DNA of 47,946 nt from Saprolegnia diclina VS20 (lineage: Eukaryota > Oomycota > Saprolegniomycetes > Saprolegniales > Saprolegniaceae), in NCBI RefSeq assembly GCF_000281045.1, contig NW_008246103.1, positions 307,842-355,787 of the forward strand, written 5' to 3'. The translations under genes were made by a program, and so were the position numbers. Shown piece by piece: positions 1 to 47,946 of the stretch. Under the pieces are notes generated by a model. The model saw nothing but the letters and a program-made list of their open reading frames with translations. It was not told where the DNA came from and did no database searches. How positions within the stretch are numbered: position 1 is the stretch's first letter; the number at the start of each line of letters is the position of its first letter.

Positions 1-1022
1 ACGTCGTGCGTACCGACACTGGTATCGACGTCGACGGCGCTCAAGACGGCGTCGGCGGCGATCTCTTTCTGAGGTACGTTCCACGACGACTGGAGCGGCG
101 CCGGGGGCGACACAAACGGCTTGCCCAGCGGCGACCCCGGGTGGTCTGGGTCGTTCCATCGGTCCAAAAAATTGCCGAGAATATCGGTCGACGCTGGGCC
201 ATTGACGCGCGCGTGGACATCGACCCAGCCGTTAAAGTCGACTTGGATCTTGGCCGACGCGCGAAGGCTCGAGACGTTGTGGTGCTTGGTGTCCCAGCGA
301 TCGAGCGCTTGGTCGAGACCGCCGACGTACGCCGCGAGCTCGGTGCCGCGCGTGACGATCAAGCTCTTTTGATGGAGCGACCCGGACGGCCCGGGAATCC
401 GGTTGTCGGTCATGAGCTGCACCGACGACGTGTTGGTCAACGGATGCGAGTTCATCCACGCAAAAATGTCGGTGACCTGGGCCAAGTCGATGAGGTTGGA
501 CCACACAAGGCCGTGCGCCTTGAGCTTGTTGGCTTCGATGGCCTTGCCCCACGTTGTCTTGAACGTTGCGGACGGGTCGATCTGCGGGATGTACGGAATG
601 TCGTTGACCGACCAGCCCGTAAAGTACGCCGACGATGCCGACAAGACGTCCGTGTGCATCGACTCGAACGCCGCGCTCGTATCGGGGAAGACACGGACAC
701 GGTTCCCGGATGTGGACGGCGTGAGCGACGACCGCACGACGCCGCCACGGCTCTTGGTGAGCTCGTCCTCGGTCAAAAACCAAGCGTTCGAGTCTAAAAT
801 TGGCTGCGTCGGTGCGATCTCGGACCCGTTCGACGTCGTCGTGGCCTGGAGTGGCAGCGGCTGGCACCCCTTGCGCAACGAAAACTCGCAGAGATGGCAC
901 GGCCGACACATGCACCAGTTGTTGAGCGCGTTCATCATCGACGAATCCCGCGTGCAAGTGACCGACCCCGAGACGACCGTCGCCGCGGCGAACGCGCTGA
1001 GATAGCACCACACGTGAACCAT
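1..1022 (-). CDS. Secreted phospholipase-D-like protein, copy 1 (3' end cut by window edge)
   Basis: The minus-strand reading frame from the ATG at 1022 stays open to the window edge (340 codons and part of the next). The first ~20 residues (MVHVWCYLSAFAAATVVSGS) look like a signal peptide. A Cys-rich segment follows (NWCMCRPCHLCEF), matching the same place in the neighbouring PLD-like gene at 2359-4272. The first HKD-type motif is HQKSLIVT: the His and Lys of HxKxxxxD are present but the Asp position is Thr. The second HKD motif would lie beyond the window. No intron is needed. Family knowledge: oomycetes secrete PLD-like proteins that hydrolyse or bind phospholipids outside the cell. The two copies share orientation and layout, so this is a tandem duplicate. 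Catalytic activity is uncertain because of the altered first motif. Confidence 0.85.
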   Translation of the reverse strand, partial: MVHVWCYLSAFAAATVVSGSVTCTRDSSMMNALNNWCMCRPCHLCEFSLRKGCQPLPLQATTTSNGSEIAPTQPILDSNAWFLTEDELTKSRGGVVRSSLTPSTSGNRVRVFPDTSAAFESMHTDVLSASSAYFTGWSVNDIPYIPQIDPSATFKTTWGKAIEANKLKAHGLVWSNLIDLAQVTDIFAWMNSHPLTNTSSVQLMTDNRIPGPSGSLHQKSLIVTRGTELAAYVGGLDQALDRWDTKHHNVSSLRASAKIQVDFNGWVDVHARVNGPASTDILGNFLDRWNDPDHPGSPLGKPFVSPPAPLQSSWNVPQKEIAADAVLSAVDVDTSVGTHD

Positions 1023-2358
1023 GTTTCTTCAAGTCGAGAAAAAGTTGGATAGTGAGTTGGAGTTTGCTGTTGGGCCAATCTCACAGCGCACGCGACGTGC
1101 ACGATGATGTGATCCATGCGTGCTCGTGTAGTATCCATGATTGCCTAGACCTACACCTGCAGCACTGCCACCGTCCATCCGGCGTGATGTGTAACTGCCC
1201 ACATTAAAACAGATGTTGGTCATGATTGGACCGACTTTGGACGAGCATGCAGACTGCTCGACTCTGATTGGCGTTGGCCCGCACGCTCTCAACCGTCGCA
1301 CGTGCCGAGACGCCAAAAGAAAGACAAGTTGGTATTGCGGATGCAAACAGAAAGGGTGGATCCGTGCTTCAAGTGCAGTGGCCGTTGATGGAGATCACGG
1401 TGCGTGTCGCTAGAAAGGGACCAGGCCGCATCGTGTTGCCTTGCTCTTGCAGATGTGAAAGGACTTAGCATCAACCATGATGCATGACGATGTATCTGTA
1501 TTGATGAAGGTTCGAGCAGCACGCCAAAGCAACCTCCAGTACCACTGCGGCGATGCGTGGGCAGTGCCCGGGATCACTCGACGAGACACAACTCGCCCAG
1601 GCTATGCAAAGCAAAGAGGTGGAGAAGCAAAGGCGCACGCACGGCGCGTGTCAACTACACTGTACGATACAGTGCATTGCACCTGGGCGAGGATGTTGCC
1701 TCGTAGCGCGTTTTGCGTCGAGGTGCTGGGAATGCTACAGCAAGGGCACTCGCCACACTGTGTATCCACAAAGCACAACAATATACAGTGTTGCAATCGT
1801 CATCACAACATCCTGGCAGCGCGATTGGCATGGCGTAACTTGAACCTTCCAAGACGAGTGAGCCATCGTCCAGGTTGTGTCATGTCAACGGCGCCACTAT
1901 GTACGCAGAGTTGGGCCGGTTCTACCACCAGTTAAAACTTCTGCAGTCACAACCTTTGCTTCAAGTTAGTTGGTATGAGACTAACAAACTATAACCTAAT
2001 TCATTTATTTATATATATATGAACGTGTTCTGCGTTATCTTCATTATGACACCAAGACTTCGCATACGTAGCGCTACGCCTGAATGCGTGGGAGTTGGCA
2101 CCAGCACTTGGTCGTTGGGAGTGAGCTGCGCACGGAGAGATCCATCCCGTGGGTAAACCTCATTCATTTACTTACTAAACGCTTCAAATCGAGAGTCGGT
2201 ACATCGACGTCATTTGCTGCCGCTCGATCCCACGACTCGAACAATTCCGGCACCGCCGGTAGGACAGACGAGAGAATTTCGCATCGACACCTCCGACAGT
2301 CGAGTCGACGACGTGTGCATGTACAAAAGTGATTCATTTTTATAGTTGATAAGTTCAC
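1023..2358. other. Intergenic region between the two PLD-like genes
   Basis: No frame here reads like a conserved protein. The longest open frames (for example plus 1477-1935) have low-complexity composition and match nothing I recognise. The stretch contains an AT-rich run at about 1985-2021 and one copy of a dispersed 127-bp repeat at 2022-2148, described separately. It also contains the promoter of the copy-1 PLD-like gene, which starts at 1022 on the minus strand. Confidence 0.6.
2022..2148 (+). repeat. Dispersed 127-bp direct repeat, copy 1
   Basis: This block matches 10958-11084 with the same orientation, no gap and only two mismatches by eye (C/T at the CGTGTTCYGCG position and C/A at GACAMAAAG). 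Both copies are preceded by a TA-dinucleotide run (2011-2020 here). I see no terminal inverted repeat or target-site duplication, so I cannot assign a mobile-element class. It may be a fragment of a larger dispersed element. Confidence 0.9.
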
Positions 2359-4272
2359 TCACCAATTCATGGACGATTCAAACGCCGCTTGTTCGTGGAC
2401 CATGTAGTCGTCGAGGTCCGGGCAGTTGTAGATCGTGAGGCCCTTGGCCAAGCACGCACAAGTGACTTGCGTGACGCGGGCTTGGTTCGCGAGCCAGTCC
2501 GTGTTGCTGCAACCGACGTCGATCTCGCCATCTTCCAGCTTGGCGTTCGGGCACCGGCCATCGCCGTCAATGAGGTCCTTGTGAATATCCGTGTAGACGA
2601 CCCAGAACGGCTTCTCGTAGATCAGGTACGGCTGGATCCACGCAGTCGGCGACGTCGCGTACGCCTCGAGCGCGTCGGCGGCGGCCAAAAACGACAGCTT
2701 GGCGAGGTCGACGGAAAAGCCAATCAGCTCGCTAAACTTGGCGATGCGGTAGTCCCGCGCATGCTTGGCGACCGTGATCGACCCGTCTTGGACAAGCGTC
2801 GTGTCGACGACATTGGCACCAATCTCAGCGTCCGACGTCATGCTGCGGACGTTCCAGTTGCTCGAGCCGACCGAGACGTAGACGTCGTCGACGATCATCG
2901 ACTTGGAGTGCACGTAGATTCCAAGGTGCGGCCGCGGCACGTAGATCTGGACCTTGTTGGGAAACTTCTCGAGCAGCGGCGCGATCATGTCAAACTGGTA
3001 CTTTTGGTACCCGACGGCGGCCTCGCTGCCTTCCGGCGTGACCGTGAAGATGACGAGGCGCTGGATACGCGGCAGGACCTTGAGCAGCTCGTCGAGGAGC
3101 TCGGGCACGTGGACAAAGTACTGGTCTTCAATGTAAATGTAGTTCTTGGCGTTCCGAATCGCCTTGATGCGGCCTGCGAGGATCGACGACTCGCCCTTCG
3201 GGGCAAACGACTTGTAGCCCTTGTACTTGCAGCTAAACGTGCGGAGGACCTGGACGTCGTGGGGACCGGCGGCCGTATCGATGGTCACGCTGTCAAGAAT
3301 CGACGCCGGCGCAATCACGTCCCGGGGCACGTTCCACGATGCCTGGAGGGGCACGGGGGGGTTCACGAGCGGGGGCCCCCACGCGGCACTTGGGTGCGCG
3401 GGATCGTTCCACCGATCAAGAAAGTTGCCGAGGATGTCGACGGCACCGGGGCCGTCAATGCGCGCGTGGACATCGAGCCAGCCGTGGCTGCTCACATCGA
3501 CATGCGCCGACGCGCGTAGCGCCGTCTCGTTGTGGTACTTGGTGTCCCATCGGTTGAGACCCGCGTCGAGGCCGCCGACGTACGACCAGAGGCGCTTGCC
3601 TTGCGTGAGTGAGAGCGTCTTTTGATGCAGTGAGCCTGTGATGGCGGGGACGCGGTCGTCGGTCATGAGCTGGACGTCGTCGGCCGGTAGCGAGTTCATC
3701 CACGCAAACATATCGGTGACGTTGCCAAGCTCGACGAGGTTTTCCCACACGAGACCGCGCACCTTGAGCTTGTGCTCGGCGATCGCTTTGCCCCACGTCG
3801 ACTTGAAGGTGATGGACGGGTCGACCTGCGGCTTGTACTGGAGGTCGTGCATCGTCCAGCTCGTAAAGTACGCCGCGTTCGCGATCGTGACGTCGTCGTG
3901 CATGGCTGCAAATGCGCTGCTCGTGTCCGGGTAGACGTCGACGAGGTTGCCGGATGTCGCTGTCGCGAGCGACGTCCGGGACACACCGCCGCGGCTGCGC
4001 GTGAGCTCGGCTTCGGAGAGGAACCACGCAGTCGGGTCCGTAATCGGCTGCTTGGAGGGCATGTCCGACCCGTTCGAGAGCGAAATGGCGTTCGTCGCGA
4101 TGGGCTGGCATCCTCTGAGAAGCGAAAACTCGCAGAGATGGCACGGTTGACACATGCACCAGTTGCCAACAGCGCTCTTGATGGAGGGATCGCGGGTGCA
4201 GGTGAGAGCACCAGCCGCGACCGCCGTGTGCAGCAAGAGACCCAGCGCTGTCGGTCGAGATACGATCACCAT
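2359..4272 (-). CDS. Secreted phospholipase-D-like protein, copy 2 (637 aa)
   Basis: Single-exon minus-strand gene. An upstream ATG at 4341 is in frame, but the ATG at 4272 puts a good signal peptide at the N terminus (MVIVSRPTALGLLLHTAVAA, then GALTC) and aligns with the start of copy 1, so I prefer it. A Cys-rich N-terminal segment (NWCMCQPCHLCEF) and a Cys-rich C-terminal tail suggest an extracellular disulfide-bonded protein. The second HKD motif, near residue 452, is canonical: HSKSMIVD followed by GSSNWNVRSM. The first, near residue 214, reads HQKTLSLT, lacking the Asp. Known for the family: two HKD motifs form one phosphodiesterase site using His as nucleophile. Inferred: a secreted lipid hydrolase or a weakened relative. 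A GTGAGT lies at the stop codon (TGG TGA GT), so a short 3' exon cannot be excluded. Confidence 0.9.
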   Translation of the reverse strand: MVIVSRPTALGLLLHTAVAAGALTCTRDPSIKSAVGNWCMCQPCHLCEFSLLRGCQPIATNAISLSNGSDMPSKQPITDPTAWFLSEAELTRSRGGVSRTSLATATSGNLVDVYPDTSSAFAAMHDDVTIANAAYFTSWTMHDLQYKPQVDPSITFKSTWGKAIAEHKLKVRGLVWENLVELGNVTDMFAWMNSLPADDVQLMTDDRVPAITGSLHQKTLSLTQGKRLWSYVGGLDAGLNRWDTKYHNETALRASAHVDVSSHGWLDVHARIDGPGAVDILGNFLDRWNDPAHPSAAWGPPLVNPPVPLQASWNVPRDVIAPASILDSVTIDTAAGPHDVQVLRTFSCKYKGYKSFAPKGESSILAGRIKAIRNAKNYIYIEDQYFVHVPELLDELLKVLPRIQRLVIFTVTPEGSEAAVGYQKYQFDMIAPLLEKFPNKVQIYVPRPHLGIYVHSKSMIVDDVYVSVGSSNWNVRSMTSDAEIGANVVDTTLVQDGSITVAKHARDYRIAKFSELIGFSVDLAKLSFLAAADALEAYATSPTAWIQPYLIYEKPFWVVYTDIHKDLIDGDGRCPNAKLEDGEIDVGCSNTDWLANQARVTQVTCACLAKGLTIYNCPDLDDYMVHEQAAFESSMNW

Positions 4273-6807
4273 GATCACGCTCTGTGGTTTCAAAATGGAA
4301 AATGAAAAAGTGATTGGCGAGTTGTCGATTGGGAGGTGCACGGCACGAACGATTGCACTCGGTTCTCAACCCGCGAGGATGTGCAACACGATGGATCCTA
4401 GCGGTCGGAGCGTTCTCGGAAGGGTATCCCGTAGCGTGCGGCACGCAGTGATTGCGAAGATCGGCACTTGATGGACCAAAAACGGTCCGGGCTGCGTGGA
4501 GAACCAACAAAAGCGTCGCTTGGCGAGCGTCGCACCCTGTACGCACGGGTGCACCCATAGAACCGACGGTGCGTCCCACGTCTTACGAAACATCGGCACC
4601 CGTTCAGCGGTCTCGATCGCATCGATCGGTTCACTGCATTGCGTGCGACAGGCGCTGTAATGGACAACTTGTGCGTTTTGCGACATGTCGCAAATGAAAT
4701 CCAGGTGGGGAACGTTCCAAGAAGAAAATGGACGCGTCGTCCACGCTGCGTGCGTGCGGCACGCCCGAGTTGGACAGGAGTCGCACCATGGTTGATGTCG
4801 ATACTGTACTGTGTTTCATAGTACACTTGCGCCTGCTTGGATACGACCTCTTGCAGCATGAAGTAGGAAACAGCTTCTCCAAAGCGATCAAGGGCCTATC
4901 GAGTCGTGTACTGCCATGCTGTGATTGGAGCATAGTTTGTCCCTTGATGTGGCTGTGTTGCACGCATGCATCAACGTGCGAGTGCTCGCTAGGCGTGTGG
5001 TAGGAGCTAAAGTATGGTTTCACACAGCGTTGTAGGCACCTGAGAAAGTCGCATTCCAGTACACTGTTGGGAGCGAAGTCGCCGCAAGGGAGTCACGGAA
5101 AGTCGTTGGTCGGGCTTTGGTGGGTCTTGAGTGGGTCGCGGGCAGTCGCGAGGAAGTCACGAGTGGCGATTGAATAGTTTACGTGATGTAAATGCGAAAC
5201 ACGACCAGATATTCCCGTCCCCAAATTCTATTGCACTCTGATGGTTTTGGAGATTTCAAATGCACAACCACCAAGCATCCCGTCGCCAAGCGCTGTGATT
5301 GGTCCGTTGAATCGCGCGTTTTTGTTCCGCAAAGCACCAACGTGATGTATACACGGCACACATGATTGGTCCATGTCGGGTCTATCAGTCTACGACTATT
5401 AGGTTTAGCGCCAAGACAGACAATGTTCTGCAACCTGAAGCTAGGTTTCGTATCGAAAAGCCGCGGGGGAAAAACGAGCTTGCCGACACGCCGTTGCAGA
5501 CAATCAAAGTTCAAGCCATTGAAGTCGTCTCTACAAAGGCGACCACGGTGTAGCCACTACTGGTGCAAGTTCTTTGAACGTCGGTTAAACGGTGCCGCTA
5601 CGCTTGCAGCTCGGAGCACCTCCACGACGGTTCTGTTTCATGAATCTACCAGAGGTGATAGACGATCGCAACACGACATTGCAGTTTTGACGCACTCCCC
5701 ACCAAGTGCTTTAGTGGGTAGACATTTCCTGCAATATCTAAGGCATCGTTCGTAGCTAGAATGTATTTTGCAGCACGCAGTTCATTGGCGCTACCGAACG
5801 GCCCTTCGTCGCTCTTGAAAATGGCGTCGTTGGATGGCTTTCCAGGCAAATATGGATGCTGGTGCGACGACACGCCTTGCGCCCTTGTCGTTCCGGCAAC
5901 TGTAAGCTTAGCGCTCCCCACGTCTCGTCATCCAAAGAAGCGGATGACCAAGATGCCACACCAGTCGGCCCACATAGACGTGGCACCTGCTGAGCTGTCT
6001 TTGCAGCGGCAAAGGACCCTGCCATGCGATACACTGGCGCCATCGCGGCAGTGGGATGGCCTAGTACGGCAGGTACATTGCTACTACTTGAAGCAAGATG
6101 CGCCTCTGGTGGCGACTTGTGAAGGCGAAAAAGCAATGTCGTCGCCTTGCATGGCGCGTCATTGATTGCGATCATGGCGAAAACACTTGCTTTATGGTCG
6201 GACAGAGCCGTCCACCAGCGCATCACCGCATGCGCACCGTTCGTTGGCGTGTTCGAAGAACGAGGTGGTCAGTCGCTGGAAGCACCCAGACACGGCCACC
6301 GAACAGCAACGTCGAGATTGGAACTGCGCTCCTCTACTCGACCCATCTCCGTGGCCGCAGCTTCCTACTCGTACTGTACAGTCTGCAAGTCGCCTGCCGA
6401 TCCAACCCACGTCGCACCTCGAACGATGCGGACAGGGCTCCTTCTTCACCCAGCACACACCTTGCGGCGCCGCCGATCATTTTTCCAGCGTGTGCTCGTG
6501 GCCACCGATTTCTGATGGTGCATCTTTGCACGGACGTCCGTCGAAGGTCGTCGCGCTGTTAGTAAGCCGCCGCCTCGACCCTCGCAGCTCATATACGTGT
6601 CAAGCGCGTGCAAGTTACTTTAGGAGATGGTGTCGTCGATGGCGCACCAAGCATCTAGGATACCGGCGGCGTCACGCTTGTTTGTGTGCTTGGTGGTCAG
6701 TCATATGGCGGGTCGGAACGGCTGGTCAGGTAACAAAAGTATGCACACTTGAGCTCCTTTCTCTGCCCCGATCTACGTGTGCACGGCTTGGCATTTCCGT
6801 ATTTGCC
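4273..6807. other. Gene-poor stretch upstream of the PLD-like copy 2
   Basis: About 2.5 kb without a gene I can support. Open frames on both strands overlap one another and have no recognisable domain. A minus frame at 5646-5921 has the most protein-like composition but no match I know. The part next to 4273 is the PLD-like promoter and carries two inverted CCAAT boxes (ATTGG) near 4312-4333. At about 5045-5165 there is a G-rich patch with many loosely repeated AGTCGC/AGTCAC words. The right end is the promoter of the FYVE gene. Confidence 0.5.
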
Positions 6808-7523
6808 ATGGCGACCGCAGTCGACGCGACCATCAAGGAGCCAACGCGGAGCAACTACGTGCTGCCGCTCGAGTACGTCATGCACCCGACCAAATGGGTC
6901 GACGACGAGCAGCGCGACAGCTGCCGCGTGTGCTCGCGCAGCTTTAACCTCCTTCGCCGCAAGCACCACTGCCGCGTCGTACGCGTCAATATCATCCATG
7001 GTGCCAAGCTCATGTGTACGCCTTGTAGTGCGGCGACCTCGCCTGCTCCAACTGCCTTGTCCGAGAAGCTGTCGAGATGACGCTGCCCGGTAAAAACGAC
7101 GTCAAGGTCTGCTTGCTGTGCATTATCGTGCTGGACGAGACCGCACCATGTCCGTCGTCGCGCAGTAATGCTTCGTCGTGCTCGTCGCTCTCGTCGTCGT
7201 CGACGTCGACTTCGATGACGAGCCGGAGTCACTCGGCGTCCTGCGATGTGCTCCTCGTCGACCGGCTTGCGAGCCCTCTTGAGTGGGTACCCAACCACTC
7301 GCGCCAATTCTGCCTCCTCTGCAAGGCGTCGTTCAATCCTTTTCGGCGCAAGCACCACTGCCGCGTGTGCGGAGAACTTGTCTGCAGTCAGTGTTTGATT
7401 CGCATGCCGGTCGCCCTCCCGCGCCAAATCACGGGCAAAACGACCACAAAGGCATGCGTCACCTGTGTCATGGACCACGTTGAACGCACACCCGTCGGTC
7501 GGTCAGGCCCGCGCTTCTATTGA
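6808..7523 (+). CDS. Double FYVE zinc-finger protein (2 exons, 221 aa)
   Basis: Exons 6808-6978 and 7029-7523; intron 6979-7028 is 50 bases (GTACGC...TTGTAG). Joining restores a perfect FYVE core, CRVCGDLACSNC, which is broken in the unspliced frame. Finger 1 covers roughly residues 28-85 (WVDD, then RRKHHCRVCG). Finger 2 covers roughly residues 145-205 (WVPN, then RRKHHCRVCGELVCSQC). A Ser-rich linker (SSSSTSTSMTS) separates them. FYVE fingers bind phosphatidylinositol-3-phosphate on endosomal membranes. The R-K-HHCR-CG signature in both suggests both can bind lipid, giving avidity. The N-terminal tryptophan motif is WVDD in finger 1 but WVPN in finger 2, so affinities may differ. No catalytic domain is attached; the partner is unknown. 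Confidence 0.9.
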
Positions 7524-9150
7524 GCGCGCCAGTATCGTATCGAACTCCATCCCTATTTTATAACCGCTGCAACGAGAGGTATTTATGTAACTGGTCAAGT
7601 GTTGATTCTTGTCCAGAGAGCACCTCGAGAGGCTCGACACGAAGATGACACACCTTCGTTGCTTGTCCGCTTAGATGGTTTTGTCCAACCTCTCTCATTG
7701 GTTTCCCACCTGAGGCTAGGGTTTTCCCTCCACTCGGAGGTTTTGCCCACCTCTCTAATAGTTTGTATGTTGTTGTGTCTGGGTTGTAGTGAAGCCATGC
7801 CCGGCCAATGCAAGCGTATGTCGCTGGAGAGTTATGACTCCAGGAAGCGAGTAGCCTAGAGTCTGGGAGTCTGTGTGTGGTGTAGATAGGATTGGGCTCG
7901 GTGCCATATACAGATGATGTCAGGTAGCGACCGTTGACGGTTGTGACCCTTCATGGAACCTCTTGACGATGGTCCCATCCGGCACAGCCTATCGTTCTTA
8001 TCGTTCTATCCACAACGCTGGCCTCCATAGTCTCAGTTCTGAATCTGTCTTCGTGGCGTAATGCAATACAACTGCCTGCTTCATGGGAAATGGCTCTCCC
8101 CTCGCTGCGTTGTTTGCGTTGCACTGCGGAAGCCACCACAATGTCCCGTAATGTCCTGAATACAATCCGGGTCATTGGTCGTGGGGACCCCACGGTCGCT
8201 TACTTCTGTTTTGGTTCCGTTCTGGCTTGCTCCCCGTGTGCCCCCTCTTCTTCTTCTTCCTCTTCTTAGCTTCGTTCCTCTGCTTTGTGCTTCGCTGTCC
8301 CAAGTGTCAGCTTGACAACTCTTAAAGGAGGCACAAGAATGTGCACACAAACACACGCAATATGTGTTCAATTGCGGTCTAGTCGTTGTGAATGTGTTGA
8401 CCAGCTCCCGAGTTAAGGACCATCCCAATCGAGCAATTTTTCGCGCCAACGTTCGGGCAGCTCAAATGGAAATGTCAACGTAGAGTCATCGTCAAAACAC
8501 AGGGGCAGAAGAGCGAATAATACATTAATACCAACAGCTTGCAGAGCGTCGGTTCCCGATTCGATTAAATATGGCTATTTATAGTAGATATGGCGCACGC
8601 CATATATAATAAAATAGGTCGTAGCGATGGCTGTACGCCTTGTCTGACGATGCGACAAAGCACTTTGAGCTCGCACAAGTGTGCTCTATCAATGGGCGTA
8701 GTTTGAGCGACGTCATTTTTCAACCGGCGGATCGACTTTGGTGAGTCGCTGCGGCAACGATTCAGATCCATTTCGGACTTTGCCGAATTTAGGAAATGAG
8801 TCATTACGCATGTCGCAGATACGCCCTTCGTCGGGCTTCCTTCGCGGCCAACCGCCGTCTTTACGTCTCGTGTTCCCAACTCCAAGCACGTAAAACGCAC
8901 TGCATTGCTGCTGTGAGCCATGCTGGCGATGCAGCCACCCTCGGCATCGTCGCATGCTGTTGAAATCTTCAGTGCGATCCGCCCGAAATTGAAATTCGGC
9001 CTTGAAGATCCTAGTCTGAGGACAAAACCAGGCTTTTTCACTGAGTCATCCGCATGTCCCAGAAAAAGGCCTTGGCTCGTCGGCGCTGATTGGCTCGTCG
9101 AAATAGCTGCCGCTGATTAGGTAACAGTACCCAAACGGCCGGACGCTGGC
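7524..9150. other. Intergenic stretch between FYVE and transporter genes
   Basis: No complete gene is supported. The part 7660-7770 has an imperfectly repeated GGTTTTGYCCAACCTCTCT-like phrase and a small hairpin (CCTCC ACTC GGAGG). A TTC/TCT-rich tract sits near 8245-8270. The composition at 7570-8450 resembles a decayed non-coding element such as a solo LTR, but I find no repeat ends, so I do not call one. A minus-strand orphan frame is listed at 8413-8577. Near 8588-8605 is a short inverted repeat (ATGGCG CAC GCCAT). The last ~100 bases hold the transporter promoter, with an inverted CCAAT box in GATTGGCTCGTCG near 9088. Confidence 0.5.
8413..8577 (-). other. Orphan minus-strand open frame with a protein-like C terminus
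   Basis: Read on the minus strand the frame ends ...LTFPFELPERWREKLLDW-D-G-P then TAA at 8413. Its composition (LPERWREKLLDW) looks like a real protein terminus rather than random sequence. Upstream in the same frame there is a TAG and no ATG, so it would have to be a last exon or a pseudogene remnant. I found no convincing upstream exon. No family is assigned. Confidence 0.25.
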
Positions 9151-10958
9151 ATGAGCCCGAAGCTGGACCTCCGCGAGCTGCGATCGCCGCCCCGCCTGCA
9201 GCTCGGCCGCTCGCAGCGGTCGCTCTCGACCAGCAACCTCTGGGTCTCGTCGCCGATCCCAACGACCAGCGACGCGCTCTCGATGCAGCCGCCGCCGCTC
9301 GTGCTCTCGCCGCCGACGCGCCCGGGCTCGTATACCATCGATCGCCGCGTGCTCTTCTGCATTAGCTGCGTGCTCACGACGTTGTGCTCGGGCGGCCTCA
9401 TCCTCGGGTGCGTTTCTTGCATGCGGCGCATCGATCTCACAAGGTACTTAAGGTTTGGCCCATTTTACACGACGCTCGTGGCCGAGCAGCAGTGGCACGA
9501 GCTCTGCGACTCGCCAGGCGTGTGCCCCGAGCAAGAGATTCGCCTCCAGTACACCTACTCGACAAGCTTCCTCCTTTTAAGCGCCGCCAACGTTGTCTTT
9601 GGGCTCAGCATCGACATCATCGGCCCACGCGTCTCGGCGCTGCTCGGCCTCTTGGTAATACCACCTTTCGACATGTATATTGATGAGTGCTATAGCTCGC
9701 GATGCTTGGCAATGTACTCGTCTCTGTCGGCGACTCGAGCGTTCTCAATGGCGCCGGCATCATCGTTGGGTATGGCCTCATTGGCATGGGCGGCATGGGC
9801 CTCTTCCTCTCGTCGTTTCAAGTAATCAACCTCTTTGACGCCCAAGGCATTCCGTGCAGCATCATGTCGAGCATCTTCAACATCTCTGGTACCTTCTTTT
9901 CCTTGGTATCGGAGCGTTCAACTACATTTTTCATCGTAGCTTATGTCTACATGCTCCTTAAACTGCCAGGGATGACGCGCCACCACTTTTTCGAAGGTTA
10001 CGCGTACGTCCACAACACGCTGTACAACATGTACATAATTGTCATGTCTAGCATCCTCGTCGCAATTTGCTTTTGCGTCTGCTTTCTTATTTATCCAGCG
10101 AAGAACATCCACTCGGCCAAAGAACGCGTGCGGGTGCCGGGTGTGAGCTGCTACATTCCTCGTCCGCGGGTATATTGTCTCTCCATGTTGGCTCAACTAC
10201 GGTGAAGTCTCATAATATGACACTATCGCGTGACATAGAAGCCGACGCTACTCTTTGAGGGACTCCAGCGCACGCTTCAAAGCGGGGATCTCTGGCACTT
10301 TGCCTTCTTTTTTGGATGGCTCTCGCTCGTTTTTTCATTTACGGGCGGCGCGATTCCCAGCATGATCGCCAAGACGGCCGGGACGGATGTCGCCAAGGCC
10401 GATGTCTACATCAACTATGTCTTCCCGCTTGTCTCCAACAGCACGTTCCTCTTTGCCCCGATCGTCGGCCACTGCATTGACACTGTCGGGTTTCGCCGCG
10501 TCTTTGGTGGATGTCTGCTCCTCACGCAGCTCTTTCTCTTGACGTTGCTTGTCCCGGTGCTTGAAGTCCAGCTCCTCGGCTTTCTCTTCATGTCGATTGC
10601 GCAGTCGAGTCTCTACAGCCTCCAATTCGCCTACATCAGTACGTCTTTCTTCGCTCTTTGACCTGCGACAACGAGCTCTATTGTAGTGATTTGCTATCCC
10701 ACACGGCTCTACGGAACGCTCCAGGCGTTCATTACGGCCGCCAGCTTTCTTCTTTGCTCGCTCAACTACGGCATCAACACGATCGCGCAGACGTACCTCG
10801 GCGGCGACTACACGTGCATTTTGCTCTTCCTCGGCGCGCCCACCGTCCTCCTGTATGCGTGCCAGCACTTCGTTCGCGAAAATATCGAAGACGAAGAGTG
10901 CCATTTGGTCTACGAAGATGACGCCATGTCCCCCCTCCCCGTCTATATATATATATAA
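9151..10958 (+). CDS. SLC43-like major facilitator transporter (7 exons, about 501 aa)
   Basis: Exons 9151-9407, 9453-9654, 9696-9888, 9940-10003, 10052-10169 (or 10142), 10239-10638 and 10687-10958; introns are 41-69 bases and all phases close. After a Ser/Pro-rich cytoplasmic N terminus the spliced protein shows about 12 hydrophobic segments. Its features match SLC43/Fmp42-type MFS carriers: G-F-G-P after TM1, a Cys pair and Gln before TM2 (ELCDSPGVCPEQ), D-x-x-G-PR after TM2, and CYPTRLYGTLQ in TM10. SLC43 members move neutral amino acids or purines; the substrate here is unknown. Intron 5 has two possible donors (10143 or 10170), changing the central loop by nine residues. Intron 1 is a multiple of three and open, so it could be retained. 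The stop lies in a TA run directly next to a dispersed repeat, so the natural C terminus may have been altered. Confidence 0.85.
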
Positions 10959-11084
10959 ACGTGTTCCGCGTTATCTTCATTATGACACAAAGACTTCGCA
11001 TACGTAGCGCTACGCCTGAATGCGTGGGAGTTGGCACCAGCACTTGGTCGTTGGGAGTGAGCTGCGCACGGAGAGATCCATCCC
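10958..11084 (+). repeat. Dispersed 127-bp direct repeat, copy 2
   Basis: Near-identical to 2022-2148 (two mismatches by eye, no indel). It starts at the last base of the transporter stop codon and is preceded by the same TA run (10944-10957). The transporter therefore ends exactly where the repeat begins, suggesting either an insertion that redefined the 3' end or a shared 3' region. Confidence 0.9.
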
Positions 11085-11271
11085 CGTCTAGTATCCCTAA
11101 TCATTATCTCCACGAACCGCTAAAGTGTGCACTGTGTGGTCCTAACAGCGCCCCGAACGCAGCATGCGTCCGCAGCCCGAAGCGACGTGTTAGCTCTGCA
11201 AGGGCTACTACATGCTAGAGATGCGAGAACAATGTATGGCCAAAGGGCTGTCCATGACACATTGGCTGTGG

Positions 11272-12125
11272 TTAGGTTGTCTTGGACGGGATATCTTGTC
11301 GTTCAGAAGAGAGCACCGAGGCGGCGGACCGTGCCCGCAAAAACTAGGCAAATATGTCGTATGGAGTATGCACATTACGCCAAGTACCTCGATGCGTTCG
11401 CGAAGAGCGTCCTTTGCCCACAGAAGCTCGTCCTGAATATGTTTCGGGTCCATTTGCAATAAGGCATGGACAGTCCAACGCGACTCGCTTTGGGTCCATT
11501 GCTCTCGGTCAAGATGTGCAATGCTCGCGGGTTGTGGTGCATGGACGAGGTGCACAGGCGTGCTCTCGATGGCCGGCTCTTCTCTGTGGACACGGACGAT
11601 GGTGCTGGTCATTGCCGACACGGCCGAGGCTGTATACGGCGCCACCTTGATCAGCTGCATCGGTGGCTCGACGAGCAACTCAGCTGCAAGCGCTTTCGGT
11701 CGCAATACCTCTACCATTGGCTCTCGTGGTGGCGCGGTGGCCTTTACGTCGTCCAGAGACTCGATCGCTTGCGTGGTCGCTCGGACAGGCGGCCTACCAT
11801 CGAGACATCAAGCAACACATCACGACGCTGGATAGCATACGACGTGACGAGGCCAGCTGTGAAGCGCGGGTAGCAAAGGCGCGTCGACGGCCATGCAATT
11901 GTCGTGGCGTCGCACTGCAGTAAGAGGTGTGTCAAGCTGTCCGTCTCGAGCTCGCGCACGATCTGGGCGAATGCATCGCGCACGTCGTGCAGAAGAAGCC
12001 GCCGCACGCGCCAACCCCGGTACGCCGCCTACTAGCACGCGCTAGTCAAGTGCCATCGCAGCGCCGGGTCGTACTTGGATCTTGATGCAGTGGGTCTCGG
12101 CACCGATCGGTCGGCGCTGCAGCAT
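11272..12125 (-). CDS. IQ-motif protein, IQCC-like (4 exons, 238 aa)
   Basis: Minus-strand exons 12125-12075, 12028-11841, 11793-11388 and 11343-11272, with introns of 46, 47 and 44 bases; every phase closes and the frame ends in TAA. The junction of exons 1 and 2 creates a canonical IQ motif, IQAAYRGWRVRR (IQxxxRGxxxR), near residues 16-27, so the first intron splits the calmodulin/EF-hand-binding helix. It is followed by a helical stretch and W-P-S-T-R-L-C-Y-P-R-F, an order (IQ helix, acidic helix, W...PRF) that recalls vertebrate IQCC. The C terminus is helical (DELLWAKDALRERIEFLRA). The middle is low-complexity and Pro-rich. The role is unknown; IQ proteins usually bind calmodulin or centrin at basal bodies or cilia. 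It shares a 142-bp divergent promoter with the gene at 12268. Confidence 0.75.
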
Positions 12126-12267
12126 GTTGCGATCGGCGTGCGACGACTTGATTGGCTTAAATGCGTGGTCTCAGCCAATGGCATCGCACAAAAATAGAAT
12201 AAAAGACCAACCAAACGGAGCCAATAACAGGCCAATGGCCTTGCACCATTTTTGAACGAACGTTGGG
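12126..12267. promoter_or_regulatory. Divergent promoter with four CCAAT boxes
   Basis: This 142-bp gap separates the starts of the IQ-motif gene (minus) and the SMIM4-like gene (plus). It contains CCAAT at 12175-12179, 12221-12225 and 12232-12236, and its complement ATTGG at 12151-12155. Boxes on both strands fit a bidirectional promoter. An A-rich TATA-like element lies at about 12190-12204. Confidence 0.6.
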
Positions 12268-12532
12268 ATGGCCCCGGTCGTGCCCAAGGCGTCGCTCACG
12301 CCGCTCCTCAAGAAGCTCGTGCCCGCGTGCTTTGTCATTGGCATGGGCATGGAGGTCTTCATGGTCAAGACGGGCTTCTGTATGTCACGCCTTCCATCGG
12401 CATGCCGGCTCACGCCACGTATTAGATGACATTGTTGCTCGCAACGAAGCCGAGATCCGCGCCATCAAGCGCGCCGAGCGCGACGAGTACCTGCGGCGCA
12501 AGGCCCAAGACGAAGCGACAACCACTGCTTAA
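12268..12532 (+). CDS. SMIM4/UQCC5-like small mitochondrial membrane protein (2 exons, 72 aa)
   Basis: Exons 12268-12379 and 12426-12532; the 46-base intron (GTATGT...ATTAG) splits a codon and restores GFYDIVARNEAE. The protein has a basic N terminus, one hydrophobic segment (about residues 18-35, ACFVIGMGMEVFMV) and a charged C-terminal helix. The sequence of features, membrane helix with G-x-x-M-E, then K-T-G-F-Y-D and R-x-A-E, matches SMIM4 (UQCC5), an inner-membrane assembly factor for respiratory complex III. Length matches the family (about 70 aa). Function is inferred from this resemblance only. It diverges from the IQ-motif gene and faces the coiled-coil gene 3' to 3', with only 32 bases between the stop codons. 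Confidence 0.7.
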
Positions 12533-12564
12533 GCATCCTGTGTATCGATCTGCTGCATGTCTTT

Positions 12565-15500
12565 CTACATATCGGTGCGAAAGGACGCAAAGGCCGAGTG
12601 CAGGCGATGCAGCTGCTCCTCGAGCGACGCGTTCTTGGACTGCAGCACGTAGGCTTCGGCCAGCGCTTGCGAGTCCAGTCGCGGTGTCTACATTTCTACG
12701 TTGGCCAACCTGTTCGCATTTCCTCGTACGAACCTTGGTGGTGGGTGGCGGTGGCTTGGCGTGTAGCCGCTGCAGTTCGTGGGGCGTGAGCTTCTTGCGC
12801 AAGCTGGCCGCAACGGTAGCGCGCCGGTCTTCTTCGGGTGCTGGGGCTAAGACTATTGGGGTCTCGGGTCGATGCGAGCCCCACGCATCGGCACGCGCGC
12901 CGGAAAGCTGCATCTTGAGCGTCTGGTAATTGCAATAGGTTGGACACCAGTATTGGACGACTGAACTTGCCTGGTTCTCGTCTTGGGTCTGTGCGAGGTC
13001 TCGCTGAAGTTCACGCACGAGCGAGAGCGAGGGCTCGGCGTAGTCGACGCTCTCACAGTGCTGCAAGAGTGACTGCTTGAGCGCCACCGTCGACGACGCC
13101 TTCACCTCGGCTTCCACGAGAGCATCGATGGCCGTCGGAAGGCTGCGTACGACCTCGAGGGCGTCGTGTGGCGGCGGTGTCAAAGCCGGGAGCCGCGGCT
13201 TGAGCACGATGTACATGTCCCAAATCGCATTTTGAAGCGAATGGACATGAGTCTTTGTCGTCTCGAGCTGTCCGCGCTTCTCGTGCAGGGTCGCCGACGT
13301 GGTTTCCAGCGACGCCTCGATCTATCAATGTTTCAAATTGATACCATGGACGACAAATCGATACAAAAACCTCGTGCAGACGCGACGTTAGCGTGCCCAG
13401 CGAAGCCTCGAGGTCGATCTTCTCGACGCGAAGACGGTCCGCCGTCGCACTCAGTGCGTCGTGCGCGGCGCGGGCTTCGTCGACGTCACACTGCGCCGTT
13501 GCGAGCGCCGCCCGCAGCTGCTCGAGGGCGCTTCGCGCTTCGTCTCGCTCGCGTGTGATGGCAGCGGTGCTGGCCGACGCTGCCGCCACGCGCTCGGCCA
13601 TGTCTGCGACTTGCTCTCTCAGGCAATGCAGCTCTTCCTCTTGCACGTGCTTCTACGACCACCAAATTTAGTCGAGAAAGGACCTCAATGGCGGGTACCT
13701 GCGTCGCGTCCGTCTCGACCTGCAGACGTAGCTGCACCAATGCATCTTGGCTCTCGTTGAGTTGGTCTTGGAGTTCATTTGATCGTGCGCTCGTTTCAGC
13801 CACAAGCGCATCGGCGACGCTGAGACGCTGCTCGATCTCGACCAGGCGACGGTGCTTCTACGCTCCATGGCATGCGCTAGGGTGGGCCAGGAAGGATGAC
13901 GTGTGGTACCTGTTGACAGTCGTCGTGGAGCTGTGCGTTCCACGTCTGCATCATGCCGAGCTCGTTCTGCATCAAAGTGGCTGACGCGTCAAACGCATCG
14001 CGGGCCGCTACGAGGTTGAACTTCTCCCGTGCCCACGACGCTTCCATCTGGGCGACGTGCGAGACAACATTGGAGACGCTATTGTAGATCTCGTGCAGAT
14101 AGGCCGCGAGCTTGGGTAGGCGCTCGAGAAAAGGTGGCGGCAACCGACGCTGTTCGAGTAGCGCGACGCGGCCGACCAGATCCCCAACAAGAAACCACTC
14201 GAGAAACGAGCCGTGGCTGCCCGCGGACGACGAGACGTCAAGCCGTGGCGCGTGCGACACAAACTGGTCGATCGTGTGCAAATCAGTGCGGAGCTTGCGC
14301 GCGGTCTCGGTGACATCCGCGTACCCCTTGCGCACGGCCGAGAGGTCCCCAAAGGACGCTTCAAACGCACGCATCTCATCGAGTTCGGTCTGCAGCGCGG
14401 TCTACACCAGATGCATATGGTCAGCGCACTCGAAGTAGACAACATGAATGAGCCACGCTACCTTGGCCGCTTGGAGCGTTTGGTACGACTGGCGCAGCGC
14501 TGCGACGTCATCTCGGAGGGTGGCATTGTCCTGTTCCAGGTAAGCTACACTCTCATGCAGCCGCGCACTGCGACGGTCCGTGTCGTCTTTGGCGGCGATG
14601 GCCGACTGAAGCTCCGCGCGGAGGTCGTGCAAGGACTGTTGCGCGCTGCGTTCGCGCGTCTGCGCCTCGCTGATGCTCTGGAGCAACTCGTCTTGAAGCG
14701 CCTTGAGCTCGTGCAAAGTATTCGCTTGGCCGTCCGCTGCGGCTTCAAACGCTGCAAGCCGCGCTTCGTTATCCTTGTTTGTTTGTTCGACCGCGGTGCG
14801 CGCATGCGAGGCTACAGCCAAGGCGGCTTGCGTCGCGTCGTAGTCGGTCAAGAGCGCGTTGTACTGGTCGGCGACCTTGCGCAATTCGGCCTGTGACGCG
14901 GCGAGGTCCTCACGCAGCTTGGTCACTTGCTGGCTAAGCTCGGCAGTCTACACCGCCTCCGTGACTAGGAAATCGCAAAGATCGTGGTTAGGGTTGACGT
15001 AGTACGTGGGAGGCCATGGTCTTCTGCTTGTCGGAGAGCGAGTGTGCATAGTCCATGATCGCATCGCTTTGCTCTTTGGCATTTGGCGCCTCGGGGCCCT
15101 AGTTGCTCGTTATATGATATAAGAAGTGATAGCAGCCGAATACTCGTACCGACTGCAAGCGTTCGAGCTCACTAATACGGGCATCCTTGAGCTTCAGCGC
15201 TTCATCTTGGGTCGACGTTGTGTGCCGGAGCTCGGCGAGAACGAGGAGCAGCTCGGCGTGGCCGCTAATGTTGAGCTCGTCGGCCTTGATGCGCACAGCA
15301 TCTTCGAGGATTCGAATGTAGTTGCGCTGGTCCGGGTCGTCCGAGGCCTCGGAGGACGAAGCCACCGACTTGGCCTACACGACCACATATCAGCAACGAG
15401 GTCGCCCAACGCTCAAAGGAGACCGGCGAATATGGTGCTGGCGTCGTAGGCGAAGATGAAGTGTTGTTGAATGTCGATTTGAGATCCTTGATGCGCCGCA

Positions 15501-15858
15501 GCGCGGCTTCGCACCGCTTTTGCTCGCGCTCAAACTTGAGCTTCCACTCGTCGGCCTCGGCCTCCTTCGACTTGATGCGCTGGCGCTCGCCTTGCACAAT
15601 AACCTGCCCGCTCATCTTGGCGCTGCGCAGCTTCTCGATGAGCTTGTCCTTGGTTGCAAGCTCTTCGTGGAGCTCGCTGAGCTCTTTGGCCTGCTTGCGG
15701 ATCTTGGTGATGAGCGCGGTCGTGCTGGTCGCGAGTGGCGGTGCCTTGGCCGGCGCCCGCTTGCTTGGCCGCGGCAGCTCGGGCTCATACTCGTACGCTC
15801 CAGCGGCAAAGTCGCGCTCCGAGCCCGATGGCGACCGCAGCGCTGTGCCAAAGGGCAT
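12565..15858 (-). CDS. Long coiled-coil protein (10 exons, 944 aa)
   Basis: Minus-strand exons 15858-15424, 15374-15150, 15098-15006, 14947-14462, 14401-13910, 13857-13699, 13652-13371, 13321-12971, 12922-12734 and 12687-12565. All nine introns are phase 0 and 46-60 bases long. The intron at 12923-12970 is GC-AG (GCAAGT...CAG) and in-frame; the one at 15375-15423 has an unusual GTCTCC donor. After a Ser/Pro-rich N terminus, nearly the whole protein is heptad-rich: KQAKELSELHEELATKDKLI at the start, ELRKVADQYNALLTDYD in the middle and KNASLEEQLHRLHSAF at the end. There is no enzyme domain. Such proteins are usually scaffolds of centrosomes, basal bodies, axonemes or Golgi. I cannot name an orthologue. 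It diverges from the THADA gene. Confidence 0.8.
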
Positions 15859-16439
15859 GATTGCTCGACTGCGCCAAGAAGGCCGGCGCCCCTTCGCGGT
15901 ATCTACTGCAACGTGGCATATGCCGCAAACAAAATGCCGAATGCAAGAACAACCGGCGCGTGGAACCGGTTCGAGACGGTTACAAACGTCCACCACCGCC
16001 AAACCGCATGGCCAAACCGGTTGGCGCTCTGCACCCGGACCCAGCGCAAACTTGGAATGCTGCCCGCTCGTCGTGACGCCGGCATCGTCGACTGTTGGTC
16101 GTCGTCATCGTTCTCAAAGCTTCCGTAGAGTCCAAGTCCACGGCAGGCTCCCCAAAATGCGTTTGGTTGGGTAATTTGGCCCTCGCCGCGTTTCGCCCTG
16201 CAATTGCGCGGCGATATACGTAGGGATGGATAAACGCACCCAGCAATTCGCTACGCCCACCACTGCGGCCCTGCAGCACCCTTGTATGCAGCGTGCAGCG
16301 TCTTTGCGAGCAAAGGCGTTGGCATCTCCAAACTCAAACTCAAAGATCGCGAAACCGATGCAATCCAGTGGTGGCTTTTCAGCCAGTTGTTTCGACCAAT
16401 CAGCGTCGTTTCAGTTTGCGGCAAGCTGCTCACAACGCC
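15859..16439. promoter_or_regulatory. Divergent promoter between coiled-coil and THADA genes
   Basis: The 581-bp gap between two outward-reading genes. Open frames here are extensions or shadows of the neighbours. A CCAAT box lies at 16396-16400 (GACCAATCAGCG), about 40 bases before the THADA start. No other structure is evident. Confidence 0.5.
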
Positions 16440-19400
16440 ATGGTGCGCAAGAAGAAGAAGTCGCTGAACACGCTCGTCAAGGCGAATGGCCTCGCGACCG
16501 CCGACGCGCCGCTGCCCGCCGACATCCGCTCGATCCTGCTGCCGTCGCCGGTCGCCGTCTCGCTCCATACCGGTGCCAACGCGACGCTCGACCTCGACCT
16601 CGGCGCGCTGACGCACAACCTGCTCCATGCGCCCGACTCGTACGCGCAGCTCAAGGCGCTGCAGCTCTTCCGCTCGCACCTCAAGCTTGTCGTCGCCGCC
16701 GCACCCGCGATCCGCGAGCTCGACGCCGTCGCCCAAGCCGACCTCTGGTCGTTTGCGTCCACCGCGCTGCGCTTTGCCTTTCGCCTGTACATTGCCAAGC
16801 CGGTGCGGCTCATGCGCAAGACGATCCTCCCGATTCTCGATGCGCTGCTCTCGTACGATGCGGCGTTCCCGCACCTCGCGTCGCCGTCGCTCTCGGATGT
16901 CCTCGCGGACGAAGTCGAGTCGTTTCTTCAGGTCGCGACGGCCACCGATGCGGACGCGACCTCGGAGGCGCTCGACGTCATCGACCAGCTGCTCGGCCTC
17001 GCCGAGTGCCCGCACATTGCCGAGATGCTCTGGCTGCTGCACCCGCTCGGGCACCCGGGTCTCGCGTCGCTGCTCGCCTTTTGCGCGACGCAGCTGCGCG
17101 TGCTCTCGGCGCCCATTGCAGCGTACGCCGCGACGACCACGACCGATGACGACGACGACGTCATGCAGTCGTCCGAAGTCATCCACGCGTCGGAGCGTTG
17201 CCAAAACCTTCTCAAGACGCTCATTTTGCTCGCGTCCGTGCAGCAAAAGACCGCCACGCGCGTCGTGCTCTTTTCGACGACGACGGCGATCGGGTCGCCG
17301 CGGTCGCTGCATGCGACGCTCGAGGCCATGGTGCAGCAGTGCGTCATTGTGCTCAACTCGCCCGTCGTCGCCAAGGACCTCCTCACCCAAGTCGGTCTCG
17401 TGACTGCGCTTCTCCTCAAGCTGCACTACCACGGCAACGACTTTGCCGGCGACATGCTCGCATGGGTGTTTCCGTCGTCGGCCGGCGTCACCGGCTGGCT
17501 CCGGTGCCTCGACCTCTCGGCGTTCACGCCTCTCTCGCGCCTCGCCTTGTACCGCGGTCTCTTCAACGCGATCGACGACGCTGCCTTCCAACGCCCGTTC
17601 CGATCCTCGAACGTCCTGCAAGTGGCATTTGACACGGTGCTACGCTCGTGCGTCGGTGCGCCGACGCTCAACACGCGTCTGTATGCCTTCCAGGTGCTCG
17701 AGATGTTCCTGCGGCGTACGATTGCGCTGGCGCAGCGCACGTCCGCCGATGTGCTCACACCCGCCTCGGTGCTCAACGTTCTCGACGTCGTCTTGCTCAA
17801 CTGGGAGCATCCGTCGAAGCGCATCAACCAGTTTATGACGCCAATGTTCACGCACCTCGTTGCACTCCTCGACCTCAAGGCGTCGGCCGGTTTGGACAAG
17901 TGGACAGCGATCATTACGCGGGTGCTGGCCCAACCAGAAGAGAGTCGGTCGCGGTACCTGGCAACGACGGTCCTCCTCCCCAAGGTGACGGCAAAGGGTC
18001 TTCTCGCGTCGCATCAAGGCTTCCTTGCGTCCGTGCTCGTGGCCGTCGCCAACAAGGACGTCTCGGCGGCGGCTGCCTGTCTCTTTGTCCAAGTCGTCGA
18101 CGATCTCAAGTGCACGACGGAAGATGCTGCTATGTGGGCCGGTCTGTGGGTGCCGTACCTTGTGCACGCGCTCTTGTCGAATGACGCGGGCAGCCGCCTC
18201 CGCGTCGCCACGTATGTGCTCCCAATCTTGATCAAATCAGACGCGGCCAGTGTACCGCCGCTCCTTGCCGCTCTCCGCGCGCAGCCAGGTACCGTCCATG
18301 TACCTTCTTCATGGACTTCTTATGCGACTTGCGTAGCGTCCGACACGCGGCTCTGGTCGATGCTGGAGCTCGTCAAGTGTGCGCGCAAGTCGGTGGCGTC
18401 GCCGCCGACGCTGACGCTCGACGAAGTCCACGTTGGGCTTGTGCACGCCGACGGCGAGATTCGCATGGCAGCGTACGACATGGTGTGTGCAAGCCTCAAG
18501 ACGACCGCGCTGCCGTCGCCCTCGGACCTGCAGCTCGTCCAGCTGTTCTTCATCGCCAGCGCCAAGTCGATTGCGCCGTCGCTTCGCATGAAGTCGATCA
18601 TTGGCCTGAAAGCAATGCTGCTCCGGATCCGCGACGGCATGCGCAAGAGCTGCCGCCGGGACGCCGCAACAACGGATGACGTGGCGCACCAGTTTCCGCG
18701 CTGGGTCGCGGACCTCGTCGTTGCGTGCGTCTACCCCGGCGCGACGCCGCAGCGAGTGACGATGGGCCTCGAGATCCTCCAGCTGTACTTGCAGATCTTT
18801 GACGGCACGCCGTTCTTGTTTCCGGCGGTCACCAAGGCCCTCTTCAACGCGCTCATTAGCTCGTGGGACAAGGTGCGTGCGCTTGCGTACTCGATTCTCG
18901 AGACGTTTCCGTCGCCGCTGCCCGGCTACGACGACGCGGTGAACCTCCAGTCGCTGTACCGATGGGCGCTCACGCTCGCGAGCAGCCCGCGCCAGCGCGA
19001 GACGGACGCCGGCGCGCTCTTCCTCCGGCTGTTGGCCAAGCAGAGCGCGCTTCTCGTGCAATTTGGTATTGTGCCCAAGTCGCAGATTGTGGGCGCGTCG
19101 GTGCAGCAAGCCTTGGTCGACCACCTCGTGAGCATCCTCGCGTCGCGTCTTGCCGTCGTGCGTGCGAACGCGGACGTGTCGGAGCCGCCACTCATCCACG
19201 GCCTCTTGCTCTCGATCCGGTTCTTGCTCGACGACGCGCAAGTGACGCTGCCGACGTGGCAGACGACGCTGTCGGCGACATTCGAGTGCCTCTGGGAAAG
19301 CATGCAACTCGCACTGAGCGTCGTTGGTGACGCGACGTCGGGCATTGGCGCTGCGTCGCTCGATGACACGTTTGACGTGGCCAACGAAGTCCTTACGTCC

Positions 19401-22043
19401 GAGCAGCTGCGCGCAAAAGCCGTCGACTCGCGTGGCCATGTGGTCCTCGATGAAGACGACACGGACCCAGACACGGAGCAGCGCGCGGTGGTCGGTAGCT
19501 GGCTTGCGGCGCGCGAAGCCGGTGCGGCTATGGACACGCTCGTGCGGCTGGCGCTGCCGCTGGCGACGGTCACCGACGACGCGCTCCTCACGTCGTTGCA
19601 CAAGGCCGGCGCGACGTTGCTCAACGCGCTCTTTGAGCTCAAGCATGGCGGTGCGGTCGCGACTGTCTCGGTGGCATTCGAAGGCATTTGCCGATCGCTG
19701 CTGCACCACAGCGAGCGCCACCGCCACCTCGGCACGTGGCCGGCCAAGTGGTGCGACACGCTGCTGTCGCGTCTCGAGCACGCGGAGCAGGCGTTCATTT
19801 TGCGCCGCTCGGCGGGCTTTGCGAGCTCGTTTGTTGCGCTGCTTCGGTCTGAGCCCCGCAACGCGGCTGCGACGATGCTGCCCAAGGTGCTCAGCGTGCT
19901 TCTCCGTCTCGGTGGCCGCGCAAACGCCATCGACAAGTCGCGTGTCCATGCGCTCAACATTCTCAAGCTCCTCGCGCAAGATGCTGTGCTTGCTGAAGAC
20001 ATGGCCGCGCACGTGCCGTCGATGCTCCGCCTCGCGATCGATGGCTTTGAGAGCACGTCGTGGGCCGTCCGGAACTCGTCGATGATGCTCTTTGCGGCCG
20101 CGACCCAGCGCGCGATCGGCGACAAGCAGGTGGCCGACGGCGCGGCGCCCAACGGTGTCTCGTCGACCGACGTCTTTTCGCGCTGCACGGGCGTCGACAC
20201 GTTCCTGGCCGACCACGTCGGGGCGATGACCAACTCGGCGCTATACCCGCTTCTGCTCTTGATGAGCCGCCTCCGGCCGGGCGACGGGGCGACCACGAGC
20301 GTCCTTCCGCTCTCGACCTTTGTGCCCATGGTGACGGCGTGCGCGTCACAATCGCACATCTTTCACCGACGCATTGCCGCCCATGCGCTCGCTGCGATTG
20401 TCCGGACGCAGGACATTGCCGATGTGATTGCATCGCTCTTGCCGTCGCTAACGCAGTGGATCCCGCGCCGAACGTCGCACAATGCGATGCACGGCACCTT
20501 GCTGCAGCTGCTCGCGCTGCTCGACCGTGCGGCCGACGACAAGGCCAAGAAGCTCGTGTCGGCGTCGGCGTTTGCGGCGCTTCTGGCGCCGATCGTGGAA
20601 GCGTGCACGGCGCTGCTGCCCTCTGCGCTCGCGCTCAAGTGCATGACCAACAAGGGCACGTTCTTGCAGCTCGTCTCCAGTGTGCTGCAGCATGCGCCGG
20701 ACGCAAAGCTGACGCAAAGCATGTGGGATGCGTGCATAGTGCTGTACAAGGACGACGTGCCCCGCCACCGGAGCCCGGGCCTCGATATCGTCCACCAAGC
20801 AGTGGCTGCGTTTGTCGTCAGCTACGTTGTCGCACACCCCGTGCATGCCGATGTCGTGCGCGCCGGCCTCCGTAGCTCCGTGTTTGAGCTCCGGCGGTCG
20901 ACAACGACCGCGTGTGCGGCCCAAGCGACGGCGATGGCGCCACTGTCTCTTGTCGCAACTCTTGCCGCGCAAGTCGTGGTCGAAACACACCCGCCGACGC
21001 TGGGCCGCCAGTTGCAACTGCTGGTGACGCTCGCACCGTCATCGTTGGAGGTCTGGACGCACGTGTCGCCCGCGCTCCCCACGTTGCTCGAGCTCAGTGT
21101 CCACGCGGTCGACGCCACGTCCAAGGCTGCCGCGCTCCAGGTGCTCGCGCTCTTGCATGCGACGGCGACGGTGTCGGCGCCGCCGGCACTCGCCGAGACG
21201 CTCGTGTGTCAAATTCAAGTGCTCAGCGACGAGCTGCAGCCGCTGGTCGTTCGTCTGGCGGCGGCGCGCAGCTTGCATCTGAGCAAGCTTTTGGCGCAGC
21301 AGTCGAACGCCAACTTGGTCGTCGACGGCTGGCTCGCAGCGCTCGTCTTGCTCCAGGACGACGAAGCCTGTGTGCGTGAGGCCATCCGCGCGACGGTCGC
21401 ACCCTTGGTCACGTCGGCGCACGCGGCGCCGTCCGACATGATGGTGCTGCCGTATGCTGTCGCCTACTTGGCCCAAACATTTGGCCACGTCGGGCGTCTC
21501 CAAGAGGCCATTGCGAGCTACTTGACGACGTACACGGCGCTCTATCCGCGCCTCGACGAGTGCATCAGCGCGTCCGACGGCCACGCGTACAACGTACTCT
21601 GCGACAAGATTTTTGAGGCTGAGAGCGGCAACTACTTCAAGGAGCACGAGCTGCTCGTGCAGCTTTTCGCCCAGCACTTTGTGCGCACGGGCAAGGTCCG
21701 TCTCCCGACTGTGGTGGCCGATCTCGAAACGTGTCTGCGTCGCTGGGCGGCCGCGAACGCGCTGCACCAGCAGGCGTGGGTCGGTGGCACGACCTTCTTT
21801 CCCGACGTCTTCCCGCTCTTCCATAACGCGCTCCTTGTCGTCATTGCCCAAGTGCACGCGATGAACGAGACGGCGTGTGAGGGGCTGCAAGCACTGGCGC
21901 GCAACGTGCTCGGGTCCGAGACGCACAACATGCACCCGCTCTTGTGCCAAGCGCTCACGGCGTTGGCGACCGGGGATCCGTCCTTGGCGCCACTGCTCTT
22001 CCTGACGCCGTCCTGGGCGAGCAAGCACCAGATTGTGGCGTAG
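16440..22043 (+). CDS. THADA: THADA/Trm732 homologue, tRNA position-32 methylation cofactor (1867 aa)
   Basis: Intronless. The open frame extends upstream, but the ATG at 16440 begins a basic, plausible N terminus (MVRKKKKSLNTLVKANG), so I start there. The protein is an all-helical HEAT-like solenoid of 1867 residues, close to human THADA and longer than yeast Trm732. The DUF2428 core is recognisable from about residue 1010 to 1300, including LRRSAGFASSFVALL near 1118, HALNILKLL, and ESTSWAVRNSSMMLF near 1203. Upstream, the D-G-E-I-R-x-x-A-Y and SLRMKSIIGL segments also match THADA. Family knowledge: Trm732 binds the FTSJ1/Trm7 methyltransferase and directs 2'-O-methylation of tRNA nucleotide 32. 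The methyltransferase itself is not in this window. It converges on the small ankyrin gene. Confidence 0.9.
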   Translation: MVRKKKKSLNTLVKANGLATADAPLPADIRSILLPSPVAVSLHTGANATLDLDLGALTHNLLHAPDSYAQLKALQLFRSHLKLVVAAAPAIRELDAVAQADLWSFASTALRFAFRLYIAKPVRLMRKTILPILDALLSYDAAFPHLASPSLSDVLADEVESFLQVATATDADATSEALDVIDQLLGLAECPHIAEMLWLLHPLGHPGLASLLAFCATQLRVLSAPIAAYAATTTTDDDDDVMQSSEVIHASERCQNLLKTLILLASVQQKTATRVVLFSTTTAIGSPRSLHATLEAMVQQCVIVLNSPVVAKDLLTQVGLVTALLLKLHYHGNDFAGDMLAWVFPSSAGVTGWLRCLDLSAFTPLSRLALYRGLFNAIDDAAFQRPFRSSNVLQVAFDTVLRSCVGAPTLNTRLYAFQVLEMFLRRTIALAQRTSADVLTPASVLNVLDVVLLNWEHPSKRINQFMTPMFTHLVALLDLKASAGLDKWTAIITRVLAQPEESRSRYLATTVLLPKVTAKGLLASHQGFLASVLVAVANKDVSAAAACLFVQVVDDLKCTTEDAAMWAGLWVPYLVHALLSNDAGSRLRVATYVLPILIKSDAASVPPLLAALRAQPGTVHVPSSWTSYATCVASDTRLWSMLELVKCARKSVASPPTLTLDEVHVGLVHADGEIRMAAYDMVCASLKTTALPSPSDLQLVQLFFIASAKSIAPSLRMKSIIGLKAMLLRIRDGMRKSCRRDAATTDDVAHQFPRWVADLVVACVYPGATPQRVTMGLEILQLYLQIFDGTPFLFPAVTKALFNALISSWDKVRALAYSILETFPSPLPGYDDAVNLQSLYRWALTLASSPRQRETDAGALFLRLLAKQSALLVQFGIVPKSQIVGASVQQALVDHLVSILASRLAVVRANADVSEPPLIHGLLLSIRFLLDDAQVTLPTWQTTLSATFECLWESMQLALSVVGDATSGIGAASLDDTFDVANEVLTSEQLRAKAVDSRGHVVLDEDDTDPDTEQRAVVGSWLAAREAGAAMDTLVRLALPLATVTDDALLTSLHKAGATLLNALFELKHGGAVATVSVAFEGICRSLLHHSERHRHLGTWPAKWCDTLLSRLEHAEQAFILRRSAGFASSFVALLRSEPRNAAATMLPKVLSVLLRLGGRANAIDKSRVHALNILKLLAQDAVLAEDMAAHVPSMLRLAIDGFESTSWAVRNSSMMLFAAATQRAIGDKQVADGAAPNGVSSTDVFSRCTGVDTFLADHVGAMTNSALYPLLLLMSRLRPGDGATTSVLPLSTFVPMVTACASQSHIFHRRIAAHALAAIVRTQDIADVIASLLPSLTQWIPRRTSHNAMHGTLLQLLALLDRAADDKAKKLVSASAFAALLAPIVEACTALLPSALALKCMTNKGTFLQLVSSVLQHAPDAKLTQSMWDACIVLYKDDVPRHRSPGLDIVHQAVAAFVVSYVVAHPVHADVVRAGLRSSVFELRRSTTTACAAQATAMAPLSLVATLAAQVVVETHPPTLGRQLQLLVTLAPSSLEVWTHVSPALPTLLELSVHAVDATSKAAALQVLALLHATATVSAPPALAETLVCQIQVLSDELQPLVVRLAAARSLHLSKLLAQQSNANLVVDGWLAALVLLQDDEACVREAIRATVAPLVTSAHAAPSDMMVLPYAVAYLAQTFGHVGRLQEAIASYLTTYTALYPRLDECISASDGHAYNVLCDKIFEAESGNYFKEHELLVQLFAQHFVRTGKVRLPTVVADLETCLRRWAAANALHQQAWVGGTTFFPDVFPLFHNALLVVIAQVHAMNETACEGLQALARNVLGSETHNMHPLLCQALTALATGDPSLAPLLFLTPSWASKHQIVA

Positions 22044-22277
22044 TTACTGCCGTTTACACGAAAGGAATACATGCTTTTTCATCGCCTTATCATCTTGTGT
22101 CGCTTAGGGAAGTTGCTCGCACGATGCGGGTGGCGTGTACAGGTACTAGGTACGACTACACTGCAGGTACCATGGGCCTGGAGGCTCGCTGGTGGGCTTG
22201 AAAGACGCACATTCAACTTGACTTCATTTTGATAGACATGTTTTTGTGTGGTCATTAAGTAATTAGATATATACATA

Positions 22278-22931
22278 CTAGGCTGCCTCGGCGGGCGTCG
22301 TTACTGGGAGCTCCCAAGGCAAACGGTCGAGCAAAAGCGGCAAAATCTCGTGCGCGCCGTAGCGCTTGGCGTACGCAATGGCCGTCTCGAGTTCCTAATG
22401 CGATAGTGTCAGATGGATACTGGTACGATCCATGCCAATCATATACATTGTTGGCGACGACCACCGAGGCGTGGGCGTCGAGAAGCAGCTCGACGATCGC
22501 CACGTGCTTGTAATACACAGCATAGTGGAGCGGCGTATCGCCGAGCTATTATATGCATCGAATGTCAGCACCAATCAGGGAAGAGTGCATGGCGCGTACC
22601 ACAGAATCCGTGGCGTTGATGCCAACAGGCACCTGCAAGTGCCGGAACGGGACCTTTGGCAGGTGCTGCAGAAGCAAACGAACGATTTCGACGTGGCCTT
22701 TGCCAGCTGCTTCGTGCAGCAGCGTTTGACCCCACTACGCAGTGCTGGGAGTCGACGCTGGTTGTACTGTAGCTTGTAGGGACGTACGCTGTTGACGGCG
22801 ATGCATGCGACGCCTTTTTCCAACAGCGTTGCAAATGTGGCTGCGTCGCCACGACGTAGAGCGACAAGAAGTTGGCCCTAGACACCATCGTGAGCACTTG
22901 TGTCAGATTTTGCAGCTACCTCGTTGGACAT
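22278..22931 (-). CDS. Small ankyrin-repeat protein (5 exons, 150 aa)
   Basis: Minus-strand exons 22931-22920 (only four codons, M-S-N-E), 22877-22788, 22734-22600, 22545-22447 and 22394-22278. All introns are phase 0, 42-54 bases, with TAG acceptors. Exon 4 is exactly 99 bases, one 33-residue ankyrin repeat (GDTPLHYAVYYKHVAIVELL). Exon 3 contains GQTLLHEAAGKGHVEIVRLL. The last exon is a capping helix (ELETAIAYAKRYGAHEILPL). Ankyrin repeats mediate protein binding; no partner is visible. The exon-equals-repeat layout is the same as in the large kinase array at 36747-44941, suggesting a shared origin. Two CCAAT boxes lie upstream (23190-23194 and 23221-23225). Confidence 0.8.
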
Positions 22932-23871
22932 GAGCAAGACCGAGACAATTTAGAAATGCGAACCGGTGTCGATTGGGATCTGCCTGCACTTGATACTGCG
23001 CTTGATTATTACTTGATATTCTCATCCACCTGGCGTTGCGTGGGATCATCGCAGGGGTTGACGCGCTTCTGGAGAATCGTATCCTGGGCGTCTTGTCCGC
23101 TCTATAGACTGCATGCAGGCACTGTTATTGCTCCCAAGAAAAGATGGATCTGTCGTGTCGTCCTGGGCTCGGGTCCATTTGGGTGATAGCCAATCAAGCA
23201 ATCTCATTCTGTTGCATCCACCAATCAAATTCCGGCACGCCCGGGAAAGAGAGAGGTTGACATAAACGTCGAGTTGAGAATAGAGCATCTCGTTACCGTG
23301 TCTAGCTACTATGGGCTAGACGACGGGCACGCAAGTGACAATAGATGCGTCATATCAACGTCGTTGCCGTCGACAGCGAACTGCAGCGCTGTCATGCTAC
23401 GTGTACGACGAGAAAATACGTCTAGCGGCTTGGAACGCACACACCGTGTCCGCGGTGTTCATCTCGGCGTGGGCCGTAAGAGCACATGCGCAGCGTCACA
23501 GTGGCCGTAGCGTGCCGCGTAGTGGAGCGGCGTCGCCTGCAGCATAAGCATCGCAAGTGCTGAGATTTAGACCCGTCACCCCTGCCCGTCACCGGACGAT
23601 CGCAAAAATTAGCCAATGAGCTCAGCCAATGAGGGTGGGTGTCGATTTGGTTCAGCCAATCCCGTTCGTGGAGAGTCCTCGGATAGAGCCAATCGAATCG
23701 CTCAATACAACTATCACGCACAGCTATAAAGCCTTTTGGATCAGCACGGAAATATGACGTCCCTCTTCAGCAGTGAGTAGCCTTGACGACAAATGCCCAG
23801 CGCTATCGGTTCGGGAAGACAAACCATGGCGTGACCACAAAGGACATAGGAAAAAAATTGTTACGTAGTGT
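22932..23871. other. Spacer between ankyrin gene and desulfurase-TtcA fusion
   Basis: Apart from the ankyrin pseudogene fragment (23309-23536) I see no gene. The part 23613-23693 holds four CCAAT boxes in the same orientation, two of them in a directly repeated AGCCAATGAG. CCAAT also occurs at 23190 and 23221. The right end is the 3' flank of the fusion gene. Confidence 0.6.
23309..23536 (-). pseudogene. Decayed ankyrin-repeat gene fragment
   Basis: Two exon-like pieces on the minus strand, 23536-23445 and 23396-23309, flank a typical 48-base interval (GTGTGT...CGTAG). The first encodes TPLHYAARYGHCDAAHVLL, a clear ankyrin repeat. It is 92 bases, one short of 31 codons, so the frame shifts just before its end. 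The second encodes M-TALQFAVDGNDVDMTHLL and then a stop. Phases do not match across the interval and I find no start. It is probably a dead duplicate of a gene like its neighbour at 22278. An unrecognised splice arrangement is the alternative. Confidence 0.5.
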
Positions 23872-26844
23872 TTAGTTGGCGTCGGCCGGTGGCTCGGGCT
23901 TGGGCTCGGCGGCAGCGATCGCTTGCTCTTTGGCGATTGCTTTGGTCGACTTGACGACGTTGCTCTTGAATTTCTTCTGCGAGTCGATGCGGGCACGGAC
24001 GTCGTTCATGACCGGGTAGACATCATTGTCCATGAGCGGCAAGAGCGCGCGGCGGAAGCTGTTGTACATTTCGGGGTTGAGGCTCTCCTCCTTGAAGAGC
24101 ATCTTCTTGACCCGCTCGCGCTCTTTCGGCTCTTCAAAGCACGCGGGGCAGTTTTCGTTGATGACGGGCAGGCGCGCCGCATAGGCAAAGTCCTTGAGCG
24201 CCTCTTCGCGCACGTAGGCCAACGGGCGGATGATCTCAATGTCCTTCGTATCGTTCCAGTACTTGGCCTTCATCGTGCGCACTTGGCCATTGTACATGGC
24301 CGACATGAAGAACGACTCGGCCAGATCGTCGAGGTGCTGGCCGAGCACGAGCTTGTTGTAGCCGTTCTTGCGGCAGCACGTGTAGAGGAGCCCGCGCTTC
24401 ATGCGCGAGCAGTACGCGCAGAGCGAGTCGCCGTTCATTTCGCACATGGCGCGCTCGACAATGTTTTCCGAGAGGTAAAAGTACGGGACGTTGAGCGTCT
24501 TCATGTACTCCTTGAGCGGACTCGGGTCAAACGACGGCGTTTGCGGGTCCACGGTCGCGCACGCGAGTTCAAACCGAATGGGCGCCCGCTTTTGGAGCGT
24601 CAGCAAAATGTGGAGCAAACTCAGCGAGTCTTTGCCGCCCGAGACCCCCAAGATGAGCCGGTCGCCGTCGTTGATCATGCCCCATTGCATGAGCGCTTGG
24701 CCCACGAGGCGCATGACCTTTTGCGGCGGCGTCGGAAAGAGCGTCGTCTTGGCGACCTGGTCGGCGATCTTGCCCGTGGCCGCGATCGTCGACGCGAGAC
24801 TCTCGTGCGGGTTGGCGGCACTCGCGTTGTTGCTGCGGCGCGGGTATTTCTCCGTCTTGGGCGCGATCGGGCACACGAAGCAGGCGCCCGTCGCACAGCT
24901 CGTGGCCATTGTCGCTGGCGGTGCCGTCTCGGTCACAGCCACCAAGTGCGTGCGGGCACGGTACGCTTGCGGCTGCAGCGGGCCAAGCGGCGACGCCCGA
25001 TGCGGCAGCTCGGTGCCCGTTGCGAGCGCGCCCAGCACTTCAGATGGATAGATGAACCAGCGGAGCGATTCTTTCGACGGATCGAGCATGCTCCCGTGGC
25101 TGGCCGCCGTACCGCTGGCTTCCGAAGGCGCGAGACCCGCGAGGCGCTCGGCCTCGGCAAAGAGCGCGTCGGTCGACGGCACGATGACGCTCGGCGGCGA
25201 TGGTGTCGACGCGCCCGAGAGAAAAGGTGCTTTCGAGAGCCACTTGCGCGTCGGAAACTTTGTGAAGCGCGACTTGTGCTTCCATTCGCCCGTCTTGTGG
25301 TTGAACTTGTACTGCGGCAAGAATTTCCAGCCATGCGTGGCCACAAAAGCAATCGCTTTGAGGATGTAGTCGACGTCGTCGTCGCTCAAAATGAACGGAA
25401 AGCTCACGCGCGAAAAGCCCGGGCGGAGCACCTCGGTCTTGTCGATGAGCGCGGCTTCGAGCGCGCGCTGGTGCTCCTTGGAGACGCCGAGGAGGCGCTG
25501 GCCGTACGGGCCCGCGCACTGGCAGCCGCCGCGCGACTGGACGCCAAAGAGGTCGTTCAAAAGCGCGCACACAAAGTTGTAGTGCAAGAAGCGGTCGCCG
25601 GCCGTCAGCAGAAACGAAAAGATCGGCAAGCGCGACGGCGCCACGTCGTCGTGCCCGAGCAAGACAATGTTCTGGTACTGCGACAGCGTCGCCAACACGC
25701 GCTGGACGTGGGCGTCTTCGCGGGCTTGAATCAACGGCAGACCAATGCGATGCTTGACCTCGAGTGCCAGCCCGAGACGGATCGAGCCGAGCGTGTCGGG
25801 GGTCCCGCCTTCTTCGCGCTCGGCGCGGTTTGAGAGGTACCGGTGGTCGTCTTCGGTGACGTAAAACACAGTGCCGCCACCCGGCGCGGACGGCACGGGG
25901 TTCCCGAGAAGACGCTTCTTGAGCACGAGCACGCCGGGCGAGCCCGGGCCGCCGAGGAACTTGTGCCCCGAGAAGAAGATACCGTCCTTGTACGCAAACG
26001 GCCGCTGGTCGCCGACAAGCACGGGGTTCATGTCCATCGTCACGTACGGCGCGCAGGCCGCATAGTCCCAAAACGCAAGCGCGCCGTGCATGTGCAAGAG
26101 CACCGTGATCGCGTCGACGTCCGAGAGCTGTCCGGTCAGGTTGGACGCGGCCGAGAAGGACCCGATCTTGAGCGGCCGATCGGCGTACTCGAGCAGCTTG
26201 GCGCTAAGCACGTCCATGTCGGCATACCCGTTTGCGTTCTCGGGGATTTGGACCACGTCGGCCGCCGACTCGCGCCACGGCAACAAGTTGGAGTGGTGCT
26301 CGAACGGCCCGACAAACACGACCGGCCGCGCCTGGTCGCTGCTCAACGGCACGTGCAACCCGAGCAGCTGCACGAGCTTGTTGATCGCTGCCGTGCTGCC
26401 GCTGCCCGTGAAGAGCACGACGTCTTCGGCGCCGCGGCCCGTGATTTTGGCGTTGACGCACTGCGCGACGATCTGGCGCGTCTCGTGGCGAAAGCATGTC
26501 GACTGGAGCCCCGTGATCGACGTTGTCGTGTGCGTGTTGCCATAGAGCGGCAGCACTTCGGCTTGCATGTAGTCTTCAATGCACGCCAAGGACCGGCCAC
26601 TGGCCGTAAAGTCGGCGTACACAAGCGGCTTGGGTCCGTACGGCGTGTCGAATGGCGCCCAGTGCCCGACGAGCGACGACCGCATCGAGTGGAGGAGCGC
26701 ATCGCCCTTGAGGATGTCCGAGGCCTGTTCACTCTCGTTGGCGACGACCGTCAAGTCCTCTTCGAGCTCGTCGCAGAAGGTGCGCTCGGCAGACATGGTC
26801 AATGCTGGCGTCGGCAGAATTCGGATATTTGCCATGCCACGCAT
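23872..26844 (-). CDS. Fusion of cysteine-desulfurase-like (class V aminotransferase) and TtcA-like tRNA thiolase (990 aa)
   Basis: Intronless. Residues ~40-530 form a PLP-dependent class V fold: SGHKFLGGPGSPG carries the likely PLP lysine (K295), and SRGGCQCAGPYG carries candidate sulfur-accepting cysteines (C441, C443). Residues ~690-960 form a PP-loop ATPase of TtcA type: SGGKDS at about 735-740, followed by LQKRAPIRFEL, CAYCSR (C809, C812), LGQHLDDLAES, IRPLAYVREEAL and CPAC (C899, C902). The two CxxC pairs fit the TtcA Fe-S/zinc site. Known: bacterial TtcA makes 2-thiocytidine at tRNA position 32 with sulfur from IscS. Inferred: one chain both takes sulfur from cysteine and transfers it to tRNA. 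Start codons at 26844 and 26835 are both possible; the N terminus could be a targeting peptide. The linker (~540-690) is Ser/Ala-rich. A Ctu1-like role at U34 is a less likely alternative. Confidence 0.88.
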   Translation of the reverse strand: MRGMANIRILPTPALTMSAERTFCDELEEDLTVVANESEQASDILKGDALLHSMRSSLVGHWAPFDTPYGPKPLVYADFTASGRSLACIEDYMQAEVLPLYGNTHTTTSITGLQSTCFRHETRQIVAQCVNAKITGRGAEDVVLFTGSGSTAAINKLVQLLGLHVPLSSDQARPVVFVGPFEHHSNLLPWRESAADVVQIPENANGYADMDVLSAKLLEYADRPLKIGSFSAASNLTGQLSDVDAITVLLHMHGALAFWDYAACAPYVTMDMNPVLVGDQRPFAYKDGIFFSGHKFLGGPGSPGVLVLKKRLLGNPVPSAPGGGTVFYVTEDDHRYLSNRAEREEGGTPDTLGSIRLGLALEVKHRIGLPLIQAREDAHVQRVLATLSQYQNIVLLGHDDVAPSRLPIFSFLLTAGDRFLHYNFVCALLNDLFGVQSRGGCQCAGPYGQRLLGVSKEHQRALEAALIDKTEVLRPGFSRVSFPFILSDDDVDYILKAIAFVATHGWKFLPQYKFNHKTGEWKHKSRFTKFPTRKWLSKAPFLSGASTPSPPSVIVPSTDALFAEAERLAGLAPSEASGTAASHGSMLDPSKESLRWFIYPSEVLGALATGTELPHRASPLGPLQPQAYRARTHLVAVTETAPPATMATSCATGACFVCPIAPKTEKYPRRSNNASAANPHESLASTIAATGKIADQVAKTTLFPTPPQKVMRLVGQALMQWGMINDGDRLILGVSGGKDSLSLLHILLTLQKRAPIRFELACATVDPQTPSFDPSPLKEYMKTLNVPYFYLSENIVERAMCEMNGDSLCAYCSRMKRGLLYTCCRKNGYNKLVLGQHLDDLAESFFMSAMYNGQVRTMKAKYWNDTKDIEIIRPLAYVREEALKDFAYAARLPVINENCPACFEEPKERERVKKMLFKEESLNPEMYNSFRRALLPLMDNDVYPVMNDVRARIDSQKKFKSNVVKSTKAIAKEQAIAAAEPKPEPPADAN

Positions 26845-27065
26845 TTCACTGGCCTTGACGGCAGAGTCGATACGGCCCCGTGATTGGTTGAAATCGAAAG
26901 TATTACTGAAATGTCGTCATGGGATTGGTTCAAATCCGCGAGGGTGGTCGAGTTGAAACGCTCGCATCAGTTACGTGGCGTCCGTCTAGCAAGGCCATAG
27001 ACAGGCAGAAAGCGTTTCAACAACGGCCGGCGTTTCAACACGAATCGGTGGAGCGCAGCGATCCG
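26845..27065. promoter_or_regulatory. Divergent promoter with duplicated GATTGGTTSAAATC motif
   Basis: The 221-bp gap separates the fusion gene (minus) and the ANL-like gene (plus). The 14-base word GATTGGTTGAAATC at 26882-26895 recurs as GATTGGTTCAAATC at 26923-26936, 41 bases on; the copies differ only at the central G/C. Each contains an inverted CCAAT box (ATTGG). This looks like a paired activator site serving one or both genes. Confidence 0.6.
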
Positions 27066-29874
27066 ATGGCCGTCGCAGCGCCCAGCGACATTGACATCGC
27101 GGTGCTCACCAAGGAACTCGAGGTACGATGATGGCGACGCGAAAACGAGGATGCGCGCAGATATGTAGATTGCGTTTGCAGAGCAGCTCGTCAAGTGCAT
27201 GGCGGTGGTTCAAAACGAATTTGACGCTGAGCGTGCGACGATGCTCCAAGTACAAGCACGCAGCTATGAGCACCTGCATGCAACCTTGGATATGTTCGTT
27301 GTTGCGCGTCTCTGTGAAGAGGGCCTCACATGCGCCGTAGCAAGCTAGCGACATGGCAGCGCGATATGGAGGCTCGGGTTGATGCCAAACTCGCGGACTT
27401 TCTGGTATGATGCAAAACGCAATTCTCTGTTTGTCACGTTGACGTAGCGTGCCCTCACGCAAGCCCACCATGACAAGATGGACGAGGTACAAGCCTTCCT
27501 CATCACAAGGGGCGCTGCATGCGAGGAAACTAGGAAATACGGTCGCCCAGTGTGGTCAGTGACGCGCCATCGTCGACGATGGAGAGCGTCGAATTGGACC
27601 ATCTCTTGTGTCTCTCGGACGGCGAAGGATCTCAACCTGTCGACGATGTATGCAGCGAGAGGGACGACGACAATTCGCCGCGACGTTTTGCGTCGTCTCG
27701 GCGCTCATCAGTAGCGTTTGGCTCATCGAACAGCATGCACGAAGTGGCGATAGCCTCGCTGCATCCTCAGCACGAAGAGCACAAGAACGGCGTTGTAGAG
27801 GAGCTTTCCGAGGCGCCATCCAACCTCTCATCGACGCCAACAACCACTGCACTCGTGACGGAATTGTCAGCGCTTGGTCCAACAGCTCTTGTCCAACCTC
27901 TGGAAGAGACAATAGTCGCTACCCCGCCCACCGCGCTCGAATTGATGCCGCAATGCAATGCGTCCGAGGTCTCTGCGCCACAGCATCCTCTTGGTGGCGA
28001 AGAAAGCACGATCTTGTCCTTAGCTGCAGACGCGGAGGTCTTGACCAATGACGCAGCGTCGGTCATAGTCGACGGCGTCGACGCGCCGACGGCTATCGAA
28101 CTGCACGTGACCGCCCATGTCTTGCAAATGCTACATGCGTATCCACAAGTGTCGGTCACCGACTGCCTCACAGGTGTCACTTTGTCCTCTCGGAGCGAGA
28201 TCGCGGCACACGTTTCCGCGCTTGCCCATGGCCTCGAATGCATCGGGTTTGGTTGCTATGACAGTCTCTTGGTGCTAAGTGCATCGCCGCTACGGTTTGG
28301 ACTCGATGGACCATACGTATGCTCATGGCGATCGTAGCACACTCTGCCTCGTGCTTGCAGCTTGGATGGTCGGTGGTCGTGTCGAGTTTTGGCTCTCAGG
28401 GCAACTTGCTTTACCGCCACAAACGAGTGCGCTGCGCCCAACGTATGCCTGCGTCGATCACATGGAAGAGGGTGTCCACATCAAAGTCCTTTTACCGTCC
28501 ATCAAGGTACAATTCTGTGTGCTAACAGATAGGGTACATTGTTTGAACGCCGCAGGTGATCTCATTGCGAGACAACGTCGCCAAGGCGGACTTTACCTAC
28601 GCGAACTTGGTACAGCCGACGATGATGGCAACCCATGGCGTACGCAGCACAAGAAGCGCCAAACACGAAAGTTTATGGTCTGCGTAGCGGCCGCCTTGTC
28701 TGTCGTTGGACATTGCGATCGTTTTGCATACACACGACGCCATCACGCAAGCTTGGAACGTCCACGAACAAAGCCACAAGGACGTCATCGAAGGCCTTGA
28801 CGCGACTGCCGCGCACTGTGCTACGCTGCTCTGTCTCTCGATGCAAACGCCGATTGGACTGTTCGTCGGCGCGCTCTCGTCGCTCGTGCAAGGCAGCCGC
28901 CTTTGTCTTCTCGAGTCCACAAGTGTCTCTGGGCCCGTCCTCTCCAAGTTGCTCTTGCTCCACCAGGTAGGCTTCGATATTCTATTTTTGGATTTTTCGA
29001 TATGACGTGGCACCCTATGGTGTGCGCACGAGTTTGCCGTTGGCTCACGTCAGGTGTTTGTAGCCCAAACGTCTTGTGCTGAGTAGTATGCACGTGATGC
29101 ATTTGGCCAAGGTCGGCGAAGCCATTGCTTGCGTCGACGTCGTCGACTGTGTTGGGACGTCAGTGCCGACGCTGCCCCGCGCGCTTCGAAGCCTCCACAC
29201 GGCAAGCAGCAAATTTCAGCCCTGCCTACGCTTTCGCCGCGTCTTTTGCGGGCCCACAAGCATCTACACGGCGTCCGACCCGATGCTGCTGCCGATTGCA
29301 GCTCCCCTAGTGCATTCAGTCGGGTTGCCAGTGTCGTCGTTGATCGTCCTTCGCATCCAAAGCATGACCACGGACGAAGTCCTTGGACCAAAACAGGTGT
29401 GTGTCTTGGGTAGTTGACAACCTCGATGAAACGTATGAGCAGGTCGGTGAAATGTGCGTCGGTGCGGACGATGGCCAACGTCTCGGTGTCCTTGCCTACG
29501 TCGATGCAGCACAGCAGCTGCACCTCATCGGATCCAAAGACGGCATCCTCAAGCTCGGCGCCGAAGCGACAACTGCACTCGAGATTGAAGAAGTCGTCGC
29601 TTCGCATCCCCTTGTCGAAGACGCCGTCGTTACGTGCAGAGACGGCCAGCGCCTTGTCGCATACGTCAAGCTGGCCGCGGCCACGCTAACATACTCGGCG
29701 GACGCTCTTCGCAGCATCCACGCCTATGCGTGCAAGCAGATACCAACGCCCAAGCAGTTTCATCGCCTTGTGGCTGTCGACAACATTCCGCGCGATGTCA
29801 TGGGCCACGCGTACCGAGCGCTTGTCCTCGACGACGCCAACGCCCTCCAGCATCTCGATGCCACACAACGTTAA
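27066..29874 (+). CDS. Coiled-coil plus ANL (acyl-CoA synthetase-like) protein, probable pseudoenzyme (10 exons, 780 aa)
   Basis: Exons 27066-27122, 27169-27293, 27341-27404, 27448-27486, 27534-28294, 28338-28506, 28556-28639, 28688-28966, 29064-29396 and 29443-29874; all phases close. Residues 20-95 are a helical coiled coil (EQLVKCMAVVQNEFDAERA). Residues ~95-260 are Ser/Thr-rich and acidic. The rest follows the AMP-binding enzyme order: S-S-R-S-E-I-AAHVSALAHGLECIG, LVLAAWMVGG, GLFVGALSSLVQGSRLCLLE and a C-terminal domain with EIEEVVASHPLVEDAVV. The Ser/Thr/Gly-rich ATP loop is replaced by IAIVLHTHDAITQAW. The conserved lysine of the C-terminal G-K-x-x-R motif is His (IPRDVMGHAYRAL). Adenylation is therefore doubtful. 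The 97-base intron 28967-29063 is longer than its neighbours, and the exon structure there is the least sure. Confidence 0.75.
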
Positions 29875-30701
29875 GGTTTTCATAAAAGCAATCGCGATAT
29901 ATGCAGGGTACGCAAAACTTGAACGAAGATGCATTCTGTATGTAGTTAGCAGCTATATCGATGAACGACAGGTTGACTGATGGCTCAACCCAAGAAGAGT
30001 TCAGTTGGCACACCGCAGCAGCTCCAAAGGAGTGCAGCTGCAGTCCACGACTCCCCTCAAGTTTCTCAAAGTCACGCCGGCATGTCCACGGCCAAGGGTC
30101 AATAACCTGTTTATTGACCCTTGCCATGGCCCAATGACGATGGATTGTCTTTGCTGGGGACGTTGCATTACCTCCTCCCACGGTCTAATGTAATGATTCG
30201 TAACGTTATTTCCAGTGAAAAGTGCAACTGCGAAGACAGAAAGCCCCTTCACCAAGAAGGTCCTCGTGGGGTTTTGCGCTAAAGTCCCACGGTCACGCCA
30301 ATAAGGACGCAAACGCGGCTCGCATTGGGTCATGACATGCGGCACATAACGCAGCACAGCCTCCGTTGTTTAGCGTGCCGTTCTACGTCACTCGTATCGC
30401 TTAAATGCAAGGGTGTCGACGATTATGCAAATTAGAGCCTTCCACCCAAGCAATCACTGCAACACTACACCAAGCGTCTATATCCAAACGACAAGACTTA
30501 ACTTAGATAGTCCCAAAACCTACAGTACTGAAATTGGATTGACAAACTTGGTGAATTTCTGGCCCACAAAAATGTACCCACGTCCACATTTGGTTCGGCC
30601 ATCCGGTGTGGATGCCACGTTGCGTGATTCTAGTCGACCCATCTGATCTCGCGCCAGTCACTTGCTCCCGTTCCCATTTTGCTTTTGCGCCGACTCCAAG
30701 C
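29875..30701. other. Intergenic region with a perfect hairpin
   Basis: No gene supported. It contains a perfect 12-bp inverted repeat with a 5-base loop at 30094-30122 (listed separately). The minus frame at 30001-30357 is open but unrecognised. The right end is the promoter of the first EI24-like gene. Confidence 0.55.
30094..30122. repeat. Perfect 12-bp inverted repeat (stem-loop)
   Basis: AAGGGTCAATAA, loop CCTGT, then TTATTGACCCTT, with no mismatch. It lies about 220 bases past the end of the ANL-like gene and about 580 bases before the EI24-like gene. It could be a protein-binding palindrome, a cruciform or the core of a small transposon remnant. Confidence 0.85.
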
Positions 30702-31430
30702 ATGAGCCACTACGCGGTTGCAGGCATCCTGTACTTTCTGACGCACCCGAGTCTCTGGCTCACGACGCTCTGCCCCATGATCATGACGATCATCGTCGGT
30801 ATCGTGTCGGTCGTTGTGCTCATCAGCGCCGGCCTCTACCCGCAAGCGTATGGCCTCGAGGAGGCCGGTCTCTCAGCGACGTGGGCATGGGTCCTCGCCA
30901 TTTTCCTCGTCGTGCTCGAGATCTTCCTCGTCGTCCTCATCTACTCGCAAACGTGCACGCCCTGCTTCATGGACGCCATCTTCGAAAAGACGCTCAAGCT
31001 CCGCGGGTTTACCGACCTCGTCGAGAACAGCGAAGCGCACTCGGGCTGCGGCCGCGCCTGCCGTGCGTGCTGCAAGGTGAGCTGCCTCTCGCAAATCTTC
31101 ATTTTGATTGTGACGTTTCCGCTCAACTTTATCCCGATCATTGGCACGATCGCGTACGTCTACCTCAACGGCCGCTTCAAGGCCTGGGAAGAGCACCTCC
31201 TGTACTTTGAAATGCGCGGCATGAAGTACGAAGACCAGAAGGACATTATTGACGCGCGCAAGGTCGAGTACGCATCGTTTGGCATGCAGTGCATGTACCT
31301 CGAGCTGATTCCGTTCTTCGGCTTTATCTTTTTGTTTACAAATACGGTCGGCGCGGCGCTTTTTGCTGCCGACATTGAAGAGAGTCTGCGAGCCCAAGAG
31401 AACGGCTACGTGCATGCTAAGGCCGTCTAA
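30702..31430 (+). CDS. EI24-domain-like multispan membrane protein, copy 1 (242 aa)
   Basis: Intronless. The ATG at 30702 is chosen over the upstream in-frame ATG at 30606 because the tandem copy starts identically (MSHYAVAGILYFLTH). Hydrophobic segments occur at roughly residues 15-45, 60-85, 125-150 and 195-225. A Cys-rich patch (SGCGRACRACCKVSC) precedes the third. The FPLNFIPIIGTIAYVYLNG segment followed by an aromatic helix (LLYFEMRGMKYEDQK) resembles the EI24 / outer-spore-wall (Lds/Rrt8) superfamily, membrane proteins of ER or lipid droplets. Biochemical role unknown. An AATAAA-type polyadenylation signal lies just past the stop, at about 31442. It is one of two tandem copies. Confidence 0.8.
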   Translation: MSHYAVAGILYFLTHPSLWLTTLCPMIMTIIVGIVSVVVLISAGLYPQAYGLEEAGLSATWAWVLAIFLVVLEIFLVVLIYSQTCTPCFMDAIFEKTLKLRGFTDLVENSEAHSGCGRACRACCKVSCLSQIFILIVTFPLNFIPIIGTIAYVYLNGRFKAWEEHLLYFEMRGMKYEDQKDIIDARKVEYASFGMQCMYLELIPFFGFIFLFTNTVGAALFAADIEESLRAQENGYVHAKAV

Positions 31431-32175
31431 TTTTCTATATGAATAAAATGTCGTCTCCATCTTCCCTTCAGTTACAACCTCCTTTTAAACCGCACGCAAG
31501 CTGGGCTCAGAGTTTGCAAGGTTGCTCCCAAAACAAAATGTTTCGAGACATTACAGAATGTAGAGCAGCCTTGCTACGGGTGTCCTTCGCATGCCTGCTC
31601 TGTACACGACAGCGAGGTCTTTTGGCTGCTCTTTTGGTACGACGCCAAGGACCAAGCTCGGATCTTGCTGCCACGCAGCTGCGCGCTGTGATTGGTGCGA
31701 TCGGGCCAATCAGCGCGCGGGTCATGCCATCGCGCACTAAAAACACCACCCTTAATTGACATGGTCCCGCGTTTGCGACGTTGCCCAGAGGCAACCTGAC
31801 ATCTTTACGACAGAGCACTTAGGAGGGAGGTCAGCGCTTTCCATCGAGATACAAGACATATCTTTAACGTGGCGGTGTTCCTGCTCCCGACGGTACGTCA
31901 CGCCCATTACCGCTGTCATTATATTCTATTATTCCGGTACGAGACCTCGTCGCACGACCAGGCACAAAAAAGCCCGCAAGCAAAGTACTTAGGGCATGCA
32001 AGAACCAGCGTATTATTTGCTTCGCAGGTCTATGCATATCCTTCGTGAGCTTGCACCAAACGCAAACATGATTCGCTCGCGCCATAAGGACTCTTCGATG
32101 CGAGTTGCGTGTAGCTAGACTATACACACACCGGATAACGTCGTTGCCAGTTTGCATTTGCCCGACCCAAGCGCG
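31431..32175. other. Intergenic region between the EI24-like duplicates
   Basis: No gene supported. At 31687-31710 there is an inverted pair of CCAAT boxes, TGATTGG...CCAATCA, with a 10-base spacer. It is a likely factor-binding site, though about 470 bases before the second copy's start. The rest appears to be promoter and spacer. Confidence 0.5.
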
Positions 32176-32913
32176 ATGAGTCACTACGCGGTCGCGGGCA
32201 TCCTGTACTTTCTGACGCACCCGAGTCTCTGGCTCACGACCTTCTGCCCGCTGCTCATGACGATCGTCATTGCGCTCGCGTCCGTCATCACGCTCTTCAG
32301 CGCTGGCCTCTACCCGCAGGCGTACGGCCTCGAGAAGGCGGGTCTGGCCGCGGGCTGGGCATGGGTTCTCGCCATCTTTCTCGTCGTGCTCGAGATCTTC
32401 CTCGTCGTCCTCATCTACTCGCAAACGTGCACGCCGTGCTTCATGGACGCCATCTTTGAAAAGACGCTCAAGCTCCGTGGCTTTACTGAGCTTGTCGAGA
32501 ACAGCGAGGCGCACTCGGGCTGCGGCCGCGCCTGCCGCGCGTGCTGCAAGGTGAGCTGCCTCTCGCAGATCTTCATTTTGATTGTGACGTTTCCGCTCAA
32601 CTTTATCCCGATCATTGGCACGATCGCGTACGTCTACCTCAACGGCCGCTTCAAGGGCTGGGAGTACCATCTCTTGTACTTTGAAATGCGCGGCATGAAG
32701 TACGAAGACCAAAAGGCGGTTGTCGACGCGCGCAAGCTCGAGTACGCGTCGTTCGGCATGCAGTGCATGTACCTTGAGCTGATTCCGTTCTTTGGCTTTA
32801 TCTTTTTGTTTACGAACACGGTCGGCGCGGCGCTTTTTGCTGCCGACATTGAAGAGAGTCTGCAAGCGGAAGACCACGGCAATGTCCACGCCTCGGCCGC
32901 CAAGGTAGTTTAA
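32176..32913 (+). CDS. EI24-domain-like multispan membrane protein, copy 2 (245 aa)
   Basis: Intronless tandem duplicate of 30702-31430 in the same orientation. The first 20 residues are nearly identical. The first two membrane helices are clearly diverged (TLCPMIMTIIVGIVSVVVL in copy 1, TFCPLLMTIVIALASVITL here). The next ~165 residues, including the Cys patch SGCGRACRACCKVSC and the FPLNFIPIIGTI segment, differ at only about seven positions. The C-terminal tails differ. Function as for copy 1. The uneven divergence suggests gene conversion of the central part or diversifying change in TM1-2. Confidence 0.8.
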   Translation: MSHYAVAGILYFLTHPSLWLTTFCPLLMTIVIALASVITLFSAGLYPQAYGLEKAGLAAGWAWVLAIFLVVLEIFLVVLIYSQTCTPCFMDAIFEKTLKLRGFTELVENSEAHSGCGRACRACCKVSCLSQIFILIVTFPLNFIPIIGTIAYVYLNGRFKGWEYHLLYFEMRGMKYEDQKAVVDARKLEYASFGMQCMYLELIPFFGFIFLFTNTVGAALFAADIEESLQAEDHGNVHASAAKVV

Positions 32914-33967
32914 ACCGTAATCAAGACTGTCGATAGCTCGAAGCGTGGCCTTGGACATTAGGAGGGTTGGACTTGGTTAGTCCATGTCTGCACGACTACG
33001 AGTGCTTGGCCCTCCACGAGTGGAGCCCGCAGCTCGTACAATAGAGAGCTGAGAATCAAGAACGTCGAGTTTAGGACTTCCTATTGCGCTTTTGAACTGA
33101 GGCGGAACATCTTGCACCTTCCTGTCTGGGTATCAACTTACTAATAGAGCCAGCCACAACATCCCCGACCAACACCATGAGGGCCAAGCAGCAAGAGTGT
33201 CTTGCGCCACGTCAAACATACGCCAGGAGCTTACGCCACGTGACCGCATCGATTCTTTGTTTGAAATTTCTCCCAAGTTACTGTACTGCGGAACACTCAG
33301 TACTGTGAGGCAGCGGATTGGCCAATTGATGCGTGGGACCACTGTGCGGAGCGGGATGTGCAGTGGACCAATTGTTTTAGTTCTCTCGGAAGAAACGAAG
33401 CGGTCACCTCTGATGCGAGCTCTACGCAGGCACGACCGTGCGCTCTCGCATCAGCCTCCTTCGTATGGTTCCGTCGTCTGGACCATAACATTGAGGCCAT
33501 TGCGCTAGGATGCAAGTGTCGTACTCGCCGTCGGAGGCCAGCGCAACACACACGTCGGCAGAGAAGAGTCTCAATGCCTTGTCGCAAAGACGCGCATTGC
33601 ACCAAGGATACTCGTTGAATGAGGTCCTGCCGACCTACCTCAGATTACTAGTAGAACAAGAGCAGGACAGAAGAGCGGCGTTGCGCCGATGGAAACCTAA
33701 CCCGCTTCGTACGACGACACCATGGTGAACATCACCAGGTTCTTGTTTCTTCAACTACACGATGACCTACAGCCATCGAGCAAAATGCGTAGTGCAAAAG
33801 CTCTAGTGTCCACAGAATGGGGCAGCTGCAAAAGCAACAATCCAGTAAATGGAAGGCGATGAGAACCTCGTTTCGGCTACTCGGACTTCAATATATATAT
33901 TGTACTGCAACTGGTCTTCTCCACCGAAGCGACGCGCGCACGATTATTTTTCGTTTGGCTGCCTCCC
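32914..33967. other. Spacer before the polycystin gene, with one possible small gene
   Basis: Aside from the small frame at 33510-33728 nothing is supported. It contains a palindromic CCAAT element ATTGGCCAAT at 33317-33326 and a further CCAAT at about 33368. A TA-rich, TATA-like run at about 33889-33901 lies some 70 bases before the polycystin start. Confidence 0.5.
33510..33728 (+). CDS. Possible small protein (72 aa), unrecognised
   Basis: A complete ATG-to-TGA frame. The second half has regular amphipathic composition (NEVLPTYLRLLVEQEQDRRA) and a basic end, unlike the random frames around it. The 33317 CCAAT palindrome and another CCAAT lie upstream. A GTACG near the end could be a donor that changes the last few residues. 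I recognise no family. Confidence 0.4.
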   Translation: MQVSYSPSEASATHTSAEKSLNALSQRRALHQGYSLNEVLPTYLRLLVEQEQDRRAALRRWKPNPLRTTTPW

Positions 33968-36184
33968 ATGACTGTCGACTACTTTGAACCTGTGACCCCG
34001 CGCTCCGAGACGGACGTATCGACCTCCGCTGACGCGATCGCGTCGATTCCAGCCCACGCGATTGGCATTGCGCTAACCGCGCGCAAGCAGCTACGAGGTC
34101 ATTTTCTGACGCTGCCCGTGCCGCTGTTGCTCTTTGTCGCGTTTATCGCGATGGTACTGACCCACACGCCGATCCAACGGGTCTACATGGCCAACCACGG
34201 TGTCGCCACGACACTCAACCCCAAGGCGGTACGACAATATTATCCATGTTTCTAGTGCTAAGTATCAGTAGGACGTTGTGCAGTCCAAGACGGTGGTGAA
34301 TTTTATGAAAATCCGGTCGCTTGACGACATTCCGCGCTGGGTCAACAACTCGGTGCTCCCCGCGCTCTTTACAAACACGTCGCTGAACGGTACGCAGCCC
34401 TTTGCGATACCCTGACACGATAAATGACGCAATGTGTCGCATACAGGCTCGGTTTTGCCGCGCGAGCTTCGCGGCCGCGTGAGCTCGTACCATGCGCTCG
34501 TTGGTGCTGCGACCTTCTTGACATTCAACACCAACGCGACCGAGTGCCCGAGCGCGACCGACCTTGCCGCCAACTACGGACCGTGCTATGACTTTGATGT
34601 CGAAATCGACGTCGACACGCCGGGCCCGCTGAGCTGGCGCAACATGCGCTACATTCCGTGGAACTCGCTGTACATTGCGGCGGCGAACCCCGACCCGTAT
34701 GGTCGCTGGCAGCGCTGGCTCCGAGAGAGTGCGCAGAAAAACTATGGTCTCTCGATCACGACGCGCGAGTTTGTCGTCAAGATCACAACGTACAACGGCC
34801 AGCTCGACCTCTTTACGTACCAGCGCTTTCGCATTGAGGTCGACGAAGGCGGCGCTTGCAACCCGAGCTACAAGGTGCAGAGCATCCCGACCAACCCGTA
34901 CACCACGTCGCATCTCAACCTTGCACTCGACGTTCTCGTGTGGCTGCTCGTGCTGTACGTGCTCTTTCGCCGCGTCAAAGCGCTTCTGCGCCAAGTGCGA
35001 GGCCACGTACCGTGGTCGTGCAGCCTCGGCATCGCGCTCGTCGAGTGGTGCTCGATCGCTACCGTCGCGCTCTACTATGTCGCGTGGTTTCACATTTGCA
35101 CCAAATTCTTCAACTCGGGCCTCGAGACCCAGCTGCGGACGCTCAACTCGTTTTATGACGAGTTGTACTTGCTCCCCCTCGAGTCCAACCAAACACAGCA
35201 GCCTGGTCAAGACTACCAGCGCCACCGCATGGAGTCCAACACGCAGCCGGATTTAACGGCCCTCCTCGACTCGTTTGGCGGCGCGATCAACTTTGTGTAC
35301 GTCGTCTCGATTGTCGCCTGTCTCCAGCTTGCCATCCAGTACGTCCTTGCTCTGCTGTGTTGGCCGTCTAACGATCATATGACAATATGATAGTGTCTTG
35401 GCGGCGTTCCAGTTCCACCCGACGATGAACGTGTTGACCAACACGATCGTGACCAGCATCAAACGCCTTGGATCGTTCCTCTTTGTGTTTGGGCTCGTCG
35501 TCCTCTCGCTCGCAACGTCCGGATGCTTGCTCTTTGGCCCTCAACTCGAGGAATTTAGCAGCCTCGACAAGTCGCTGGTCACGTGCACCAACATGCTCTA
35601 TGGCGGCTTGAGCTACGAGCTCATCAAAGACGTCAACGACCTCGCCATTGTGTGGTTCTGGGCGAGCCAGTCGATTGTCTATATGGTGCTGGTCAACATC
35701 ATGCTGGCGGTCGTCATTACGTCACACCAAGAGATCGTCGCCATCAACTTTGCGTACGTCCCACCACACAAGGACAATATTGTTGTTGACGCAGAGACAA
35801 TGTAGCAAACGGTCGTTTGTGGACGAGTTCTTTCTCGTGCTGCGCGACGTTCTCAAGATCTACCTCTTGCGCCGCCCCGACCTCTTCCAGAAGCTCACCG
35901 ATCGCATGCCGTTCGAGCCGCACCGCAACGTGTGGACCGCCGATGACGTGGCAGCGACGCTTGTCATCTCCAACCTGCGCGCCACGCGGCTCATCCGCAA
36001 GCTCGAGCACTACGCCACCTCGGTCGACGTTGACGAGCCGTCGGTGGTGCGCTCAACAATGTTGGATGCGCGCAGTGCACCGTGTGGTCATTGCCACGAG
36101 ATGGAGACCAAGATGCAAGCCATGGACGCCAAGCTCGCCTTCTTGATCGAGCACCTCACAAAGAAGCCGTCGTATCTCGTCTAA
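33968..36184 (+). CDS. Polycystin-type (PKD/TRPP) cation channel (5 exons, 669 aa)
   Basis: Exons 33968-34228, 34272-34389, 34447-35338, 35394-35753 and 35806-36184; introns are 43-57 bases with GTACG donors, and phases close. Residues ~45-75 form TM1. A large extracellular loop of about 230 residues with Cys follows, as in polycystin channels. A cluster of membrane helices comes next, with LTNTIVTSIKRLGSFLFVF and the pore region LLFGPQLEEFSSLDKSLVT, then the last helix MVLVNIMLAVVITSHQE. This matches the PKD2 channel domain (F-G-x-x-x-x-x-F-S-x-x-x-x-S). The C terminus is cytoplasmic, with a short helical tail (METKMQAMDAKLAFLIEHL) that could be a small coiled coil. No EF hand is seen. Polycystins conduct Ca2+/Na+ in cilia or ER; a flagellar or zoospore role is an inference. 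Confidence 0.88.
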
Positions 36185-36746
36185 GTGTATTGGAATCGAA
36201 TGCATGTACCAAATGTGAGGTCGGTGCGGTCAATGGACAAAGCGACGTGGCACCAAGCATGTGTTGTTTAAGCTCCACTGAGTTTAAGAATAAATAAATA
36301 CAGTAGAGGTCAGCAGCTCAGCTAAGTAGAGGTACTCTTGACTAGGAACCACCGACGACGTGCCTGCTCACCGGCTCTGGTGCCGAGGAGCGCAGAGCTG
36401 TCTACGATCGTACACCAAGCACGATAGTATGGCCGAGTAAGTGCAGAGAATGCACGGTCGCACAACCTCAAATCGCCAGTGATATCACTTGAAGTTGCTC
36501 CGTTGTGGACTCGTTATACCTCTATAAATAAATAGTTATCATTTGGCCCGCCATTAACCTGTCACAATCGATTGCACGGGATTGCGACGGGCGCTTGTGT
36601 CAGACGCACGCCACGCAGTTTGCATTTTAACGCAAGCTGCTACACGCAGTTTGTATTTTGACGCAAGCTACTACACGCATCGGTACCTTACACGAATGGT
36701 CCACGGCACTTGGTGAAGGACGCTCTACACTATAGACAAGACGACA
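36185..36746. promoter_or_regulatory. Spacer and promoter of the ankyrin-kinase array
   Basis: Overlapping AATAAA-like signals (AATAAATAAATA) at about 36289-36300 end the polycystin transcript. A TATA-like TATAAATAAATAG lies near 36533. A 31-bp tandem repeat lies at 36612-36673. No gene frame is seen. Confidence 0.55.
36612..36673. repeat. 31-bp tandem repeat, two copies, in the array promoter
   Basis: CACGCAGTTTGCATTTTAAC (first 20 bases of the unit) at 36612 is repeated at 36643 with a few substitutions (GTATTTTGAC, CTACTA). It sits about 75-135 bases before the ATG at 36747, where promoter elements are expected. Confidence 0.85.
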
Positions 36747-39434
36747 ATGCCAAGTCGGAAGCTGCTGGAGGCTGCGGCGAGCGGCCAAACCAGTCTTGTT
36801 GCGGAGCAACTCGATAACGGCGCGGATCCCAACACTGTCGATCAGGTTCACACGCCGACCATCCATGTCGAGCTACATCCATGTCGAGCTACATACTAAT
36901 ACGCACCGAATAGTATGACAACCCGGTGCTCGCGATTGCGGCGATGCACGGTCACGTCGATGTCGTGTCGGCGCTGCTGGACGCCGGCGCGACCGCCGAT
37001 GCGTTGGATGCGGTACGACCGATATCGGTCCAGAAGAATGTCTGCATCACCACCACTACTATGTCGCGTAGATGGCTGCACCGCCGCTCTTTCGCGCCGC
37101 GCAACTAGGGCACAAGGACGTCGTGGCGCGTCTGGTTGCCGGCGGAGCCAATGTCAACTTTCAGCTGGCAGTAAACAGCTTGCATTCATTGTATCGTCAG
37201 CGTCACGATGGTCCGTAGAGCGGAACAACCGCCTTGACGGAAGCCGCTGCCGCTGGACGCAGTGAAACGGTGCAAGCGCTTTTAGCGGCCAATGCCAATG
37301 TCGCACTGCACGATCGGGTACGCGCACCGCGCACATCGATTCATACCACACAAAGCCACCGCCACATAGAATGGCACAACGTCTCTGATGGCGGCCGCTG
37401 CGAGCGGGAACGTGGACGTCGCGTCGCAGCTCTTGCGTGCCGGCATGAGCGCCCGCGACGCCAATATGGTGGGAAAGCCATACACACATCAGGAGATGAC
37501 TTTGGGTAGGAGGGTATCACGGCCATGCATTTTGCGGCCATGAGTGGCCGCGGCGCAATGATGCACGTGCTTGCGAGCGCGGGTGGCGACGTCAACGCCG
37601 CTTCATTGGTACACGTCCTAGCCATATCGGCATTTATCATCATATCGTCGCGCTAGGATGGGACGACCGTGCTACGGTGCGCAGCGACGGGCGGGCACGC
37701 TGCCGCCGTAGAGGCCCTCCTCACGTTGGGTGCCGACGCCAATGACGGCTCGGCTGTACGTACGAGGTTTCGGGTGACCAAGTGCCGTCACGTCGCGTAG
37801 ACGAACGTGCCGTCGCTTGTCGTGGCAGCCGGGGGTGGCCACCTGGAGGTTGTGGACCTGCTCCTACAAGCCGGCGCCGACATCAATGTGATCGAACGCC
37901 GGGTATGACATACCACAGCGTTGTTCGATAATGTCATGGAGTCTGTAGACGGGTATGACGGCGCTGTATATTGCAGCGTCCGGTGGCCACGAGGCCGTTG
38001 TGCGCCGACTGGTCTACGCGGGTGCGGCGCTGGACACGGCAGCCAACGTGCGTCAACGAAATAGAGTCATCCGAGGAATGCACGGACTTGCGTAGAATGG
38101 ACTGGTGCCGCTCACTGCGGCCATGGCCAACAACCGGTCGGCAATTGTCCACTTGCTTCAAGCGTTGCGTGTCGAGGTAGCACCTTCTACCTCCATGGAG
38201 GTCTCGACTGCAGTCGGTGTCCTGCTGTAGAAACGGACCTTGCTCCATGCAGCGCGCCAAGGCGACGGTGAAGGCGTCCTTGCGCTGCTAAACAAGGGCC
38301 TCAGCGCGCACGAGGTGGACGAGGTACGACGCGGTTCTGCGCTCTGCTTTGCACGGTTTACACCTTTACGACGCCTAGTATGAGAACACGCTCGTGCATC
38401 TCGCGGTCCTTGGCGGGCACCACGATCTGCTCACCGAGCTGCTTGCGCGACCGGGGATGCCAACCACGTATATCAACAAGGTTTGTAAGAATCTCTACGG
38501 AATCTTCGTCTGTCATGCTTGGCGGTGTAGTTTGGCGAATCGCCCATGATGCTCGCCATCAAGATGGCTGCCGACGACATGGTGCGCTTGCTGCATACAG
38601 CCCAAGCGACAACAGCTCCCCTTGTACGCCAGTCGTTCTTCTTGCAATCCCATGTGCTGAAAGGAAACGTAGGTGCCTCGTCGGTCGCCGCCGCCGATGG
38701 CACGGTTGGGCGCCGGTGGCTATGGCATTGTGTTCAAGGACACGCTGGACGGCGTCGAGGTGGCCGTCAAGATGCTCAAGAACCAAGGTCTCCGGGCCGA
38801 TGTTTTTCGCCGCGAAATCAACGTCATGAAAGCGTACGACCAAGTGGTTGGCGTCCGCACTCAGTCGCTGTGTAGCAATCCATCGCTGTACGTGGTGCGG
38901 CTTGTGGCGACGGCCGACGAGGACGCGGACCCGCAGCTTTTCCTCGAGTTTATGGATGGCGGCGACCTTGGGTCGCACCTTGACGCAGAGTGGAACCAAA
39001 CGCCTGTTGCCGTCGGGTACTCGCACCTCGAGGTCGCGTGGGTCGTTGCAAACGCGCTCAAGGACCTCCACGCACGAGGCATTGTGCACCGGGACATCAA
39101 GACCCAAAACATCCTTCTCTCGTCCAGCCATTACATCAAGGTCGCCGACCTCGGCATTGCCAAGCGCGTGGCGACGCACATGACGACGGGCATCGGCACT
39201 ACTGAGTGGATGGCCCCCAAAATGTTTACGTCGGGTCCAGAGACGTACGGTACCCCCGTCGACATTTATGCCTTTGGGATTCTCCTCGAAACGCTGTTTC
39301 CGGACGTCGTCGAGCAAGAGAATACCGCGTGGTACGCTGCGCTCGCCAAGTGCTGCAAGGCCACAGACCCAGCGGATCGTCCCACAGCAAGCGACCTTGT
39401 CGACGTGTTGCGCCCCGAGTTGCTCGCCAAGTAG
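36747..39434 (+). CDS. Ankyrin-repeat protein kinase, module 1 of the array (15 exons, 660 aa to the first in-frame stop)
   Basis: Exons 36747-36845, 36914-37012, 37072-37170, 37219-37317, 37370-37468, 37510-37608, 37657-37755, 37801-37902, 37949-38047, 38096-38176, 38231-38323, 38379-38480, 38531-38623, 38673-38833 and 38876-39434. Eight exons are exactly 99 bases, one 33-residue ankyrin repeat each, split by phase-0 introns. The kinase domain (residues ~430-655) has the Gly loop GAGGYG, VAVK lysine (~K454), HRDIKTQN and DLG in place of DFG, an ATE-like GTTEWMAP segment and DIYAFG. It should be active. One phase-2 intron splits the kinase after EINVMK. Inferred: a cytoplasmic receptor-like kinase scaffolded by ankyrins. 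The TAG at 39432 may instead be spliced out, joining it to 39435-44941. Confidence 0.85.
36861..36892. repeat. 16-bp tandem duplication inside the first intron of the array
   Basis: ATCCATGTCGAGCTAC occurs twice head to tail. It makes intron 1 (36846-36913) 68 bases long; without the second copy it would be 52, the usual size here. Confidence 0.9.
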
Positions 39435-42400
39435 TGTTCCAACTGCGGCGCCGCTCCGACACCCAAGTCTTTCCGTAGGCAATCCGAGCTCGTCTTGTCG
39501 CTGCGGACGTTCCGGGACGACCAGGTACGGTGCTGCCTTTGGGGACAGAACGGCAAGATGATTGTTCCGTAGTTGCGCGCCGCACCGGAAAGCAACACCT
39601 TGGTGCAGCCCCAAGTCGAGCCCGAGCCCCGAGTCGCGTTCAAGCCCCAGCCCGCCCCACGTGTTCTTCTGGTTGGAGCTCACACGCGATACAACGTGCG
39701 TCTTACCTTGTGGACCGTAGGACTTCCAGTCGCCGGACGAGAGTCTCAGTGTACGTCCACGATTCTTCATTTCTACTCGTGTCGTGATGCGAGGTCGTCT
39801 TGATAGCCCGAGCAGCACCTCCTTCGTGCCGCCTTCTTTGGTATCAAGGAGGTGGCTGCAGCGCTGTTTGACCAAGGTGTGCCGATCGAGTCGGCGAGTA
39901 GAGTACGCGTGACGCGACTGATGGATTGGTGCATGAGATGGCGTGCGTAGGTCGGCCAGACGACACTTTTGCTTGCCGTTGCCGGCCGCCAGCCCCAGAT
40001 GGTTGTGATGCTTCTGGCGCGCGGTGCCAATGCGAATGCGGCGGACGAGGTAGGCGCGCTCCGAGGAACCTTGGATGCGAACCATGCTAGATCGGGAGCG
40101 CCGTGCACCTGGCTGCCGATACGAACCAACTCGACGTCTTGAACGCGCTCATTAGCGCCGGTGCCGCTCTCGACGCGCTTGACACGGTACGCCGTTGCTG
40201 TCATCTGCACGACTCGCGTTGACAGGCGCGTATGTAGTATGGCTCGACGCCGCTGCATATGGCTGCAATGCATGGACACTTGCCTCTCGTGATCGCACTC
40301 GTGACGGCTGGTGCCGACATTAACCTCCGCGATGCGGTGCGCCAGCGCTTCGAATACGCAACCTTCTTACACAAATTTGCATGGTCTAGCGGGGGGCCAC
40401 AGCGTTGATGCGTGCTCTCTTCGGCAGCCACGTGCCGACAGCCAAACTGCTTCTCGATGCTGGCGCCAATGTCAACGACGATGCGGTACGTCCAAGTATG
40501 CCACATCGATCAGAGATGACCACAAGGTGTAGTGGGGTGAGAGTCCGCTCTTCCTGGCCTGTCGCTTGGGCCTCACATCGCTTGTGCCGCAACTTGTCGA
40601 CCTTGGCGCCGACGCGACGGCACTCTACCACGTACTCCATCTCCGTACTCGCTTGCCTCTTTGACGCGGTGAGTGTTTGTTAGGCGGGCCTGACACCGCT
40701 GCACATTGCGATTCAGGAAGGCCATGCCGAGATCGTATCGATGCTGCTCGCCTCACCGCGTGGTGTCGTCAACCAGCGCGACGCCGTACGACGCGTCTAT
40801 AGACGGCAACTCATGTCTGTGACATAGCGAGGCACGACGCTCCTGCATTTGGCCGTCGCCACCGGTCACGTCAACGTCGTTGACGTGTTTTTAAACGCGG
40901 GCTTTGACTTTGACGTGACCAATTACGTACAAAGCGTCTTCCGATGCGGCTCGTCACCGCTGCGTAGGATGGTGACACGCCGTGGGGCCTCGCCCAAAAC
41001 AGCCGCAACGCGGCACTCATCTCGCTGCTCGACGACGCTATCGAACACGTAGGAACCGACGACGCCTTGCTGCAACGACGCGCATGACAATTGTAGAAAG
41101 AGGCCCTTCTCGAGGCAGCCAAGCACGGTGCCGTGGATTGCGTACACATGCTGCTGGAGCGCCCGCTCAGCGCTAACGTCACGGACGAGGTACACGATGT
41201 CTCTTTGGCGTTTGGCACATCGTATCGTGCTTGACAGGTCGGGTGCTCGCTCGTGCATTGGGCGGTCATGACGCACAATGCGGCCCTCTTGGAGCTGCTA
41301 CTGAAGCAGCCGCATCTGGACGTCGATACGCACAACCATGTACGACACGAATGCGAGGTAGTACACGCTTACCGCATTGTCGTCGAGTAGGAAGGGAAAA
41401 CGCCACTCTCGTTGGCCATCCAGCGTGGTCACTCGGACATCGCCGACATGATCTTTCGTCACAAGCAACGTCCCGTCGACGAGGTATGTGCGTCAGCATC
41501 TATAGGACGTACACCTGCATGGACGTACTTAGATCACGCTGAACGACATCAAAGACGTTCACTCTCACCTTGGGGTCGGGGGCAACGGCAGCGTCTCCAA
41601 GGGCTCGTACCGCGGGCGATTCGTTGCTGTCAAGTGCCCCAACAACGCTGCGCATGTCCGGTCGTTCCGAACTGAAATCAACGCGATGCTCTCGTCTCTC
41701 TACCTCTTGTTGCATGTTCCGATCTCTAACAGTCGTCGTAGGTGTGCGTCACCGTACTTGGTGGAGCTTTTGGCGATCGCCGATCGCCATTCGGAGTCAC
41801 CGGCGCTCGTTCTCGAATTCATGGACGGGGGCAGTCTGCGCACGTACCTCGATAAGAAGCTGGCTGGTGCGCCAACGTCCCTCAACATGACCAAGCTCGA
41901 GGTCGCGTGGGTCGTTGCCAACGCGCTGCAGAGCTTGCACTCGATGGGCTTTGCCCACGGCGACATCAAGAGCCTCAACGTGCTCGTCGGTAGCATGGGC
42001 TACATCAAGGTCGGCGATTTGGGCGCGGCTCGCGAGCGCGCAACAATTTTGACAGCCGTGCCCGGCACACTCTACTGGACCGCGCCTGAGGCACTCCGCA
42101 CTGGTAGCTCGGGGCGCTACGGGATCGAAGCCGACGTCTATGCTTTTGGTGTGCTCCTCACGGAGCTTGACACGCTCCAATTGCCGTACTACGACCAGCC
42201 TTCCATGACTTCCATGCCTCGCGCTGCATTTGTAAACAGCGTGCTCGACGGCTCCCTCCGCCCGACGCTCCGTGACAACTGTGAGCCATGGTACCGAGCG
42301 TTGACAGAGCAGTGCCTTTTGGCGGATCCCGATGCACGTCCGACGGTCACCGAGATCCTTGGGACATTGCAGACGCACGTCTCCGCGGCGGTGGCAAGCA

Positions 42401-44941
42401 AGGATGTACGTATGTGTGCTTCTCCGGTATAGATGTGAGACATGTCTTTGCGCTAGGCATTTGACGCCTTGCACCGCGCGCTCACGAACGACATGGCCTC
42501 CGTCGTTGAAGCGCAGCTCGCTGCGGGCATGGACCCCAATGCACTCTTGCCAGTAAACATCTTTGGGCATCCGATGACGATGCCATCTCGCTACCTCTAG
42601 GGCGACGCGACGCCGCTGTATCTGGCGACGATGTGCAACGCCAAGGACTGCGTCCAAGTGCTGTTGGCGTCTGGTGCGGACGTCGACGCGCGTGTGGTTG
42701 GTTGCATCGTCGTCGAGAGCCAAGCAAATGATGCGGCGTAGGACGGTCGGACGCCGCTGCATTTGGCGGCCAGTACACAGCGGTACCCGATTGTCGATGG
42801 GCTTGTGCGCGCCGGCGCCGCCGTTGACGCTCGAACCGAGGTTTGCCAACATATTGTCTTGGCTCACGACAGCATTGATGTAGAAGGACGGAGCGACGCC
42901 GCTGCTGTACGCCGTCATCAACATGGATGCGGTTGGCGTAGTGCAGCTCCTGGATGCCGACGCCGACGTTCGTATCTCGCCCAGAGTGGTAGCAGCGCGT
43001 TCGCCGATGGAGCTGACATTTATACCGGATGGCATTAGGGACCGACGCTTCTCGAAGAAGCCGAATCGAACGAGTCGATGGCTGCTCTCCTGCCGCTCTT
43101 GAGGGCGGCGTCCGTTCGTGTACGTGACCCTCTTCGATCGCTTTGAGACAAGTGCCAACGAATCACGCTGCAGGAAGAGTTGCTTCGGACACTGGACATG
43201 GCTTGCACCAACTGCGGCAGCCGGCACGCAATAAAAGCGGCTTGTAGCGCATGCGACCATATTCCATCGACGCACGACAAGCTCGTCGTGCTGCTGCGGC
43301 GGCTACGAACGCTGCACAAGCGAGGCCTCGTCATCAACTGGGCGATGCGCTGCCGAATGTGTAACTTGCTGTTCGACTTTAACGCCGTGTGCACTGGCTG
43401 TCATGCACCAAGTCCAGCCCAGTCGGACGAGGACGACACGCTCCGGCTGCTACTCGCGCGCCTCCGAGCCGCGCTCAACAACAACGTTGCTCGCCTCGCA
43501 CAGGTGTCCCAAGCGCCCGCGCCGTTGTCTCACATGTATTCTGCAGGAGTCGGTACCAGCGCTTCCAGACGGCGTGCATGAGCTTCTTCGGGTACTCGAC
43601 ATCGGCACGGCCGAGGAGCGCCGCGTGGCAGCGATCTGCGCACAGGCCGCGAACGAGCGTGAACACGCGACGGTGGGACTTGCTCCACTCCACCCTCCGA
43701 TGCACCCAGGCTAAGACGGCAATCCTTATAGCAATTGGTGCAAGCCACACAAGAAGGTGACGCGGTTGCACTCCAGCGCCTTCTCGACGTCTCATGCCGC
43801 CCCAACTGCACGGACGAGGTGCAACGAACGACCAACCAGCTAATGGTCAAGAAGTCAACGTCATGGATAGAACGGCAACCCACTTGTCCACATTGCCGTG
43901 CAAACGCGCAACGTCGCGGTTTTGCAGGTTCTGCTTCAAGCCCCCGGCGTCGATCTGGGGGCGACCAATTCGGTATGCTCCCAGCTCCAATCTGGCGTCG
44001 CTTTCTCAAGGCGCGTAGGACGGAAAGACGGCACTGGCCGAAGCTCTCGCGCGCGGCGATATGAGCGCCATGCGCGCACTGCACGGCGCGCTCTGCGCAC
44101 CGGTGGGCACGGTACGGTGACCTTTACATAGCGTTCGGTACAGATTCTCAAACGACGCGCAGATTGCAAGCGACGAGCTGCCAACGCCGGGTGAGGCAGT
44201 CGGCCTCCGAATCGCAGACGAGCGCTACCTCTCGCCGGCGGCCAACGAGCCTGTTGACGCGATCCTCTCGTACAATATCGCATTTTGTGTGCATACTGCT
44301 TGACATCATTGTGTAGGTTTTCGTCGCCGTTCGTGGTGCCTATCTTTGCACAGACCGGGCCCGATACCGTCGCGGTCGAGCACCTGGACGAGGGAGATCT
44401 TCGGAACCTCCTCTGTCACGTGCCGCGCGAGCACCGCTTTAGTTCGTACGAGCTGGTTCAAGTCCAAGTCGCATACTGCATCGCCAACGCGCTCGCCGAT
44501 TGCCATGCGAGCGGCCTCGTGCACGGGCACCTCTCGAGCGACAACGTCTTCTTTTCCAGCCAGCATTTTATCAAGGTTGGTGTCCCCGGCACGACGCCGT
44601 ACCGAGACGGCGCCAGCGCAATGCTGCGCTGGACGGCACCCGAGGTCCTCCGCGGGGACGCTCGCACAACGGCGTCCGACATGTACGCGCTTGGCGTGAT
44701 TTTGACCGAGCTCGACACGCTCGAGCTGCCGTATGGCAACGACGACGTCGACGAAGCCGTGCTACGGGAGCTGGTACTCAACGGTTTCCGCCCGCCTCTC
44801 TCGGAGGAGTGCGAAGAAAACTACTCTAACATCGTCGCCCGTTGCGTGGCGCCAGAGCCGAGCGATCGGATGACTACAGCCGAGCTCGCAGCGATTCTGC
44901 AGCGAATTCTGGATGCTGCCGTCGTTCGTTATGGTATCTAA
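39435..44941 (+). CDS. Ankyrin-kinase array, modules 2 and 3: kinase, twin zinc ribbons, pseudokinase (about 29 exons, ~1380 aa; start unresolved)
   Basis: Exons (all phases close): 39435-39524, 39573-39671, 39721-39750, 39807-39902, 39951-40049, 40091-40186, 40238-40336, 40390-40485, 40533-40631, 40684-40785, 40828-40926, 40968-41048, 41097-41189, 41238-41339, 41391-41483, 41533-41693, 41742-42405, 42457-42552, 42601-42696, 42742-42840, 42884-42985, 43039-43119, 43174-43503, 43547-43672, 43732-43818, 43871-43972, 44019-44111, 44163-44269, 44317-44941. Most encode one ankyrin repeat. Kinase 2 (41533-42405) keeps VAVK and DLG but has HGDIK instead of HRD. Exon 43174-43503 has two CX2CX9CX2C ribbons. 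Kinase 3 (44163-44941) lacks the Gly loop; AVK reads GLR, HRD reads HGH and DFG reads GVPG, so it is a pseudokinase. No ATG opens the first exons, so they may continue module 1. Alternatively kinase 2 ends at 42432. Confidence 0.75.
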
Positions 44942-45626
44942 CGTCGTCTGCTGCGGGTGCCGTACATACAAAATGAGTTTTCTTGCATCTACTAGCACTC
45001 GTGCGAACCACCGGAAATTTGACGTGCCCATAGCCTGTCGTGGTGGGATCGGGCGGCGAAATGCTTTGTGAATTTTGTTTTACAAAGGAGCAACTCGCTT
45101 GGATCAGAACTAAACTGTCAACAGCAGACAATCTGGGACACTCCATAGTGTCATAGCAAGGATCTATTATTTGGTTGTTGCGCTTGAGAGCTTCTGTCGG
45201 TAGAGCTCATTCTACCCCAGTGTATGTCGTAGACGTCCCGGCCTTCTCAGTCCGAGTCGCAGCGATCGCGCCAACAAAAGAACCTCCGTCATAGTACCTT
45301 CGACCAGTGTAGTGAAAAACGTGGGGAGGATGAGGCTGACATAGGGGAGACTCATCGTGCCCTTTCTTTAGCACACTCGAGATAACGAACGTTTGAATTA
45401 AGCCATTTTTGCTTGGGAATCAACGTTGTAGCATAAAACATACGAGGAATTCTCAACTGCTAGTTGACCTGCTCGACTGCGGTAGGGTTGTGCGGGGTCC
45501 GTGGTCGTCACGATGCACGCTGTAAGTACGACCTCGTGATCGAGCGAGAATGACAGAATCTTCCGTTGTTGTCACGTCGTTGCCACAGCGACGACAACAC
45601 TTCCACATTGCACACTATAGACACAT

Positions 45627-45668
45627 GGGAACAGCTGGTGATAACGTGGGAACAGCTGGTGATAACGT
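45627..45668. repeat. 21-bp exact tandem duplication
   Basis: GGGAACAGCTGGTGATAACG-T is present twice without mismatch. It encodes a repeated G-T-A-G-D-N-V in an open frame, but I do not consider that frame a gene. Confidence 0.9.
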
Positions 45669-46049
45669 GGTGCTGCGGAATGAACTGTACATAATATGTA
45701 CACTAATTGAGCGTAACCAACATGCAACGCGCCACAAGTTGCCGAGCCCAAGCCTTGTGCCGCTGTCGCGAGCGTTGGCGCGTAGCTGACATGTTTATCA
45801 TTGTGGCAAATCATGCCATGAACGTAGCTCTTCACGAGGTTGCGTGCTGCAAGTGCAATCGGAGCTCGTCATCGTGTGCATGTCCTGTGCGCGGTCGCTC
45901 CCACCGCGGTGTTTATATGTGCACACTGAGACCGGAACGTCGTACCGCACTCGACAGGCCATATTCACCCCTCGTCTTTATGACAGCTCCTCTTCGCGAC
46001 CCTCTCTCTACCAATACAATGTAGCATGATGTACACGGGCAATATGTTT

Positions 46050-46277
46050 ATACGAGGAGGCCCTTGACTGGACGCAGAGCTGGGACGCCATATATTATGG
46101 AAAACGCCACATCGGAATGAGCATTGACGAGCTGTACGTCCAAGTCTCGCACAACTCTGATCCTCGCATCCAGGGTTACGTATGTCGGCGCTCATCCCAA
46201 CTGGCGCACGAGCGAGCTGTGTGGCAGTTGGGAAGATTGCTGTCTGTGAGGCTGCCTCGCGTGCGGCTTCGAATAGA
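46050..46277 (+). other. Orphan exon-like frame
   Basis: From TATACGAGGAGG the frame reads YEEALDWTQSWDAIYYGKRH, then GMSIDELYVQVSHNSDPRIQ, ending at a TAA near 46277. Composition is strongly protein-like. Its only ATG (at 46118) is internal, and GTATG after the GGTTAC at about 46180 could be a donor. It may be an exon of an unidentified gene or a pseudogene piece. I found no partner exon with confidence. Confidence 0.3.
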
Positions 46278-46690
46278 TAGATAAATTTTCATGCAGCGGC
46301 CGTTGTCTTCAGCGATATATATTAGAGTCGAAGGCTCGTTCGAATGGCAGATAAGCTCCGACCCGGGTTCAGCTTCGTCGTATGTCTCGGAACGCCAATG
46401 CCGCTCATTCTACGTAGTCCGACCGATCGCATCACTGCCAACAGTTCAAGGCAATTACCCCAAGCTGTGGGAGTATCGAACAAACGGACGATCTTCCACC
46501 CGTTTCAACGTCGACGAGGTATATATTTTATAGTCCGAGACGGCTGAAAGATAGCACACCTATGCACTGTGGTGTGTGCGCTTGTCTCTACCACTTGTCT
46601 GTTGAAACTTGGAAGCTTACGACGCTATACGTGATAGCTCAGTGGTCGCCCCGTCATCCCCAATCAGTGGCTAATTTCCATTGCGCTGTC

Positions 46691-47443
46691 ATGGGCACAT
46701 TTTTCTCTGGGCCGTCGTACAAGTACAAAGTCAATGTCGACGGCAACGGCAAACTTTTGCTCGCGCGGGGCCACACCAAACTGCTCAAGAAATACGCACC
46801 CAACTTTACCGCCACGCGCGCACCGACGCCCAAGGACGAAGAGCTCATGACGCGGTCGTGGGAAGTCGTTATTGGCGCGAAATTACGCGCCGAGCTCGAG
46901 CGGCGAAAGCTCCAAGTCAACTCGGACCCGGACGCGCCGCCCGAGTCATCGGCCGTCGTTCAGTTCTACGACGTCTTCTTCACCAACTTGTACGCAATCG
47001 ACCCGGCAACGCGACCGGTCTTTCGTAATTCGATGCACGTACAAAGCAAGGCGTTGGTCAACATTGTCGGTGCGATCCGCCACATTTTGCACTCGGCCGA
47101 TGCCACAAATAACATTGCAGCCCTGGCACTGCGCCATATTCAGTATGGCGTCAAGCTCGAGTTCTTTGACAGCCTCGGCCTCGCCATGATTGAGACGCTG
47201 CGGTCGCTCGGCGGCAGTTTCTGGAGCGACGACGTTGGCGACGCGTGGCGCACGGTCATCGCATACATCATCTGCCTCCTCGTCCCACCGTACATGGAAG
47301 GCGCCCGCAGCAAGGAGCACAGACACTTGACGATGGCCACGTCGCGGTCTCGCACCAGCGCCTCCCGCGTCGCAGTCGGCGACACGCATCCGTCGTTCAT
47401 TGCATCGACAACACACCCCTCGACGACCGAAGTTGTCAGTTAG
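46691..47443 (+). CDS. Globin-domain protein with myristoylation-type N terminus (250 aa)
   Basis: Intronless. The frame is open further upstream, but the ATG at 46691 gives MGTFFSGPS, matching the M-G-x-x-x-S N-myristoylation pattern, so I choose it. The globin fold covers residues ~60-205. It has VVQFYDVFFTNLYAIDPATR (helices B-C with the conserved Phe) and E helix MHVQSKALVNIVGAIRHIL with Gln118 at the probable distal position. The F helix follows as ALRHIQYGV with proximal His149, then G-H helices with W-S-D-D-V-G-D-A-W-R. Gln at the distal site is seen in several bacterial and protist globins. The last 45 residues are Ser/Thr-rich and disordered. Role (oxygen sensing, NO detoxification or lipid-associated redox) is not determinable here. 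Membrane anchoring is an inference. Confidence 0.8.
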   Translation: MGTFFSGPSYKYKVNVDGNGKLLLARGHTKLLKKYAPNFTATRAPTPKDEELMTRSWEVVIGAKLRAELERRKLQVNSDPDAPPESSAVVQFYDVFFTNLYAIDPATRPVFRNSMHVQSKALVNIVGAIRHILHSADATNNIAALALRHIQYGVKLEFFDSLGLAMIETLRSLGGSFWSDDVGDAWRTVIAYIICLLVPPYMEGARSKEHRHLTMATSRSRTSASRVAVGDTHPSFIASTTHPSTTEVVS

Positions 47444-47946
47444 AGATACAAAACCATGCCTACTATCGCCGTAGCTGACTAAGTTATCAAAATATGTCAA
47501 CACTAGTCGAGTTGTTGTCTACTGGGTCGAGACAGCACCGATGCGGCGATGTCGCCGAGTACCGCCATGAGAAGTGGGCAGCGCCGCTTATTCTCTGGGG
47601 ATCAAGTCCGCGATACGCATCGCGAGCTAACTCATCTCGACACACTACGGTGCCGAGACCACGCGATTGCTCAGTGCTTGTGAACGCCTTGGAGCCACTG
47701 CGATCTGGCATTGGGCAATAGAGCGGAGCTTTTCATGTGCCACGTACAGTGAGCTCTAGCCGTCTAGTGTCGGTCGCTCGTGTTCTCCCTTCTCTCTCTA
47801 TCTCTCTCTCTGACGTGTCACTCTGATGAACGTGATGGCGCAAAATCACAGGATCGCAATTACGGGCGTTTGATTGGCTCAAGATTATCCGGATATCCGG
47901 ATAAACTGGCGAAGTGCAAACGCGCAATCAGAAAGTCCTGCAATGG
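47444..47946. other. Intergenic tail of the window
   Basis: No gene supported. It holds a CT-dinucleotide tract (about 47787-47811) and an inverted CCAAT box (GATTGG, about 47871-47876). A perfect 20-bp palindrome follows at 47885-47904. Confidence 0.55.
47885..47904. repeat. Perfect 20-bp palindrome
   Basis: TTATCCGGATATCCGGATAA reads the same on both strands. It contains two TATCCGGATA-type half sites sharing a central ATAT, and sits 9 bases after an inverted CCAAT box. It is probably a binding site for a dimeric factor in the promoter of a gene beyond the window edge. Confidence 0.85.

What the first reader, a model, noticed from the sequence alone, without database searches (positions are those of the whole stretch)
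36747..44941. 8.2-kb array of ~44 mini-exons in which one exon equals one ankyrin repeat
At least fourteen exons are exactly 99 bases (33 residues) and most others are 93, 96 or 102. Every intron between repeats is phase 0 and 41-68 bases long. Such strict exon-repeat register would let repeats be added, lost or alternatively skipped without breaking the frame. That is an attractive design for a diversifying recognition protein.
Basis: partly seen in the sequence, partly recalled or inferred. Interest (0 to 1): 0.85.

Follow-up and report, generated by a model that had tools for sequence, protein, structure and literature searches.

The report
Triple ankyrin-kinase gene, one exon per repeat
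A water-mould gene already in public databases builds one long protein with three kinase-type domains and 33 ankyrin repeats, each repeat coded by its own tiny exon; the layout is real, but in relatives it has stayed largely fixed rather than serving as an obvious device for rapid diversification.

Summary
The exon array is real. An ankyrin-blind splice model found 35 of 44 exons exactly; curation gave 44 exons (36747-44941), 2026 residues, no internal stop, letter for letter the public "TKL protein kinase [Saprolegnia diclina VS20]". It belongs to a family with the same overall order in seven of seven long paralogs aligned. Arrays 1 and 2 are largely frozen: repeats match best by position in 1098 of 1440 comparisons (209 of 380 for this gene; chance about 1 in 30), and 26 of 26 comparable repeats pair one-to-one between S. 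diclina C35f and S. parasitica P0004. Changes exist: this gene lacks one array-2 repeat, and repeats around the pseudokinase differ between clades. Recognition-type positions show no clear excess of change (17 repeats). Modules and whole genes duplicate. Best reading: an ankyrin-TKL signalling scaffold with an old exon-repeat register. Exon skipping is untested. The register is a known phenomenon; I did not find this triple architecture described in my searches.

The parts
36747..44941 (+). whole coding gene, 44 exons, 2026 aa; public TKL protein kinase of Saprolegnia diclina VS20 (P0001)
36747..38623 (+). ankyrin array 1, exons 1-13 (99,99,99,99,99,99,99,102,99,81,93,102,93 nt)
38673..39430 (+). 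kinase domain 1, exons 14-15 with a phase-2 intron 38834-38875; G-loop, VAVK, HRD and DLG present
39431..39478 (+). 48-nt GT-AG intron after kinase 1; starts GTAGTG, so reads TAG if retained; a phase-2 intron lies at the same place in 7 of 8 paralogs and, also in the eighth (C90a)
39479..39750 (+). linker exons 16-18 (46, 99, 30 nt)
39807..41483 (+). ankyrin array 2, exons 19-30; 12 repeats, one fewer than in the paralogs compared
41533..42405 (+). kinase domain 2, exons 31-32 (intron 41694-41741); HGD in place of HRD
42457..43119 (+). ankyrin array 3, exons 33-37 (five repeats, last one short)
43174..43503 (+). exon 38, double CxxC/CxxC zinc-ribbon-like domain; no Pfam family over its cut-off
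43547..43672 (+). linker exon 39
43732..44111 (+). ankyrin exons 40-42 (87, 102, 93 nt; exon 42 degenerate); exons 40-41 have no counterpart in the C35a-type paralogs
44163..44941 (+). C-terminal pseudokinase domain 3, exons 43-44 (phase-2 intron 44270-44316); HGH for HRD, GVPG for DFG, no recognisable G-loop or its lysine

Best explanation
One gene of the oomycete Saprolegnia diclina that encodes a single signalling scaffold: ankyrin array 1 - TKL kinase 1 - linker - ankyrin array 2 - TKL kinase 2 - ankyrin array 3 - zinc-ribbon-like domain - short ankyrin array - pseudokinase. Shown: gene structure, domains, family, conservation of exon register and of repeat number in arrays 1 and 2 (one repeat apart). 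Inferred: the ankyrin solenoids hold partner or substrate proteins; kinases 1 and 2 signal; the pseudokinase and ribbon regulate or dock, as in other kinase-pseudokinase pairs. The exon-repeat register is an old inherited structure. New genes arose by multiplying an ankyrin-plus-kinase module inside one gene and then by duplicating the whole 8-kb gene, with a few whole-repeat and intron changes. Splicing is expected to act across the roughly 49-nt introns, so the common error should be intron retention; 41 of 43 introns would then stop or shift the frame.
For: P0001 equals the curated splice product. Pfam kinase and ankyrin matches. Seven of seven long paralogs aligned keep the overall order, as far as assembly gaps let one see; array 1 has 13 exons in 6 of 6 genes where the whole array was read this way. 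The lengths 93 and 102 at the third- and second-last repeats before kinase 1 (8 of 8 genes) and kinase 2 (10 of 10) are constant. Kinase tree of 34 rows: K1 and K3 each one clade at 100/100, so the internal multiplication predates the gene duplications. Catalytic Asp missing in 10 of 10 K3 sequences used (motifs). One-to-one repeats in S. parasitica orthologs.
Against: No RNA or protein data were available and no function has been tested. K2 is not recovered as one clade: this gene's K2 sits apart. Repeats near the pseudokinase differ between clades, and public models P0002 and P0010 carry a further ankyrin stretch after the pseudokinase. Several models are cut by assembly gaps or differ from the public ones. 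S. parasitica models P0121 and P0122 end just after kinase 1, so a shorter product cannot be excluded there. In this gene kinase 2 has HGD, so its activity is uncertain.
Confidence: 0.75

Rival explanations
1. A diversifying recognition protein: single-repeat exons are gained, lost or skipped to change binding specificity.
For: All ankyrin exons are symmetric in phase 0; one array-2 repeat is missing here; exons 40-41 are absent from six relatives and a further ankyrin stretch follows the pseudokinase in P0002 and P0010; two relatives carry a fused 216-nt two-repeat exon; large clustered family; some repeats of the C35f pair are faster than the kinase.
Against: Repeat order and exon lengths of arrays 1 and 2 largely fixed in paralogs and in two ortholog comparisons; recognition-type positions 0.27 against 0.21 substituted, matched by 2037 of 10000 random position sets (17 repeats); no long near-identical copies within the array among the 20 repeat families shown.
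Confidence: 0.1
2. Two or three separate genes: kinase 1 ends at the TAG 39432-39434 and a second gene follows.
For: In-frame TAG right after the kinase fold; S. parasitica models P0121 and P0122 end shortly after kinase 1; the stretch after the TAG reads CSNCG, like a zinc motif.
Against: The TAG lies in a 48-nt GT-AG intron whose place recurs in 7 of 8 paralogs, none of which reads CSNCG there; linker exons 16-18 stay open in paralogs, with similar lengths in most; the public model runs through.
Confidence: 0.1
3. The repeat exons are under selection for skipping as a regulatory switch (e.g. a shorter scaffold at some life stage), without sequence diversification.
For: Strict symmetry and conserved boundaries across paralogs.
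Against: Register can simply be inherited; short introns favour intron definition, where skipping is rare (general knowledge). Not tested.
Confidence: 0.07

Closest known systems
Oomycete-specific TKL kinases with ankyrin repeats, e.g. Phytophthora infestans PITG_06288 (Judelson and Ah-Fong 2010, PMC3019232)
   Same: TKL kinase with a long ankyrin array N-terminal to it (15 repeats, per the passage seen)
   Different: Here three ankyrin-kinase modules plus a ribbon domain and a pseudokinase in one chain; membership in their Subfamily 1 was not tested
S. diclina and S. parasitica TKL protein kinases P0002-P0008, P0010, P0013, P0004, P0121, P0122
   Same: Same family and, where DNA was read, similar domain order and exon pattern
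   Different: Most share about 37-41% with this protein; P0121 and P0122 are the close S. parasitica relatives (82% and 79%)
Achlya hypogyna multi-kinase protein P0009
   Same: Three ankyrin-kinase units in one chain with the same ribbon motif
   Different: Its kinases cluster with each other (100/100), so its triplication looks independent; the ribbon follows each kinase
Exon-per-repeat genes in general (Schaper et al. 2014 on human tandem repeats, PMC3995336, citing Street 2006, which I did not see)
   Same: Exons that span whole repeat units; repeat number often conserved
   Different: This case has 33 single-repeat exons with introns of about 49 nt and three kinase-type domains

Membership tests
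Ankyrin repeat protein | Matches to Pfam ankyrin models over cut-off | tested here: met
   Ank_2 2.7e-55, 1.9e-53 and 4.8e-26 in the three pieces scanned
Eukaryotic protein kinase, domain 1 | Kinase match with G-loop, Lys, HRD Asp and DFG Asp | tested here: met
   Pkinase 1.3e-35; DLG in place of DFG, Asp kept
Eukaryotic protein kinase, domain 2 | Kinase match with G-loop, Lys, HRD Asp and DFG Asp | tested here: inconclusive
   Pkinase 1.9e-37; HGD and DLG, Asp residues kept, Arg of HRD missing
Active kinase, domain 3 | Catalytic Asp of HRD and of DFG | tested here: not met
   HGH and GVPG; still matches PK_Tyr_Ser-Thr 6.8e-20
TKL group | Placement with TKL kinases in a tree with reference groups | not tested
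   Only the public name 'TKL protein kinase'; no reference kinome tree was built
Oomycete TKL Subfamily 1 | Clustering with P. infestans Subfamily 1 kinases | not tested
   Only passages of PMC3019232 seen
Exon-repeat register genes | Exon boundaries at one position of the repeat, same phase | tested here: met
   33 ankyrin exons flanked by phase-0 introns
Diversifying repeat recognition protein | Variable repeat number or excess change at binding positions | tested here: inconclusive
   Arrays 1 and 2 near-fixed and no excess at 17 repeats, but repeats near the pseudokinase vary between clades; no isolates compared
Known zinc ribbon family | Pfam match over cut-off | tested here: not met
   Best Zn_ribbon_6 14.6 bits against 25; single-sequence model too poor, pLDDT 57

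The most novel reading that the evidence does not exclude
A one-chain signalling relay: two kinases and a conserved C-terminal pseudokinase held along three ankyrin solenoids, whose single-repeat exons are kept in register because stage-specific skipping tunes the length of the scaffold. The triple design arose at least twice (Saprolegnia and Achlya).
Probability: 0.08. Interest if true: 0.65.

Novelty: new variant of a known kind. Interest (0 to 1): 0.36.

Why it matters
It gives a case where a layout ideal for exon shuffling has mostly not been used for fast diversification: exon register and repeat order of the two long arrays survive while sequence falls to about 38-57% identity, and duplication acts on modules and whole genes. 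It also points to a little-described class of multi-kinase ankyrin scaffolds in saprolegnialean oomycetes, with a conserved pseudokinase and an unnamed Cys-rich domain.

Tried and rejected
The first self-trained splice model with a weak intron penalty over-split exons; a higher penalty helped (33 and 35 of 44 exons exact at the two settings). With splice weights taken from the curated gene, 36 of 44 exons came out exactly with one length penalty and 33, 37, 39 and 41 of 44 at four settings of another. The idea that CSNCG after kinase 1 is a coding zinc motif was dropped because the paralog introns there do not encode it. Single-sequence AlphaFold of exon 38 was of low confidence and not used. 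A joint alignment of exon 38 with full-length proteins was not informative. Paper searches for a 99-bp exon per ankyrin repeat (no paper) and for ankyrin/one exon/TKL/oomycete (one paper) found no earlier description of this architecture; nor did the listings or the passages seen. The apparent identity of C35b and C90a over their first 0.75 kb was N against N, and the exon/intron substitution counts include N positions, so I do not use them.
Full report
Observation. A splice model using codon usage and GT/AG signals, started from generic splice seeds and with no ankyrin information, gave 35 of the final 44 exons exactly, 27 of 33 ankyrin exons. Curation, in which I used the repeat pattern at a few doubtful boundaries, gave 44 exons, 6081 nt and 2026 residues with only the terminal stop. 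A protein search returned P0001, "TKL protein kinase [Saprolegnia diclina VS20]", 2026 aa, 100% identity and coverage, on a contig of 523846 bases, the length of contig C36 that holds the window. P0001 is letter for letter my model. The gene is therefore already annotated and the organism is S. diclina. I do not know whether that annotation used RNA data.

Anatomy. 33 of 44 exons are ankyrin repeats (exons 1-13, 19-30, 33-37, 40-42); 13 of these are 99 nt and 28 of 33 are 93-102 nt. The other 11 encode two kinase domains, a pseudokinase, a Cys-rich domain and linkers. 39 of 43 introns are phase 0 and 39 of 43 end in TAG; mean length is 49.2 nt. The exon boundary falls one residue before the usual Gly of the xGxTPLH motif. 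Three of the four phase-2 introns sit at the same place in the three kinase domains, evidence of internal module duplication.

Chance. The same procedure, with splice weights from this gene, gave 28 internal phase-0 exons of 93-102 nt in the target, 0 in 15 and 1 in 2 of 17 other partly overlapping stretches and strands, and 0 in each of 10 shuffles. This control favours the target; the independent public model is the stronger proof.

Family. Searching the 54.15-Mb genome with kinase 1 gave 151 matches (434 candidates in the first look, 150 scored; all kinds of kinases), the best of them clustered on contigs C35, C90, C47, C44 and C93. The Cys-rich exon gave 19 matches at E up to 0.1. I aligned the seven loci that showed kinase 1, kinase 2 and ribbon in line; all seven show the same overall order, but C35b and C90a start in assembly gaps. 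Seven further loci were partial or different: C35f and C35d are cut by gaps, and C44m1, C44m2, C93a, C93b and C15m have other arrangements around a single matched kinase. C35c has an in-frame stop in its second repeat in my alignment, a disturbed array 3 and a shorter public model.

Is the array fluid? Array 1 has 13 exons in 6 of 6 genes where it was read whole under the models used (this gene, C35a, C35e, C35f, C47m, C90b). Exon lengths by position are near constant: before kinase 1 the third- and second-last are 93 and 102 in 8 of 8 genes, before kinase 2 in 10 of 10; the neighbouring positions vary in a few (81 in 6, 72 in 1, and 57 in C47m; 93 in 6, and 105, 69, 75 once each). In 1098 of 1440 comparisons among eight genes a repeat's best match in another gene was at the same position, about 1 in 30 expected by chance. 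For pairs with this gene it is 209 of 380, partly because its array 2 is shifted by the missing repeat. 6 of its 30 repeats scored higher against another repeat of the same gene than against the same position elsewhere. That test left out exons outside 60-130 nt, exons 40-42, and genes C90a, C35d and C44m1.

Changes do occur. This gene has 12 repeats in array 2 where the relatives compared have 13; the alignment gap is about one repeat long. C35b and C90a carry a fused 216-nt exon with two repeats, an exception to the register. Between ribbon and pseudokinase this gene, C35b, C90a and, by length, C15m have ankyrin exons like 40-41, while C35a, C35c, C35d, C35e, C90b and C47m have a longer linker instead. 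Public models P0002 and P0010 (C35b, C90a) go on with a further ankyrin stretch after the pseudokinase.

Across species. S. parasitica P0121 (648 aa) pairs with exons 3-13 of this gene, 11 of 11 whole repeats, with one 3-residue gap; per-exon identity is 67-97%, against 81-83% in kinase 1. P0122 starts within exon 5 and pairs 8 of 8 whole repeats with small gaps. S. diclina C35f and S. parasitica P0004 pair over 1175 residues with 3 residues of gap and 26 of 26 repeats (the alignment was guided by P0004, and the C35f locus ends in a gap within kinase 2); repeat identity ranges from 48 to 94%, kinase 1 87-90%, so a few repeats there are clearly faster. Recognition-type positions (set recalled from DARPin design) changed at 0.27 against 0.21 elsewhere; 2037 of 10000 random sets were as high (17 gap-free 33-residue repeats, others dropped).

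How it grows. In a 34-row kinase tree K1 and K3 are single clades (100/100); K2 is not (one clade in 7% of bootstrap trees, this gene's K2 apart). The three kinases of Achlya P0009 cluster together (100/100), so its triple design looks independent. The Cys-rich double motif follows each kinase in P0009. Thus mainly modules and whole genes duplicate. C35b and C90a are 98-100% alike from about 2.2 to 6 kb and 52-70% per window after about 6.2 kb; recombination or an assembly duplicate beside gaps could explain this.

Mechanism. Kinase 1 keeps G-loop, VAVK, HRD and DLG. Kinase 2 has HGD here and HRD in the eight relatives with a K2 in the tree. Domain 3 lacks the catalytic Asp in 10 of 10 K3 sequences, a conserved pseudokinase. 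I infer a scaffold in which ankyrin solenoids hold partners and the pseudokinase regulates. Of 43 introns, 20 have a length divisible by three and 18 of these carry an in-frame stop if retained; the other 23 shift the frame. Jiang et al. 2013 (PMC3681718, passages) report a very large S. parasitica kinome with 298 TKL-type members, and ankyrin proteins among families both expanded and raised in germinating cysts; this fits a signalling role but does not concern this gene.

The stop after kinase 1. TAG 39432-39434 lies within a 48-nt intron. A phase-2 intron of 42-54 nt lies at the same place in 7 of 8 paralogs, and none of the 8 reads CSNCG if it is retained; C90a, guided there by its public model, differs, but has the intron. 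S. parasitica P0121 is annotated with extra residues there, as if the intron were read through, and P0122 without them.

Known background. Schaper et al. 2014 (PMC3995336, passages) state that exons frequently span whole repeat units and that rapid change of repeat number is rare in human protein repeats. Judelson and Ah-Fong 2010 (PMC3019232, passages) describe oomycete TKL kinases, one with 15 ankyrin repeats. So the phenomenon is known; this architecture is a variant.

Noticed in passing
window 43174-43503 and P0009, P0014, P0045, P0243: A double CxxC/CxxC ribbon-like domain recurs in ankyrin-kinase proteins of Saprolegnia, Achlya and Thraustotheca (motif scan); in this gene no Pfam family passes its cut-off there.
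   Followed up: partly
G000 contigs C35 (about 150-157 kb) and C90 (about 71-78 kb): Two paralogs are nearly identical over about 4 kb, then drop to 52-70% identity from within or just after the kinase 2 exon; both abut assembly gaps.
   Followed up: partly
P0009 (Achlya hypogyna): Three ankyrin-kinase-ribbon units in one protein that seem to have multiplied independently of Saprolegnia.
   Followed up: partly
P0002 and P0010 C-termini: A further ankyrin stretch and a Cys-containing tail follow the pseudokinase in these two paralogs but not in this gene.
   Followed up: no
window 23872-26844 (-): Open frame joining a class V aminotransferase domain and a PP-loop ATPase domain, an apparent fusion.
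   Followed up: no
window 30606-31430 and 32152-32913 (+): Two similar neighbouring open frames; the second matches EI24/CysZ, the first was not scanned.
   Followed up: no
window 46562-47443 (+): Open frame with a globin domain just downstream of the gene.
   Followed up: no
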